Below are positions 1-64,000 of a DNA stretch of 64,000 bases, piece after piece; position 1 is the first letter of the stretch; each line of letters starts with the position of its first letter. The notes below the pieces were generated by a model. The model had not been told where the DNA came from. It made no database searches and was given only the letters and a program-made list of their open reading frames with translations. Source of the DNA: Branchiostoma floridae (taxonomy: Eukaryota > Chordata > Leptocardii > Amphioxiformes > Branchiostomatidae). Location: positions 16,342,522 to 16,406,521 of the forward strand of contig NC_049989.1 of NCBI RefSeq assembly GCF_000003815.2, in the 5' to 3' direction. The translations under genes and the position numbers were made by a program.

Positions 1-3000
1 CCGCCTCAAAAGGACAACAGAAGCTTTCGCTCGCCACCGCAGGCGGCAGACAGGGGTCACAGCTCCGGACAACGTCCTTCCAGCCGCGACGGAAGGACTG
101 CAAGGTCAAGGTCATCGTCACACTCCGACTCTGAGAGGTCAAGAGGATCGGTGTCTCCACCCAAGGAGAAAAGAGCAAGGTAGAAGATAAAGGATTATTA
201 GTTTGTCCATATCCTTGTATGGGGCAACACAAGGATAAAAATCAGTTTTTAGTAGATCTTTTCATCATTCTAATTTTCTTATGGCAACATTGTTTTACAC
301 TAAGCATGGAAAAGCTGTACAGTTTTTCTAACTTCCTCCCTACTACAGGTCATCCACCACTAACTCATTCACCAAATTGCTTGCTGTGCAAGTCAAAAGA
401 ATTCTTGAACTAAATCCCTATCAATGCTTAACGCACTTATATTGGCCCCGTTACAGTAAAACTCGATAGCGTATCCTGTCTACTTACTGTGTTTGTTTAT
501 CTCTTAATAATCTATTCTTACTTCATGCCATTAACAAGGAAACTAATGAATGAAAGAAAGTCATCAGGTACGAACTTTTGAGTTTTCTTTACGTTCCCTT
601 CCATCTCGTCCTAGTTTTGTTGTCTGTTGTTTTTACTGGTCTAGCAGAGTGAGTCTAGGGACTGAGTTTGCCACTCTTTCTTCCTTTCGCACTGCAGCGA
701 CATTTGTTAACGTGATTTTGCCGAGTCAGATAAACGTAATCTTGATGTTGATCGCCTACTACAGGATGTCTCGGGAGGAGTCGCCAAAGAAGCAACAGGA
801 GATGCGACGGTCTCGGAGCTATTCCCGATCGCCCGCCGCTCGCAGCCGCTCTCGGAGCTACTCCCGTTCTCCCTCTCGCTCGCCCTCCCCTGCGCCGGCA
901 CGGAAATCTCGCAGCTACTCCCGGTCCAAGAGCCCCTCCCCACCAGCACAGAGGAGGTATGATTGATAGTTTTTGTTTGTTCGTTCATTCGTTTAGTCAG
1001 TACCTATTAGCACATAGGGCAATAAGTTCCTTATACCCCGGTCACATTTGGCGAAAATTGATCGGAGGCCGATTCAGCGGCAATTGCCCGAGCCTTGCTT
1101 ATAATAATAACTTTGTTGCACAACAATTGCACAAGGTACAAAGTATGGCTTATATGTGACAGGGCCGGTTTTCGGGTGAGAAATACGCGCAAACTTTGAC
1201 CTTAAATTTGGCTGATCTTCCATCGATACACACAAATATCGTGGATAATGTGACAGGGGTATTACTGTTCCTGCAGAAGGGTGTACTTTTACAGAGAAGG
1301 GTTGCCAGTCCTTCCCCTTTAACATGCTGGAGGCACCTGCTCAAACACAGGACCTCCATTTTATGTCCCTTCTGAAAGACGACTGCAGCCCCAACTGAGA
1401 TCCAGATGTGAACCGGGTTCTTCATCTTCGTCTTCGTTACCCTCTAAAAACCCCACTGGGGTGTCGTGGGGGGGTGGGGGTGGCGTGCGGATTAGGGCAA
1501 GGCAGCCAAACCGGCCTTAAAGGCCTCAACTGACGGGGCCTGGGCAGTGTGCCCCGGCAGTCTGTTCCACTCGACAACCATGCGAGGGAAAAAAGAAAAT
1601 TTGAAACACTCAGTCTCTTTTAGCTGTGATTAACTGATATTTAAACATGTGACTCTCAGTCACCAACTGTTTGGAACCAAGAGCACAACTGTGAGGCTGC
1701 TACCAGTTGAGCTACAGGGACAGTCAAATTGATGGTTAACTTTAAGTATCCAACTTCTTTTGGAGACTTGAAGAGAAAAGGAAGTGACAGATGCAGTTGT
1801 AGTCCTTGGTGCTGATTTTGTTGCTGCTGAATTTTTGTGTTTGTTTTTTTTTACTATGCTTTCAACCTTTTTCTTCCATTTTTTTCTCATAAAGCAATTA
1901 ATTTTTTTTGGACTGATTGTTTTTTTTGTTTTTTGTTTGAAATTTTTATTTATTTTTTATTCTTATGATCTGTTGACCAGGAGAAGACATAAATATTGCA
2001 GACAAAAGTACAGGTATAGGTTTTAATTTTTTTTCTTGCTTAATTTTTTTTCTTGCTTGATTCTTCATTGACACATTTTAAAAAGTTCTCAAAACAACTT
2101 CAGAATATATTGAGTGACAAGTTAGCATGGTAATTGGAAAACAACCATCTTGGAAAGCAATCATCTGGTGTTTAATTTATGATGCAAATTCCTCTCCTTA
2201 ACAAATAGTTATTGGCGTACAAAATTAGATGTAGATACTAAAACCACATGAGAGACGAGAGCAAACAGAAACTTTGAACAGCAAATATTGTATTAACAAA
2301 ATTTACCTAATATTTTGTCTACATAGGTCAGAGTTGCGGCTTGGGTAATTGTATATCAAATGTATTGATAGAAAATGTCTGACAATCCTATAATTATGAA
2401 AGTGTGTTGAAGTCCCAAAGTAACCAGTAACAGGTCCATTAGTCCAATTGTTCCGGACAAGTGAAAGTGCTGATCGCCCAAGCGCATGTCCTACACCACT
2501 TGCCCGATCTGGCTAGTAAGATTTTTCCATGAATGAGATTTTGATATACTTGCTAGTTTTACTGTCATAGCATCAAGCTTTGGTCAACACAGAAAAATAG
2601 AGCCAATTATTTAATAAATTCCATTGCTGGAAGTGAAAATACATAGAAATGTGATTCAAATTTTTGGGCAAGTGAAAAGTTTGTCTCGGCAAGTAAATCT
2701 TCTATGTACTTGCCCAATAGGACAAGTAATTTTTGTAAAACTTGTCCAACCCAAAGTAACACACACAACTCTGTTGTTCCAGGCGAGATTCCCGGTCCCT
2801 GAGCTACTCTCCTGTGGGCAGGATAAGCAGGGACGTCTCCCCGGCCAGGCGCAGTCCCAGCTACAGCCCCAGGAGGTACGATCAAAACTTTAATCTCTGA
2901 AACAATCCAGAGCAAGATAGAGTGAGGCAAGAAATCTCCAAGTCACAAAAATTGTTTTATGCCGACTAGCAGTCAAAACCATTATTTATTTATTGAAAAT

Positions 3001-6000
3001 GACAACAAGTCATTACACTGGGCCAGCCTAGGCAGTCTATTCAAGCTGATGACGGCTGACCCACAAAGATACAACAAACAAATCTAAATTACACATATGT
3101 ACATAATAGGCCACATAGGCTACGTAAGCTATGAGGAGCAGATGGAAGGTGCTGTAAATCGGTTTGTTGATGTTAAAAATGAATGCAGAGCGTCTGAGAG
3201 TTTTTGGTTTGTAGCAGAGTTTTGACCTGGAGAACCATTAAGGAGGACTCCGGTTGAGAGAGACTGGCCGACAAGTTGGAGCACTGAAGAAGCTAGGGTT
3301 TGCCGTGCAGCCGTGTGCAGAGGACAGTGAAGTAGAAAGTGTGCAACCGTCTCGGACGTAGCACCACAAGCACAGCTCCGGGTTGTGATGTTGAACTTAG
3401 CCAACGTAGAGTTGAGCTGACACCAGCCAAGACGTAGTCTGGTAGTAAGGATGTTGCTCTGGCGATTTCCAAGTCTACGAAACTTCTGGTGTTGACGGGA
3501 AGACAGCATGTGATCTCTGCACTTCTTTTTGAACTGGTTGTAAGATGTGGCTTCCTTTACTTCCCTGGGAAGACTATTCCAGAGTCGTGTGCTGTAGGGG
3601 ACAAAACTGTTCTTGTACGTGGTGGTTCGGCAGTACGGGACTTGTAGATGTGTGTCGTTCCGAAGACGAAGGTGTAGTCGCCGTCGGCTCTCTCTGGTAG
3701 TAGGGACTAGTGGCTGGAGATGGGCTGGTACGGAGCCTGTCACTAGTTTTTGCATGGTAAGTAGTCTGTTGTAGTCTCTTCTGGTTGCGAGACTGTCCCA
3801 CTCTAGTTCTTCTAGTAGTTTGTCATGAGGGGTACGTGCCATCGCTCCTGAGACGAGGCGTCCAGCATGGTACTGTACCCTCTCCATGGTCTTGCTCGCA
3901 GTAACGCTAATGTTGCTAAAGAGGATGGATGCGTACTCTAATTTCGTGCGTACAAGAGTGTTATAGGCAAGCTCCAAGGCTTCTCGGGACAGTTTGCGCT
4001 GTAGTTTGCTCAGGAGCCCGAGAACCTTTTTCGACTTACTGGAAACGGTTTCAGCATGTTCTTTCCACCGGAGTGTATAGTGCATGGTGACGCCTAGGTG
4101 AGTGTAGGAAGTCACCTGTTCGAGGATTTGACCGGCTAGGTAGATGGGGGGTAGTTGGACCTTGCTTTGGTAAGCCTTTATACACATAACTTTGCACTTA
4201 TCAGGGTGTAGTTCGAGCCCCCAGTCGGAAAACCAATCGGAAACAAGACAAAGATCGGCATTAGTTGTGCTGGCAACTTCCTCGGCTGTATGTCCGGAGT
4301 TGTATTCTTGTTAGACTGGAGAAAGAAAAGATTTGGCGGAGTGCATGTTGAACCTAGTAGAGAATGAACAGATCCTATAAGCCTGCATTTACACTTTCGG
4401 GGCTTACTAATGACGAGAGCAAAGTAGAGATTATACCAAGTTTACCGTCAATCGTACAGAGGCAGCTAGCCCTGCAGGATACTAAAACGTCAAATACCAA
4501 GCAGATTTCTTTGTTGCGAATGAACTATTGCTTTGAGTGTCGTCCTTTCACAAACTAAATCAGGTCCAACTTCCAAGTTCAGGTTTGGACCTGGACCTAA
4601 ATTAGACCTGGACCTGAATTTTCTGTACTGGTACCCACTCCTAGAGCTGTTTCAGATGTAGTCAGTTAAGTCAGATCTTGTCTTGGAGTTGTCTTGTCAC
4701 ACGAGTGATGATGTTGATTATCATGTGACAATAGACAGGCTTGAAATATTGACGTCCCCTGTTCGTGAATAAAGTGCTGCATTGTCTCACAGATATGGAT
4801 TGCCTCCCTCACACACACTGGAAATCACTAAACATGACCCATTTTTGCTCTCCAGGGTTAGTAGAGGATCTCCTTAAGCCAGGCTAATGCTGAATCTTGA
4901 CAGACAGTAAGCATGACCCAAATTTTCCTCTTTTGGATCAGCAGAAGATCTTCTTAAGGTATGCTAATGCTGACAGACACTAAACATGACCCATTTTCCC
5001 TCTCCATGATCAGTAGAAGATCTCCATCAGGCATGCTAATTCTGATACTTGACAGACATGAAACATGACCCATTTTTTCCTCCCCAGAGTCAGAAGAAGA
5101 TTTCTTTCAGGCATGCTACTGGTAGTACTGAATCTTGACTGACACTAAACATGACCCAGTTTTCCTCTCCAGGAACAGTAGAAAATCTCCATCATGCTGA
5201 ATCTTGACTAACACGAAACATGACCCATTTTTCCCCCCAGGGTCAGTAGAAGATCTCCATCAGGCAGTGGCAGCAGTAGGAGCAGGAGCCACAGTGCCAG
5301 CAGGAGCCGCAGCCATGCTACTGGCAGTACTGAATCTGGACTGACACTAAACATGACCCATTTTTTCCTCCCCAGGGTCAGCAGAAGGTCTCCATCAGGC
5401 AGTGGCAGCAGTAGGAGCAGGAGCAGGAGCCACAGTGCCAGCAGAAGCCGCAGCCCCAGCGCCCCGCCCAGACACTCCAAGAGCCACAGCCGCAGCTACA
5501 GCAACTCCCCGGCCAGGGTGAGGGGTCGCTCCCGTAGCTACTCCCCGATCATCCCTCGCCGGCGCAACAGGGACTCGCCCAGTCACCTGGAGCCTCGCCG
5601 AATCACCAGGTAACGTTGAGGTTATCGTTATCTGCTTGTGCCCCCGTGTTGGTAACAGTGTGTCTTACAGCAAGGACATGAAGCTGGCTGCAAGAATGAC
5701 ATGACAGGTCCTGATGCAGACTGTTCATGATAAATACAGTCTGTATATCTGGATTTGTCTGTCATCAAATATATGGACTTCAGTCAGCTGTAGAGCAGCA
5801 AAAATTTCAGATGAAGTCTTCCAGTTCGATAAACTTACATTATGTTTTTTTTTCGTGGTTTTGATTTTTTATTTATTTTTTTTGATTTACGAGAACTTTT
5901 TCCCATGCTTGCTCCACTCCGACAAACCATAGTGCCGTTGTATTACCTTTCCGGATTCTTGCTGGCTTGTGAGTGATGTATTTTTCTTGTGTCCGTATAG

Positions 6001-8770
6001 TTAAAGTTTCCTTGATGTTATTTTTTATTTCTTTGTGTTGTTATTCTTTTTCACCTTAAAACTAAGAAAATTTGTAAGGAAATTCTACAAAGTAGTTTTT
6101 TCCCATAGTTTTTTATGTTGTTATTCTTTTTCACCTTAAAACTAAGAAAATTTGTAAGAAAATTCTACAATGTAGTTTTGTCCCAAAAACATTTTTGTTT
6201 ATAAGGAAAGAAATTTTTGTCACTTCCTTAGTTTTGTTTTGTGTTTGTTTGGCATTTGGCTGCATGCATTGTAGTGATTTGTGTTTGCTTTCTTTCTTCT
6301 TCCCTCGTCCCCACCGAATGTAGATCCCCCGACCGTAGGCAGCGCCACGTTGAACGGATCAGGAACCCACCCCCAAGTCCCCCACGCGAGCGGGATTCCG
6401 GTAGCCGTCGTGTTTACCATGACGGAAACCGTTCCCCTCGCTATCGGGGCCGAAATCGTCGTTCCCGTTCACGCTCCAGAGATGACGACCGGCGTCGGCG
6501 CCGCTGAGTTTGTGAGCATTGTTTGGCAGTAGGGTTGAGACTAGATAGAAGACTGTGTATCAAGAAAACTTCCTGAAACACAAAAAATACTTTATTACAA
6601 AACATTAATTCTTCCCTTATATTTGCTAAAAGTCTGTCATCCTTTCATTGGAAAAATGTGCTCTCCGTTACGTTGTGTTTCATCGTTCAAAGGAGAAATT
6701 TTCTCTTAATGTAACAGTTGTAAATCAAATGCCAGTTATCATGTTAAAAATTCCACTTTACCCTTTATGAAAAAAACAAGCTTTACATAGCAAACACTTT
6801 TGGATTTACTCAAATTTTTGGCTGACTTTGTCAGTCCTCTTTGTGAAATGTCTTCTACAGCTTCTTGGGCGTGATGTTTAAGACACATATTATTGTTTAC
6901 CCTTTATTATTTTAAAAGCTAATTCAGAAACCCAGTTTATAATATACTTTGCCTCCTCATGCCAATGTGCAAGATGATTTCCCTCTTGCATTTTCCCAAT
7001 GGAATATTTTTGATGCACAGTCTTATAAAAGTTAGGTGTGGATTCCAACAGCTGCCCTTGCCCAAATAACCACTAACCAAGTGATTACTCCAACAGTCGG
7101 TGATTGACATCTGTCACTTTCTCTGCTTAAACCAATCAAACTATGCATATATTTCACCAGACCTGAACACATATTGCAATCAACACAACATATCCTACCA
7201 TTCTGATTATTCAAATTTGCCTGCTGTGATTGGTCAGTGGAGAGTTGGCAGGCTGAAGTGATTGGTTCATGAAAATCACATGGCCAATCATGATTGGTTG
7301 ATGCCAGTTGTCTTTCCTGTCAGGATTGGTCACTAATTCATCAACTTGATGCAAAATACAAGCTTTATGGTGATTGGTTTATCCATCAGTTGAGAACTCA
7401 TGATTGGACAATACAGATCATGTGACCCACCCTGAAGTGTGCAATAGGTTACAAGATTCAATTATAATAAGCCTCAAAGAGATTATAGTGAAAATTACCC
7501 TTACTTGATACCTAAAAGGAGACGACTTTCCCAATGTACAAATGTAAGGTCTGGTGAAATACTTACTTTCAGGTTTTTATAATCCATCTTGCCTCACAGC
7601 CATGATTATCAGCTTCTGTCTACAAATAGTCATTTGTGTGCAACCTGCTTTGCATCTTGTTGTGTGGTGTGGCACTGGTTTGCACCTAACAGGCTTAGTG
7701 TGGCCTTTGCTGTCCACAGTAGCCAGAGTTAGTGCCTGTAATTCTGACGTAACAATCTGCTGACACTGTTCACCCTTCACTGCTTGAAATCTTTTGACAC
7801 CATTTGAGAGTAACGTCAAGCCTAGTTCACCTTTATCTGTGGGGTATCCTATATCTGTTGGTTAACAGCGTATTAAGCATCAATGGACAGTGGTTCCAAA
7901 TTGCAATAATTTCAAAATATTACAGTTTGAAACCACTATAGATATCCTTAAAAACTCTTTGCTTTTTTAAAAAACAAATAACGGATATAGGTAACCCCAT
8001 GGATAAAGGTGAACTGGCATTACAGATTGTCTCTAACCTGTTGTTTATCCTCTCTGCACTTGAATTGCTTGTTAAAGTTCTGCTCTGTGAATGGAACACT
8101 GGGTTTCTTTAACCTTAATCTAACTCTCCAGTGTACCAGTAAAATTCTGATGCCATGTGCACTAATGTGTTTAAGGTTCACTTCACTTTCAGACCTTTTC
8201 TTGTTGCCACTAATTATGTTGGAAAACACATACAGCAGAAAGTTTACAAATGTATAGAAATGGTACTATAGTCTTTCTATGACTAGAACATTACATGAAT
8301 TCTGAACAAACTTTTTTTTAAACTCCGTCAAGTATTTCCAAAATTTTGAGACATTCCGGAAACACTCTTCATAGTCTGCCAAACAGGAAGACACAGATAC
8401 TTTCTGAAGCTAATATCATTGCTTCCAAAATTATGTTTTGAGCTTTACCATAACAGTATATCGTGTTGTTGTTTTTAATCAGACCAGCCCTCTCACAACG
8501 ATCACTTCTCTTCCTTATTACAGCGCGCGAAAGAGACCGGTGCCGTACTACCGACCCAGCCCTCCCAGTTCGTACTACGACAGCGACAGTAGTTACTACA
8601 GCCACAGCTCCCGATCCAGAAGTAGAAGCTATAGTTACTCCCGTAGTCGCAGCAGAAGTCGCAGCTACCGAGACTCCCACAGCCGCAGCAATAGTTACCG
8701 CAGTTACTCCCGCAGTCGCAGTAGAAGTAGAAGCTACAGTTACAGCAGTAGAGAAAGCTATAGAAGATGA
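1..8770 (+). CDS. RS-domain (arginine/serine-rich) protein, 3' exons only
   Basis: This is the C-terminal part of a gene whose start lies left of the window. Exons seen are 1-179, 765-956, 2783-2875, 5376-5609 and then either 6324 onward or 8524-8770. Each junction is AG|gt...ag|G/A/C in phase 2, so 765-956 (192 bp), 2783-2875 (93 bp) and 5376-5609 (234 bp) are symmetric and can be skipped without a frameshift. The product is low complexity, made of SRSYSRS-type dipeptides with Pro-Ser and Tyr blocks, as in RS domains of splicing factors and RS-tailed cyclophilins, which bind RNA-processing partners in nuclear speckles when phosphorylated. No RNA-binding or cyclophilin domain is in view, so the family (NKTR/PPIG-like, SRRM-like or another) cannot be decided. 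The introns contain a LINE fragment and repeats. The exon structure is well supported; the name is not. Confidence 0.75.
1425..1640. repeat. dispersed repeat fragment
   Basis: The start of this stretch, about 40 bp beginning cttcgtcttcgttaccctc, recurs nearly unchanged at 45061-45100, where it is followed by a different G-rich run. That shows a dispersed repeat in an RS-gene intron. No coding capacity is evident. Confidence 0.45.
1981..2013 (+). other. candidate 33-bp cassette microexon of the RS gene
   Basis: A 33-bp segment is flanked by a T-rich tract ending in gaccag and by a gtatag donor. It starts with G after AG and ends in AG, so it would keep the same phase-2 frame as its neighbours and add 11 basic residues (RRRHKYCRQKY). 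Length divisible by three and matching phase are suggestive. The peptide is not RS-like, so this may be chance. Confidence 0.3.
2975..4313 (-). mobile_element. 5'-truncated non-LTR retrotransposon (C-terminal RT region)
   Basis: On the minus strand the frame is open from a TAA near 4313 to a stop at 3129, about 390 residues. It shows the end of a reverse transcriptase (DWGLELHPDKCKVM), a thumb-like region (THLGVTMHYTLRWKEH, VRTKLEYAS) and a C-terminal zinc-binding-like CxC...H...C motif (CACGATSETVAHFLLHC). The RT palm with the catalytic aspartates is missing, so this copy is dead on arrival. An AATAAATAAATAA-type tail on the minus strand at 2980-2996 marks the 3' end. It lies antisense in the RS-gene intron and abuts a hAT fragment at its 5' side. 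The style is CR1/L2-like, but the clade assignment is tentative. Confidence 0.85.
4350..4643 (+). mobile_element. partial copy of the GGACCTG-rich hAT element
   Basis: This matches the right part of the elements at 16932-17364 and 56274-58936. It has the same internal block, then GGACCTG-rich repeats, then the terminus ggtacccactccta at 4630-4643. The left end is missing where the LINE fragment begins. This copy preserves an uninterrupted right end for comparison with the copy split near 22356. Confidence 0.7.
4834..5375 (+). repeat. tandem array of seven 3'-splice-site copies
   Basis: Seven units begin at about 4834, 4913, 4985, 5063, 5147, 5216 and 5351. Each has AACATGACCC, a pyrimidine tract, usually an AG, and a decayed copy of the start of exon 5376-5609 (gtcagYagaagatctcc). 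Spacing is about 70-85 bp, and 135 bp for the last step. Intact AG acceptors remain near 4856, 5090, 5178, 5240 and 5375. Splicing at 5240 would start the exon at 5241 and add exactly 135 bp with no stop, continuing into the main exon in frame. The array probably arose by local duplication of the intron-exon boundary. Confidence 0.75.
6324..6511 (+). CDS. alternative RS-gene exon carrying a stop codon
   Basis: The acceptor at 6321-6323 (tgtag) joins in phase 2 and reads RSPDRRQRH... to a basic tail (RDDDRRRRR) with TGA at 6505-6507. Four bases later a good donor (gtgagc, 6512) could splice to 8524. If it does, the stop lies only 4 nt before the last junction, so nonsense-mediated decay would not be expected and the downstream exon would be 3'UTR. 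No AATAAA is evident just after 6507, which favours a cassette over a true last exon. Skipping it joins 5609 to 8524 in frame. The two forms would differ in the last 60-80 residues. Confidence 0.6.
7129..7410. promoter_or_regulatory. cluster of CCAAT/ATTGG boxes
   Basis: Eight CCAAT or ATTGG pentamers, many as GATTGGT, occur in about 280 bp of the intron between the alternative RS exons. CCAAT is the binding core of NF-Y. Whether this is regulatory or a decayed tandem repeat cannot be told from sequence. Confidence 0.35.
7811..8022. mobile_element. family-A short TIR element, copy 1
   Basis: This is a MITE-like palindromic element with ends of the form TAACGCTAGTTCACC, ctttatccg, ggggtaacctatatccg and the inverse at the right (ggtgaactggcatta). 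The interior carries the conserved blocks tggacagtggtt and gaaaccact. Sister copies are at 11812, 42623, 43605 and 47261. It has no coding capacity. The copy lies in the last RS-gene intron. Confidence 0.75.
8524..8770 (+). CDS. alternative last coding exon of the RS gene
   Basis: The acceptor ttattacag (ends 8523) opens a phase-2 exon encoding about 82 residues. A Tyr/Pro-rich lead (PVPYYRPSPPSSYYDS) is followed by a long SRSRSRSYSYS run ending SYRR and TGA at 8768-8770. A 3'UTR follows, with AATAAA at 9027-9032. This is the longer and more canonical RS tail of the two alternatives. Confidence 0.75.
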
Positions 8771-9026
8771 TCCTGCTTTCTTCTTTATAGTTTCTACCTT
8801 GGAGTTAGACCTTTCTGGTTGTAACCCTACCAAAGGAAGGGTTGTTGCCACATGGCTAACTCTTTAGGTGGATACGTAGGTCTTGGTCATATACCAGTGT
8901 TTTCTTTGGGGAAGGGCAGTTCTTTGGCTGGTAAAAGTATATAAGTAGGAAAACTACTCTTTGGTGCTTCAAAAGAAGATAATTGTCAGGTGGTGCTCAT
9001 ATTTTATTATTTGCTTTCCTTTGGTC

Positions 9027-9032
9027 AATAAA
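9027..9032 (+). promoter_or_regulatory. polyadenylation signal of the RS gene
   Basis: AATAAA lies about 255 bp after the TGA at 8770, with T-rich sequence downstream. It is the likely shared 3' end for both tail isoforms. Confidence 0.6.
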
Positions 9033-10512
9033 TATTGAAAATGATTTTTAAAATTGTGGCAAAAAATCACTGTTTTTTTTTGGCATATAATACAAATAAT
9101 TGGGGGTTTAATATGAGTAAACATTCATAGTTAATGAGAAAATGGTGTTCATTGAGTCTGTACATTGACTTTCTTTGAAAACTATTTGATGCAAAATTTT
9201 GCGTATTCAGGACATCCCTATACAGGCTAGCACTGGTATATGCACAAGTATTTAGGATGTTATATAGTAACAAGTAATATATGTATCATTTCATATTTTC
9301 TTGAAGAAAGATGCCTGCATCTTGATAGAAGAATGTATCAACAAGTCACAAAAGTGGCACGTGTGTGAGGACTCCTAGCTGTTTATGTCTGAACTGCATC
9401 AAATGTATACCTGAGTTGTATGTTGAAAGCAGTTACTGTACTACCTGCAAAATTTCATGTCAGTTAATGAATCATACTCACTTAAGACTGTGGGTCTCTT
9501 AACTTCAAGAAACCTGTACTTAATATTGAAGACATCTATTGCTACGTACTGCTCTGGAGTAGTGTTGTCTACATGGTCACTCTTTGAAATAATGAACATG
9601 TACATAGTGGCTTGAGTACTTGACTGTAGTTGCTTGTATACATAGGCTAGGCAAGTCCAAGTTCAAGTAGAGGGGTGGAAAGTTTCCTTACAAAATCAGA
9701 TTCTTTTGATTTAATCGGAAAACTTGGCCTCTAGCGTCATTAAGACGTAAAAAATCATCAACTTTTGGCAAGAATTGTATGTAAAAAAGTGGTATATTCC
9801 ACCCCTTGCTAGACTGCTATTATGCCAACTGTGTTGGCCATCCTGACACCCCCTACTGGGAAGTGGTGCAGTCTGAACATGATCTTTTTACAAAGTAGAT
9901 AAAATTGGTTCCAACAAGCTGTACATGTATGTATGGTTAGGGCATGGTATTTGGGATGGTCGGCAAACTTGCTGGTTAGATTAGTCCACTAACTTCGTTA
10001 ATGTATTCTTTTAATGAATGACAAAACAGCCTGGGAGGGCTTAGGTACAATTTTTTCATGTTTATGTCTTTAGTAATTTTTTTTCTAATGTAATAATTTG
10101 TAAAATGCTGCAGCATGTGTTCCTTATCATGAACTATGGTGTGTGTTAACAAAGGAAATGAAGGACAAATTTAAATTACAGATTTTTACAAAATGGACAG
10201 ATACTGGCTTTGTCTTTCCCTCAACATAGAATCTTTTGGAAGACTTAAAGAACAAATGTCACAATGGGAACAAGCTTTATATGTAGTGTTCACTGGATGG
10301 ATGTTCATCTCTTCCTCTGTAGTTCAGATAGCAATGGTTTGGGGTTATAGCCTAGTAGTAGAGGACTGAATAGAGATTTTTTAAACTTTTCAATTCATCT
10401 AAATGTATCTCTTCAAAAGTTTCATTCAATACACTCACTCTAAAGTATGTTCCTACTATATGCTTCAAGTGTTATGGCAGTAAGTGTTGTGTATTAGAAT
10501 GCACATCAAAGT

Positions 10513-10708
10513 TACTGTAAATGCAGAAACTTTCGCGGTGGTTTAATGTTCGCTGCTTTCGCGGTGGCCGCTTCAAGTAGCCATGGCGACTTAAAACCAT
10601 GGCGAACATTTTTTGTAAGAGACTACTGTCAATTTAAACCACCGTGAAAAGTACTTTTTCCCGGTACTGCAAAATTAAATCCCTGCGAACTTAAATGCTT
10701 TTACAGTA
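10513..10708. mobile_element. 196-bp TIR element (TACTGTAA ends)
   Basis: It begins TACTGTAAATGCAG and ends in the inverse TGCTTTTACAGTA, with inner inverted blocks of the type tttcgcggtggttt and aaaccaccgtgaaaa. The short palindromic form is typical of a non-autonomous DNA transposon. A fragment with similar sequence occurs near 46010-46080. Confidence 0.65.
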
Positions 10709-11811
10709 CTATTCTTGAGCTTCAACTTTCCGGCAATAAGCATGGAAGGCTGTACCGTTGACATTGACATTGGCAGTGAGATTCCTGTTTTCACTTGGCA
10801 CATATTGATAGTAATCTGCAAACAGGATTATGTACAGGCCCAAGCAAATCTGGAAGTGTTGTATTACTGAAGACTTTCCAAAACTTGAACAATTAAAGTC
10901 GCTGAATTGTGGGCGCATCGCCTTTCCATAGTCCTGTTTTAAAAGTTCCTGTTTCTCTAATAGATGTTGTATAGGAAGTTGTGATCCACTGTGATAAACA
11001 ATCTGCCCCTTACATCCTAATTATTTGATACAACTGTAAATGATGTACTATCCATACGTTTCGACACAGTAAACTCTGACAAGGATCTTTCTTTTGGTGT
11101 AGCAATGTATGCTTGGTTAAAGAATTTTGTTACACTGGTGATGATTGGCTAATTTGTGTGAACTTCCCACTTGTGCACACTCATTAACCAATCAGCCAAG
11201 CTGTTACAGTATGTGTACAACATGCATCCAGTACAGTTCATCCTATCAGTGTTACTCAATCGTCCTATAGTACCAGATACCACAACACACTCAGACAACC
11301 AGGTCATTGTAGTAATACTGTTCTTCTTAGATATCAATGAAATTTTCTTGGATAGTGAAAATGTAACAATATTGACTTGTTCCAACCTAGCAGTACATTT
11401 TTAGTGTGGTCAATATTGAAGGTTGGACTCTTTCCCGTTGGATGCAAAAGTTCCTATATTAGACCAATGATGCGTTTCTCCATTTAACAATGACCGAATT
11501 AGAATTGGACTTTTACACAAATTCTTCATAATCGTGTGTTAAATATAATTATGATGATAGCTGTGACATCCCAACATACAGACTTGGTGTGATTATATTT
11601 TCTTCATGCTCCTAACAATAATAATCATGATGACCTTTATGTAATACCATTTTGTTCGGACTTTTGCTGATGGTAGAATTAAGTTCCTTGTTAGTATTTT
11701 TTTAGTGTTGCCAGGTACTCTTGTCCTACCTTGTATCCAGCTGTACAGGTCACAATGAAATAAAACTCTGTCCAGAATATATGCTGGTCATGTGCTTTTT
11801 GGCTTCTGTGG

Positions 11812-12010
11812 TAACGCTAGTTCACCTTTGTCCGCGGGTTAACCTATATCCGTTATTTTTAAAAACTGTATTTAGGAATATCCTGTCGACGGAAAGTGGT
11901 TTCAAAGTGCCATGTTTTGAACATATTGCCAATTGAAAACCACTGTCCGTCGGCTTGATATTCCTAAAAACTCTTACCGAGTGGATCCGGATGAAGGTGA
12001 ACTAGCGTTA
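11812..12010. mobile_element. family-A short TIR element, copy 2
   Basis: This is the cleanest copy: TAACGCTAGTTCACC at the left and its exact inverse GGTGAACTAGCGTTA at the right, 199 bp overall. It stands just before the 41-bp minisatellite. Confidence 0.8.
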
Positions 12011-12214
12011 AAGCTTTCTACAACATAAATGCAGAACATTTTTTATTGTAGATGGGCACACAAGGTGTCCACAGTAGACAGCGGTTATCATCTGTATCAA
12101 AGCATGAAGGTAAATACAACAATGTTGAATTGTTTCATAGCACTTTAATGTATGCTCACATTCAAGGTTGGATAACACGGAATAAAGTACTCCTGCTAGA
12201 TGAACGCAATATGC

Positions 12215-13675
12215 ACAGTCCTGTACTTGGTGCTGAACATCGAAACACGGTAAAACCTGTCCTTGGTGCTGAACACGTAAACACGGTAACAATAGCCCTG
12301 TCCTTGGTGCTGAACATCATAACACGGTAACACCAGTCCTGTCCTTGGTGCTGAACATCATAACACGGTAACACCAGTCCTGTCCTTGGTGCTGAACATC
12401 ATAACACGGTAACACCAGTCCTGTCCGTGGTGCTGAACATCATAACACGGTAACACCAGTCCTTTCCTTGGTGCTGAACATCTATACACGATAACACCTG
12501 TCCTTGGTGCTGAACATCTAAACACGGTAAAACCAGTCCTGTCCTTGGTACCGGTGCTGAACATCTAAACACGGTAACACCAGCCCTGTCCTTGGTGCTG
12601 AACATCTAAACATGGTAACACCAGTCCTGTCCTTGGTGCTGAACATCTAAACACGGTAACACCAGTCCTGCCATTGATGCTGAACACCTAAACACGGTAC
12701 CACCAGTCCTGTCCTTGGTGCTGAACATCTAAACACGGTACCACCAGTCCTGTCCTTGGTGCTGAACATCTAAACATAGTAATACCAGTCCTGTCCTTGG
12801 TGCTGAACATCTAAACACGGTAACACCAGTCCTGCCATTGATGCTGAACACCTAAACACGGTACCACCAGTCCTGTCCTTGGTGCTGAACATCTAAACAC
12901 GGTAAAACCAGTCCTGCCATTGATGCTGAACACCTAAACACGGTACCAGCAGTCCTGTCCTTGGTGCTGAACATCTAAACACGGTACCACCAGTCCTGTC
13001 CTTGGTGCTGAACACCTAAACACGGTAACACCAGCCCTGTCCTTGGTGCTGAACATCTAAACACGGTACCACCAGTCCTGTCCTTGGTGCTGAACATCTA
13101 AACATAGTAATACCAGTCCTGTCCTTGGTGCTGAACATCTAAACACGGTAACACCAGTCCTGCCATTGATGCTGAACATCTAAACACGGTACCACCAGTC
13201 CTGTCCTTGGTGCTGAACATCTAAACACGGTACCACCAGTCCTGTCCTTGGTGCTGAACACCTTAACACGGTAACACCAGCCCTGTCCTTGGTGCTGAAC
13301 ATCTAAACATGGTAACACCAGTGCTGTCCTTGGTGCTGAACACCTAAACACGGTAACACCAGCCCTGTCCTTGGTGCTGAACATCTAAACATGGTAACAC
13401 CAGTCCTGTCCTTGGTGCTGAACATATCAACACGGTAACACCAGTCCTGTCCTTGGTGCTGAACATATCAACACGGTACCACCAGTCCTGTCCTTGGTGC
13501 TGAACATCTAAACATGGTAACACAAGTCCTGTCCGTGGTGCTGAACATCATAACACGGTAACGCCAGTCCTGTCCTTGGTGCTGAACATCATAACACGGT
13601 AACGCCAGTCCTGTCCTTGGTGCTGAACATCATAACACGGTAACGCCAGTCCTGTCCTTGGTGCTGAACATCTAT
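12215..13675. repeat. 41-bp minisatellite, about 35 copies
   Basis: The unit contains cctgtccttggtgctgaaca followed by tctaaacacggtaacaccagt. Variants (catcataacacgg, cacctaaacacgg, ccattgatgctg, ggtaccaccag) recur in blocks, showing expansion by multi-unit duplications. The minus strand lacks stop codons in the unit, and because 41 is not a multiple of three all three minus frames stay open over several hundred bases. These ORFs are an artefact of the repeat. Confidence 0.95.
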
Positions 13676-14177
13676 TTACAGGCACCTTAACTTGCCATCG
13701 TGTGCTTCATAAGTAGCATATTTCTTATAAAAAGAATAAGCACAACAGACAGATAAAAGTTACCATTTTTAGAACTTTTGATTCATTTGTTTCTCATAGA
13801 AAAGAGCACAATGGACAGATAAAGTTGCAGTTTTTAGCACTGAATCAACAATTTTGCTGTACAATAGCATAGCGTGCCCACCTTCAATCACTTTCAATCA
13901 CTTATAAATTTTTTAAATCGAAATCTACTGTAATGTGCTAGTCACCTTTGTGGTTATTTTGAAAATATTAGTTCTAATATACGACAGGCATTACTGCAGT
14001 AATATAATATTGCCAACTACAATAAGATCTTGGGTAAACATTCTCCAATTAATACAAAAGCATGTTCACAAAACATTTAGTACTACTACTATAAACACAA
14101 TTAAAAGAAAATAAAAATATTGCTTGATATAAGCCGTTATAGTCATCTCAATCAAGACAAGTAGTAAATCTTAGTGT

Positions 14178-14262
14178 GGCGTCGTGTGTGGCGTAACTGG
14201 CAGAGCATTCGGCTCGGAATTTAGAGGTCCCGAGTTCGATACTCACAGGTGACTGCAGTTGC
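14178..14262 (+). repeat. tRNA-derived SINE-like head
   Basis: The segment has a tRNA-like A box (TGGCGTAACTGG, then CAGAGCA) and a B-box-like GAGTTCGATACTC about 35 bp downstream. The D and anticodon stems pair poorly, so a functional tRNA is unlikely. A SINE head fits better. Confidence 0.5.
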
Positions 14263-14419
14263 TTTTGTGTTTGTGTTCATCAATTGTAGCCTTAAACTAT
14301 CTCCGATCCGTCTGATCATGGCTACTGGCTTACACCAACAGTTACTGGCAACAACATCTGTGCTGTTTGGTGGCGGATCCATCATATTCTGAGTTTGACC
14401 TTGGTCTATTGAAATATTT

Positions 14420-16931
14420 TTACATTCTGTACACGGGATTAGTCTCAAAGACAGCCGGATCTGTGGTGTATATCACGTCTTCATCATCCAAAGGCAAGTT
14501 AGCCTGATTCTGTACCTCTCCTGTCATATCATTTCTACACGTGTACGCAGTGTTTATCTCCATGTCAGCTGGCTCTGGTGTGTATATCAGATGTCTATCA
14601 TCCATCATTTCATCAGCGTTAGCCTGACTCTGGTCCTGTTCTGTCTGAACATTCTTACATTTGTATATAGGATTAGAATCAAAGACAGCTTTCTCTGTGG
14701 TATATACTTGATTGCTAGTACCCAACAATTCTTCATGATCACTGATAGCTTGAGATTGGTCCTGACCTGTCTGATCATGCCCAATGGTCCCTGAAAGACC
14801 CGGGGTGTTCGTGTTGGATTCAGAGATGGCCTGAGACTGGCCGTTCTCTGCCTGATCCTGCCCAGAGGTCACGGTAAGAGCCGTAGTGTTATTGTTAGAT
14901 TGAGGATTGATATGCCTTTTCTGACCATGTTGCTTGTCTATATCTTCATACTTGTGATCATGATCACAGACCACTGCAGTAGTTGTGATGTTGACCAACG
15001 ATTTATTATGGTCAGTGATGGCCTGAGACTGACCATGAACTGACTGACCATGTTCGTTGTCTATATCTTCATACTTGTGATCATGATCATGAACCACTGC
15101 AGTAGTTGTGGCCTTTGAGTTGGCCAACGATTTACCATGATCAATGATGGCATGAGACTGGTCCTGCCCTGCAGCTGTCTGACTATGCTGATTGTCTATA
15201 TCTTCATACTTGTGATCATGACCATGAACCACTGCAGTAGTTGTAGTGTTTGAGTTGGCCAACGATTTACCATGATCAATGATGGCATGAGACTGGTCCT
15301 GCCCTGCAGCTGTCTGACTATGCTGATTGTCTATATCTTCATACTTGTGATCATGACCATGAACCACTGCAGTAGTTGTGGCCTTTGAGTTGGCCAACGA
15401 TTTACCATGATCAATGATGGCATGAGACTGGTCCTGCCCTGCAGCTGTCTGACTATGCTGATTGTCTATATCTTCATACTTGTGATCATGACCATGAACC
15501 ACTGCAGTAGTTGTAGTGTTTGAGTTGGCCAACGATTTACCATGATCAATGATGGCATGAGACTGGTCCTGCCCTGCAGCTGTCTGACTATGCCGATTGT
15601 CTAGATCTTCATACTTGTGATCATGATCATAGACCACTGAATCTTTAGAGGTTTGGTACCGACTTGGTAGCGTTTCCAAATCTTTGTAGAGAGGATTTGA
15701 CTGTAAAGTCCGAAGATTTGTATCATCCGAAACATCTTTAGGATGTTTACCTAAAGGAGAATTCTTGGTCCTCCTCTTGCACCTGATTGTGATTATAATT
15801 GTACCAATCAGGACAATGCCAGCAATGAATGAACCAATGACAGAGGCAATGAGAACAGGTACAGGAACACTTTGATCAAATTCATGGAAACGGTTGATTT
15901 CCGGTTTAGATGAATCATCGGGTACTATAGTGAATGACGTGCCTTCAGGTCGAGCTGTTGTGGCAGAATTTTTTAGGAAGTACCAGTTGTAGGGAGACTT
16001 GTGGATAGTGGTACGACTGTTGCAACTGTTGCCACTTTCCAATCGGCGACCAACTGTTGACATGTTGGTTGTTGATACCACTTTACAGATCAGGTCTTTA
16101 GGGTTGATGTCTTTCAGATTCTGTCCAGAGAACACGGCAGGCTGGTAACATGTTATTTGGTTTTCAAACAAATGCGAGCCATTCATTGTATTCCTGACGG
16201 GAACCATCTTACAGTTACACTTCCAGGGGTTGTTATCAATCTGCACATGAGGAATAGATGCCAACATTCCATATACTGACAATGGAAGGGCAAATATCTC
16301 ATTTGACTGCAAATACAAATGTTCGAGTTTAGAGAGATTTGAGAATGCTTTGAGCGGAATCTCCGTTAAGTTGTTGGAATCGAGGTGCAGATATTTTAGC
16401 TGGGGTAGATTTGAGACTGCGTTATGATGAATTTTAGTTATCTGGTTGGATTTTAGGTTCAAGCATTCGAGCCGTAGTAGAGTTGAAAATGCTCTTGGCT
16501 GAATCTGAATGATGTTGTTGACGTTCAGCAACAGTGTGTGTAGCTGGGGGAAATCTGAAAATATACCTGGCTGAACGTGTGTTATTTTATTGTCGTTTAG
16601 GGCTAACTTTGTGAGCCTTGGTAGACTTTTAAATGCGCCAGGGTGAATGATATGTATTTTGTTGTGGTTAAGGTACAGCTCTGCGAGGTTCTGTATGTTT
16701 GAAAAGACACCGGGATGGATGTCAGTTATTTGGTTGTCGTTTATGTATAACTTTGTGAGTTGTGGAAGATTTGAGATTGCGCCTTGTCGAATGTCGGTTA
16801 TTCTGTTGCAGCATAGAAACAAATTTGTGAGCTTTGGGAGATTTGAAAATTGACCAGACTGAATGTCAGTTATTTGATTCTGATCCACGCGCAACTCTGT
16901 CAGACCTGGTAAATTTGAGAATGCACCAGCC
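14420..16931 (-). CDS. leucine-rich-repeat transmembrane receptor, major part
   Basis: One open frame of about 830 codons runs in from an element boundary at 16931; there is no ATG at its start. It encodes nine or ten 24-residue LRRs (LxxLxLxxNxIxxIxxGxFSNLPx), then an LRR C-terminal cap (NPWKCNCK ... C ... C). A membrane helix follows at about residues 346-371 (IASVIGSFIAGIVLIG) with a basic stop-transfer KRR. The cytoplasmic tail of about 450 residues has six HKYED[I/L]D motifs in 45-residue tandem repeats and three NPxY motifs (NPLY, NPIY, NPVY), the last at the C-terminus. YEDI resembles phosphotyrosine SH2 ligands, and NPxY is a PTB or endocytic motif. A cell-surface recognition and signalling role is inferred. 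The gene is interrupted upstream by a transposon. Confidence 0.75.
15050..15660 (-). repeat. 135-bp coding tandem repeat (YEDI array)
   Basis: The receptor tail contains near-identical 135-bp units encoding HDHKYEDIDNQHSQTAAGQD and onward. Alternate units end in NSNTTTT or NSKATTT, giving a 90-residue higher-order dimer. Two more diverged units lie on the C-terminal side. Near identity at DNA level implies recent expansion or homogenisation. Confidence 0.9.
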
Positions 16932-17364
16932 TAGGGCTGGGTACCGGTACAGAGAATTCAGGTCCAGGTCCGGTTCAGGTCCAGAGGATCAGGTCCAGGT
17001 CCGGACCTGAACCTGGACCTGATTCAGTATGACTCATACCAATGGTGCATTTCACTACAAAGAAATCTGTTTGGTGAAGTATTAGACTCACACTGGCGTT
17101 TTAAAATCCTACAACGCTAACTGCACCTGTACGATTGACTGTAAACCTTGGTAGAAATTACTATAAACTATACTCTACTTCACTCTTGTCATTTTCTTCC
17201 AACTGCAAGCGCCAAAACGTGTGAATGCCTGATCAAATAATATGTTAATTTTCTAATCGGTCCAACATCCGGTCCACCTAACTTTTTCAGGTCCGGTTTT
17301 TCCGGACCGGTCCAATAAGAAAAACCGGTTTTGTACCGGTACGCTGTACCGATACCCAGCCCTA
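16932..17364. mobile_element. 433-bp hAT-type non-autonomous element inside the LRR gene
   Basis: Termini are TAGGGCTGGGTACCGGTAC and the inverse GTACCGATACCCAGCCCTA. It is flanked by an 8-bp direct duplication CACCAGCC at 16924-16931 and 17365-17372. An 8-bp duplication with TAGGG-type ends is the hAT signature. Inside are GGACCTG-rich repeats at one end and CCGGTCC repeats at the other. It lies within an LRR codon stretch. Element plus duplication is 441 bp, a multiple of three, but the minus frame meets a stop at about 17189 within the element. Confidence 0.88.
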
Positions 17365-17372
17365 CACCAGCC

Positions 17373-17782
17373 TGAATGTTAGTTATTTCATTGTAGTTTA
17401 AATGCACTACTGCGAGCTTTGGTACTGTTGAAAATATATCAGCCTGAATGTTTGTTATCTTGTTGCAGTTCAGGTACAACTCGACGAGATCGGGTCGATT
17501 TGAGAATGTACCAGACTCAATGTTAATGAACCCTTTGAAGCCTAGGCATAAAATGGTAACGGGTCTATGCATCGGCAATTTATACGGCCGTGCAGATGCA
17601 ATCATATCAAAGTTCAAGACGGGTTTTGGTCGGTTCTGAAGATTAAGATGAATGTTGAGGGCCATCCAGTTGCCCTGTGGGTGATTTACATCCATTCACA
17701 TAGCGAGCTTCTGTAGGCATGTTAGTCTCCTTCACGATATAATGAGAAGGAAAATCAGCATGTGTTGCAGCTTGTTTTCCAT
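17373..17782 (-). pseudogene. N-terminal part of the interrupted LRR gene
   Basis: Minus-strand codons encode two more LRRs (LVELYLNCNKITNIQADIF and LAVVHLNYNEITNIQAG) in the same frame as the part beyond the transposon. An ATG at 17782 starts a hydrophobic leader (MENKLQHMLIFLLIIS) in the same frame, but TGA codons follow at 17734-17732 and just before the ATG at 17695. The cysteine-rich N-cap expected between leader and LRRs is not readable in one frame. Either an intron that I cannot place removes this stretch, or the gene is decayed. The next in-frame ATG is at 17695. Confidence 0.55.
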
Positions 17783-17892
17783 GTTGTCCTGACAACAAAA
17801 AATTACATTACTAAGTAGTAGAACTAGTAATTGAATAAATGATAATTCCTAACCATTCTTTAAGCAGTTATATCAATATTAATGAATGTTTA

Positions 17893-18348
17893 AAACCTGC
17901 ATTGTGTCAATTATGGATGTGAAACATGGCACATGAAGTCAAGCCAAGAAAAGAAGCTAGATGTCTTCGACAACAAATGCCTAAAGAAGATACTAGGCAT
18001 CAGATGGGATGACTTCATACCCAGCACTGAAGTAAGAGCTAGGACCAGCCAAAAACCAGTGTCTATGACACTTCGAAAGCGACGTTTGAGCTGGTTGGGC
18101 CATGTCATGAGACTTCCATCAGACAGACTGGCAAACCAAGTTATGCACTGGGCACCACGGGGTAAGAGACGTAGAGGTCGCCCTAAGGTGAATTACAGGC
18201 ACACCATCGAGAGGGACCTCCAAGCAGCTAACATCAACTGGAAGGGTGTAAGGAGGATAGCTGCCGACAGAGCTTACTGCTGGCCCAACCTGACTGCCTC
18301 GTGTGTCGGACGACACGGGAGCCCCTAAGTCTAAGTAAGTAAGTCAAT
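17893..18348 (+). mobile_element. C-terminal remnant of a non-LTR reverse transcriptase
   Basis: The frame reads NYGCETWHMK, LDVFDNKCLKKILGIRW, RRLSWLGHVMRLP and GKRRRGRPK, ending at a stop at 18326-18328. These are hallmarks of the extreme C-terminus of RT proteins in many metazoan LINEs. All catalytic motifs are missing, so it is a 5'-truncated copy. A short taagtaagtaag tail follows the stop, as expected for a LINE with a simple-repeat 3' end. Confidence 0.85.
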
Positions 18349-18349
18349 T

Positions 18350-19340
18350 TGACTTTAAGAGGTCAAGCATACCTTACATTTCTTAATGGAATGGAGTCAA
18401 AGGTTTCGAAGAAAAGAAGCTCCATGGTCTCCTCTTACGTCCGTAAAACTCTGCATTCCTTTGAATATGTAGGTCAGGCCATTTCTTAGTTAGGAGTGAA
18501 TGTTGTCAAATGCAAGTTTTCCGTCCAGTCCAAGCCATCTTTCATTTCGACCTCCAATACAACAAGAGCTAGGAGACCTCATATCTCCATTGGTTATGTA
18601 AATGACTTTCACATCTGCATAATTTATGCTTGGTTAGGTACACCTTTAGCTGACTTACACAGGTCACAATGTTGACAATCCAACCATTTACTATATGTAC
18701 TTGGATAGATTTGGAAACTTTTACATTAGTTATGCAAATTGGTGAAGTATTTGCAAAATTGGGATCTGTTAATCTTCCACCTGCCACAAACTACATTATG
18801 TTACGTGTATTTGAGCCCTATAATAGAAAACACTGTAAATGTAGATTTTCCTCATTATTCTTCAAATTAAGTCCAAATTTGCATAATTCTCACTTCACTA
18901 TATACATCTCTGCCAAAGAAACCTGCATGCTAGATATCATGGAAAGCCATCTTTCCTATGTTCCGTTATGCTTCTTTGAAAATCTTGACAAAAATGCCCC
19001 TGCAGTTCCAGAGCAAGCTGCTAGGGCTCCCAAACATACATCACTTTTTCCTTACATCACAAGCTATCTCCCACCAAAAAATCAAGATCATAGCATGGCC
19101 AGGTCAAAAAATACGAAAAATCGAATTTCTGCTGCAGTACCAAGGTCGAACGCACACCAGGACGCCCCAAATCGACCTTGACCTTCGCCTTCCCAACTCC
19201 TACTCACATACCAAATATCATTACAATCCATCGAGAGGTTCTAGAGCTATGGTTACCACAAATATACGGACACACTCACATACACACAGACACACCATAA
19301 ACTATACCTAAATTTTCAATAGTGGTAACTATACCTCCAT
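18350..19340. other. gene-free stretch between LINE remnant and satellite
   Basis: I see no supported gene. ORFs of up to 170 codons here show no family motif, no splice support and biased AT-rich composition. A short CA-rich patch (acacactcacatacacacag) occurs near 19270. Confidence 0.4.
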
Positions 19341-19349
19341 TTTTCATGG

Positions 19350-20720
19350 AGGTCTCTAAGCCGAGAGGACCCCATGGTACTCGTTCGATTACTTGTACGA
19401 TGTCTGCGCTTTTGGAGTTTCACGCTTGTGAAGTGCACGGTGTTGGAATACACTCATGCCCAAAGTACCTTATGGCCTGGTACTGGTCTGTCGTCTACAG
19501 GCGTGAAGTCCACACCCTTGGATTTCACACATGGAAGGCCCCGGCAGTGAAATACAACTAAGACGAGAGGACCCCCCACCCCCCGGTCCGGCGTCGTATT
19601 GGTGTAGTTGAGTACAACTAAGCCGAGAAAACCCTTATAGCTCGGCCTGGACCGCAAACTAGACATTAGTCCGTCTACTGTCACAAAATCCACGCTTTTC
19701 AAGGTCACGCTTAAAAAGCCTACGACAGTGGAATACTTAGCCAAGAGGACACCTAACGCTCGGTCTGGTACTGGTCCATCTACGGGCACGAAGGCAACGC
19801 TTTTGGAGTTCACGCTTGAAAAGGTCACGGCAGTAGAATACAATTAAGCTGACAGGATCCTCATTACTAGGTCTAGTACTAGCCTGTCTACTGTCACAAA
19901 TTCCACGCTTTTGAAGTTCACGCCTGACAAGTTGACGGCAGTGGAATACAACTAAGCCGAGAGGACCCTCATTACTATGCCTGGTACTGGTCCGTCTACA
20001 GTTACAAATTCCATGCTTTTGAAATTCACGCCTGAAAAGGTCACGGCAGTGGAATACAACTAAGCAGAGAGGACCCCAATTACTCGGCCTGGTACTGATC
20101 CGTATACAGTCACAAATTCCACGCTTTTGAAGTTCACGCCTAAAAGTTTACGGTAGTGGAATACAACTAAGCAGAGGACCCCAATTACCCGGCCTGGTAC
20201 AGGTCCGTATACAGTCACAAATTCCACGCTTTTGGAGTTCACGCCTAGAAGTTGACGGCAGTGGAATACAACTAAGCTGAGAGGACCCTCATAACTAGGC
20301 CTAGTACTAGTACTAGTCCGTCTACAGTCACAAATTCCACGCTTTTGAATTCACGCCTGAAAAGGTCACGGCAGTGGAATACAACTAAGCCGAGAGGATC
20401 ACAATGGAAGAGCTTGGTACTGGTCCATCTACAGGCAGAAATCCGATGCTCTTTGAGTTCAAAACGGAAAAGTCCACGGCAGAACTAAGCCGAGAGGAAA
20501 CCCATGGCTTGGATTGAGACTGGCCCCCACGAGTCGACGCTTTGGAAGTTCACGCTTAAAAAGTCCACGGCAGTGGAATATTACTGCGCCAAGAGGACCC
20601 CCATGACTCGGTCTGGTACTGGTCCGTCTACATTAACGAAGTCTACCCTTTTGAAGTTCACCAGCCGTAGATTTCCGAATCGACCGTTACGGTCCGGAGA
20701 TCTTCGGAGCTAAGCGGGGT
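19350..20720. repeat. satellite of about 100-110 bp, roughly 12 units
   Basis: Repeated blocks are aagccgagaggaccc, ggtactggtccgtctac, cacaaattccacgctttt and cacggcagtggaatacaac. Starts fall near 19355, 19560, 19620, 19740, 19848, 19952, 20062, 20170, 20275, 20388, 20490 and 20588. Units differ by 10-20%, so the array is older than the 41-bp minisatellite. Confidence 0.85.
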
Positions 20721-20924
20721 CTTCAGGAACAATTCGAGCAAACCATCGAACGCGCTCTAGCTAGTTCCTTGTAGTCAGAATGTTGGATAAAATGGCGTTT
20801 AACTCAAGCAGCGGTGGGAAGTGTGCATGTTTCAAGACGTCCTCACGGCACAACGAATTCGTATCCATACATGGTGAATATTGCCGCGCAATGTAATAGG
20901 GAGTATTCATTACATTATAAAGAA

Positions 20925-21412
20925 AAAGAATTACTAAAAACAGTGACTTTATGTTTTACATTATGCTTTGGTAGCTGTGCAGTAACAGGGTGTGGCAAAC
21001 AGTTCTTATTCATTATGTTTTCATGACTATTTACAATGATGTTAATTGTCTGAAGGTAGATGTTTGAATGCAGACACTTCAGCATGTTGTTTACTCCAGA
21101 TTCTGCAAAAGCTCTCAAATCATTCAAACGGGTAAATTAGCAAGAACTATCGTTAACGATATCTTAACATACTTTATTCTAAATCGAATCTGTCGGATAC
21201 GTGCTTCGCGAAGCTTCGATAGCTGAGCAGTAACAGGGCGTGGCAAACAGTTTTTATTTATGATGTTTTTTCTGCTTATTTACAGTGATCTTAATTGTCT
21301 GAAGGTAGATGTTTAAATGCCGACAATCTAGCATGTTGTTAACTCCTGTTGTACTGTTGTACAGAATGTTCAAAACCTCTCAAATCTTTCATACGGGGAA
21401 ATTAGCAAGAAC
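20925..21412 (+). repeat. tandem duplication (about 270 bp) holding the empty hAT target site
   Basis: The block at 20925-21190 recurs at 21210-21412 and resumes at 27765-27830. Shared parts include agtaacagggtgtggcaaac, aattgtctgaaggtagatgt and gggtaaattagcaagaacta. Copy 1 reads straight through gcaagaactatcg near 21140, whereas copy 2 is split there by the 6.35-kb insertion. Copy 1 is therefore a natural empty site. Confidence 0.85.
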
Positions 21413-21694
21413 TAGGGCTGGGTTTTTCTCATTTGACCGGTCCAGAAAAACCGGACCTGAAAAAACTAGGTGGACCGGATGTTGGAACTATTACGAAATT
21501 AACAGATTATTTGATCAGGCATTCACACTCTTTGGCGCTTGCAAGTGGAAGAAAATAACAAGAGTGAAGTAGAGTAGAATTCATAGTCATTTCTACCAAG
21601 TTTTGCAGTCAATTGTACAGGTGCAGTTAGCGTTGTAGGATTTTAAAACGCCAGTGTTAGTATAATACTCCACCAAACAGATTTTTTGTAGTTA

Positions 21695-22244
21695 GACCAC
21701 AGAAAATAAATTTTATGGATGACATCCTCTGCAGACTGCAAAAATAGTGCGATAGCGCGAAAAAAAAACAAGATAGGTGAAAAAAACAACAAGATGGCTA
21801 CATTTTCAAAAATAGGCACCATAATGTTGTTATTAATGTTGTAACTAGAATTAAAGGGACATAACATGGTATTAGAGCCAACAAGGCATTCATTCCTGTT
21901 TTCAAGACATGTACTGGTGTGGTAAAAGTGACACTAGTGTGGTAGACTGGCACACCAACAAAGTTGGTAACCACACTCATGGCTTCCATATTGGTGTCAC
22001 TTTTACAACAATCCAATAAGTTTAATTATTGCAACTACAGTCCTGGGTACCTCGCAAGTGTCACTTCTACAAGTACAATTACCCGGTATTAGGCTACAAC
22101 AGAACATATTTGGTACCTCATTTTGGTACTTTATAATCATGTTGACAATCCATGCAGAAGAAAAAAGTTCTTTTTTTTTTTCTAAAATCAGGCAAAAATT
22201 AATGCGCGCGCTGATGTCATCCATAAAACTTACTTGCTGTGGTC
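21695..22244. mobile_element. family-B TIR element with TTA duplication
   Basis: Ends are GACCACAGAAAATAAATTTT and the inverse ending AAAACTTACTTGCTGTGGTC, with gatgacatc/gatgtcatc just inside. TTA flanks both ends (21692-21694, 22245-22247), and collapsing it recreates the sequence of uninterrupted hAT copies. A TTA duplication suggests PIF/Harbinger, but the superfamily is inferred from that alone. Interior repeats of the type gtgacactagtgtggtagac are themselves inverted. Relatives are at about 36540-37014, 52005 and 54120-56040. Confidence 0.75.
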
Positions 22245-23389
22245 TTAAATGGACAATTGGTATGAGTCATACTGAATCAGGTCCAGGTTCAGGTCCGGAC
22301 CTGGACCTGATCCTCTGGACCTGAACCGGACCTGGACCTGGATATTCTGTACAGGTGTGACAGCGATCTCGCCCCCCCCCCCCCGTGATCTCGCCCCCCG
22401 GGGGCGAAATCACTAGCGATCTCGCCCTCCCCGGCTAGTTATCTCGCCCCCTATCTCGCCCCCCTTTAGCGATTTCGCCCCCCCCCCAAAAACGGGTTTA
22501 CATAACATTTTAGAAGTTGATTGGTATATATCACAAAATGCATTTTAAATTTCAGAATGATATAAGTACACGAGTCTGATACATAACTCCATCCATAGTA
22601 TAAATATTAACGTAATTACATGATGATAAGACAGTTGAAGTTGTTTCGGACAAGAAGGGTTGGGTCCCTGTATTCCCATTATTGCATATACTTGAGTCTC
22701 GACATAAGATTTATTTCATTGTATTCACCTGTTCTCAAGTAACCTATATGTATAAATCTCCAATATGAAGCCTCTACTATGAATTGACCAGAAAAAAAGT
22801 ATGAAATGTCTTTATCAGTTATGTAGATAAGGTATTCACTAGAATATCGCACATTTGTTATATGCACCTAGCCTATGGGTATCTTCACCTCCAATATGAC
22901 TGTTTTTCTAGTATTTAGAAACTCTATCAGGTGTTTTACCCGTGTTTCTTAAGACTGGTACTTTACCAGTGTTTTTGTAGCATTTCGCAACAGGTATATG
23001 AAGTCGCGCGTAGTTAGCGTTTATAATAAGAAACTATTATTCACTTGTGTTTTTGTTAGTGCTTTGGAAATGTTTCGTGCACAAATAGAAAATACTGTGA
23101 CAAATTAAAAACATGTAGCTGACTTATTCCGTACCGTAGATGGTGTTGATTTATACGTTCACGATAGCTCTGTCTTTTTCCTTAAAAAAGTGTCTTTTTC
23201 ATTTCAATGGCTTATTTGCATCGAACCATATAGTATCGACTTTCGAGGTATAACATCTTCAGGTAAAGAGGTGCCATATAGGTGCCAGGTAACACACCAT
23301 ATACGTTACTCCCCAGGTGCAGCATAGTACCAGGTAGCGAGCCTAATATGTAGTTGCTCTTGAGAACCCTCCGAAAAGCAATGTCCTTA

Positions 23390-23860
23390 AGCCCCCTTTA
23401 CAAATAAAAAATTTAGCTCGGCCGAGTTGTCGACGAGCTCCAAATGGACATTTTCGGCCGGAGTATGACCGGCGTTTGGGCGATTATGCGGGCCTCGACC
23501 GATTTTTAGCAGCTCGGCCGGCGTTTGCGGGGCACTTGCAGCTGCGCTTAATTTCATCGAGGCCTCGGCGGCGAGCGTTGAGCTCGGAGAGCTCGCCAAT
23601 GGGTTGCCTGTAGCTCGACCGGAGCTTGTCCGAGCAATGGCCAAGACTTGCCCAATATTCGGGCGGCAACCCGACGGTTTTTGACTCTCTTTCTTTCGGT
23701 CGGAGTTTGCCCGAACTCTTCGGCCTCGCGCCAGACTCGTTCGGGCTTCCTGCAATAACCGGACGATATTCCGTCCGACTTTTAACTACTTTGGCGTGTT
23801 TTAGGCGAGCGTTGCGCTGGTGTCGCTGGGAGCTTGGGAGGGCTCCGGCAGAATTTTAAC
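23390..23860. other. GC-rich island without recognisable gene
   Basis: This block is rich in gctcggccgag, ccggcg and cgagctcc motifs and sharply GC-richer than its surroundings. It gives long ORFs on both strands (about 122 and 77 codons). Their amino-acid composition (Ala, Ser, Arg, Pro) follows the base composition and no motif is seen. It is probably part of a repeat. Confidence 0.4.
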
Positions 23861-24236
23861 TGTCACCTAATCAATTTGACACCTGTGTTGAACACGTGCC
23901 TTTGTTGTTGGCTTTCCTCTTTAGTAAACAGTTTGTTCCGAAATATAAAATGAATAAAGACTACTGTATGAACTTTTCTAGAAAAAAGCTGCGTACCTTT
24001 TATAATGTAAGGCAATTGCTAGGTGGCGCTTATAGGGGCTGCCACACACGAAACCCGCTCCTTTAACTATGTGTGCAATACTCAAAGTTCTTATGATTTT
24101 AGTCTATGTATGTGGGAAGTTGTATGTATGAATGTTTCCGGCGACCGTGCAGAACCTTTCTGAGCAAGTTTGGACCCGATTTCTTCAAGTTTGGACCGTT
24201 TTTATATAACACTTGGACACCATCCCGGCTAACACA

Positions 24237-27200
24237 ATGGCTTCCCGGTCACGAGCTGTTTTCCAGTACTCCTTGGATTACTTGTGGCGTTTGAAGAAGA
24301 CATCTGCCCCGATCAGTCCTGAAATCAAGAACCAACTTCTCAACCTCGGACTCTGGAAACAAGGAAACAGACCAAGAGGGACGAAAGCTGGTAAGCATTT
24401 TATAAGAAGGATCCCTACAGTAACTGGGAATAGACCATTGAGATGCAAATATGGATCATTCAGTCCCGGCTTAAACCCGCTCCATCCACACATATGTAAA
24501 ACAGTCGGAGAATTTCAACCTGTACTGGATGAAACGAACCCAGCGACATCAAGAAGACTACCTGCTGACCACGCCCCTACGCACATACCTAGAGCATACC
24601 AAAGCGCATTCCGATTGACAAACTGTCCCGTTGCTCTGCCCATCGACAACAGACTTTCTTGTACAGCTACAGCGGCGAGCGTCATGAACAGACCGAGACA
24701 GGTAGTACCGCTTCAACCATCTGCGAACATTCAGAACTCTAAAACTAAATCAGGTAGTCCACGCCAAATCAGTGTACCATCTGTAATGCTATGTAACGCT
24801 CGTTCTTTGGCAAACAAGTTGGATGAGTTTCATTCTGTGTTGTTAAGTGAAAATGTCCAGGTAGCTGCAGTGTCTGAAACCTGGTTTAGTAGTGACTCTC
24901 CCCCAGACTATTGGGCGGTAGATGGGTACAATGTATTTGTGAAATCTAGAGAAAACAGACGTGGTGGTGGTATCGCTCTGTATGTAAGTGATGAGATAGC
25001 TGCACAACAAATCACAACAATCATTGTCCCAGACGAACTGGAATGTATGTGGCTGATGTTACGACCAAAACGTTTACCTAGAAAGATTTCCTCTATCATC
25101 GTGTGTGTTGTATATTCACCGCCACAATCCTCTTGTGAAGACGCTTTAATGCAACACCTGTTAGATACGGTAGATGATCTAAGAACCAGATATGATAATG
25201 CAGGTTATTTGATAATGGGTGATTTTAACCATGTTGATGTGAGAGGGGTGTGCTCTGGCAATGGTCTACAACAGATTGTTAATGTTCCAACCCGATCCGA
25301 GGCTATTCTTGACCTCATTATCACAAACTTGAATGTTTTCTATCACCCGCCCACTGTAACCTCGCCCTTGGGGCGCAGCGATCACAGCATTGTTTTACTC
25401 CATCCCAAACACCAGGCTGTCGTGAACAAGACCACAAAGAGAAGGATACGACCAATGAAGGACTCTAACATCCGATCCTTCGGCCAGTGGATTACGACAC
25501 ACCATTGGGAAGAGGTGTTGAGCGTACAGGGAACACAAAGCAAAACCTTCGCTCTCTATGTAGCTTTAAATCAGGCAATAGAAACCTACTTTCCGTACAA
25601 GACCATCAGAGCCCACGTACAAGACAAGCCGTGGATGTCCCCGAAGATCAAGTCTGCGATCAAGTCCCGACAGCGTGCGTTTCAGGTACAGAACTGGATG
25701 GTATGGCGAGCACTCCGTAACAAGATCCAGACAGCGATTAAGAGAGCAAGAAAACTGTTCTACAGTACTAGAATTCAGAAGTTGAAAAGAGAAAACCCAC
25801 GCGCTTGGTTCAAAGAACTGAAAGTTCTGACAGGCACTCAAAGAAAGGACATGATGGTACCAGTCGATGGTGTTGACCCAGAAAACAACCTCGACATCGC
25901 AAACATCATCAACACGAGGTTTTCAGACATCACAACGTCGCTCCCCCCTCTGGACCTGTCCAAACTCCCGGCATTCCTCCCTTCCCGCCCTCCTCCCACC
26001 GTACAACCGTGGGAGGTGTACCACAAACTGCTGAGAGTTAAGACGACAAAATCGCCGGGCCCAGATGGAATAACGGGCAAGTTGATACGAGAGTTTGCCT
26101 ACGAAATATCTACACCCCTTACTGACATCTTCAACACTTCGCTGCGTGAGGGAGTAGTACCACAACAGTGGAAAGAAGCGGTCGTAGTGCCTCTGCCCAA
26201 GACCCGCCCACCCAGTATAGATCAACTCCGACCCGTTTCCCTGACCTCACTCCTCGCGAAGGTTTGTGAGGACTTCATCGTTTCCTGGGTTCTACAGGAC
26301 ATAAACATGTCTATATCAACTAGCCAGTTTGGATGTTTGAAGGGACGTTCAACCACTCATTGCCTAGTTAATCTGGCAAATCAACTGTACAGAACCGCGG
26401 ATAAGCAGGGGACCTGCAGCACATGGGTTTTAACTGACTTCAGCAAGGCGTTTGACCTTGTTGACCACACAGTGACAATGAAGCATCTACTTGAGATCGG
26501 TGTTCGGCCGGAAGTAATTCCGTGGATCGCCAGCTTCCATGAAGGACGGACTCAGAGAACGAGATACCGGGGGGCGTTGTCCCACACAAAGCGTCTTACG
26601 TGTGGCTTGGCTCAAGGCACAAAGCTCGGACCAATTGTCTTCATAGCCCATGTTAACGAACTACCCAGCATTGTAGCTTCTCCGTCTTGGGCATTTGTAG
26701 ACTATCTCAACCTTGTTGAGTCCCGACTGCTGTCCCAACCACCCAACATACAGGACGATCTGGACCATCTTTCAGGTTGGACTGAGGACAACAGCATGAA
26801 GCTCAATCCGGGCAAATGCAAAGCCATGGTAATCTGTTTTTCCCGCATCCCACCACCACCTCCAGTTCTCAACATCAACGGCCACCAGTTAACAGTTGTC
26901 AAGGTAGCCAAGTGTCTTAGAGTTACATTTCAAGACGACTTGAGGTGGGACACTCACGTCACAGAAACATCCAAGAAGGGAAACCAGAGGCTGCACATCC
27001 TATGCAGACCGCGTCAATTCGACTTACCAACCGAAGACCTCGTAACGGTATATACATGTTACGTCCGCCCTGTGCTGGAGTACGCCGCGCCACTCTGGCA
27101 TCCGGGCTTGACAATAAAGCAACGTGATCAGATCGAACGCATCCAGCGACGGGCTACCAGAATAATCCTGGGCAGGAAGTTTTCTACCTACGTTTTAGCG

Positions 27201-27443
27201 TGTGAAGTTCTCCAACTGCAAACACTGGAGGAACGCAGGGTCGAGCTTTGTGTAAAATTCGCCAGGAATGTCCTCACCTCGGACCTCTACAGGGACTGGC
27301 TACCACAGTCAAGAGGTGATGTTAGTGGTAGGGAGACAAGAAATGGAAATAAGCTTGACTACATGCCAGTGCGCACTAAGCGCTTCAAAACAAGCCCAAT
27401 ACCATACCTAACCCATCTCTTGAACGAACATGTGCTCAAATAG
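24237..27443 (+). CDS. non-LTR retrotransposon ORF2: endonuclease plus reverse transcriptase
   Basis: The first ATG is at 24237; the frame is also open upstream of it. The protein of about 1,068 residues starts with a region of unknown function. An APE-type endonuclease follows: NARSLANKLDEF, SETWF, GDFN near residue 328, SDH near 380. The reverse transcriptase comes next: SPGPDGI, LRPVSLTS, FSKAFDLVDH near 733, GLAQGTKLGP and FVDYLN near 822. The C-terminus has VLEYAAPLWHPG and IQRRATRIILG. This order matches CR1/L2-group LINEs. The usual second aspartate of the [FY]xDD box is Tyr (GAC TAT), so catalysis is probably lost although the frame is otherwise unbroken. The 3'UTR ends near 27660 with aataaa at about 27631. 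No ORF1 was found. Confidence 0.88.
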   Translation: MASRSRAVFQYSLDYLWRLKKTSAPISPEIKNQLLNLGLWKQGNRPRGTKAGKHFIRRIPTVTGNRPLRCKYGSFSPGLNPLHPHICKTVGEFQPVLDETNPATSRRLPADHAPTHIPRAYQSAFRLTNCPVALPIDNRLSCTATAASVMNRPRQVVPLQPSANIQNSKTKSGSPRQISVPSVMLCNARSLANKLDEFHSVLLSENVQVAAVSETWFSSDSPPDYWAVDGYNVFVKSRENRRGGGIALYVSDEIAAQQITTIIVPDELECMWLMLRPKRLPRKISSIIVCVVYSPPQSSCEDALMQHLLDTVDDLRTRYDNAGYLIMGDFNHVDVRGVCSGNGLQQIVNVPTRSEAILDLIITNLNVFYHPPTVTSPLGRSDHSIVLLHPKHQAVVNKTTKRRIRPMKDSNIRSFGQWITTHHWEEVLSVQGTQSKTFALYVALNQAIETYFPYKTIRAHVQDKPWMSPKIKSAIKSRQRAFQVQNWMVWRALRNKIQTAIKRARKLFYSTRIQKLKRENPRAWFKELKVLTGTQRKDMMVPVDGVDPENNLDIANIINTRFSDITTSLPPLDLSKLPAFLPSRPPPTVQPWEVYHKLLRVKTTKSPGPDGITGKLIREFAYEISTPLTDIFNTSLREGVVPQQWKEAVVVPLPKTRPPSIDQLRPVSLTSLLAKVCEDFIVSWVLQDINMSISTSQFGCLKGRSTTHCLVNLANQLYRTADKQGTCSTWVLTDFSKAFDLVDHTVTMKHLLEIGVRPEVIPWIASFHEGRTQRTRYRGALSHTKRLTCGLAQGTKLGPIVFIAHVNELPSIVASPSWAFVDYLNLVESRLLSQPPNIQDDLDHLSGWTEDNSMKLNPGKCKAMVICFSRIPPPPPVLNINGHQLTVVKVAKCLRVTFQDDLRWDTHVTETSKKGNQRLHILCRPRQFDLPTEDLVTVYTCYVRPVLEYAAPLWHPGLTIKQRDQIERIQRRATRIILGRKFSTYVLACEVLQLQTLEERRVELCVKFARNVLTSDLYRDWLPQSRGDVSGRETRNGNKLDYMPVRTKRFKTSPIPYLTHLLNEHVLK

Positions 27444-27829
27444 CCGGTCTTTGTACATATTGTATTACATGTATATTTATATTAGAATCTATTGTCTTAA
27501 CCTTTTTAATGTATTCATTGATGGAGCAAATTGTTTTAACATAGTGGCTTACATGCAATTCAGCCTACGGCTGCGAGATGTCCACTCATATCTTAGATTG
27601 TAATTATATTGTAATGTTGGTGCGATGGAAATAAACCAAGTTATGTAATTGGACACCAAGACAGTACTTCTTTGGTTTGGATGCGAAAACACTAGTGATC
27701 TCGCCCCTCCCGGGGGGGGGGGTGGGGGTGGGCGAGATCGCTGTCACATCGGTACCCACTCCTAGTAAGAACTATCGTTAAAAATCCCTTAACGTTTAAC
27801 CTTTATTCTAAAACGAAATTTTTATTCAA

Positions 27830-30800
27830 GGTAAGATCGGGCGGGTTCGCAAGAACATCCACCTCCTAATGTATAGTAGACTCACATTTGCAGAAACATC
27901 AATTGGCATACACTTATAGACATGCAATCACCAACGGAGAAAAAGGCATTTGCATATACTTCAGCATGCATAGCCTAATCACCTTCTAAGAAATAGACCA
28001 TGAGTTCCTTGGAGAAACCGAAATCATGGGATCAATCCTTGTGGGACGAAGACTAACCCTAATCCAGCTGCTTGACTTGATTTGCATCATGTGATACTGC
28101 ATCCGAATGTTTGGTCTTCATCGACCTGAATTCTCTGGCAATTCTGAAATTCGGCGACTTTCTGGTTTATCAACAATGTTGGCCGAGGGTCGTTGACATT
28201 GTCACATTTTCAGACCGGGGACCCGCCGGTAACGAGAAATTAAAGTGCGTGTTAATCACGGAATATGTACAAATCATGCACATGACTCTTTGTTTTACGC
28301 TCTGTGTGCTTTGTTGTCTTTCATATTGTACTTTTTGTTTCCGAAAATTGTCCTGTTGGGCCCCGGTTTGGAAATGTGACGGTAGAATTACTCAGTAGAA
28401 GGGCGTGCACGCACGACGCTTATGGTATTGTTAAACCTGGCGTGATAGAAAGATTCTTGAATTCAATTTAGTCTTACCTTTCAATCTTGTCAGAGAATCT
28501 TCACTTGGTCGATGACTTGTCAGACGTTTCGTTCCGTTGCAGATGTGCCTGTATGTACTAGTAGGTAGTACACGTCGTCGGTGTAATTCTGCTGAAGTGG
28601 AGTGCTACAAACAGCTTTAATTAGTCTAGCTTAAGTCAAACTGATTGGTTAAACACTGGTTGTTGAATATTTACATCTAGCAAGTTGTTAACTCTCTACT
28701 GGCCGTTGGGAGGTTTGTTTTGTGAATTTAAACACCTCGTGGAAAATTATGCTGTGGATTTCGGTCTTTGGAATTATTTTAGTGGGCCACATCGGATGTT
28801 AATTTGGACCCGTTGTGATCTAACACCACTGTGTCATTGAACCATCTTAGCAAATGGTAGATCTCTTTCTATACAAGTATGCGTACTGAAATGTTTGCAA
28901 TGAGTATTTATATTTCATTTTTATGCCGATTATGCACCGCGTGTGTCAGGAACGCCTCCTTGAGGATAAAAAGGAAATAACATCCCAGGATTTTACATGA
29001 GATGTTAAAGAGCGACTTCTTGCGGCCAATCAAATAATGCAAAAATTAATGCAAAAATTTGACTACAACACCATGTGAGGTGTACGTTGATTGGTTAATC
29101 TATGTTGTACATTGATTACTTGGTGTATTCTTTTAAACCAATTTGCATGGAAGTACTAAAATCGACAACTGTTATGGCAGTTCTCTGTTATTCCGCTGAG
29201 TAGTATTGGCGTCTTTGAACTACAAAGAAACTTGAATTTCTATTACGTTAACGCTTGAACGGCGTTTGAAAAAGATAACTTGACACGGACATGGTGACTG
29301 TCATTAATGACAAAGGTACCGTTGACTCGTCTCCGTAACTATGTCTGGCTATGTATTCATTCTACCGGTATTCTAGAACTGTGTCTCGGCCACCTGAATA
29401 AAAGAACGACCGTTACAACTTTGGAATGTTCGCGAACAAGACAACGCTTTTGTTGATCTGTTGCCAAGTCTATGCTCCTTGGTTAGACGCATTTGAGCCG
29501 CTCTTGTTTCATCAGCTTCGTCTTCAGATACGAGAACTTTCCGAAGGCAGCTGATGAAGCCCCAATGACGTGTTTCAATGAAAGTCGGACATTCAGTGAA
29601 CTGGGACGATCAGCGTCTTTAATAGGTTGGTAAAGTGGTGCGGACAGTGGTTATGTCGACTGTGAACTCAAGCTGTGTAATAGTCGAAGGGCCAATGCTC
29701 TAGAACACGCTTATTTTACAAAACAGCGAAAACGACGCCACGCGCCTCTCCCGTGAAACTAGCCTTTACTTAAGTACTCATAGCATAAAGTTGGTTAATT
29801 ACAGGTCCATGAGATTTGGCATGCTGAAAGCGCAGGATTCAGCGCGTCTCATCATGGTCAAATCATTGGTGTTTGTTGAGTTACACTTTGAAAAATCGTT
29901 CCATGAACATCGCACACTTTACGGGAAGTTTGTTGGCTTTTAGCAAGCATGAAACGTTGATGAAAATTCTTGAAAATCGGTGTGCTGATTTTCAGAGACA
30001 TTACCTTTCATTTAATATATAGCTTATTGTCGACTGGAGTGGTTGATAGCGCAGCACCCAAATAGAAAATGGCCACTCTGTTGAAATCAAGACGCCGCGC
30101 CGCGCGCGTTCCGAATACAATTGGAACGCGTCGGTCCAGTAAAAAGCACGGGGCTTATGTTAATCTTTGTCACGGGATCGTAAGCTCCTAAAATTCTCCA
30201 TCCGTCTTAAAGTTGATATGATGATTCTCCAAAAACTTAGCTTTCACTTGATATATATCTATATGTCTCTTTAAATGGTTTGTTGCACAATGGTACAACG
30301 CTGAAAATTGTCACCTCGTTATACAGACGCGGCACCTAGCGTGTTCTAACTCGGAACGCGGTCGCTCTGCATACAATCACGGAACTAGACGGTCAAATTT
30401 GTCACGGTGTTGTAAGTACGTAGAGTTCATGAAAATTCTTGAAAATGTGTGTAATGATTTCTAGAAACCTTTCGTTTCATTTGATGTATAGCATTTTGTC
30501 GACTTGATTGGTTGATAGCGCAGCACCCAAATAGAAGATTTTCACTTGTTATAAAGTACGCGGCTCCTCGTGCGTTCTACCGCGGAGCGCAGTATCTGTT
30601 CGTGTAGCTGTAGAACTTGACAGTCATCTTTGTAACGGCGTTACAGTCATGACGAGTTCTCTATCCCTCTTGAAATTTCTGTGTTGGTTCACGGAAACCT
30701 TAGCTTTCATTTGATGTATACTTTATTGTCGACGCTATTGGTTACTAGCATAGTACTGGCATATAAAAATGTTCACTCTGTTGAAGACGCTGCGCCCCGT

Positions 30801-32190
30801 ACGTTCTACCGTGGAACGAGGTTGCCCAACGTGTTGTCGCATGTTTTCTGGTGTAAACTCGTTGCTCCTGAAATTAACCAGGGAACTTTGGTATCATTGT
30901 AAAGGCAAAGAAATGGACTATCACACTGTGGCATTAGATAATCGGATCTAGGTGAATTGTAAAACAGACAAGGACAAGTAGACTGGACAAAAATTGCTAA
31001 AGTTTCAAAAGCCATAGTGCCAGATGTCATTTTGTAACGCGCAAAATGTGTACATAGTTGTGCTGGAAAAATCCTGTAGATATGAAAAAGTATAAACATT
31101 ATACAAGTCTAAGGTCTCTTTGTTGCACCACAGACAGCTGTTTACATCCATGCAACGGCCTCAAGCTGTGCCCCGACGTGCGCCGTGTCTTCAGAGAATA
31201 ACGCGTTCTACATGATCTGAGCCGTTTTAGAAAACCCCGGAAGTAGAACCGAATATTCGATGCTTGGCCCTTCGACTATAAGTGTAACACCGCTGTAAAT
31301 ATGCGTTATGCTCGGTTAGTAAGAAAACCATTATGACCAAATGATGACCAAACCCTTACTAATATGTCAGACGATGCTAAATTACATCTCATTCTCGCAG
31401 GCTACATGCTGTACAATGTACATGTACAACTTGGAAACGATGCAACTTACTCAAGCTTACATTGGGGGACACCAAGCGCTTTTAGCTCAATTCCTGTGTT
31501 TCTTGGTATGATTGACGAGTCCATTTCCATCTTTTTGAACATAATCTTCTTAGCATCAGGTTAGCATTGGTATTATTTCATGTCTTAGGGTGGTGGGGCT
31601 TTGGTGCACTGTCATATGGATGAACTAACTTTGTTTATCTATTAATTGTAACGTTAATCATGTGGTGCTGTTAAAGTAAGAGCCTATTACTTGAGTGCAG
31701 CGTCACATTGTCCTTGTTATGTTCTGTGTTCATAAATAAAAAATGGTCAACATCACCAAGGTGACTTATTATCTAATATTGCACTACGATGCGTTATAAA
31801 CGAGGCAAAAACACCATTGGGACTAAATGATTGTGATGTACAAAATGTAATGCGAAGTGGTAACAGCATTATGAAAAAACATTTGGTACCATTCCACTTC
31901 TAAGTACCAGTAATTTCTACGGCACCAACATTGCGATTGAATGTACGGCCAAATCGTTGAAATCGATGTACCCAAATTCCACTATTACTAAGTGTAAGAC
32001 TGCACCAGTGTAACCATATGCAAGACAATTTAATTGCGACTAGATGTACGTTATGGGTGTTGTCACTAGCTGTTTCGCAACAGAAAACACACAACACATT
32101 GTTGATTTCTGTTCAATGTGAACCCCGGAAACAACGTAAAAGTCTGACAACAATGAGATGGATGTATGCAATAACGTTACATTGCTTCTT
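27830..32190. other. long region with no recognised gene
   Basis: Apart from the tandem repeat at 29930-30845, I see only short ORFs without motifs or paired splice sites. Several A/T-rich simple stretches occur. Regulatory DNA or 5' exons of the gene at 32.6 kb may lie here but cannot be identified. Confidence 0.4.
29930..30845. repeat. four tandem units of about 235 bp
   Basis: The shared block tttcatttgatgtata, then ttattgtcgac, recurs near 30010, 30240, 30476 and 30707. Each is preceded by ttcttgaaaat-like sequence and followed by tagcgcagcacccaaatag and a GC-rich cgttcta-cggaacg part. The units are well diverged, and unit 2 is the most decayed. Confidence 0.75.
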
Positions 32191-32626
32191 TTCCAGACAC
32201 AACAGACCGACTTTTGTGCTAATATGAGCAGTGTCCCGCCAAGTCTAACTAAACCCGAAAGGATCCCACACGTACTGTTGTCACAACGCTACCTTCACTG
32301 CAATCCACATCAACTCAAGAAGAAGGGCAGGCTGAATCGGCAACTTGTCCTGGGAAGAATCTGTTGGAGACTGATGACTTAGAAATCAAAATATCATCTG
32401 AAGAAGATATGAGATTCTTGTTTTCCGTTGAGCGCTTGTCGTCCAGCGGATGACTGCCGAAACATATGTGCACAGTCATTTGCATATTCGTGACGAGATA
32501 AATGCGACAGTAACGCCTATGAGTGACGAGAATGACAACGAGAAGCATAAATGACTCAATGACGAAGTTGTCACTGGCTGTTGTACAAATATTAGCGGAC
32601 AACATTGTCAGAAAAACGTCAAAAAC

Positions 32627-33823
32627 ATGACCGCAGTGTCGCAGAATGACAGTGGAAATGAGACACAGAGCACTAAAATCCACAAAACTCTGCAAAGACA
32701 GGTTTCTTCTTCCGAGACCGTCGAAAATGTATCGTTAAACCCTTCTGATGTTCAGCGCCTTGAGTTCCAGTCCGAAGACTCGCAGAAACAAGAAACAAGC
32801 CAGGATAACAGTGCCTTCAAGGTCTTCGACAATCCACAAACCGACCAAGACGTGCACCCGGTGCCTACTCTACAAATCACAGATGGAGTCCCGACGCTTA
32901 CCACTGAAAACGAAGCCAATGTTGACACTAACGTAATGTTATCCTCTTGTGAGCTTCTGATCCGACCTAGGCATCGTAGACCCAAACCGGGTCGGCTTGC
33001 TAAAGCCAGCAGAATCTATAGAGCTGAGCTACAGGCATATTTAGACAAACAGCAGCAGAAAGAGGAGGAAAAACAGCAACAGCAGCAAAGATGGCAAAGA
33101 TATGGCGGCTACAGGTTTACAAAAAGTCGGCTAAGCCAACCCGGTGAAAAATCCGGTGAAGCAAAGCCTAAGAAAGCTTCCTTGCATGAGGTGAAAATGC
33201 TCCACGAAAATAAGTCTGGTGGCTTGGAGATACCCACAGTGAAACAGCAGACATCTTCGCTTTCAAGCGACTCCAAACGGCTACAAGACGACAGTACATT
33301 TTTGTCCAAAAGGTACAACAAGTGCTTGCAGCAACTGACTTCTGACACTTCACTACCACTCCCGACAAAACGCAAGGCCGACCTTCTAGCAGGTAGCACT
33401 ACGAATACTCGACCACAAAGCTCTAACCATGACAATAGCGCTTTTCAGTCAGAAATTCAGTCTATGCACAGCTACCAAACTCTTGAAACAGTTGACAGTG
33501 TTAACATAGCCTCCCCAGCTAAAGGCAAATCCTACCTACAATTGAATACGCAAAGCTTTGACCATGGAAATAGCACGTTTCAGTCAGAAAATCAGTCTAA
33601 CATACAGTCTATGCACGGCTACAACACTCCTGAACCAGTTCACAGTGTTAACAACGCTTCTCCAACAAAAAGCAAGTCCTACCTTCAATTGAATATCCCC
33701 CAAAAGCCCAAACGAAGCCGACTTGCGGAGGCAAGTAGAGTTTACAGGGCAGAGCTTGAAGCCTACTTGTTAGAGCAACAGACGAGAGAAAGCGATGTAA
33801 ACAAAGCAGCGACACATGCATAG
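32627..33823 (+). CDS. unrecognised 398-residue protein with a duplicated RLAxASRxYRAELxAYL motif
   Basis: I do not recognise this protein. It starts at a true ATG (32627); the frame is open upstream only to a TGA near 32551. It is hydrophilic, with no signal peptide or membrane helix, and rich in Ser, Gln and Lys. A basic motif occurs twice: GRLAKASRIYRAELQAYL near residues 119-136, followed by a Gln/Glu-rich KQQQKEEEKQQQQQ stretch, and SRLAEASRVYRAELEAYL near residues 361-378. A second internal duplication of about 45 residues contains FQSE, IQSMH and KSYLQLN. A pyrimidine-rich acceptor at 32191-32196 could begin this last exon. AATAAA is at 34251-34256. The long motif-bearing frame supports a real gene, but transcription is unproven. 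Confidence 0.6.
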   Translation: MTAVSQNDSGNETQSTKIHKTLQRQVSSSETVENVSLNPSDVQRLEFQSEDSQKQETSQDNSAFKVFDNPQTDQDVHPVPTLQITDGVPTLTTENEANVDTNVMLSSCELLIRPRHRRPKPGRLAKASRIYRAELQAYLDKQQQKEEEKQQQQQRWQRYGGYRFTKSRLSQPGEKSGEAKPKKASLHEVKMLHENKSGGLEIPTVKQQTSSLSSDSKRLQDDSTFLSKRYNKCLQQLTSDTSLPLPTKRKADLLAGSTTNTRPQSSNHDNSAFQSEIQSMHSYQTLETVDSVNIASPAKGKSYLQLNTQSFDHGNSTFQSENQSNIQSMHGYNTPEPVHSVNNASPTKSKSYLQLNIPQKPKRSRLAEASRVYRAELEAYLLEQQTRESDVNKAATHA

Positions 33824-33899
33824 GGAGACTATATAGCTGTTTGTGGCCAGACAAGTTGCCTAGATCTAATACAAAACTTTCCGGGAAAATGTTGCCCAA

Positions 33900-34560
33900 T
33901 GTATAGATATGGCATTCATTAAAAACTCAGTGATAGTTGTTACCGTTGTTTTGATGAAATGTTACCTTTTTGAACGCCATGTAGGGAGATGTCTCTCTTT
34001 TTTGTGTTTACAATGTTTTGTGAATATCATGGGAGGCATCGTCGCTTTTGTATTTGTATTTGCAAAATATGCATTTTTGTATTCTGTATTTGCAAAATAT
34101 GGGACCCAACGTAACAGAATTTTCGATGCGGCATTTATACAATGTATTTTGATGAGAAGCGTCCTTGCTTTTCATTTGTTTGATAATATAGGGCCCAACG
34201 TTACAATGTTTTCGATGCTGCAAGAATTTAAAGGATGTATTAATGATGAAAATAAAACACCCCGGATATGCCGAAATGCCCACCACGTTGTTTTTACCAA
34301 GAATATGCCTGTGTGTCTTCTAAAATGCTCCTTAAAATATTACAAGACTTGTTTCGCTTGCTCTTTAATTTCCTTGCCAAGACAGATCTAGAGAATCATG
34401 CGTGTCAATGATAGCGTATAGTACTAGTATATGTTTTGCATTATAACTGCGACGTTTGTCATTCACGTAAACGTTCCTATCTACCCCTTAAGCATTTTCA
34501 ATATCGTACCCTCATCAAGGTTATTACAGGACAATGACACGACGTAACCTTTGCACCCTA
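33900..34560. other. probable 3'UTR or intergenic DNA
   Basis: A hydrophobic 160-codon ORF starting at 33909 has no family signature. Within it, gggacccaacgtaacagaat and gggcccaacgttacaatgtt are a diverged direct repeat about 100 bp apart. I treat it as untranslated or spacer sequence. Confidence 0.4.
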
Positions 34561-34682
34561 GGTAATGCTTACAATGGGTCACGCGCAGGTGTTTCGATCG
34601 GTGCAGTTGTTTTTACCTGTCCGAAGTGCAATAATGTTACCCACATTCAACTGTACGCTATGAGCATCGCGAATACAAAACA

Positions 34683-37600
34683 ATGGGGTGTAAAGAAACC
34701 TTAAGAGAGTTGTTTTCCTTTAAGACGTCGGTGGTGTTTTGGTTGGTGCCTATTGCAGCCTGTCCTCTACCGATCTCCTATGCATGGACGGAGTTCTACA
34801 TGGTGAGTATCGCCATTGAGTAATATTTAACGGTACGTTACCCTCCTGGTAGCTTATTGGTTGGGTAACATGACTTAGCAGTGTAAAAGGCAACTTCTAC
34901 TGACCTCAGTTAAGTCCTAATCAGTTTACTCCAATACATCGGAAGATTTCTGAACGGGCCCTTATACACTAGCTAAAGTTAAGGCACAACCCACGTTTTT
35001 TTTGGAGGCCACATTCGCCACGTATTTCTGAAAACGTCCAGGCTGTACAGGGCAGGCGCATCGCCCGTACTGGCACGCACGGGGGGCGAATCCGCAGCCC
35101 GATGGCACACAAAGTTTTGCCTGCACGTAAATTTAAAGTTCTACAGCGTGTCTGCGTGCTCCGAAATCCGTCGGACTCCCTACGAGTTCGTACGGAGGCG
35201 GTACTCACCACTTACGGACACCAAAAGATTACCCACGTTTTGGCACGTAGACAGCACGTATTTGCGCGTACGGCTGGTTGTGACCTTAGCTTTAAGGATG
35301 TGACGTTGAAATATAGAACATTGTAGAATATTGGCATTAGTTTTTGTGATTGATATAACAATTGTGTGTTTTTATTGATTAACTTATCGATTGATTGATT
35401 GATTTCCCTCAGCCAGCAGCATGTGCCTACGTCATCATCATCATGGCGGCTTATTGGATGTTCGAAGTGGTGCCATTGGCTGTGACGGCGCTCCTTCCCA
35501 TGATCCTCTTCCCGGTGATGGGGATCCAACCGTCATCAGAAGTCTGTTTGAACTACTTGAAGGTAAAACGTTTAACTTGAGATTACTGACAAGTTATGTC
35601 TACCTTGACAGGAGTACAAATGCAATAAGCCATTTTCATTTTTTTTAACAATGTAGTCTTTCCATGTCGGTAGTGAAGACTATCATTTTGTCTGTGTAGT
35701 GTGAGAGAGATTGTATACTATATTACCGACGCTTGCATCATGCAGAATTCAAACGCAGTGTAAGGGTAATTATTTGCGACATCGTACGTGGTGTTCATTG
35801 TATATGTTCTTTCCTTGTTCTTGGTAGCCAATAAAAAATCCTGTTTGAAAAGTGTCATGTCGATAAGTTGCTTACCTCAAAATCCAACCCAAAGGTAAAT
35901 GTAGGCTTTCTCAAGTGTCCTCTATCCCTTTAATTTGTTTGAGATGGGTGTATTCTGCTAGCATGATGTACCTGGGAGGAGGGGGTATACTTTGGCCTAG
36001 GGGGTTAGAATCTGGCTTAGGCTAGATTATACCCCGGGTTATAATTTAGCCTAGGCCAGAATATACCCGGGTATATTCTGGCCAGGGGTAGATTCTGGCC
36101 TACTACACCGGGAACATTAAGAGTCTTAGTCTTAGAGTTTGGTCTTGATTTAGAGTCCCTGACTTTAAGTATGTTCGTATTACAACCAAGGCAAAATCAT
36201 CATCATCATCATCATCAACATCATCTTTATCTTCTTCTCCTTCTATTTCTTTTCTTCAATTCATCAAACACGAACTCAGTCTGAAAAGATGATATCTCAC
36301 TGCACTTGGAACACCAGTGCGGGATATGCAACGAATTTCAGAGATAAAGAATGAATTTTCTTAGTTTTGTATATTTTGTTGTCTTTTAAGTCATACTTTT
36401 ACGTATTACGCAATATATAAATTGTAGAAGATCGGCGAAAATAACACAGTGCCGCAGTGAACAAATTAAACCCCGCAGTGCCGCACCGGTGACGCAAGTG
36501 CAGTGAGATACCACCTTTGCCCGTGCAATGTCCCGGTGTGAAAATACCATCGTATTTTGATCACTAGGAAATCAAAGTTCGGCATTAAAGTTAAGAAAAA
36601 AAAACAAGATGCATGTCTAGATTTTAAAATCAGACACCATAGATTTTGTACCAAGAACTAACAAAATATGGTCACAGCCAACAAGTCTTAGCTTCTATTT
36701 CTGCAGAAAGTGACACTAGTGTGGTAGACTGGTATCACTTATAAACTCACTGTCATGTGTACCACATTGGTGCCACTTTTACTATCGAACTACTTTTACT
36801 TCTACAACTATGGTCATGGCTACATATTCCTCACTAGTGTCACTTCTACATGTACAATTGAGGCTATCACACTACATGTATATATATATATTTCGCCATT
36901 TTGTAACTTTCTCGTCATGTTCACCATATCCGAAAGGGAAATATTTCCCCTGAAATCAGTCGAAAATCAATCAGTGCGCTGATGTCATCCATGAAATTTA
37001 CATGCCGTGGCCTAATAAAACAAAAATCAATGTAGTGTCAAAAGTATCACCAAGAATTCGACAGTGATACTTTAAAGGTGCACTCTCACTGCCATTGCGT
37101 CAAGTCTGCGTCACTACGTATATGGAGTTCGTTCACTGAGCCACTGTTCACTGAGCCGTTATTTTCTCCGCTTTTTTTAATGATTTATATATTGCGTAAT
37201 ACGTAAAAGTATGACTTAGAAGAAGACAAAATACACAAAATATTATGTTCGTTCTTTATCCTTGAAATTCGTTGAGTATCTTTCGAACCCCGCGGTGACG
37301 CAGGCTTGACGAAAGTGCAGTGAGTGCACATTAACAGAACAAGTATTGTTTCCGTAGGACAATTCAGTGTTGCTCCTTGGAGGGTTGCTGGTGGCTATCG
37401 CAGTGGAGAAGTGTAACCTGCACACGAGGATCGCACTCAGGATCCTGCTGCTGGTCGGATCAGAACTGCAGTGGTGAGTCAAAGTCTAAATCATATTGCT
37501 CACCTTGTAGTACATAGCTACGGTGGCCCAGAAGTACAATTTATTTTCTGTGTACATTTTTATTTTCTCTGTGCATTTTTATATTCTGTGTGCATTTTCA

Positions 37601-40600
37601 TTTTCTCTGTACATTTTCATATTCTGTGTGCATTTTGATTTTCTCTGTACATTTTGATATTCTGTGTGCATTTTCATTTTCTCTGTACATTTTCATATTC
37701 TGTGTGCATTTTCATATTCTGTGCGCATTTTCATTTTCTGTGTGCATTTTCATATTCTCTGTGCATTTTCATATTCTGTGCATCTTCATTTTCTGTGTGC
37801 ATTTTCATTTTCTCTGTGCATTTTTATATTCTGTGCGCATTTTCATTTTCTGTGTGCATTTTCAATTTCTCTCTGGATTTTCATTTTCTGTGTGCATTTT
37901 TATTCTCTCTGTGCATTTACATTTCATCTGTGCATTTTAATTTATCTGTGCATTTTCATTATCTCGGTCGGCGTTGCAGCGTCTTTCGTAAGGAACGTAA
38001 AATAGGGGTCTCGAGTTCGAGAAGGTGCCTCAGTACGTTATACGGAAGGGATAGCAACTCCTCCCTTTAAAGATGTACCCTGCTACATAAACAACAAAGA
38101 AACCGGGCCTGCTGAACTATGTGACACTAGATATTACAAGGGTTCTAAACGAATAAGTTAAGCGCAGTCAGTTGAGCAAAAGCTTTTTATTTGTACGCCC
38201 CTCCAATGACCAATGAACACACAGATGACTATAAGTATCAAAGAGTGTTGTTTAACGGCCGTATCAGGTTGGTACCTTTTTCATTTATCTATTTATTTAT
38301 TTCAGTGTACAATACACAAATACAAAACAATAGTCAGATGACAGCCTCCCATAAAGTCTTAACATCAGTTCAGTTCAGAACCAACAAAGCCAAGCGGAAT
38401 TCTACATTAAAGATAACAAAAGAAGCAATTTCACTTATAAAGATCATAAACAAGGGAAATCATAACAGGCACAAAGTTCCCCACGTACCCCCGAAGGCTG
38501 GTACCTTGCTTATGGCGTTGGAATTTGTTTGTATGTTTGTTTGTTTGTCTTCAGGGTGATGTTTGGCTTCATGGCCGCCACGGGGCTGTTGTCCATGTGG
38601 ATCAGTAACACTGCCGCCGCCGCCATGATGACCCCCATAGGTCAGGCCGTGCTGGACCAACTCTTCAGCGAAGAGAGAAGGCGGCAGCAGGAGGAATCTG
38701 ACGATGAATGTTCTCCATTAATAATCACTGGTACGGCTTACTTTATACAAACGGACAATAAAAACTATTGTGGTAGAAAGCAATATATGTATCACAAGGA
38801 AATACACAAATACCAAATTTAGGCAATGTTAATCGTCACATGGTCTAGTCTAATGAACTACTGCTCTGCTTACTCAAGCGCATGAATATACTTGGTGATC
38901 CGCCCCTCCAGTCCTGTCCTGCCACTTGCTACGTAAAGTAATCAAGCACCACAGGGTGGCTGATACTTTACTAGTAACCATGGTGACAGTCGTCTGGTCT
39001 AGGTCATTGACCTCATTCTTTTGGAGAAAATGAAGAAAATGCAGACGCAGGGAAGTACTCAACGCAACGATCAGGCGTCACCTGTATGATTTCAAATCTT
39101 CCTCGCTAACTTTCTAAGGCCATGTTGATTTGACTATATGGATGGCATCCTTTGAGAACCCCCAAACTGGCGAGTGTGCGAATAAAAAGTTTGGGGACTG
39201 ACTTTGGCATTCTATGATATCAGTAGCATTTTTTTCAATTGTTTTGACATTTTAACAATTGTTCTGGCAATCTATGGCATATTTTTGCTAAATTCACAGC
39301 TGCTTTGTACGATTTACAGTCTGGTCGTAAACGTTGTTTGAAAACGGCCGAAAACGGATGCGCGGATGTCATCCATATACTGTAATCTAATCAAAATGAC
39401 CCTCTGGCGTCAAAATAAATTTCTAAAGAGTAACATACGAACATAGGATTCATTCCAGTAAAACATACCACTGTACGTGTAATTTTTTTTACAGACGAAG
39501 ACATTGAAAACAACCACCATATTGTTCCAAGCTCAACCTTAGAGAATGGACACCATCCGGTAATGACTGATTATGAGTCAATCGCTGATATCGCTGTTCA
39601 GTAAGTACACATTTTGTAGTTTCGTTTCGTACGATCTTATAACTACCTTAAATGTACAGCTATCTAATGAAGATTGGTTTACAGGAATGCACGAAACTTT
39701 AAAGGGGCATTCCACTCCACACAGGAGTTTTATTTTCCAATAGATGGTAATTTTAGGAAGTAATAAATCCATACTACTTCACATTATACGATAGAGTACC
39801 CAGTTGCGCCACGTGCTTCAAAAGCATTCAGTCTTCTACTAAACTCCCCAAGTACTCTCTAATTTGATTAATCCTATGGCTGAATACAATTCAACGCTTT
39901 TAGGTAAAGTTACAAAACTAATTTCAGGATCGCTAAGAAATCTCGTTTGGTTATGTTTTCTTTGCTATCTCATGAGCAATTTGCCTTCTTGGTGTGCTTA
40001 GCGACCCTCATTTATTCCGAAAATATGCACGATATACAGAGTGCCTCTGCGTATAGGGAATGCATGGGTAGGGTCTGCATGGGTTTAGTAAGTGTCATAT
40101 TGTTTTATAAAACACACATCGCGCAATTCATCACAAGATGAATTCCACAAAAATCTATATCTATATAGCCGGCATAACCGTCGCTCGGCGTAACACAACA
40201 GCTTCGCAGGCACGCGGCGCGGCAGCAGCTGGTTACATTACACCGAACGACCCGTCACACCTAGCGTTTGCACATCTATCTGCAAGCGTTCTTTAAAACT
40301 ATCCAGAGAAGATGCCCCTACTGTTGACATATTTTCATGTTTATATGTGGTATATTTTGTAATTATCTAAATGGATGCACTATAGACGTGCTTAATTCTG
40401 TGTCTTCGATAAAAAATGGATAAAAATCATATAGTGGGAATCAAAAAGGACAAGATAGTGTTTAGCCTGCATTCTAATTTTATAAATTTCCCGCTATCTG
40501 TATATCATATTGTTTTCATCAGCGTGCAATTACTGCCAAACTTTTCCAAGTCTCGAAACAAAATCTCGCAAGATCAACCCTTATTTGGAAACATGGGCGT

Positions 40601-43600
40601 GAATAATTAGTTATCACTATCCCGTCAGTCATAGTGATTGACAGCGCATCTGGGCACAGACCTGGGCAGTCGGGCTGTGCCCCGTTTCGTGCCTGAATGG
40701 GCACGGAACGGGGCAGGCCGGGGTTGGGGGGGGGGGGTCGACACTGTACACTGTGCAGTAATAGAAATACCGGCGCCTTTACAACCAGTCAATTGGAAAC
40801 CACCTAAAGCATGGCTTTTAGCCAAGTAAGCGTTCAGGTCTAACAGATATGCCTGTGCGTGACTTCTTCAACACTGGTAATGATCTGTTGAACAAACAGT
40901 CATGCCATGAATATTTGTGCGCTGGCTGTCACTGGCGCGGCAATGGTATGGTCATGCATATGCGACAAAATAGTAAACATTTGCGGCCTGCATACCGCTC
41001 GAATCTGCTTTTGTATCTTGGAATATTTACACAAATAAAGACAGTACCGACCATGCCGGGGTGACGGTAAAGAGAGGAAGGGTCGAACACCTTGTTTATT
41101 AAGACTCTCCTAATATACATGCAAATGGTGGAGCAGGGCCTCTATCCTGATAGCAACACATTTCCATTAGATCTTCTTCTGATTCAATTCTACCAGTTTC
41201 TTCATCATACTTGGTTACATCTATGGCATTGATAATGAATTAGAATAAGAAGCTATCTGAAGGGGTAATATCGTCTTTATTTCTTATGAATGAGAAACTA
41301 TGCGGAACACTGAATGAACGTGCATGATAACTGGCTCCTTGCCTTGTTTGGAATGTCCAGATCCAACAGATATGCCTGTACGTGACATCTCCTGCACTGA
41401 CAATGATCGTGCCATGAATATGAGTGCATGGGACGTAACTGCCACGGACCATAACCTGTAACCTCACTTGTCATCTGTACACAAAGTGAAGTACAGAATT
41501 CTTCTTGTGCTGCAGTACTGTGCAACGTAATTTCAAGCATCTTATGTTCGTATGTTCACTAGATCTATGAGGGTAGCCATCGCAATTTCAGTAATTATCG
41601 GCCATAACTTGAGTTTTGAGGGACTCTTAGGGCGGCCCCAAACCTCAATAACGAAGAAAAAACTCTAGGGTTTTAACCATATAGCTGTTCTTAGTTCCAC
41701 ATACATAATCACACATACAAAGAATGACCCAATTTGGCCGACCCCAAACTTCTGACCTCAGCACAGTTTGCCTTTTTTTTGGCGCAGTTATATTTTTTGA
41801 AGATTACACTCAACTGTTCGAAAGTCAACAAGACTGTCACATATCTATCGAGATAGCGGGAGCGAAATTACATGTCAGAGAACTTGATCAAGAAAATTAC
41901 AATGCACTTGTATTCATCCCAGACTGGTATTGTAGCTTTGTTATGTTAGCCTTGATAGCTATGTATCTTGTTTCTAGATAAATTTTCAACATGCATGGCG
42001 AAGTACTGCATCCACGTGGTGTCACATATGTGGAGTCCTGGTAAACCCCATAAGGACCCTTTTTCATTGTGTACGATGTGATAGATATACGCAGTGATTT
42101 AGTAAGGTATCTACTGAAAGACGTTAAAGAGCAAAAACAAAATGTGTAAAATTAAGATATCCTCATATCCCCCATGTAGAGCCACAGGCCTTCTACTATT
42201 CAAAAATAACAAGGAGAATTTGCCACGCTAGAGGGTACTAATATTTGAATTTTGGGGTCCTGGCCCATGGACTACAGCAATGTTACTTGTATAGCAGATA
42301 ACTGCTTATCTCGACAGCTTTCAGGTGAAGCCATGACGGCAACGCCGTTTGTAGTGTCAGGTAAACTACTGGCACAGGTTCTTCCTCACCCTGTCGATGT
42401 TCATCATTGTGAGCAGTCTGTACGGGTAGGTTGGTTCCATCTGGCTAACAGTGTCGAGCTTAGCCATCTGGGACAAGGGGATGGAAAGAGTAACATCACG
42501 TTTTATTTAGTCTTTCCAGCCATAGATGTCTCAGCAAACTCTGTACTATCTACGTACCTGAGCACAACATTATTTTGACGTTGGTGGGGTACCTTCAGTA
42601 GCTTTTATGCCATGATAACATATAACGCTGCTTCACCTTTATCCGAGGGTAACCTATATTCGTTTTTTAAAGAAAAAACGCATTTACGGATGTGAAGTCG
42701 ACGGACGGTGGTTTCAAATCGGAACATTTTGAAAATATTGCACATTTGAAACCACTGTCAGTAGACTTGATACTCCTAAATGTGCTGTTTTTGAAAGGCA
42801 ACGGATAAAGGTCACCCCACGGATAAAGGTGAACTGGCGTTAACGTTATTGAAGTTATTTGCGGGTGTGAGATCATGTGATGTAGTCATCATCAACTGGA
42901 ACTTGTCACAAGACTTGCAAGGGTCCTAGAAGAAATGCTGCAATCAAACGGTGGGCATACAAAACATGGCTGACAAAAGAATACTATTGTCTCGTTGTCT
43001 TATATTGCATTAGAACTACAACACTGTCATCCTCCTACGCCCGGTCCCCAACGGCTAGCTAACTCAGCCTATTGGGGCCCTGCTGTCTGGTAGCCCACCA
43101 GCAGTTACTACTATGATTGTCGCCACATACCAGCTGTCAACCAATCAGAGAATAGGCCTTTCTTGGGCTTTCTTGGGCTTACGAAAGCCATCTCGCAAAG
43201 GCCGCTGGGAAGCTATCAGCCAATCTTGTTACGTCTTACATAGCTCCATCCTCCTACGCCCGATCCTCAACGGCTGACTGCCCATATAAGGGTAAGCTCA
43301 TTAATATTCATAAGCAGGGGGTCAGTAACTGATGAGTGCATCAGACAGCAGAGGTGACCACAAGGAGTTTCGACACGACTGTGGTCCCTCAGCGTAGGAG
43401 AATGCAACACTGTGAGAGTGCTAGCATGGATGACTCCATCACCTGTTCCTCCGTGATCTCCCAGCCAGTGGCGGCGCCCATGTTGTCCTCCAGCTGCTGA
43501 AGAGTTTTCGCGCCAATGATGACAGACGACACCACGTCTTTCTGTAGCAGCCAGCGGATTGCAACCTGCGCCGGGGTTTTACCTAAAAGCGATAAACATG

Positions 43601-46600
43601 GACTGTAAAGTTAGTTCACCTTTATCCGTAGGGTAACCTATATCCGTTGTATATAGAAATAAGGTATTTTGGGATCGTTAAGTCAATGGACGGTACTTTC
43701 ACATTGCAATATTTTGAAAATGTTGACATTTGAAACCAAGCCGTTGACCTGAAATATCTAAATACCCAGTTTGTTTTAAAACAACGAATCTAGGTTACCC
43801 CACAGATTAAGGTTAACTAGCGTTACAATGTGAATCTGATGCAAATGACGACAGGTTTCGTAATCGTTATCCTTATAATACTTATTAGGAACTTGTATCT
43901 GCCTCGTCACCAACAGGCCACACTTTGCGCTAACCGTTGAGCACGAACTACGATTCTCTGTTGAACCTACCATGAGCCCTAGCTGCATTTTTCGTGGCAT
44001 CAATGATCTTCCAGGTCTTGTCATCTTTTTTAATCCCCTCGAAGTGTGGGATCGCCTCGAGGTCGATTCCCTTCTTTGTGGCGTGTGAGATTCTGCTTCC
44101 CTCGGGTGTGCCATCTTCTCTTTTGTACTTCCCAGTCAGCAGACCTCTGAGCACAAGTAGTAAAAAGGTAAAAATAAAGGTACAGCGACAAAGGATAAAT
44201 GCAAGTGACTGATGAAATAACCAGTGGAGAACAGAAACTATCACTACTACTAAACGATCGATGAAACATAATTATAACCGCACCCTTTGAGCGGGCTCCA
44301 CGGGATGATACCGATACCCTCCCGCCTGCAGACGTCGGCCAGCTCCCACTCTATCCCACGGCACACCAGGTTATACTCCGCCTGAAGTCAATAGGAAAGT
44401 ACTTTTCTTATGTTGATTATCTTTTAATAAACCTTAACATTTTGCCCACGATTGTAATATTCCACGGCACAGCAGTCCGTTTGAATGATCTGTAGGTACA
44501 ATTCAATTGTGGGTGATTTTTGCGTTGCATTTAACCACACACTTTCCTCCGTAATAAGTTGGTAGTTTTTCCACAAATGCAGGGGAAATATGAAAAGTTG
44601 GATTGTAGTGGACTCCAACTACTATCAGGAAAAAACTGTTCCTGTTCAAAGAGGTAAAAAAGGTGTCGAAAATAAGAAAGAAAAATTTATAATGAAAAAA
44701 AACCTCCTAGTAAACACAGATCCAAAATGCTGTAGAGATCGCACTTGGTAGGCTCAATGATATATACCCTTTGACCTACAAATACCGCTCTGAAGTTGGC
44801 TCTGAACAGGCTCTGAGACGAATTTTCTGAGACCGTTCTCTTTACACAGTAAAAAATGGGTCTTGGCACTCCTGCTGTGCGTCTTGGCACTCCCGCTGAG
44901 CGTCTTGAGGCCACATCTGATGTGGTCTCAAGACGCACAGCAGGAATCTGGTCTTGAGACCGCTAAATCGCTCTTTACACTGTGGCTGAGACGTCTTGGC
45001 TGAGACGGTCTTGAGACGGTCTTGGCCAAGACGTCTCATAAAAACCTAGTGTAAAGCGACTTCGTCTTCGTTACCCTCTAAAAACCCTACTGGGGTGTCG
45101 CTGAGGGGGTATGTAAAACAAACAAGCAAGCCACAGGCCACCAGGCGTATACTCTTCGCCCATGCGGGTGTTTTTTTCCTCATATTCACAATACTCACAA
45201 TAGGAGGACCTGTTTTTACAGCGGGCTTGTGCAGTGCAAAATATAACCGATGTTCGGCAAATATATCTTAGAACAAAGACGGACTGTTGTAAAACCAAAT
45301 ATGGCGCACCTGAAGAGATATTCACTTGTTGAGTCCCATGGACTTGCTCAGCTCAACAATCTTCTGCAGCTGCCAGCCGGTGACGTTATTGACTGATCAT
45401 TAAACCAAAACCATTATGATGGAGACTAGAGTTTGCTGGCAGCACAGTATTAAGTATGTGAGCAGAAGAAGCTCGATTTGTTTTACTTATGGACATTCTT
45501 TTATTATTATTGCCTTCGCCAGAATGGCAAGGTTATGTTTTAGGCCTGTACGTCTGCCTGTCTGTCTGTCTGTGTGTGAACAGCATAACTCGAGAAGCCT
45601 TAAATGGATCCTGATGATATTTGGTAGGTAGGTAGGGGTCAGGACAACGAAGGTCAAGTTCGATAATGGCCCCCTAGCGGCTTGCTAAGGTACTGCGGCG
45701 GAACTTCAATTTTTTACATCTCGTGTTCTGGACATGCTGATTTTTGACTGGTAGATAGCCCCTGGGACAGAAGCAATTGCAAGTGCTGTAAGTTTGGGCT
45801 CCCTAACGGCTTTTTTTGGAACTGCAGGCGCCGGTTTCCTTTCAAACTTTGGGCGAGAATAACTCGAAAACGTGTTGACAGATCGTCATGATTTTTGGTA
45901 TGTAGATGGCTGATGACTTACAAAATGGAATACTAATTACTACTAATTACTACGAACATGTAACGTTAGCGTTTAGACAAGGCATTAAGAGATAGGCGAG
46001 GAGAAGACATTTGCGGTGGTTTCGAGGTCTCCGTGAATTGGCCACTGTGAAAAGCATCGCGAATATTCCTGCATTTACAAGATGTTGGTGTCTAGAGTTC
46101 AACAGAAAACACACATCTTTTACTGACTAAACGTCTTCTATAACCGCTATTCGTTCTTTTTATCAATTACAGACCTCTGGACGAAGCAAACATCTCCGTA
46201 GATCTTGAAACAGTGAGTGTTACCTTTGAGCATGTCTGTGTCACCTTCTTCATTTTCATTCTAGACGTGCAAATATCACATAAGACTGGCTTATTTCGCC
46301 ACGTATTTTATTCCAGCGTCATAGTTGTTTTATTGTACGAAACCTTATGTAAAAAAATAAACAGGAAACATCCTCATCCTTACAAAATAAGTACGTAAAA
46401 TTCTATTCTATTCTATTCTATTCTATTTCTTTCCATTCTATTCTATTCTAAATCTATTCTATTCTATTCTATTCTATTCTATTCTATTCTATTCTATTCT
46501 TTCCATTCCTTTCCATTCCTTTCCATTCTATTCTATTCTAAATTTATTCTATTCTATTCTATTACATTGCATTCTATTACATTACATTACGTTAAATGTA

Positions 46601-49600
46601 TATACGTTTATATATGCATATGGTCAATAGACGCTTCTTTATTGTGTGTTTATAGGACAGTAAACCTGTTGGGACGGAACACGAGTCTGTCCGTCAACTG
46701 AAGATGAGGAAAGCCATGTTGCTGTGTGTTGCCTACGCCGCTAACATCGGCGGCATCGCCACTCTACCAGGGACGCCTACCAACATCATTGTTGCCGAGC
46801 AGGTGCAAATGTGAGTTCTGATAAGCTAAGAGCACAACCCGCCGTACGTGTAATTTGTCCGTACGATTTTTGGGAAGCCACGTGGGCCACGTATTTCTGA
46901 AAACGTTCAGGCTGTACAGGGCAGGTGCGTCGTCTGAACTGGCACGTACGGGGCCGAATCCGCAGCCCGATGGCACACAGAGTTTTGTCTGCAAGTAAAG
47001 TTCTACGGCGTGTCTGCGTGCTCAGTTCGTACGGAGGCGGTACTTACCACTTACGGATCCCAATCGTTTTACCCACGTTTTGGCATGTAGACAGCACGTA
47101 TTTGCACTTACGGCTGGTTGTGCCCTTAGCTAAACACAAACAGTTGTGACGTAACGAGATATGGGTTCTCTTCCACCATAAACGATGACGTATTAAAAAG
47201 AGACGTCAAGATGTCTAAAATATTAAAGTATTCATGTCTTGAGCTAGGACGTGACAGAGGTAACGAAAGTTCACCTTTATTCGTGGGGTAACCTATATTC
47301 GCTGTTTTAAAACCAGGAGGTATTTGGGGATATCAAGTGGATGGACAGTGGTTTGAAAGTGCAATATTTTTAAAATACAGCTTATTTACCAATTTAAAAC
47401 CACCGTCCGTCGCATTGACATCCCTAAATACCCATCTTTTTTTAAACAACGGATAAAGGTTACCTCGCGGATAAATGTGAACTAGCGTTACATGTATATT
47501 CATGTACCTTTGTCTCATCACATTGTTTTTGTTTGTGTACATTTTTTTGCATTGCATACCCAGTAAACCATCTCATAGCGTAACGCACCAGGTTTGTACT
47601 GAACAGTTCAAGCTGTATACCCAGATAGTCCTTTCGAAGCGTGATATTCGGGGTATCAGGACAGTTCGGCACATGGACACTTCGGCCCGGACATTTCGGT
47701 CCCAATACCAGGACACTTTGGCCTCAGGTTCAGGACATTTCGACCAGGCCCTTATGCAAGTTAGCCCGAGTCAACTAAATAACGTATAATTTTAGGACGT
47801 ACCGGACATCCCGAACGCTTTCCAACATGGCGACCCGGTATACGTAGTTGAACAGTAAAAAAGAAATATTTGTAACGGATCGCGTTGTGGTGTACTTATT
47901 TACTTATTTGTTTAAGACGGCTGAACCCCTTGGCGCAGTAGGTAAGACTTCAGGGAAGCCGGGGACATGCAGAAAAACCGGAACAAAAAGGGATCTTCGT
48001 GCCCCGGAAACGCAAATAAGTACAATACTGTACAAGTAAAATTATACGTCTTGAAACTAACGTCGAATTGGGCGACGTGTTAGATAACTATCAGGGCCTG
48101 GACCGGGTGCCGAATGACCTGAATTCGAACCTGGGGCCGAAATGTCCTGATTGGCAGGGGTCCGAGGTGTCCATGTGCCGAACTGTCCGGCATTCGACAT
48201 TAGGCTCTTAAACGTGCTCCAGGTGTACGGCTCTTCTTAAAGTCGGGATCTCCATTTAACGTCCTATCTGAGGAAATCACTAACCACAGTTGGGTACTCA
48301 TTTTTACCCGAGTGAAGTGAGTGAGTTGGTGTAAAGTTCCTATCCCAAGGTCACAACATCGGAGCCTTCGAATCCCGAACCTCCAGGTTTTGGGTCAAAC
48401 ACCCTGCAAATACGCCGCCGATGCCACCATAGCTGCTTTAGATCATAATTCTTACAGTGAAATAACTATTGGAAAGATCCACTTTGTATGGCTAAAAGAT
48501 ACGGAACATTCTAATCAAAGATGTTTTTGTGAATGTGTTGTAGTGCGTTTCCGGACAGTCCTGGGATCGACTTCGCCACGTGGTTCTTCTTCGGATTCCC
48601 GGTCGCAATTCTCTGCCTTCTTCTAGCCTGGTTATGGCTTATCATCATCTTTGTAGGGTGCAGGTAATATAATATTTTATTCTTGACATAACCTCAAAGA
48701 TTTTTGAAAATTCTTCTTTCAGTTTTTGATTGCAGCAATAATGTTGAACAAAATTATTCATTACAAAATGACATGCGAGGAGTTGTCAATTTTGTGGTAC
48801 TGTTTGCAACGTTTGTTATCGTCATGTTTGCTGGTTTGAACATTCAATAAATTGTCATATTTGGCATGAAATATTCCTTCATTTTGCACGTTCAACTATT
48901 CACTGAATCGGATTTAAGCTGCAACTTTTGTCAAAAAGAATTTTCCACCGACCAACTCAAGTCTTTCTCAAGCCAAAGACTGTCCAGTCTTTGTAATTCC
49001 TTCACAAAGACTTGGCGTTGGTCAGTCAAAAAAATTGTGTAAGTCTAATTATTTGTGTTAGAAGGTATAGTTTAAGTCTGATCCGGAATAACTTCTATGA
49101 ACACAGATAAACTTTCAAGGTATGTTCAACTATTGTAGAGTCTGGTGCCGGGCAGAGAAAAACAAAGGCGCTCAGAGAGTTATCCAGAAAGCTTACAACG
49201 ATCTTGGAAGCATGACGTGAGTCTTTGGTATACGTTTGCTTACGTTGTTTCTTTGTAGCACTAGATCTGTTATTTTTGCGTGCGTGTGTGCCTTAATATA
49301 TGCTAGAGTCGCATTTTCAGAGGAGTGCCCGTTGGGGAGTTTGTGGGTAAGAAGAGTATAAAAGACAAGGACACAGAACGTTTAGAAAATTTAAGAAAAT
49401 TTCTAATGAGCATAGTTTGTTTACATTTGTTTGCGTTTGTTTACATTTCTTGATACACTCTTGTCTTCTCGTTGCCGCAGATGGCCTGGCTGGGCAAAGC
49501 TTTGGAAATGTCATCCTAGCAAAAAAAAGTTGTTGGCGTTTTACATTTTACAGTGACAGCCATACACCATTACAATACCAAGAGCCACACGCCTTGTTTG

Positions 49601-52600
49601 ATTTTTTTTATTGTTTTGTGTACTTTAATTGTTAAGCTTTGACGTGTCTACCCGTTGTTATTTCCAGATTTGCAGAGAAAGCCGTCCTGTTCCACTTCAT
49701 TTTGCTCGTCCTTCTCTGGTTCTTCCGAGACCTCAGCTTTGTGAAGCTGGAGAACGGCAGGGTGGCTGGGTGGACTTACTTCTTCAGGGAAAAGTACGCC
49801 TCAGAAAAATCTTCATAATGAATTAAGTTAACATAAAGTTTATCTAAGTTTGTAAAACACATTAATTAAGAAGAAATTAACCGTTTTCCAATTCCATATC
49901 TATTTTTTTTCGACTGCCTGACTCTGTCTTCATCAGCTGTGTTATCAAATAGCTGTTGACACGGGACGGGGGCCGATATCGACTTTCAATAATCTTTAAC
50001 CCATTGCTGACGTCACACGAACAGAAAGTCACGTGCACAGGGTTATTGGATCAGATATAAAGATGTACATAGATCCGCCAATTGTTTGTAGAAAACATTA
50101 TAGAGAAATACCTCGTGCAAAGAAGAAAGTCGTATCCTAATATCATGAAAACAAAATGTTTTTATTTGTTATTGCCGTGTGTGTAGGGATCTTTCAAAGC
50201 GTTTATTGATTTGTGATGCTGATGCTTGAAATGATATATTCTTGTTGCCGTGTTAGCTTAAGGATCCATGAGTTCTGGGTACGAATCCTCTGATATACCA
50301 CTGATGTTGTGCCCTTGGGAAAGGCACTTTACACGACTTTCCACACTCTGCCGCCCGGGTGTAAAATGGGTACATGGCTTCGGTTGGGGACGTAAAAGAC
50401 ATTGGAAGGAGAGGGATGGGCTCTGCCTTCCAATATTGTACTCGGGACACAACAGATAACGGACCAGTTCCCCTATACGATCTCAAAATCGCCATGGAAC
50501 AACCTTTCTATCGTTTATTCTTGCCGTACATACAGATATGTGACGGACAGCACGCCGGCCGTTATGGTGTCCTTCGCGCTGTTTTTCTTCCCATCCAAGC
50601 TACCGAGGTTCCTGTGTTGCAGAAGACAATCCGGTAGGCGGCGTTCGTGTACTGTAATAATTTTGCTTGCTTGCAAAAAATTCAATTGTCATGCATTTCG
50701 TAATTCTATGAGCATATTGTAAGGAGGCTGTTACACTAAAGTCAGTACTAGTTCAGCACTGACATTTTCTGGGGTTTTATGTTTGTAGGGAAGAAGTTGA
50801 TTTTTCTTTTAAATTTGACCCACCGTTGGTCAGCCTGTATAGAAATTTGAAAAGCAAACGACTTCTTCGACTTCAAAATTTACTAAAACAAGAAAAGATA
50901 TTTGGATAATTTTATTTGTTTTTACCACAGACAAAGCCAGACCCGGTCCCGTACCAGCTTTACTAGACTGGCGGTCAGTGCACGAGAAAATGCCGTGGAA
51001 CGTTCTACTGTTGCTAGGGGGTGGCTTCGCACTTGCGGACGGGGTTGGGGTAAGAGAAATTATCCATTGTAAACTGTCTGTCTTTTATGTCCTTATTTAA
51101 TTTTGATGTGTCGAATAGACAGGAGTTGGTTGGTGGTAGATCGGAGGACAAGTAACCTGTCGTGGGTAGCTTGACACATTCTCTGTCTTTCCTTTGCCAA
51201 CCTGGCTAAATAAAACTAAAATGATTAATAAATTGATTTCATATTGTTCTCTTTTCATTAGGTGTCTGGTTTGTCCACCTGGCTGGCGGAACAGTTCACT
51301 CGGCTGGAGGGGGTGCCAGGTTGGGCCATCTGTGTCCTGGTCTGCGTCTTTATTGCCCTGTTCACGGAGGTGGCGAGTAACACGGCTTCCGCCAGCATCT
51401 TTCTCCCTATCTTAGCAAAAATGGTAAATAGACAACATCGAACGTGCTAAGTCAAAGGTTACACAAATTCAAATTAGAACGCAGGAATGACGTATAACGT
51501 AACATACCCAATTTAGTGAGTGTTAAAATAAGAAAAGGGTCAATTAAGTGTACGCAAGAAAATGTGTGTATTTAGTCTAGATAAAGTAGTAGTAGCGTCA
51601 TTATTCAAAAGGATTCTTAAGACATCTCAAAAGATCCTGAAGAAGGTCGACGGAAGTGCGACTGAAAATTCGAGGTGAGAATAATTCGTGTTGTATGACA
51701 GTTGAAAAACTTCAATATGGATTCTTAAGACACTTAAGATCGCTTATTTAGAGAAGTGAACTTCATCCTTCAGACTCATTCATTGAATGATATTCTTCGA
51801 TCAATATGTGTTCCTTTTATAAGTCTTGCAAATTACTATCTGTTTCTCTTCTTCAGGCCGAAGCACTCTGTGTGAACCCATACTTTCTGATGGTCCCAGC
51901 AGGTATTGCGGCTTCATTCGCCTTCATGTTGCCCGTGGCAACGCCTCCAAACGCCATCGTCTTCGGGTATGGGAAACTGACAGTGCCGGACATGGTGAGA
52001 AGTTTTAGGCCACATCATGTGAATTTTATGTATAACATCAACGAGCTCATTAATTTTCGCCTGATCCTGAATTAGAAAAAAAATTTCACACTGAGTGATG
52101 GTGAACATGACGAGAAAGTACCAAAATCTAAATATGCATCGTATGATATCCTTGATTGTACTTGTAAAAGTGACACTAGTACGAGTGAGGTACATGTAGA
52201 CATGACCATAGTTATGGAAGCGAAACGGTAGTAAAACTGACACCAATGTGTGGATACGCCATGACTGTGGTTGGTAAGTGATACCAGTCTACCACTAGTC
52301 TCACTTTGTGCACCTCTTCAACACAGAAATCAGAGACTTGATTAATTGTTGGCTGCGATGCCATGTTTTGTCGTTTCGATTCTTGTTACAAGATTTATGA
52401 TAAAACATTTTCAGTCAAAAACTGCCCCAAACAACAGTTCTTTTTACAAATTACTTTGGTCTTGACAAATGATTTTGCTCACCATGCTATGAAGACCTAT
52501 TAGTTGAATCATTTTACCAAGTTTTAGCCTTGTAACTTGAATTATTATAGCACTGAAGCGAATATTGTAACTATTTGCAAAGGAAAATGGTTTCATAGCA

Positions 52601-52876
52601 GCCGTTGCTTCTGCTTATATTTTACACCAATCGCCTAGACTATGGTGTCTATTTTAAAATTCCAAGCCATTTTTTGCTTTATTCTACTTCCAGGCAAAGG
52701 CAGGCCTCGCCATGAACATCTCTTGCCTTTTGGTGCTGCTGATCTTCATCAACACCCTGGGTATCCCGGTCTACAATGTCAACTCGTTCCCAGAGTGGGT
52801 ACCAAGCTGGCCGATTTGCAACGCCAGCAACATTACAGTGCCGAACACTACCACAACTGCTATGTTTACGTTCTGA
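34683..52876 (+). CDS. SLC13-family sodium/dicarboxylate-sulfate cotransporter, 15 exons
   Basis: Exons: 34683-34802, 35413-35562, 37358-37473, 38555-38730, 39495-39600, 46173-46212, 46656-46810, 48544-48663, 49139-49216, 49668-49793, 50536-50633, 50931-51049, 51262-51423, 51857-51994, 52694-52876. All have gt...ag borders, phases agree, and they sum to 1887 bp, 628 residues, the family's usual size. Hallmarks are [20 protein letters not shown], two sodium-site SNT motifs (S146-N147-T148 in [11 protein letters not shown] and S507-N508-T509 in [11 protein letters not shown]), [14 protein letters not shown], and [14 protein letters not shown] with sodium- and anion-binding prolines. The product is a multipass plasma-membrane carrier coupling sodium entry to uptake of di- or tricarboxylates or sulfate; the substrate cannot be set from sequence. 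NIT and NTT near the C-terminus are potential glycosylation sites. Introns hold TIR elements and an antisense aldo-keto reductase. Confidence 0.93.
34971..35291. mobile_element. family-C TIR element (AGCTAAGGGCACAACC), copy 1
   Basis: Ends resemble AGCTAAGGGCACAACC and its inverse GGTTGTGCCCTTAGCT. Inside are cacgtatttctgaaaacg, gtacagggcaggcg and acggaggcggtac blocks shared with copies at 46824 and 52970. It lies in SLC13 intron 1. No coding potential is seen. Confidence 0.8.
36054..36083. repeat. perfect 30-bp palindrome in a cluster of palindromes
   Basis: Two 15-bp arms meet at ccc|ggg (ggccagaatataccc and its exact inverse). A second, imperfect palindrome centred on ccccggg lies about 35 bp to the left, and ggcctag blocks recur around both. 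It lies in SLC13 intron 2 and may be a decayed inverted repeat. Confidence 0.85.
36197..36235. repeat. ATC trinucleotide microsatellite
   Basis: About eight ATC units, interrupted by aac, are followed by a pyrimidine-rich cttcttctcc stretch. Confidence 0.8.
36290..36512. mobile_element. family-D TIR element (TCTCACTGCACTTG), copy 1
   Basis: It begins TCTCACTGCACTTG and ends with the inverse CAAGTGCAGTGAGA. The interior has gtcatacttttacgtattac and a GC-rich ccgcagtgccgcaccggtg end. Copies occur in inverted orientation at 37078-37330 and, diverged, at 62757-62975 and about 56098-56265. Confidence 0.75.
36540..37014. mobile_element. family-B TIR element, copy 2
   Basis: The right end gatgtcatccatgaaattta, then tgccgtggcctaa, matches the family-B end at 22244. 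The interior shares gtgacactagtgtggtagac and actagtgtcacttctac blocks. The left end is decayed. It lies between the two inverted family-D copies in SLC13 intron 2. Confidence 0.6.
37078..37330. mobile_element. family-D TIR element, copy 2, next to SLC13 exon 3
   Basis: This is inverted relative to copy 1, with ends near gtgcactctcactgcc and agtgcagtgagtgcac. Its right end lies only about 27 bp before SLC13 exon 3 at 37358, so the branch-point region of that intron is probably element-derived. Confidence 0.7.
37548..37960. repeat. 19-bp minisatellite, about 21 copies
   Basis: The unit is ctgtgtgcattttcatatt, with variants ctctgtac and attttcatttt. All three plus frames stay open ([11 protein letters not shown]-type peptides) because 19 is not divisible by three. 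It lies in SLC13 intron 3. Confidence 0.93.
38555..38730 (+). CDS. SLC13 exon 4: first SNT sodium-binding hairpin
   Basis: The exon enters in phase 2 and leaves in phase 1. It encodes [20 protein letters not shown], the re-entrant hairpin with S146-N147-T148, then a charged loop ([14 protein letters not shown]) that in this family is the long cytoplasmic loop. An ORF reading on past 38730 is intron. Confidence 0.9.
39117..39404. mobile_element. 290-bp TIR element in SLC13 intron 4
   Basis: It starts ggccatgttgatttgactat, then atggatggcatcc, and ends in the inverse ggatgtcatccatat with attctaatcaaaatgaccct-like sequence. The tatggatgacatcc core is shared with family B, suggesting a distant relative. 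Confidence 0.65.
40679..40714. repeat. 15-bp-stem hairpin beside a G-run
   Basis: The arms gccccgtttcgtgcc and ggcacggaacggggc (one mismatch) are separated by 6 nt. A run of about a dozen G follows near 40726. It lies in SLC13 intron 5. Function is unknown. Confidence 0.7.
42366..45392 (-). CDS. aldo-keto reductase, five C-terminal exons, nested antisense in SLC13 intron 5
   Basis: Minus-strand exons: 45392-45326, 44381-44284, 44146-43971, 43582-43443, 42467-42366 (stop TAG 42368-42366). They read [87 protein letters not shown] and a C-terminus PTYPYRLL. These are the late strands, NAD(P)-binding loop and C-terminus of aldo/keto reductases, cytosolic NADPH-dependent carbonyl reductases. The last four exons join in matching phase. 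Between the first two, phase 2 meets phase 0 and about five residues are missing, so a microexon or a lesion must be assumed. Exons for the first half of the barrel, with the Asp-Tyr-Lys-His catalytic residues, were not found. Probably a partial gene or pseudogene copy that kept its introns. Confidence 0.75.
42623..42842. mobile_element. family-A short TIR element, copy 3
   Basis: Left taacgctgcttcacctttat, right ggataaaggtgaactggcgt then taa. It lies in the last intron of the aldo-keto reductase. Confidence 0.75.
43020..43405. repeat. segment with repeated tcctacgcccg blocks
   Basis: catcctcctacgcccggtcc, then aacggct, occurs twice (near 43027 and 43248), and an inverted gcgtaggagaatg occurs near 43393. 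Inside are cttgggctttcttgggctt and an A/T box (catataaggg). It may be a decayed TIR element. Lies antisense within the aldo-keto reductase intron. Confidence 0.4.
43605..43825. mobile_element. family-A short TIR element, copy 4
   Basis: Left ttagttcacctttatccgt, right ggttaactagcgtta. It starts only about 22 bp from the aldo-keto reductase exon at 43443-43582, on its acceptor side. Confidence 0.75.
44780..45060. repeat. GTCTTGAGAC-rich palindromic repeat
   Basis: Multiple gtcttgagac, gagacgtcttgg and cgtcttggcac words occur in both orientations. The sequences tctttacac and gtgtaaag near the two sides suggest a TIR element. It lies between the first two aldo-keto reductase exons and may have displaced a microexon. 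Confidence 0.45.
45500..45950. other. no gene seen, repeat-like intron DNA
   Basis: This stretch has a ctgtctgtctgtctgtgtgt microsatellite-like run and two similar passages (cataactcgagaagcctta and aataactcgaaaacgtgttg, each followed by gatttttggta-like sequence) about 275 bp apart. I looked here for upstream aldo-keto reductase exons and found none. Confidence 0.4.
46393..46577. repeat. ATTCT pentanucleotide microsatellite
   Basis: Long runs of (attct)n are interrupted by ttccattcc and aaatctattct, in SLC13 intron 6 about 80 bp before exon 7. Confidence 0.95.
46824..47131. mobile_element. family-C TIR element, copy 2
   Basis: AGCTAAGAGCACAACC at the left and GGTTGTGCCCTTAGCT at the right. 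It starts 14 bp after the end of SLC13 exon 7 (46810), just inside the donor. Confidence 0.85.
47261..47490. mobile_element. family-A short TIR element, copy 5
   Basis: Left taacgaaagttcacctttat, right gataaatgtgaactagcgtta. The interior has tggacagtggtttgaaagtg and the inverse aaaccaccgtccgt. It lies in SLC13 intron 7. Confidence 0.8.
47659..48188. mobile_element. 530-bp TIR element (GGACAGTTCGGCACATG ends)
   Basis: The left end GGACAGTTCGGCACATGGAC is matched by its inverse GTCCATGTGCCGAACTGTCC at the right. The repeated words ggacatttcgg and ggccgaaatgtcc continue inward. There is no coding capacity. It lies in SLC13 intron 7. Confidence 0.8.
48288..48425 (-). repeat. SINE copy, minus orientation
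   Basis: Inverse of the 50.25-kb SINE: gtgtaaagttcctatcccaa, then ggtcacaacatcgg and ttcgaatcccgaac, a B-box-like end. It lies in SLC13 intron 7 shortly before exon 8. Confidence 0.6.
48948..49027. repeat. small hairpin repeat in SLC13 intron 8
   Basis: gaccaactcaagtctttctc and aaagacttggcgttggtc are imperfect inverse arms about 35 bp apart, with further ttgtcaaaaa and tcaaaaaaattg pairing outside. Confidence 0.5.
50252..50480 (+). repeat. SINE with deuterostome-type core
   Basis: A tRNA-like half (agttctgggtacgaatcctc as B box) is followed by gttgtgcccttgggaaaggc, actttacacgactttcc, gggtgtaaaatgggtacatg and gcttcggttgggg. The core resembles SINE cores widespread in deuterostome genomes (from memory, not a search). 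It lies in SLC13 intron 10. Confidence 0.65.
51262..51423 (+). CDS. SLC13 exon 13: second SNT sodium-binding hairpin
   Basis: This phase-0 exon encodes [10 protein letters not shown], a membrane helix and [19 protein letters not shown] with S507-N508-T509. It pairs by internal pseudo-symmetry with exon 4, as expected for the inverted-repeat fold of these transporters. Confidence 0.9.
52005..52420. mobile_element. family-B TIR element, copy 3
   Basis: It begins TTAGGCCACATCATGTGAAT, the inverse of the family-B right end, and includes gtgacactagt and accagtctaccactagt. Its start is 10 bp after SLC13 exon 14 (51994), directly inside the donor. The right limit is approximate. Confidence 0.6.
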
Positions 52877-52969
52877 GCTTAGGATATTGAAGTTTTCTTT
52901 TACACAATCATTTTTGTCCTACTTGCTTATGTTTCGATGTCTGTCAGACATCTTCCTCAGGGCCTCTAA

Positions 52970-53307
52970 AGCTAAGGGCACAACCCGCCGTACGTGCAAA
53001 TACATGCTGTCTAGGTGCCAAAACGTGGGCAATCTTTTGGGATCCGTAAGTGGTAAGTACCGCCTCCGTACGAACTCGGAGGGAATCCGACGGATTTTGG
53101 AGCACGCAAACACGCCGTAGAACTTTACGTGCAGGCAAATCTTTGTGTGCCATCAGGCTGCGGATTCACCCCCGGGGCCCCATACGTGCCAGTACAGGCG
53201 ACGCGCCTGCCCTGTACAGCCTGAACATTTTCAGAAATACGTGGCGGACGTGGCCTCCCGAAAAAACGTACGGACAAATTGCACGATGGCGGGTTGTGCA
53301 CTTAGCT
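52970..53307. mobile_element. family-C TIR element, copy 3
   Basis: AGCTAAGGGCACAACC at the left, GGTTGTGCACTTAGCT at the right, inverted relative to the other copies in its interior. It starts 94 bp after the SLC13 stop codon, so the transcript's 3'UTR probably contains it. A later AATAAA (about 53764) would place the poly(A) site beyond it. Confidence 0.8.
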
Positions 53308-54119
53308 TAACTGGAGTGCTGCTTCTCACTGTTATATGTAGATGATAAATTGTAGGTGCTTTTGCGGTGATATGCATTGAAATGTCAGCAGGTGAGACTT
53401 CACTGATTGTGTAAAAGAAAACTCCAATATTCTATTTTCTACCAAACTGATGAAATCATTTTCGGTACATTCTGAGCTATCTGGTCAAATTCGTCATCTT
53501 TATCGCATAAAATACTGCCCTTTATGACGCAAAAGACCCAGGTGTCTTCCAGTAGTTCGTTTCGTTTTGATACATGCCTGAGGTTTCCAAGTGTAGAGGT
53601 AACATCTTATGATCTTTAAGGCGAACAGATCAACGGTTTTAAATATGCCACGTGTTCAGTGTACTTGAGTCATTCCAAGTTTGTAACGACATACTTTATC
53701 GTTCGTATAAAGGAAGTTTTTGCCTTTTTCAATGTAACGCAAGTCAGTTTATGAATACGTGATGAATAAAATGGACCTCGGAAAGTTGAATTTGATGTTT
53801 CATTTTGTACAGATCAACAAACGTCACTATTTCACGAACAGCGAATCTGTGAACTATGTACAATGAAATGAATAATCAAAACACACATATATACAGAAAG
53901 AGAGATATGGGGGGGGGGGAGATTTTGCCCGACTTTCTTACGATGGAATGCGATTTGAAAGCAACTCTGTTTCGTCAGGTAACGTAACACTTAGTCAACA
54001 GACAGCTCTTTTCTTAGTTAATCATATGTAACATTCTGTACATCTAATGATATGTCTATGGCCAGCTATGCCCACCTCTTTAGGGTTCTAGTTCAACATT
54101 TAGGCCACAGCAAGTAAAG

Positions 54120-56040
54120 ATTTTTTTTCTTCTGCAGGGATGGTCAACGTGACGGTTAAGTACCAAAATGAGCAAATATGTTGTGTTGTAGCCTAATAAT
54201 TGTATTTGTAGAAGTGACACTTGCGAGGTACCCAGGACTGTATACGTAGTTGTAGAAATAAAACTTCTTGGATAGTTGTGGAAAAACTAAACTTTACTTA
54301 ACCAACACTAAGATTAATTGGGACTTACCCCAAATTTTCAGCCGACTCCGTCAGCCTTGTTCACGGAATGGACCCGTCTGCTGTAACTTCCGGACGTGAC
54401 GTCAGGGACAAACGACTGCAGCAGAGGGTCGTAGATGCCAGATAACCTGTGTCGCCCCCCGTCTCTGTTTAGTGATGGACGGTGGGCACGAATGTACACA
54501 GCCTCCTTTATTCCTCTTGCAAAGAACTCCGGCTCTGAGTCAAGGATTTTGACTTTTTCAAGAGAAACTGAGTGTCCTGGCGACTCAATGTGTATATGTT
54601 TGGACACTTCCGAGCCCACAGAACTTGGTCGCTGGTGTTCCAGGAATCTCGTTTTTAATGCGCGCTCTGTTTCTCCGATATACGATTCCTTGCACTGACC
54701 TTTGTTTGTATTACCTTGGCAACGTATATGGTAGACTACTCCACATTTGCTCTCCCTAGGTGTTTTGTCTTTCGGTGATACAAGTACATTTCTTAGAGTC
54801 TGGGTCGGTTTGAAGCAGGTCTTTATTCCATATTTCCCGAAGGTCCTACGTAGTGCTTCAGAAATACCCTTAGAATACGGCAAGACCACTAACCCCTTGT
54901 TAGGTTTGGAAGAGGTGGTTTTCGTAGTTTGTACTGACTGGGGTGGCTTAGGTGTAGTGGCCTTTTTGATGGCCCAATCGGGGTAACCACACCGTTTTAG
55001 AGACTGGATCACGTGATCCTTCTCCTCCTCTTTGTCCTGAGGATCAGTGATAATGGTCTCTGCCCGATGGAACAGGGTGCGAATGACCCCTAGTTTGTGG
55101 TCTAGCGGATGGTTGGAAGAAAAGTTCAAGTACTGATCAGTGTGGGTTTTCTTTCTGTAAATTCTGATCTGCAGCGAGCCGTCCTCTTTTATAACTGTAA
55201 GAGTGTCCAAAAAAGGTAAGGAGTTGTTCTGCTGTTGTTCAAAAGTGAACTTGATGTCCGGATCTAGGCTGTTCAAATGGTCAGTGAATTCCTCAGCGTA
55301 CGCTTTCTTAAGTTTAGTATGAGTGTCATCCACATATCTGTACCACCATAATGGTGCGTGGGGGGCAGTGCTAAGAGCAACTTGTTCAAGGTGTTCTAGG
55401 TAAAGATTGCACACTATAGGGGACACTGGGGACCCCATAGCGGCCCCATGGATTTGCTGGTAGTAAATCCCATCATGAACAAAGTAGGTGCACTTTAAAC
55501 AAGTGTTCAATAAATCAACAATCTGGGCGGGCTTTAGTTTGGTGCGTTCTGACAAGCTTTTATCTTCTTCTAGTCTTTCTAAAATTACCTTACAAGCTTT
55601 GTCAACAGGGACGGATGTAAACAGGGCTGTTACGTCATAGGAACGCAATTCCTCGTCTTTTTCTACTCTCTGATCTTTTATGAGTTCGACGAAGTGTTGT
55701 GAGTTCTTTCATGCTAAGATTCTTGGATAGTTGTAAAAGTCACACCAATATGGAAGTCATGAGTGTGGTTACCAACTTTGCTGGTGATGCTAGTCTACCA
55801 CACTAGTGTCACTTTTACCACACCAGTACATGACTTGAATACAGGAATGAATGCCTTGTTGACTCTGATACCATGTTTTGTCCTTTAAATTCTTGTTACA
55901 ACATTCATCACAACTTAGTGGTGCCTATTTTTTAAAATGTAGCCATCTTGTTTTTTTTAACCATCTTGTTTTTTTCGCCCTATTGCACTATTTTTGCAGT
56001 CTGCAGAGGATGTCATCCATAATTTTTATTTGCTGTGGCC
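54120..56040. mobile_element. family-B TIR element, copy 4, split by Penelope
   Basis: The right end ggatgtcatccataattttt, then gctgtggcc and TTA (56041-56043), matches family B. The interior blocks gtgacacttgcgaggtaccc and accacactagtgtcactttt occur on either side of the Penelope-like insertion. The left end is approximate. Confidence 0.65.
54280..55719 (-). mobile_element. Penelope-like element, 5'-truncated, RT plus GIY-YIG
   Basis: It is flanked by the 15-bp duplication TTCTTGGATAGTTGT (54265-54279 and 55720-55734). The minus frame is open from the truncation (about 55710) to a stop at 54338, about 455 codons. It shows RT motif A (SYDVTALFTSVPVDKA), motif B (GAAMGSPVSPIVCNLYLE), motif C (YRYVDD), FLDTLTV, a Lys-rich linker, and a GIY-YIG-like nuclease (CGVVYHIRC ... 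YIGETERALKTRFLEH). These are features of endonuclease-bearing Penelope-like elements. The first RT motifs and the 5' end are absent, so it cannot move by itself. Both catalytic motifs that remain are intact. Confidence 0.9.
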
Positions 56041-56044
56041 TTAT

Positions 56045-56095
56045 ATTGCAGTTTGAAACCACCATCCACCGACTTAATATCCCTAGATACTCCGT
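56045..56095. repeat. family-A element fragment
   Basis: gcagtttgaaaccaccatcc, then accgacttaatatccct, matches the inner part of family-A elements. The terminal repeats are missing. Confidence 0.5.
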
Positions 56096-56273
56096 TGGCG
56101 TCGTCGCCGCGGTCGAGTGATTTGACAGAATGCTCAACGAATATCTTCGATAAAAATATTTTTACGCTTTGTGTATCTGTCTGATTTAGTCATACTTGTA
56201 CGTTTTGCACGATATTGCCATTATGAAGTCAAGCTTACACAAATTCAATTTAGAACGCAGTGACGCCGCCAAC

Positions 56274-58936
56274 TAGGGGTGGGTACGGTTTTTCTCATTG
56301 GACCGGTTCAGAAAAACCGGACCTGAAAAAAATGGGTGGACCGGATGTTGGACCGATTGGAAAATGAACAGATTAAATGATCAGGCTTTCACACGTTTGG
56401 GGGCTTACCGGTCAAAGAAAACAACAAGAGCGAAGTAGAGTACAGTTTATAGTCATTTCTACCAAGTTTCACAGTCAATCGTACACAGGCAGTTAGCATT
56501 GTAGGATTTTAAAACGCCAGTTGGAGTCGAATACTCCACAAAACAGATTTCTTTGTGGCGAAATGGACCATTGTTTTGAGTATCGTCCATTCACAAGTTT
56601 TCACAAACTGAATCAGGTTCAGGTTCAGCTGCGGACCTCACTACACGAAAAAGCGAATATCTGGGTCGAATACTCCTGCATATAAACCCAGATATTCAAA
56701 ATATGTGGCCGATAACGGGTATATGCCGTCCGCACACTTAGTATAGACGGACCTGCATATGACCCGGAGATTCACAACTATTAGTGTGCGGGACATATGG
56801 AGGCCGATAATGCCTGCATATGTGCCTGGCCATCCCGGTGCATGTCCCGCCCATGTCCGCTCATCCGACCCAAATTTCCTGCATATGCCTGCCTATTCGG
56901 GACATGCACCCTTGTTAGCACCTAATTATCACCTAATTATCTCACCCAGGCCTCGACTAGAGCACCCTTTGTCATTGAAAGCAGCTTTGTTTTACTACCC
57001 TGCCCTACCTAGGATCCCCCCTCCCTGTAGTGTGTTTATTTTGCTTTTATTCTTTCTGAATGGTGAATGAATTTTCTTTATTTTTTCAAAGTATTTCTGG
57101 ACAGTAGACTGTCCTGACGATTTCCTCCATATATTATGTGCTAGGAATGATGCTCCTTTTACGTCTTGTGAAGTTCTGCATTCCCGCTATCATACATTCT
57201 GTTGTCCACCCGTCTTCTGCACAGACTTTTGTTAGTCAGGAGCACAGCTGCGGTAACCATTGATCCATCGCGACACGGGTGGGCAGCCTCCACTGTCCAC
57301 GGGGCCGAAGCAGAAATCACCCGAGTCAACCACGGCCTCCGGCAGCAACTTTTAAGCCAGCCCTACATGGCGACGTGTGACGTAGTCTCAAACCGTCCGC
57401 AAAATCACAACCGGGCATGTCAGTCGTACCCCACCGTACTCTACAGCGCCTGCCCGCGCGTAAGGCTGGATACTAGCTATAAAATTACAGTTGTTTAAAA
57501 CTCCAAGCGGAATCCAATCCTTCCAGCGTAGGCAGTTCAAATTCCACGCGGCAAGATGTTGTTTAGTCTCGAGGTCGTATCATTCTAAATCCCTCAGTGT
57601 TCACTGACGTTGTCTGCTGTGCATGCAGATATCCAGCTATCGGGATCCGTTGCGTAAAAGCGCAACCTCACAGAAAGAAGTCTAGCTCTGAAATGCCAAC
57701 TGTAAAATTTGAAAATGTTGACATGTGTGTTGATTGGTCCTTATTTTCAAACACCTACATGCTGTGCGAAATACAATTGGCTAGTTCTGATGAGTATTTG
57801 CATACAGACACAATAGGTCGGGAGGTCCACTGTAGCTAAATTCAGCTTTTGTCACCTGGCCAGTTCACAGTCAAACAATACCCACAAGGAACTAGGTGAA
57901 AATGTGTTACTGTAATTGTTAATGATTTCATACATCAGTCTGGTAACAAACATATTGTTGTTGCAACAAGCATTATCCACAAGGATAAAAACGAATGAAG
58001 GCTTCCAATGCGAGCGTGGGTATATCATATACGCCATGTTTTCTTTTGTTTCAAAAGCACAACATTGGTCTTTAGACTGAAGCGGCCGTTTCATTGATAA
58101 GCTTTGATAGGGCGTAAAATGACTACCCCACCATAGAATGGTGGAGAATGTTATCATCAAACGTGTTAGATTTTACTTAGAATGTCCATTTCGTGTAGTT
58201 CAATCTAGGCAACAAACTGCCGCAGCAAAAAAAAACAAAAAAACGAATATTAAAATTGAGCGTGGGTAAGCCATGTTTTCTTTTGTGTCAAAAGTTTTTA
58301 AAAAAGTAAAATTAGTTGATTAGCTAAATACGTAAAACCGAAGCTTAAGAATATAATAATACCAAACGCTGGTATACGATGCCCTCAAAGTTATTTTTAG
58401 TGTTCGTTCTAGATAACAATTCATTGGAAAACGATGACACGCGCCATTCGTGCGTAGGCCTTTCTTTGTTCTTGTAAAACAATGCATTCGTTTATATCAG
58501 GCGTTTGTGAGTTTTGTTGACTGAAAATGCCAGACAAGTCAATAAACATCCGCTTGGAGAGTACTTTTATGTAAAGCGGATGTCCTTTACCAATCTTACT
58601 CAAACCTATTCTTATGACAAAGCATCATTACGTCTATCAATTCACACACAAGATGGTCTCTTGTTTGGCATTACTCAAGACACGAGACGTGAGCAGGGGC
58701 CGCATATCCCCATACATGTCTAATTACCGGATGTGCAGGCATAAGCGGTAATATGCAGGACCCACGCTTGTCATAACAGGATATGACTGCACATGCCCCG
58801 GATACACCAGGTTTCACGGGACATATGCAACCCCAAAAACGACCGGATATTCAAGTTTTCGTGTAGTGCCTGGACCTGATCCTCTGGACCTGAACCGGAC
58901 CTGGACCTGAATTTTCTGTACCAGTACCCACCCCTA
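56274..58936. mobile_element. hAT-type element with perfect 8-bp duplication, split by a CACTA element
   Basis: Ends are TAGGGGTGGGTACGG and the inverse TACCCACCCCTA, flanked by CCGCCAAC at 56266-56273 and 58937-58944. The body is 56274-56638 plus 58872-58936 and is colinear with the elements at 16932 and 21413. Confidence 0.9.
56639..58868. mobile_element. 2.2-kb CACTA-ended element
   Basis: It begins CACTACACGAAAA and ends with the exact inverse TTTTCGTGTAGTG. CCT duplicates flank it (56636-56638 and 58869-58871). CACTA ends with a 3-bp duplication are the signature of the CACTA/EnSpm superfamily. Subterminal regions are rich in catatgc, ggacatatg, gacatgc and ggatatt words in both orientations, as is usual there. 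No transposase is seen, and internal ORFs are short and motif-free, so it is non-autonomous. Confidence 0.85.
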
Positions 58937-59159
58937 CCGCCAACGTACGGCAGTCTAGTGAGATAACCATAACTTGACAAGCATTCTAAAACATTGCTGA
59001 TTTATTATTTCTCGCTGATTTCCTAACATGAACCCAATTGAAGTTTGTCCAAAGATATACAACATTCATGGATGCGATTCATCTCGAAAGTATACTACCA
59101 ATACGACACACGTTATCATATTTTACATGTACTGTTATCATGTCCCACTCATGAGCAGC

Positions 59160-59526
59160 ACCTAGCGTGATGAGCTGGGATTGCAACAAGATCACCTGTC
59201 ATGAGCCCCGCCCCCTGCAGTGTCCCACTTACCCGTCATGCTCCCGGGCCTGACAGGGGCGTGGCCGTTGCTAGGTGATCCCAAGCACACCTGTTAAACG
59301 ATGTCGCTGGAGAAAGTTCACGGATAAAATGGCATTTCCAAGATCAATGGCCGCAGAATGACGATCGGAGACCACACAGGCGACCGTACTTTGAGCCCCC
59401 TTAGGCTCAGAAACCAGACAAAAACTGATCTGGCAACCAAAACATCAGAACAATAGCGACCACAACATCGCGTGAGCCGGAAGTGATCTAGGCGCTCAAA
59501 GACGAGCTTAAATAACCCGAAATAAG
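59160..59526 (+). promoter_or_regulatory. candidate promoter and non-coding first exon
   Basis: A local rise in GC includes a GC box (CCCCGCCCC, 59206-59214), an X-box-like GTTGCTAGGTGAT near 59270 and an ETS-type CCGGAAGTG (59477-59485). A strong donor ATAAG|GTAAGA follows at 59526/59527. No TATA box is obvious. This is the layout of a TATA-less promoter with a 5'UTR exon for a gene on the plus strand beyond the window. Confidence 0.4.
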
Positions 59527-62500
59527 GTAAGACAATTTATGATCACTTTGTTAGTCATAACGATTGTATGTTCATTTTTAATGGTCAGTGTATGTAAAAC
59601 GTTTATTTGGAAAAAGCACTAAAAGATATAGTGTCAAGCTATTGCACATGGTTGCTATATAATAAGTAGGTCATGTGGTGACCTATGGCGCAGTCTATTG
59701 TTTTGATAAGACTTCATTAACGTGTGTTACACTTGTCAGGTCAATTGACGGAAAGATGACAGATTACGTTTACGGTTACAAGAGTTTTGAAGGACGTTCA
59801 AAGTTGTTACACTGCACTAGAGAAGTATATGACACTATAAAGTGTCATAAATAGATAGATAAATAAATAAATAAATGCAAAGTGGAGGTCTTTGGACTGT
59901 AACCATATATGGGTTTAAAGAACATTTCATCTCAGAGAAAAATCTAGCATTACATGATTTAGAGATCAGTAGTTATTTGAAAAATCTGAGCTACTATGAC
60001 GCATTTGTCCTCAGTAAGTGCTGACTCACGCTGGTATATTATATAATACCTGGATGCTTGAAAAATCAGCTGGACATTATTATCAATGTATCAGATCCTC
60101 ATGTATGTCTGCATCTATACAAGCAACTGGAAAGGCTTGAGTGTTATGTGTACTGTTTGTTGCACAGGACACATAAACAATTTAGTGCACAGGGATTAGA
60201 CACTTCTGAATTTTGTGAAAATTCTTATTAACGTTACATAGTAAACATAAATTGATAAATAAAAATTCAATTTCATGAAAAAAAAACAGTTCAAAATTTA
60301 CACTTAAAATTCCTTTTCTGTAATCTTTGAAAACTTAACCCAGGGGCCCCTGTAATTGGTAATGTGACAATATTGTTAGCAAAATCTATTATCTACTAGA
60401 TAAGAAAGTCCAGTCATTTGAGCTTTTAGTCTTTTGCTAAATACATTTGTTTCTTTTACGAAGCAGAATTTAAATGTTATTTATGTCTTGTGTTGAAACA
60501 TGTATTACTAGTTAATTTCCATTTGTATTGATTGAACTTCTGTTGTTGGGTTGGTTCAAAATGAATAAGCAAAAAAAACAAAAAGTCAATAATTGAAATA
60601 ATCAAGGAAATAATAAAAGCAAGCTGAGCAACCAACTTACAAAAAGTGACACTAGTAATTTCAGAATCTATCCAGTTGCTTTGCATGGATGCAAACCTAA
60701 TAATCTATCAAAACATGTCTTTTGTTTTTGAGATACAGAACAAAAAATAAAGTAAACAAATGATGAATGAAAAGAAAGTTAAATGGATTTCTAGAAACTG
60801 GAATTCATCCCACCTGTTATTATCAACATATATTTATTCAAGATCAAATGAAACACAAAAAAAGTTATGAGACTGTCAAAGATTAATGCTAGATAGCACA
60901 ATTTATTTTAACCTGTTACCTATTTGTATAACCTACTGTGTGAGATTAAATGCAAAATTAGTCACAGTGTTTTCTTCCATGTCAAAGGTCTTACCGAAAC
61001 TGCGTAAGACAATGAAAGAGTGTTTTCAAATTTTCTGTTTATGCCTTTCAGGGTGTGGATCTTAAATGATGTGCTTTAATCAAAATCAATATTTAGTTTT
61101 TTAACTGTAATTTTGATTTGGTCATAATCTGGCATGACCAGAACTTCTCCGTCTGTGCTTTTTACATTGATATGCTGCAATGTATACTGGAGTTCATTCA
61201 GACCTGATTCAGCCACAGCCTAAATCTTCCAACAAATATTTCTGAAATTGCAGATTAAAGCTTTCAATGCTTAACGCTAATAGAATATTCTTAAATCAGT
61301 GACATAACGTTATTTGTAAAGCCTTAGATAAAACACTTGCTCTTGTGAGACTAGGTCACTCCACTATTACTGTGAAGATATAAAAATTTTGGACGTGTTT
61401 AAATGCATTACAAACGTGTCACTGATTGACAAATAGACTCATTAACTGCATTCATACGTGATTGATGAACCTCTTCAACATTATTCAAAGCTTAGATATT
61501 GTGTGAGAATGTTGATTTTCTTTGTGGCCTGGCATGCATATTTCAACATGGCATTATCATTTGCCGTGCTAAAAAGCTGACATATTAAAAACACCAGGCT
61601 ACATGGCATATACAGACTTCTGGCTCTCGCATGGTTAACGTTACATGGTTAAAAGCTAAACCAACTACACTTAACCAAATTGGTCTCCATTGTCTTGAGG
61701 AATGCAAGACTATGTTTGCCTAAAATATCCCTTATCTCCTATCTAAATACTCTTACTTGTTGCCATGATGCATTCATGACAGCATGTTTTCTAAATAACG
61801 AACACAATCATTATGTGTAATAGTCTGTTATTCTTTGGTCATGCCTGGCTAAAGAAAGGTGTGACAAATCTCTGTTTGGTACACTCACCATTGACTACTC
61901 AAACAACACTCAGAAAAGGCTTTGTCAAACAGTAATATACTATAGCACACACATCATAAACCTATTTAGATAGCAAATCCACCTATAGTTAGACCTACTT
62001 TCACCTGTCACTTGGAAGAAATATGATACTTCATTTGTGTGTCATTTTTTAGAACCAAGCATACCTGACACTGTTTTGTTTCTCAGGAATTTGTTTTGTT
62101 GACTGGCAATTACGTAGGCAGGGTGCAAGGTCACTAGAGGTCGCAGAAGGTCGTCTCATCTATTATTCAGGAAAAACCTGATGTTAAGCAAGTCACGAAG
62201 CGGGATTGACAGAAGCACTGGCGATAAGGGATACTTTTTTTCTATTTTAATCCAATTGTCCTTATCGCAAATGAAAAATCTGTGTTAATGTCATGGAGTC
62301 ATGATGGGTCGATGGGGGCTTTGCCACAGTGTGATCGGATATGCCTTTTGCAGCAGACAAATTAAGGTTTAGCAGCATAGTAGAAGTCTTACGTTTCAAT
62401 CCAACTGAACCGGAAAGGCAAGGATTCAAGCCAGGGAACTTTTGTGCTGTACTGGTAGTGAGGTTCGTTTTGTCATGGTGACAGCAATAGGTGACTGGTG

Positions 62501-64000
62501 GTGACAATAGGTGACATACAGAGGTATGGATGCCAGATTTAACTGTAACGTTACTGTATAACAGTATAGCACAGGTTAATTTTTATTGTTGTTTAGTGGC
62601 ATATGTACCCGACAGATCACCTGGCTGCCAAGAAACTGTTGTTATGGCCTAGGTGTGCCTTGTGTCCACAAATACTATGTTTGGCTGTTTTGAGGTTAAT
62701 TCTAGCTGATTGCTAAATTAATTTATTTGTTTAGGTCAAATAAAGGTGGTAACTTGGGGCACCTGTGCGGCACTGCGGGGTTCAAAAGATTACTCAATGA
62801 ATCTCAGACGTAAAGAACAACTTTTCTTACATTTTGTGCATTTTGTTGTCTTTTGAGTCATACTTAACGCATTATGCAATATCTAAATTATTAAAAATTG
62901 GCAAATACAACACAACAATGCCACAGTGAACGAACCCCGCAGAGCAGCACCGGTGCCCCAAGTGCTTTAACAGTGAATGGAATCTTTAACTCAGATATAG
63001 ACAGCTGATATTGTAAGTTCAGAACTTTGCTATAGACGACCGGCATATTGACTTATTTACATACTTTGTGGACCAATGCTAAAACTTAACGTTAAAGGAA
63101 ATCATTGATCTATCAATTTGTTAAAAGTGAGAGTGACACTTAAGCAAACTGCTTGGCAGGGCTTTGAATTTTTCTCGTTATTTGGAAGCCTGTGTTGTTG
63201 AATTTCTTTTAAGTTTATTTATCATGTAGTTCAGATTTTCAGATGGATATCAAAGTTTAGATTTTGTCCATCCCAACTTAGCATTTAGTTTCCATCCCGG
63301 GATTGAGGGAGTCATACGGGTCCTCAAACTTTTTTCTTTGGCTTCGGCTCCCAAAGCAATCCAGGAAAAAATTTCTATAAGCGAAACTGATTCTGTAATA
63401 ATGATATCTTGATGACTCTAACATAGATGAACAGTAAATGCATCACGTGAGGATAAATCTGATAAGAATTGTGTTTGTAATGGCTCAGATTGGATTATAG
63501 AATCATACAGCACTTAGGGGGCAGTCCATTTTGAACCTTACCAGATAAATGTCAATGTCCAAATATTATGTAACAATACATCAGATATCAAGAGAGGACA
63601 GACAGAAAAATAATTTCAAGATACAGAGTTTGATAGTGTGAGTCATGAGTTTTGTGATTAATGACTTGAATGTGTGTTCTTACTAATTGTTCAGACTGAA
63701 TTATTTAGATGTAACATGGAACAGTCTGCCTGTGGTCTGGTCAGCTTCAAACTGTCTGGACTTAAAGTCTTAGTGCTAGAATAGTGAGGGCTACTCCATT
63801 AATACATAGGGCAGGGTGAATGTTAAATAGAAATATTATATTTTTTTACTAATAGTGTCTTTTTAGTGCCTGTGAATCATGCTTTCCCTTGGCAAACCAT
63901 CAGTATTAGAAATTTACTGTTAAATGCTGATTGATTTTTCAGTAAATCAACTTTTACTGTCTTACTGAAGCATTACTGCCAAGTACATTACTATCACATA
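59527..64000. other. AT-rich region, no exon supported
   Basis: If the 59.5-kb donor is real, this is intron 1. ORFs are at most about 80 codons with no motif. A diverged family-D element lies at 62757-62975. I see no other defined feature. Confidence 0.4.
62757..62975. mobile_element. family-D TIR element, diverged copy
   Basis: It shares gtcttttgagtcatactt, acgcattatgcaatatctaa and accccgcagagcagcaccgg with the 36.3-kb copy. The terminal inverted repeats are largely decayed. Confidence 0.6.

Follow-up and report, generated by a model that had tools for sequence, protein, structure and literature searches.

The receptor locus studied here lies in the window, the whole 64,000-nucleotide stretch of Branchiostoma floridae DNA that was analysed (C11:16342522-16406521, in a genome of 513 Mb and 431 contigs), and its sequence places it among the type I LRR receptors of a large family, each member of which is encoded in one long open frame. 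Our analysis directly establishes the family, the modules of its cytoplasmic tails, the retention of a tyrosine motif within them, and variation in the copy number of that motif. We tentatively propose, as a serious possibility, that these tails are multivalent docking platforms of the Src/SH2 type whose gain is set by the number of motif-bearing cassettes, in a family of innate or phagocytic receptors.

The minus-strand ORF 16930-14423 (836 aa; stop codon 14420-14422) reads, in order, LRRs, a cysteine cap, one TM helix and a tail of approximately 450 aa (Table 1). Tandem LRRs with a C-terminal cysteine cap and a single TM helix mark the product as an LRR type I transmembrane receptor, and its homologous ectodomain, together with [HD]xxYED[IMVL] cassettes in a GQ/S-rich repeat, places it in the family. 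IGFALS, LRRC15, LRRTM and LGR4/VLR chains were among the 336 PDB sequences matching the LRR part, while the Pfam LRRCT match on the cap fell below cut-off (E=0.046). By composition, 79% of the residues in the tail are disorder-promoting. The tail gave no Pfam match above cut-off (two lay below it) and no match to PDB sequences at E up to 1.

A first-pass annotation of this DNA had described six HKYED[I/L]D motifs and three NPxY motifs behind an LRR ectodomain, and both the sequence and the LRR_8 match bear this out. The YEDL tyrosine codon lies at 15611-13 and the YEDI tyrosine codons at 15476-78, 15341-43, 15206-08, 15071-73 and 14948-50, giving spacings of 45, 45, 45, 45 and 41 aa in an array for which TRF reported a period of 135 bp and 5.4 copies. 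All six cassettes fit a Y-acidic-acidic-hydrophobic pattern, and the six observed YED[IL] motifs compare with a mean of 0.008 and a maximum of 1 in 10,000 shuffles of the tail. The NPxY sites are NPLY (15686-88), NPIY (14663-65) and NPVY (14429-31); a fourth site of this type is degenerate (NTAY, 14543-45). Two further repeat-like units C-terminal to the array were called by their resemblance to cassette-less units of the family, and were not reported by the unit profile described below.

The annotation had also called the repeats near-identical and 45 residues long. This holds for copies 1-4, which share 95.6-99.3% DNA identity with each other, but not for copies 5-6, which are only 43-49% identical to the others in ungapped comparison (partly an indel effect), nor for the last spacing. 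Copies 1-2 and 3-4 form two 270-bp units that are 98.9% identical. Five codons vary among copies 1-4, and the variation is nonsynonymous at 5/5. The near-identity of copies 1-4 is the product of recent duplication, and we rejected it as a sign of selection.

The LRR ectodomain named in the annotation is likewise present, but interrupted towards its N-terminus. The MITE in its coding region is bounded on both sides by the 8-bp target duplication CACCAGCC, whose two copies are identical (16924-16931 and 17365-17372), and an in-frame stop (16931-16933) falls at its edge, before the 836-aa ORF. This element occurs at no fewer than 40 places in the genome at 97% identity or higher, the window copy included. 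Further upstream, the start of the gene, MENKLQHMLIFLLII, is matched by the signal peptides of paralogues and is followed by two in-frame stops. The LRRNT cysteine cluster is absent from the N-terminal region, and the locus has no intact signal peptide with LRRNT. Given the two stops, the missing LRRNT cysteines and the MITE, the locus is probably a pseudogene or a damaged allele; for this locus alone, we hold the pseudogene reading, with moderate confidence, to be the likelier one. An assembly error or unusual splicing may instead explain these features. Read by eye, the borders of the MITE would place GT and AG in phase, which would resemble the arrangement of an introner.

Table 1. Features of the receptor locus in the window.
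Feature	Position	Strand	Basis
Damaged N-terminus: MENKLQHMLIFLLIIS, stop, RRLTCLQKLAM, stop	17696..17782	-	Paralogue comparison
Upstream LRR fragment, same gene	17365..17550	-	Pfam LRR_8 2.2e-16 (ORF 17189-17695); tblastn of paralogues
MITE, 433 bp, inside LRR coding region, ends TAGGGCTGGGTA...	16932..17364	.	Sequence comparison
LRR repeats 3' of MITE, aa 1-233	16232..16930	-	Pfam LRR_8 E=3.6e-53
C-terminal cysteine cap NPWKCNC...C...C, aa 234-282	16085..16231	-	Sequence read by eye
Single TM helix, then basic residues CKRRTK	15791..15862	-	Sequence and hydropathy
Membrane-proximal NPLYKDL, composite NPxY and YxxL	15677..15697	-	Sequence
Tandem array with six HKYED[I/L]D cassettes	14920..15639	-	TRF and sequence
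Two repeat-like units (SGQDQAENGQSQ..., GHDQTGQDQSQ...) without tyrosine cassette	14729..14866	-	Read by eye
C-terminal tyrosine module [VI]YT....A.....N[PT]xY, three times (NPIY, NTAY, NPVY)	14423..14710	-	Sequence

The surrounding sequence holds several other repeats and mobile elements. A 41-bp minisatellite of approximately 36 copies (12216-13674) lies directly 3' of the receptor gene. At 24210-27440 there is a LINE-type open frame of 1077 codons with reverse transcriptase and endonuclease domains, and a weaker reverse transcriptase match, below the Pfam cut-off, lies at 54341-55708. Tandem repeats of approximately 80 bp (4826-5266) adjoin an Arg/Ser-rich frame (5224-5610) with a Pfam SRRM_C match, a 108-bp unit repeated in tandem roughly 7-9 times, whose minus strand contains open frames, spans 19667-20661, and a 19-bp array of approximately 22 copies spans 37543-37964.

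A search of the same genome with the window ORF as query found at least 141 matching pieces, a lower bound from a sole census in which 54 of 1959 candidates were scored. We analysed 34 ORFs, comprising the window ORF and 33 from 53 chosen regions, with all paralogues drawn from this one genome. Under strict patterns, 25 of the 34 carry a signal peptide and a cap in one frame; in L016, L017, L029 and L043 the cap pattern is the sole one missed, L037 has a poor TM call and L042 is a fragment. Many paralogues share a tail unit, for example TSGHDHQYEDIDKQHNQTGQGQSQAITESNTNTTA, and the tails draw on a kit of three modules. The first is [H/D]-D-H-[Q/K]-Y-E-D-[I/M/V/L]-[D/N] within a Gln/Thr/Asn-rich spacer repeat, the second is L-A-A-L-K-P-N-P-M-Y-x-x-V, to which NPLYKDL in the window is similar, and the third is Y...N-x-x-Y. 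The second module, which has its hydrophobic residue at -6 and not at -5, yielded 22 LAAL-type matches in the tails of L011 to L043, 17 of them reading NPxY; in L015 the tyrosine of one such module is lost.

The number of tyrosine-bearing cassettes ranges from 0-1 to 15 (the latter in L043) over the 34 ORFs, and these counts are lower bounds since L012 and L013 carry YED yet score no cassette. The tail of L026 is strongly expanded, with 15 cassettes, 7 of which have replaced tyrosine with His (3) or Asn (4) while keeping E-D and, mostly, the hydrophobic residue at +3. Units resembled those of their own gene more than those of other genes in L043 (identity 0.82 within versus 0.70 between), L026 (0.84 versus 0.71) and the window (0.85 versus 0.64), with a smaller excess in other genes and none in L025 (0.60 versus 0.63). 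This higher within-gene identity suggests that the arrays expanded separately in several genes of the family.

We next consider whether the YED motif is constrained. Repeat units were located by a profile that covered -9 to -1 and +4 relative to the tyrosine and took no account of 0 to +3, which found 160 units; the seed accepted any residue at position 0 and required E/D/K/G at +1 and D/E/N at +2. An initial sorting drew on +1 and +2, which builds part of the conservation at these two positions into the result. It assigned 113 units from 31 of the 34 ORFs to the cassette class, 101 of them with tyrosine, and left 47 units cassette-less. I, L, M or V followed at +3 in 94 of the 101 (I 46, M 26, V 20, L 2). 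Deviation of any kind affected 5 genes at Y, 6 at E, 7 at D+2 and 9 at D-3, compared with 12-24 at other columns. Using one unit per gene over 200 draws, and with core columns (-3, 0, +1, +2) that were picked with the per-column table in view, pN was 0.067 in the core (pS 0.404) and 0.287 in the flank (pS 0.414).

Since this sorting favours +1 and +2, it was repeated blind, on columns -2 and -1 only. The blind sorting placed 115 units from 31 of the 34 ORFs in the cassette class, with Y, E and D each present in 99 and a hydrophobic +3 residue (ILMV) in 92 of the 99 Y-cassettes; its other class comprised 45 units, 8 of which carry tyrosine, all of them QQY units. Over 100 draws, pN at Y was 0.085; core pN was 0.113 (pS 0.355) and flank pN 0.271 (pS 0.408), so that pN/pS was 0.32 in the core versus 0.66 in the flank and the contrast fell from approximately fourfold to approximately twofold. 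Between genes, nonsynonymous change at the Y codon thus runs at about one third of the flank rate. Selection at the Y codon alone is unprovable, since synonymous change there is too rare: the codon is TAT in 99 cassettes and TAC in 2 (first sorting), and its pN/pS is 0.47 over all pairs in the first sorting and 0.085/0.235 in the blind one. Across the family, the YED motif nevertheless looks constrained, being kept more than its surroundings.

The first-pass annotation had proposed a search for homologues with the repeat, and YED cassettes in 31 of 34 ORFs of the same genome answer it. It had named, as evidence against its reading, homologues that keep the repeat while losing the tyrosine. Such loss is confined to a minority, 12 of 113 cassettes (7 of them in L026) in addition to the 47 cassette-less units in the first sorting, or 16 of 115 in the blind sorting, and five of those 16 seem to be shifted or to have no cassette.

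Motif counts define the class of these sites further. Y[EDK][DEN][ILMV] occurs 103 times in the 34 tails, against a shuffled mean of 1.5 and maximum of 5. No tail of the 34 holds a canonical ITAM (YxxI/L x6-8 YxxI/L), and a looser rule (6-12, ILMV) finds one; the window tail has no ITIM ([ILVS]xYxx[ILV]), and strict ITIMs number 14 in 11 of the 34 tails. On these counts we rejected ITAM and ITIM readings of the tail. YxxM occurs 31 times in 16 tails and YxN 27 times in 17. The Src-type SH2 ligand pYEEI has acidic residues at +1/+2 and Ile at +3, and YED[I/L/V] matches the SH2 preference of Src-family, Shc or Syk type, while YEDM would also fit p85. Compared by sequence, the cassettes of the family share the acidic +1/+2 residues and have Ile or often M/V at +3. 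The same genome gave 60 exon-level matches to SH2 domains.

NPxY is also frequent, with 48 sites in 26 of the 34 ORFs. Classical PTB ligands have a hydrophobic residue at -5 of NPxY, whereas the -5 residues in the window are Q, D and E; among the 48 family sites L or V is found at -5 in 4 and A in 9, while L lies at -6 in 27. The sites thus depart from classical PTB ligands, and the suggestion in the first-pass annotation that NPxY here binds PTB domains is weaker than its SH2 reading.

The nearest published receptors that we found are BbLcLRR and FrLRR. In the available part of the report on BbLcLRR, from Branchiostoma belcheri, this receptor is inhibitory: Lck phosphorylates three tail tyrosines, within DDYATV, HDYSEV and HDYDDP, and in Jurkat cells under stimulation the receptor binds SHIP1 (PMC8211107; GenBank MW390887). 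It has in common with the window family an LRR ectodomain, a TM segment and tail tyrosines. It differs in its length of 699 aa, its predicted WSC domain, its three phosphosites and the lack of any repeat array in the part of the source available; any sequence kinship between the two is putative. FrLRR, an amphioxus LRR receptor without a cytoplasmic tail, is described in the accessible part of its report as promoting phagocytosis via Grb2 (PMC10199209). Draper/MEGF10 tails combine an ITAM with NPxY and employ Src-family kinases and Shark/Syk readers, and CED-1 NPxY may bind CED-6 without phosphorylation, as given in the portion of the source at hand (PMC8092387). These receptors resemble the window family in joining NPxY to YxxL or an ITAM in one tail. 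They differ in their EMI/EGF-type ectodomain and in that, as far as this portion goes, no tandem array is described, while the window family differs from them in having neither ITAM spacing nor the classical -5 residue.

Could the same motifs instead serve trafficking? YED-hydrophobic would then be a YxxPhi signal for AP complexes and NPxY a clathrin adaptor signal, sorting the receptors to endosomes or lysosomes without phosphorylation, which we think unlikely. The +3 residues of the Y-cassettes match YxxPhi, NPxY is frequent, and the unphosphorylated binding possible for CED-1 offers a precedent. YxxPhi has no requirement for E-D at +1/+2, though, and E and D are each retained in 99 of 115 blind-sorted units; nor is the FxNPxY spacing present, and up to 15 membrane-distant copies would seem unnecessary for sorting. 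We consider it similarly unlikely that the phosphorylated sites recruit SHIP- or SHP-type phosphatases, with more copies giving stronger damping. BbLcLRR, the one tested amphioxus LRR receptor with tail tyrosines that we found, is a SHIP1-binding inhibitor whose sites share Asp/His flanks with those of the window family, as far as the available part of its report goes. Against this, the window tail is devoid of ITIMs, strict ITIMs are limited to the 11 tails mentioned, and His at -2 in 92 of 113 YED cassettes falls outside the ITIM rule.

A neutral origin of the array, in which a coding minisatellite expanded in frame through duplication and conversion and has no docking role, its window copy a decaying pseudogene, appears improbable to a greater degree. 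It would fit the exclusively nonsynonymous differences among window copies 1-4, the closer resemblance of units to those of their own gene in L043, L026 and the window, the stops, missing LRRNT cysteines and MITE of the window locus, and the loss of tyrosine in 7 of 15 L026 copies. Homogenisation should, however, affect all columns alike, and so leaves unexplained the core-flank contrast, with pN at Y well below that of the flank between genes in the blind sorting. This explanation is disfavoured for the family, yet describes the recent history of the window copy.

Several near-equivalent tyrosines provide multivalent SH2 docking in p130Cas, LAT and TCR zeta; these are not LRR receptors and have other motifs, and we liken the window tail to them by description only. 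In the multivalent docking reading that we prefer, ligand clustering would lead a Src-family kinase to act on the YED-hydrophobic sites. Once phosphorylated, all sites of a tail would bind one and the same class of SH2 protein, for YED[I/L/V] plausibly of Src-family, Shc or Syk type and for YEDM possibly of p85 type. The tail would act as a multivalent docking array, with more cassettes changing its gain, and the NxxY modules would potentially add adaptor or endocytic docking. The docking array of the first-pass annotation is upheld to the extent that Y-E-D-hydrophobic is retained family-wide, fits Src-type SH2 ligands in sequence and has SH2 matches in the same genome, that the tail is of disorder-type composition and rich in tyrosine modules, that cassette number differs among paralogues, and that a Src-family kinase is reported to phosphorylate an amphioxus LRR receptor, BbLcLRR; it is set back in that the window locus is probably damaged.

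The family probably comprises pattern-recognition or phagocytic receptors of amphioxus, with a putative immune role. Amphioxus belongs to a chordate lineage that is not known to possess antigen receptors of the vertebrate type. A further, rather doubtful step would be that cassette number and the +3 residue (I, M, V) form an evolvable rheostat and a selector of SH2 partners in cephalochordate-type innate receptors: in-frame tandem duplication would alter the number of cassettes, and the LRR sensor of each paralogue would be coupled to a signal valency that differs from those of the others. If our docking inference is true, the family would be a natural dose series, from 0-1 to 15 cassettes, for relating phosphotyrosine valency to receptor output, and multivalent phosphotyrosine signalling would extend beyond Ig-type immune receptors to LRR sensors.
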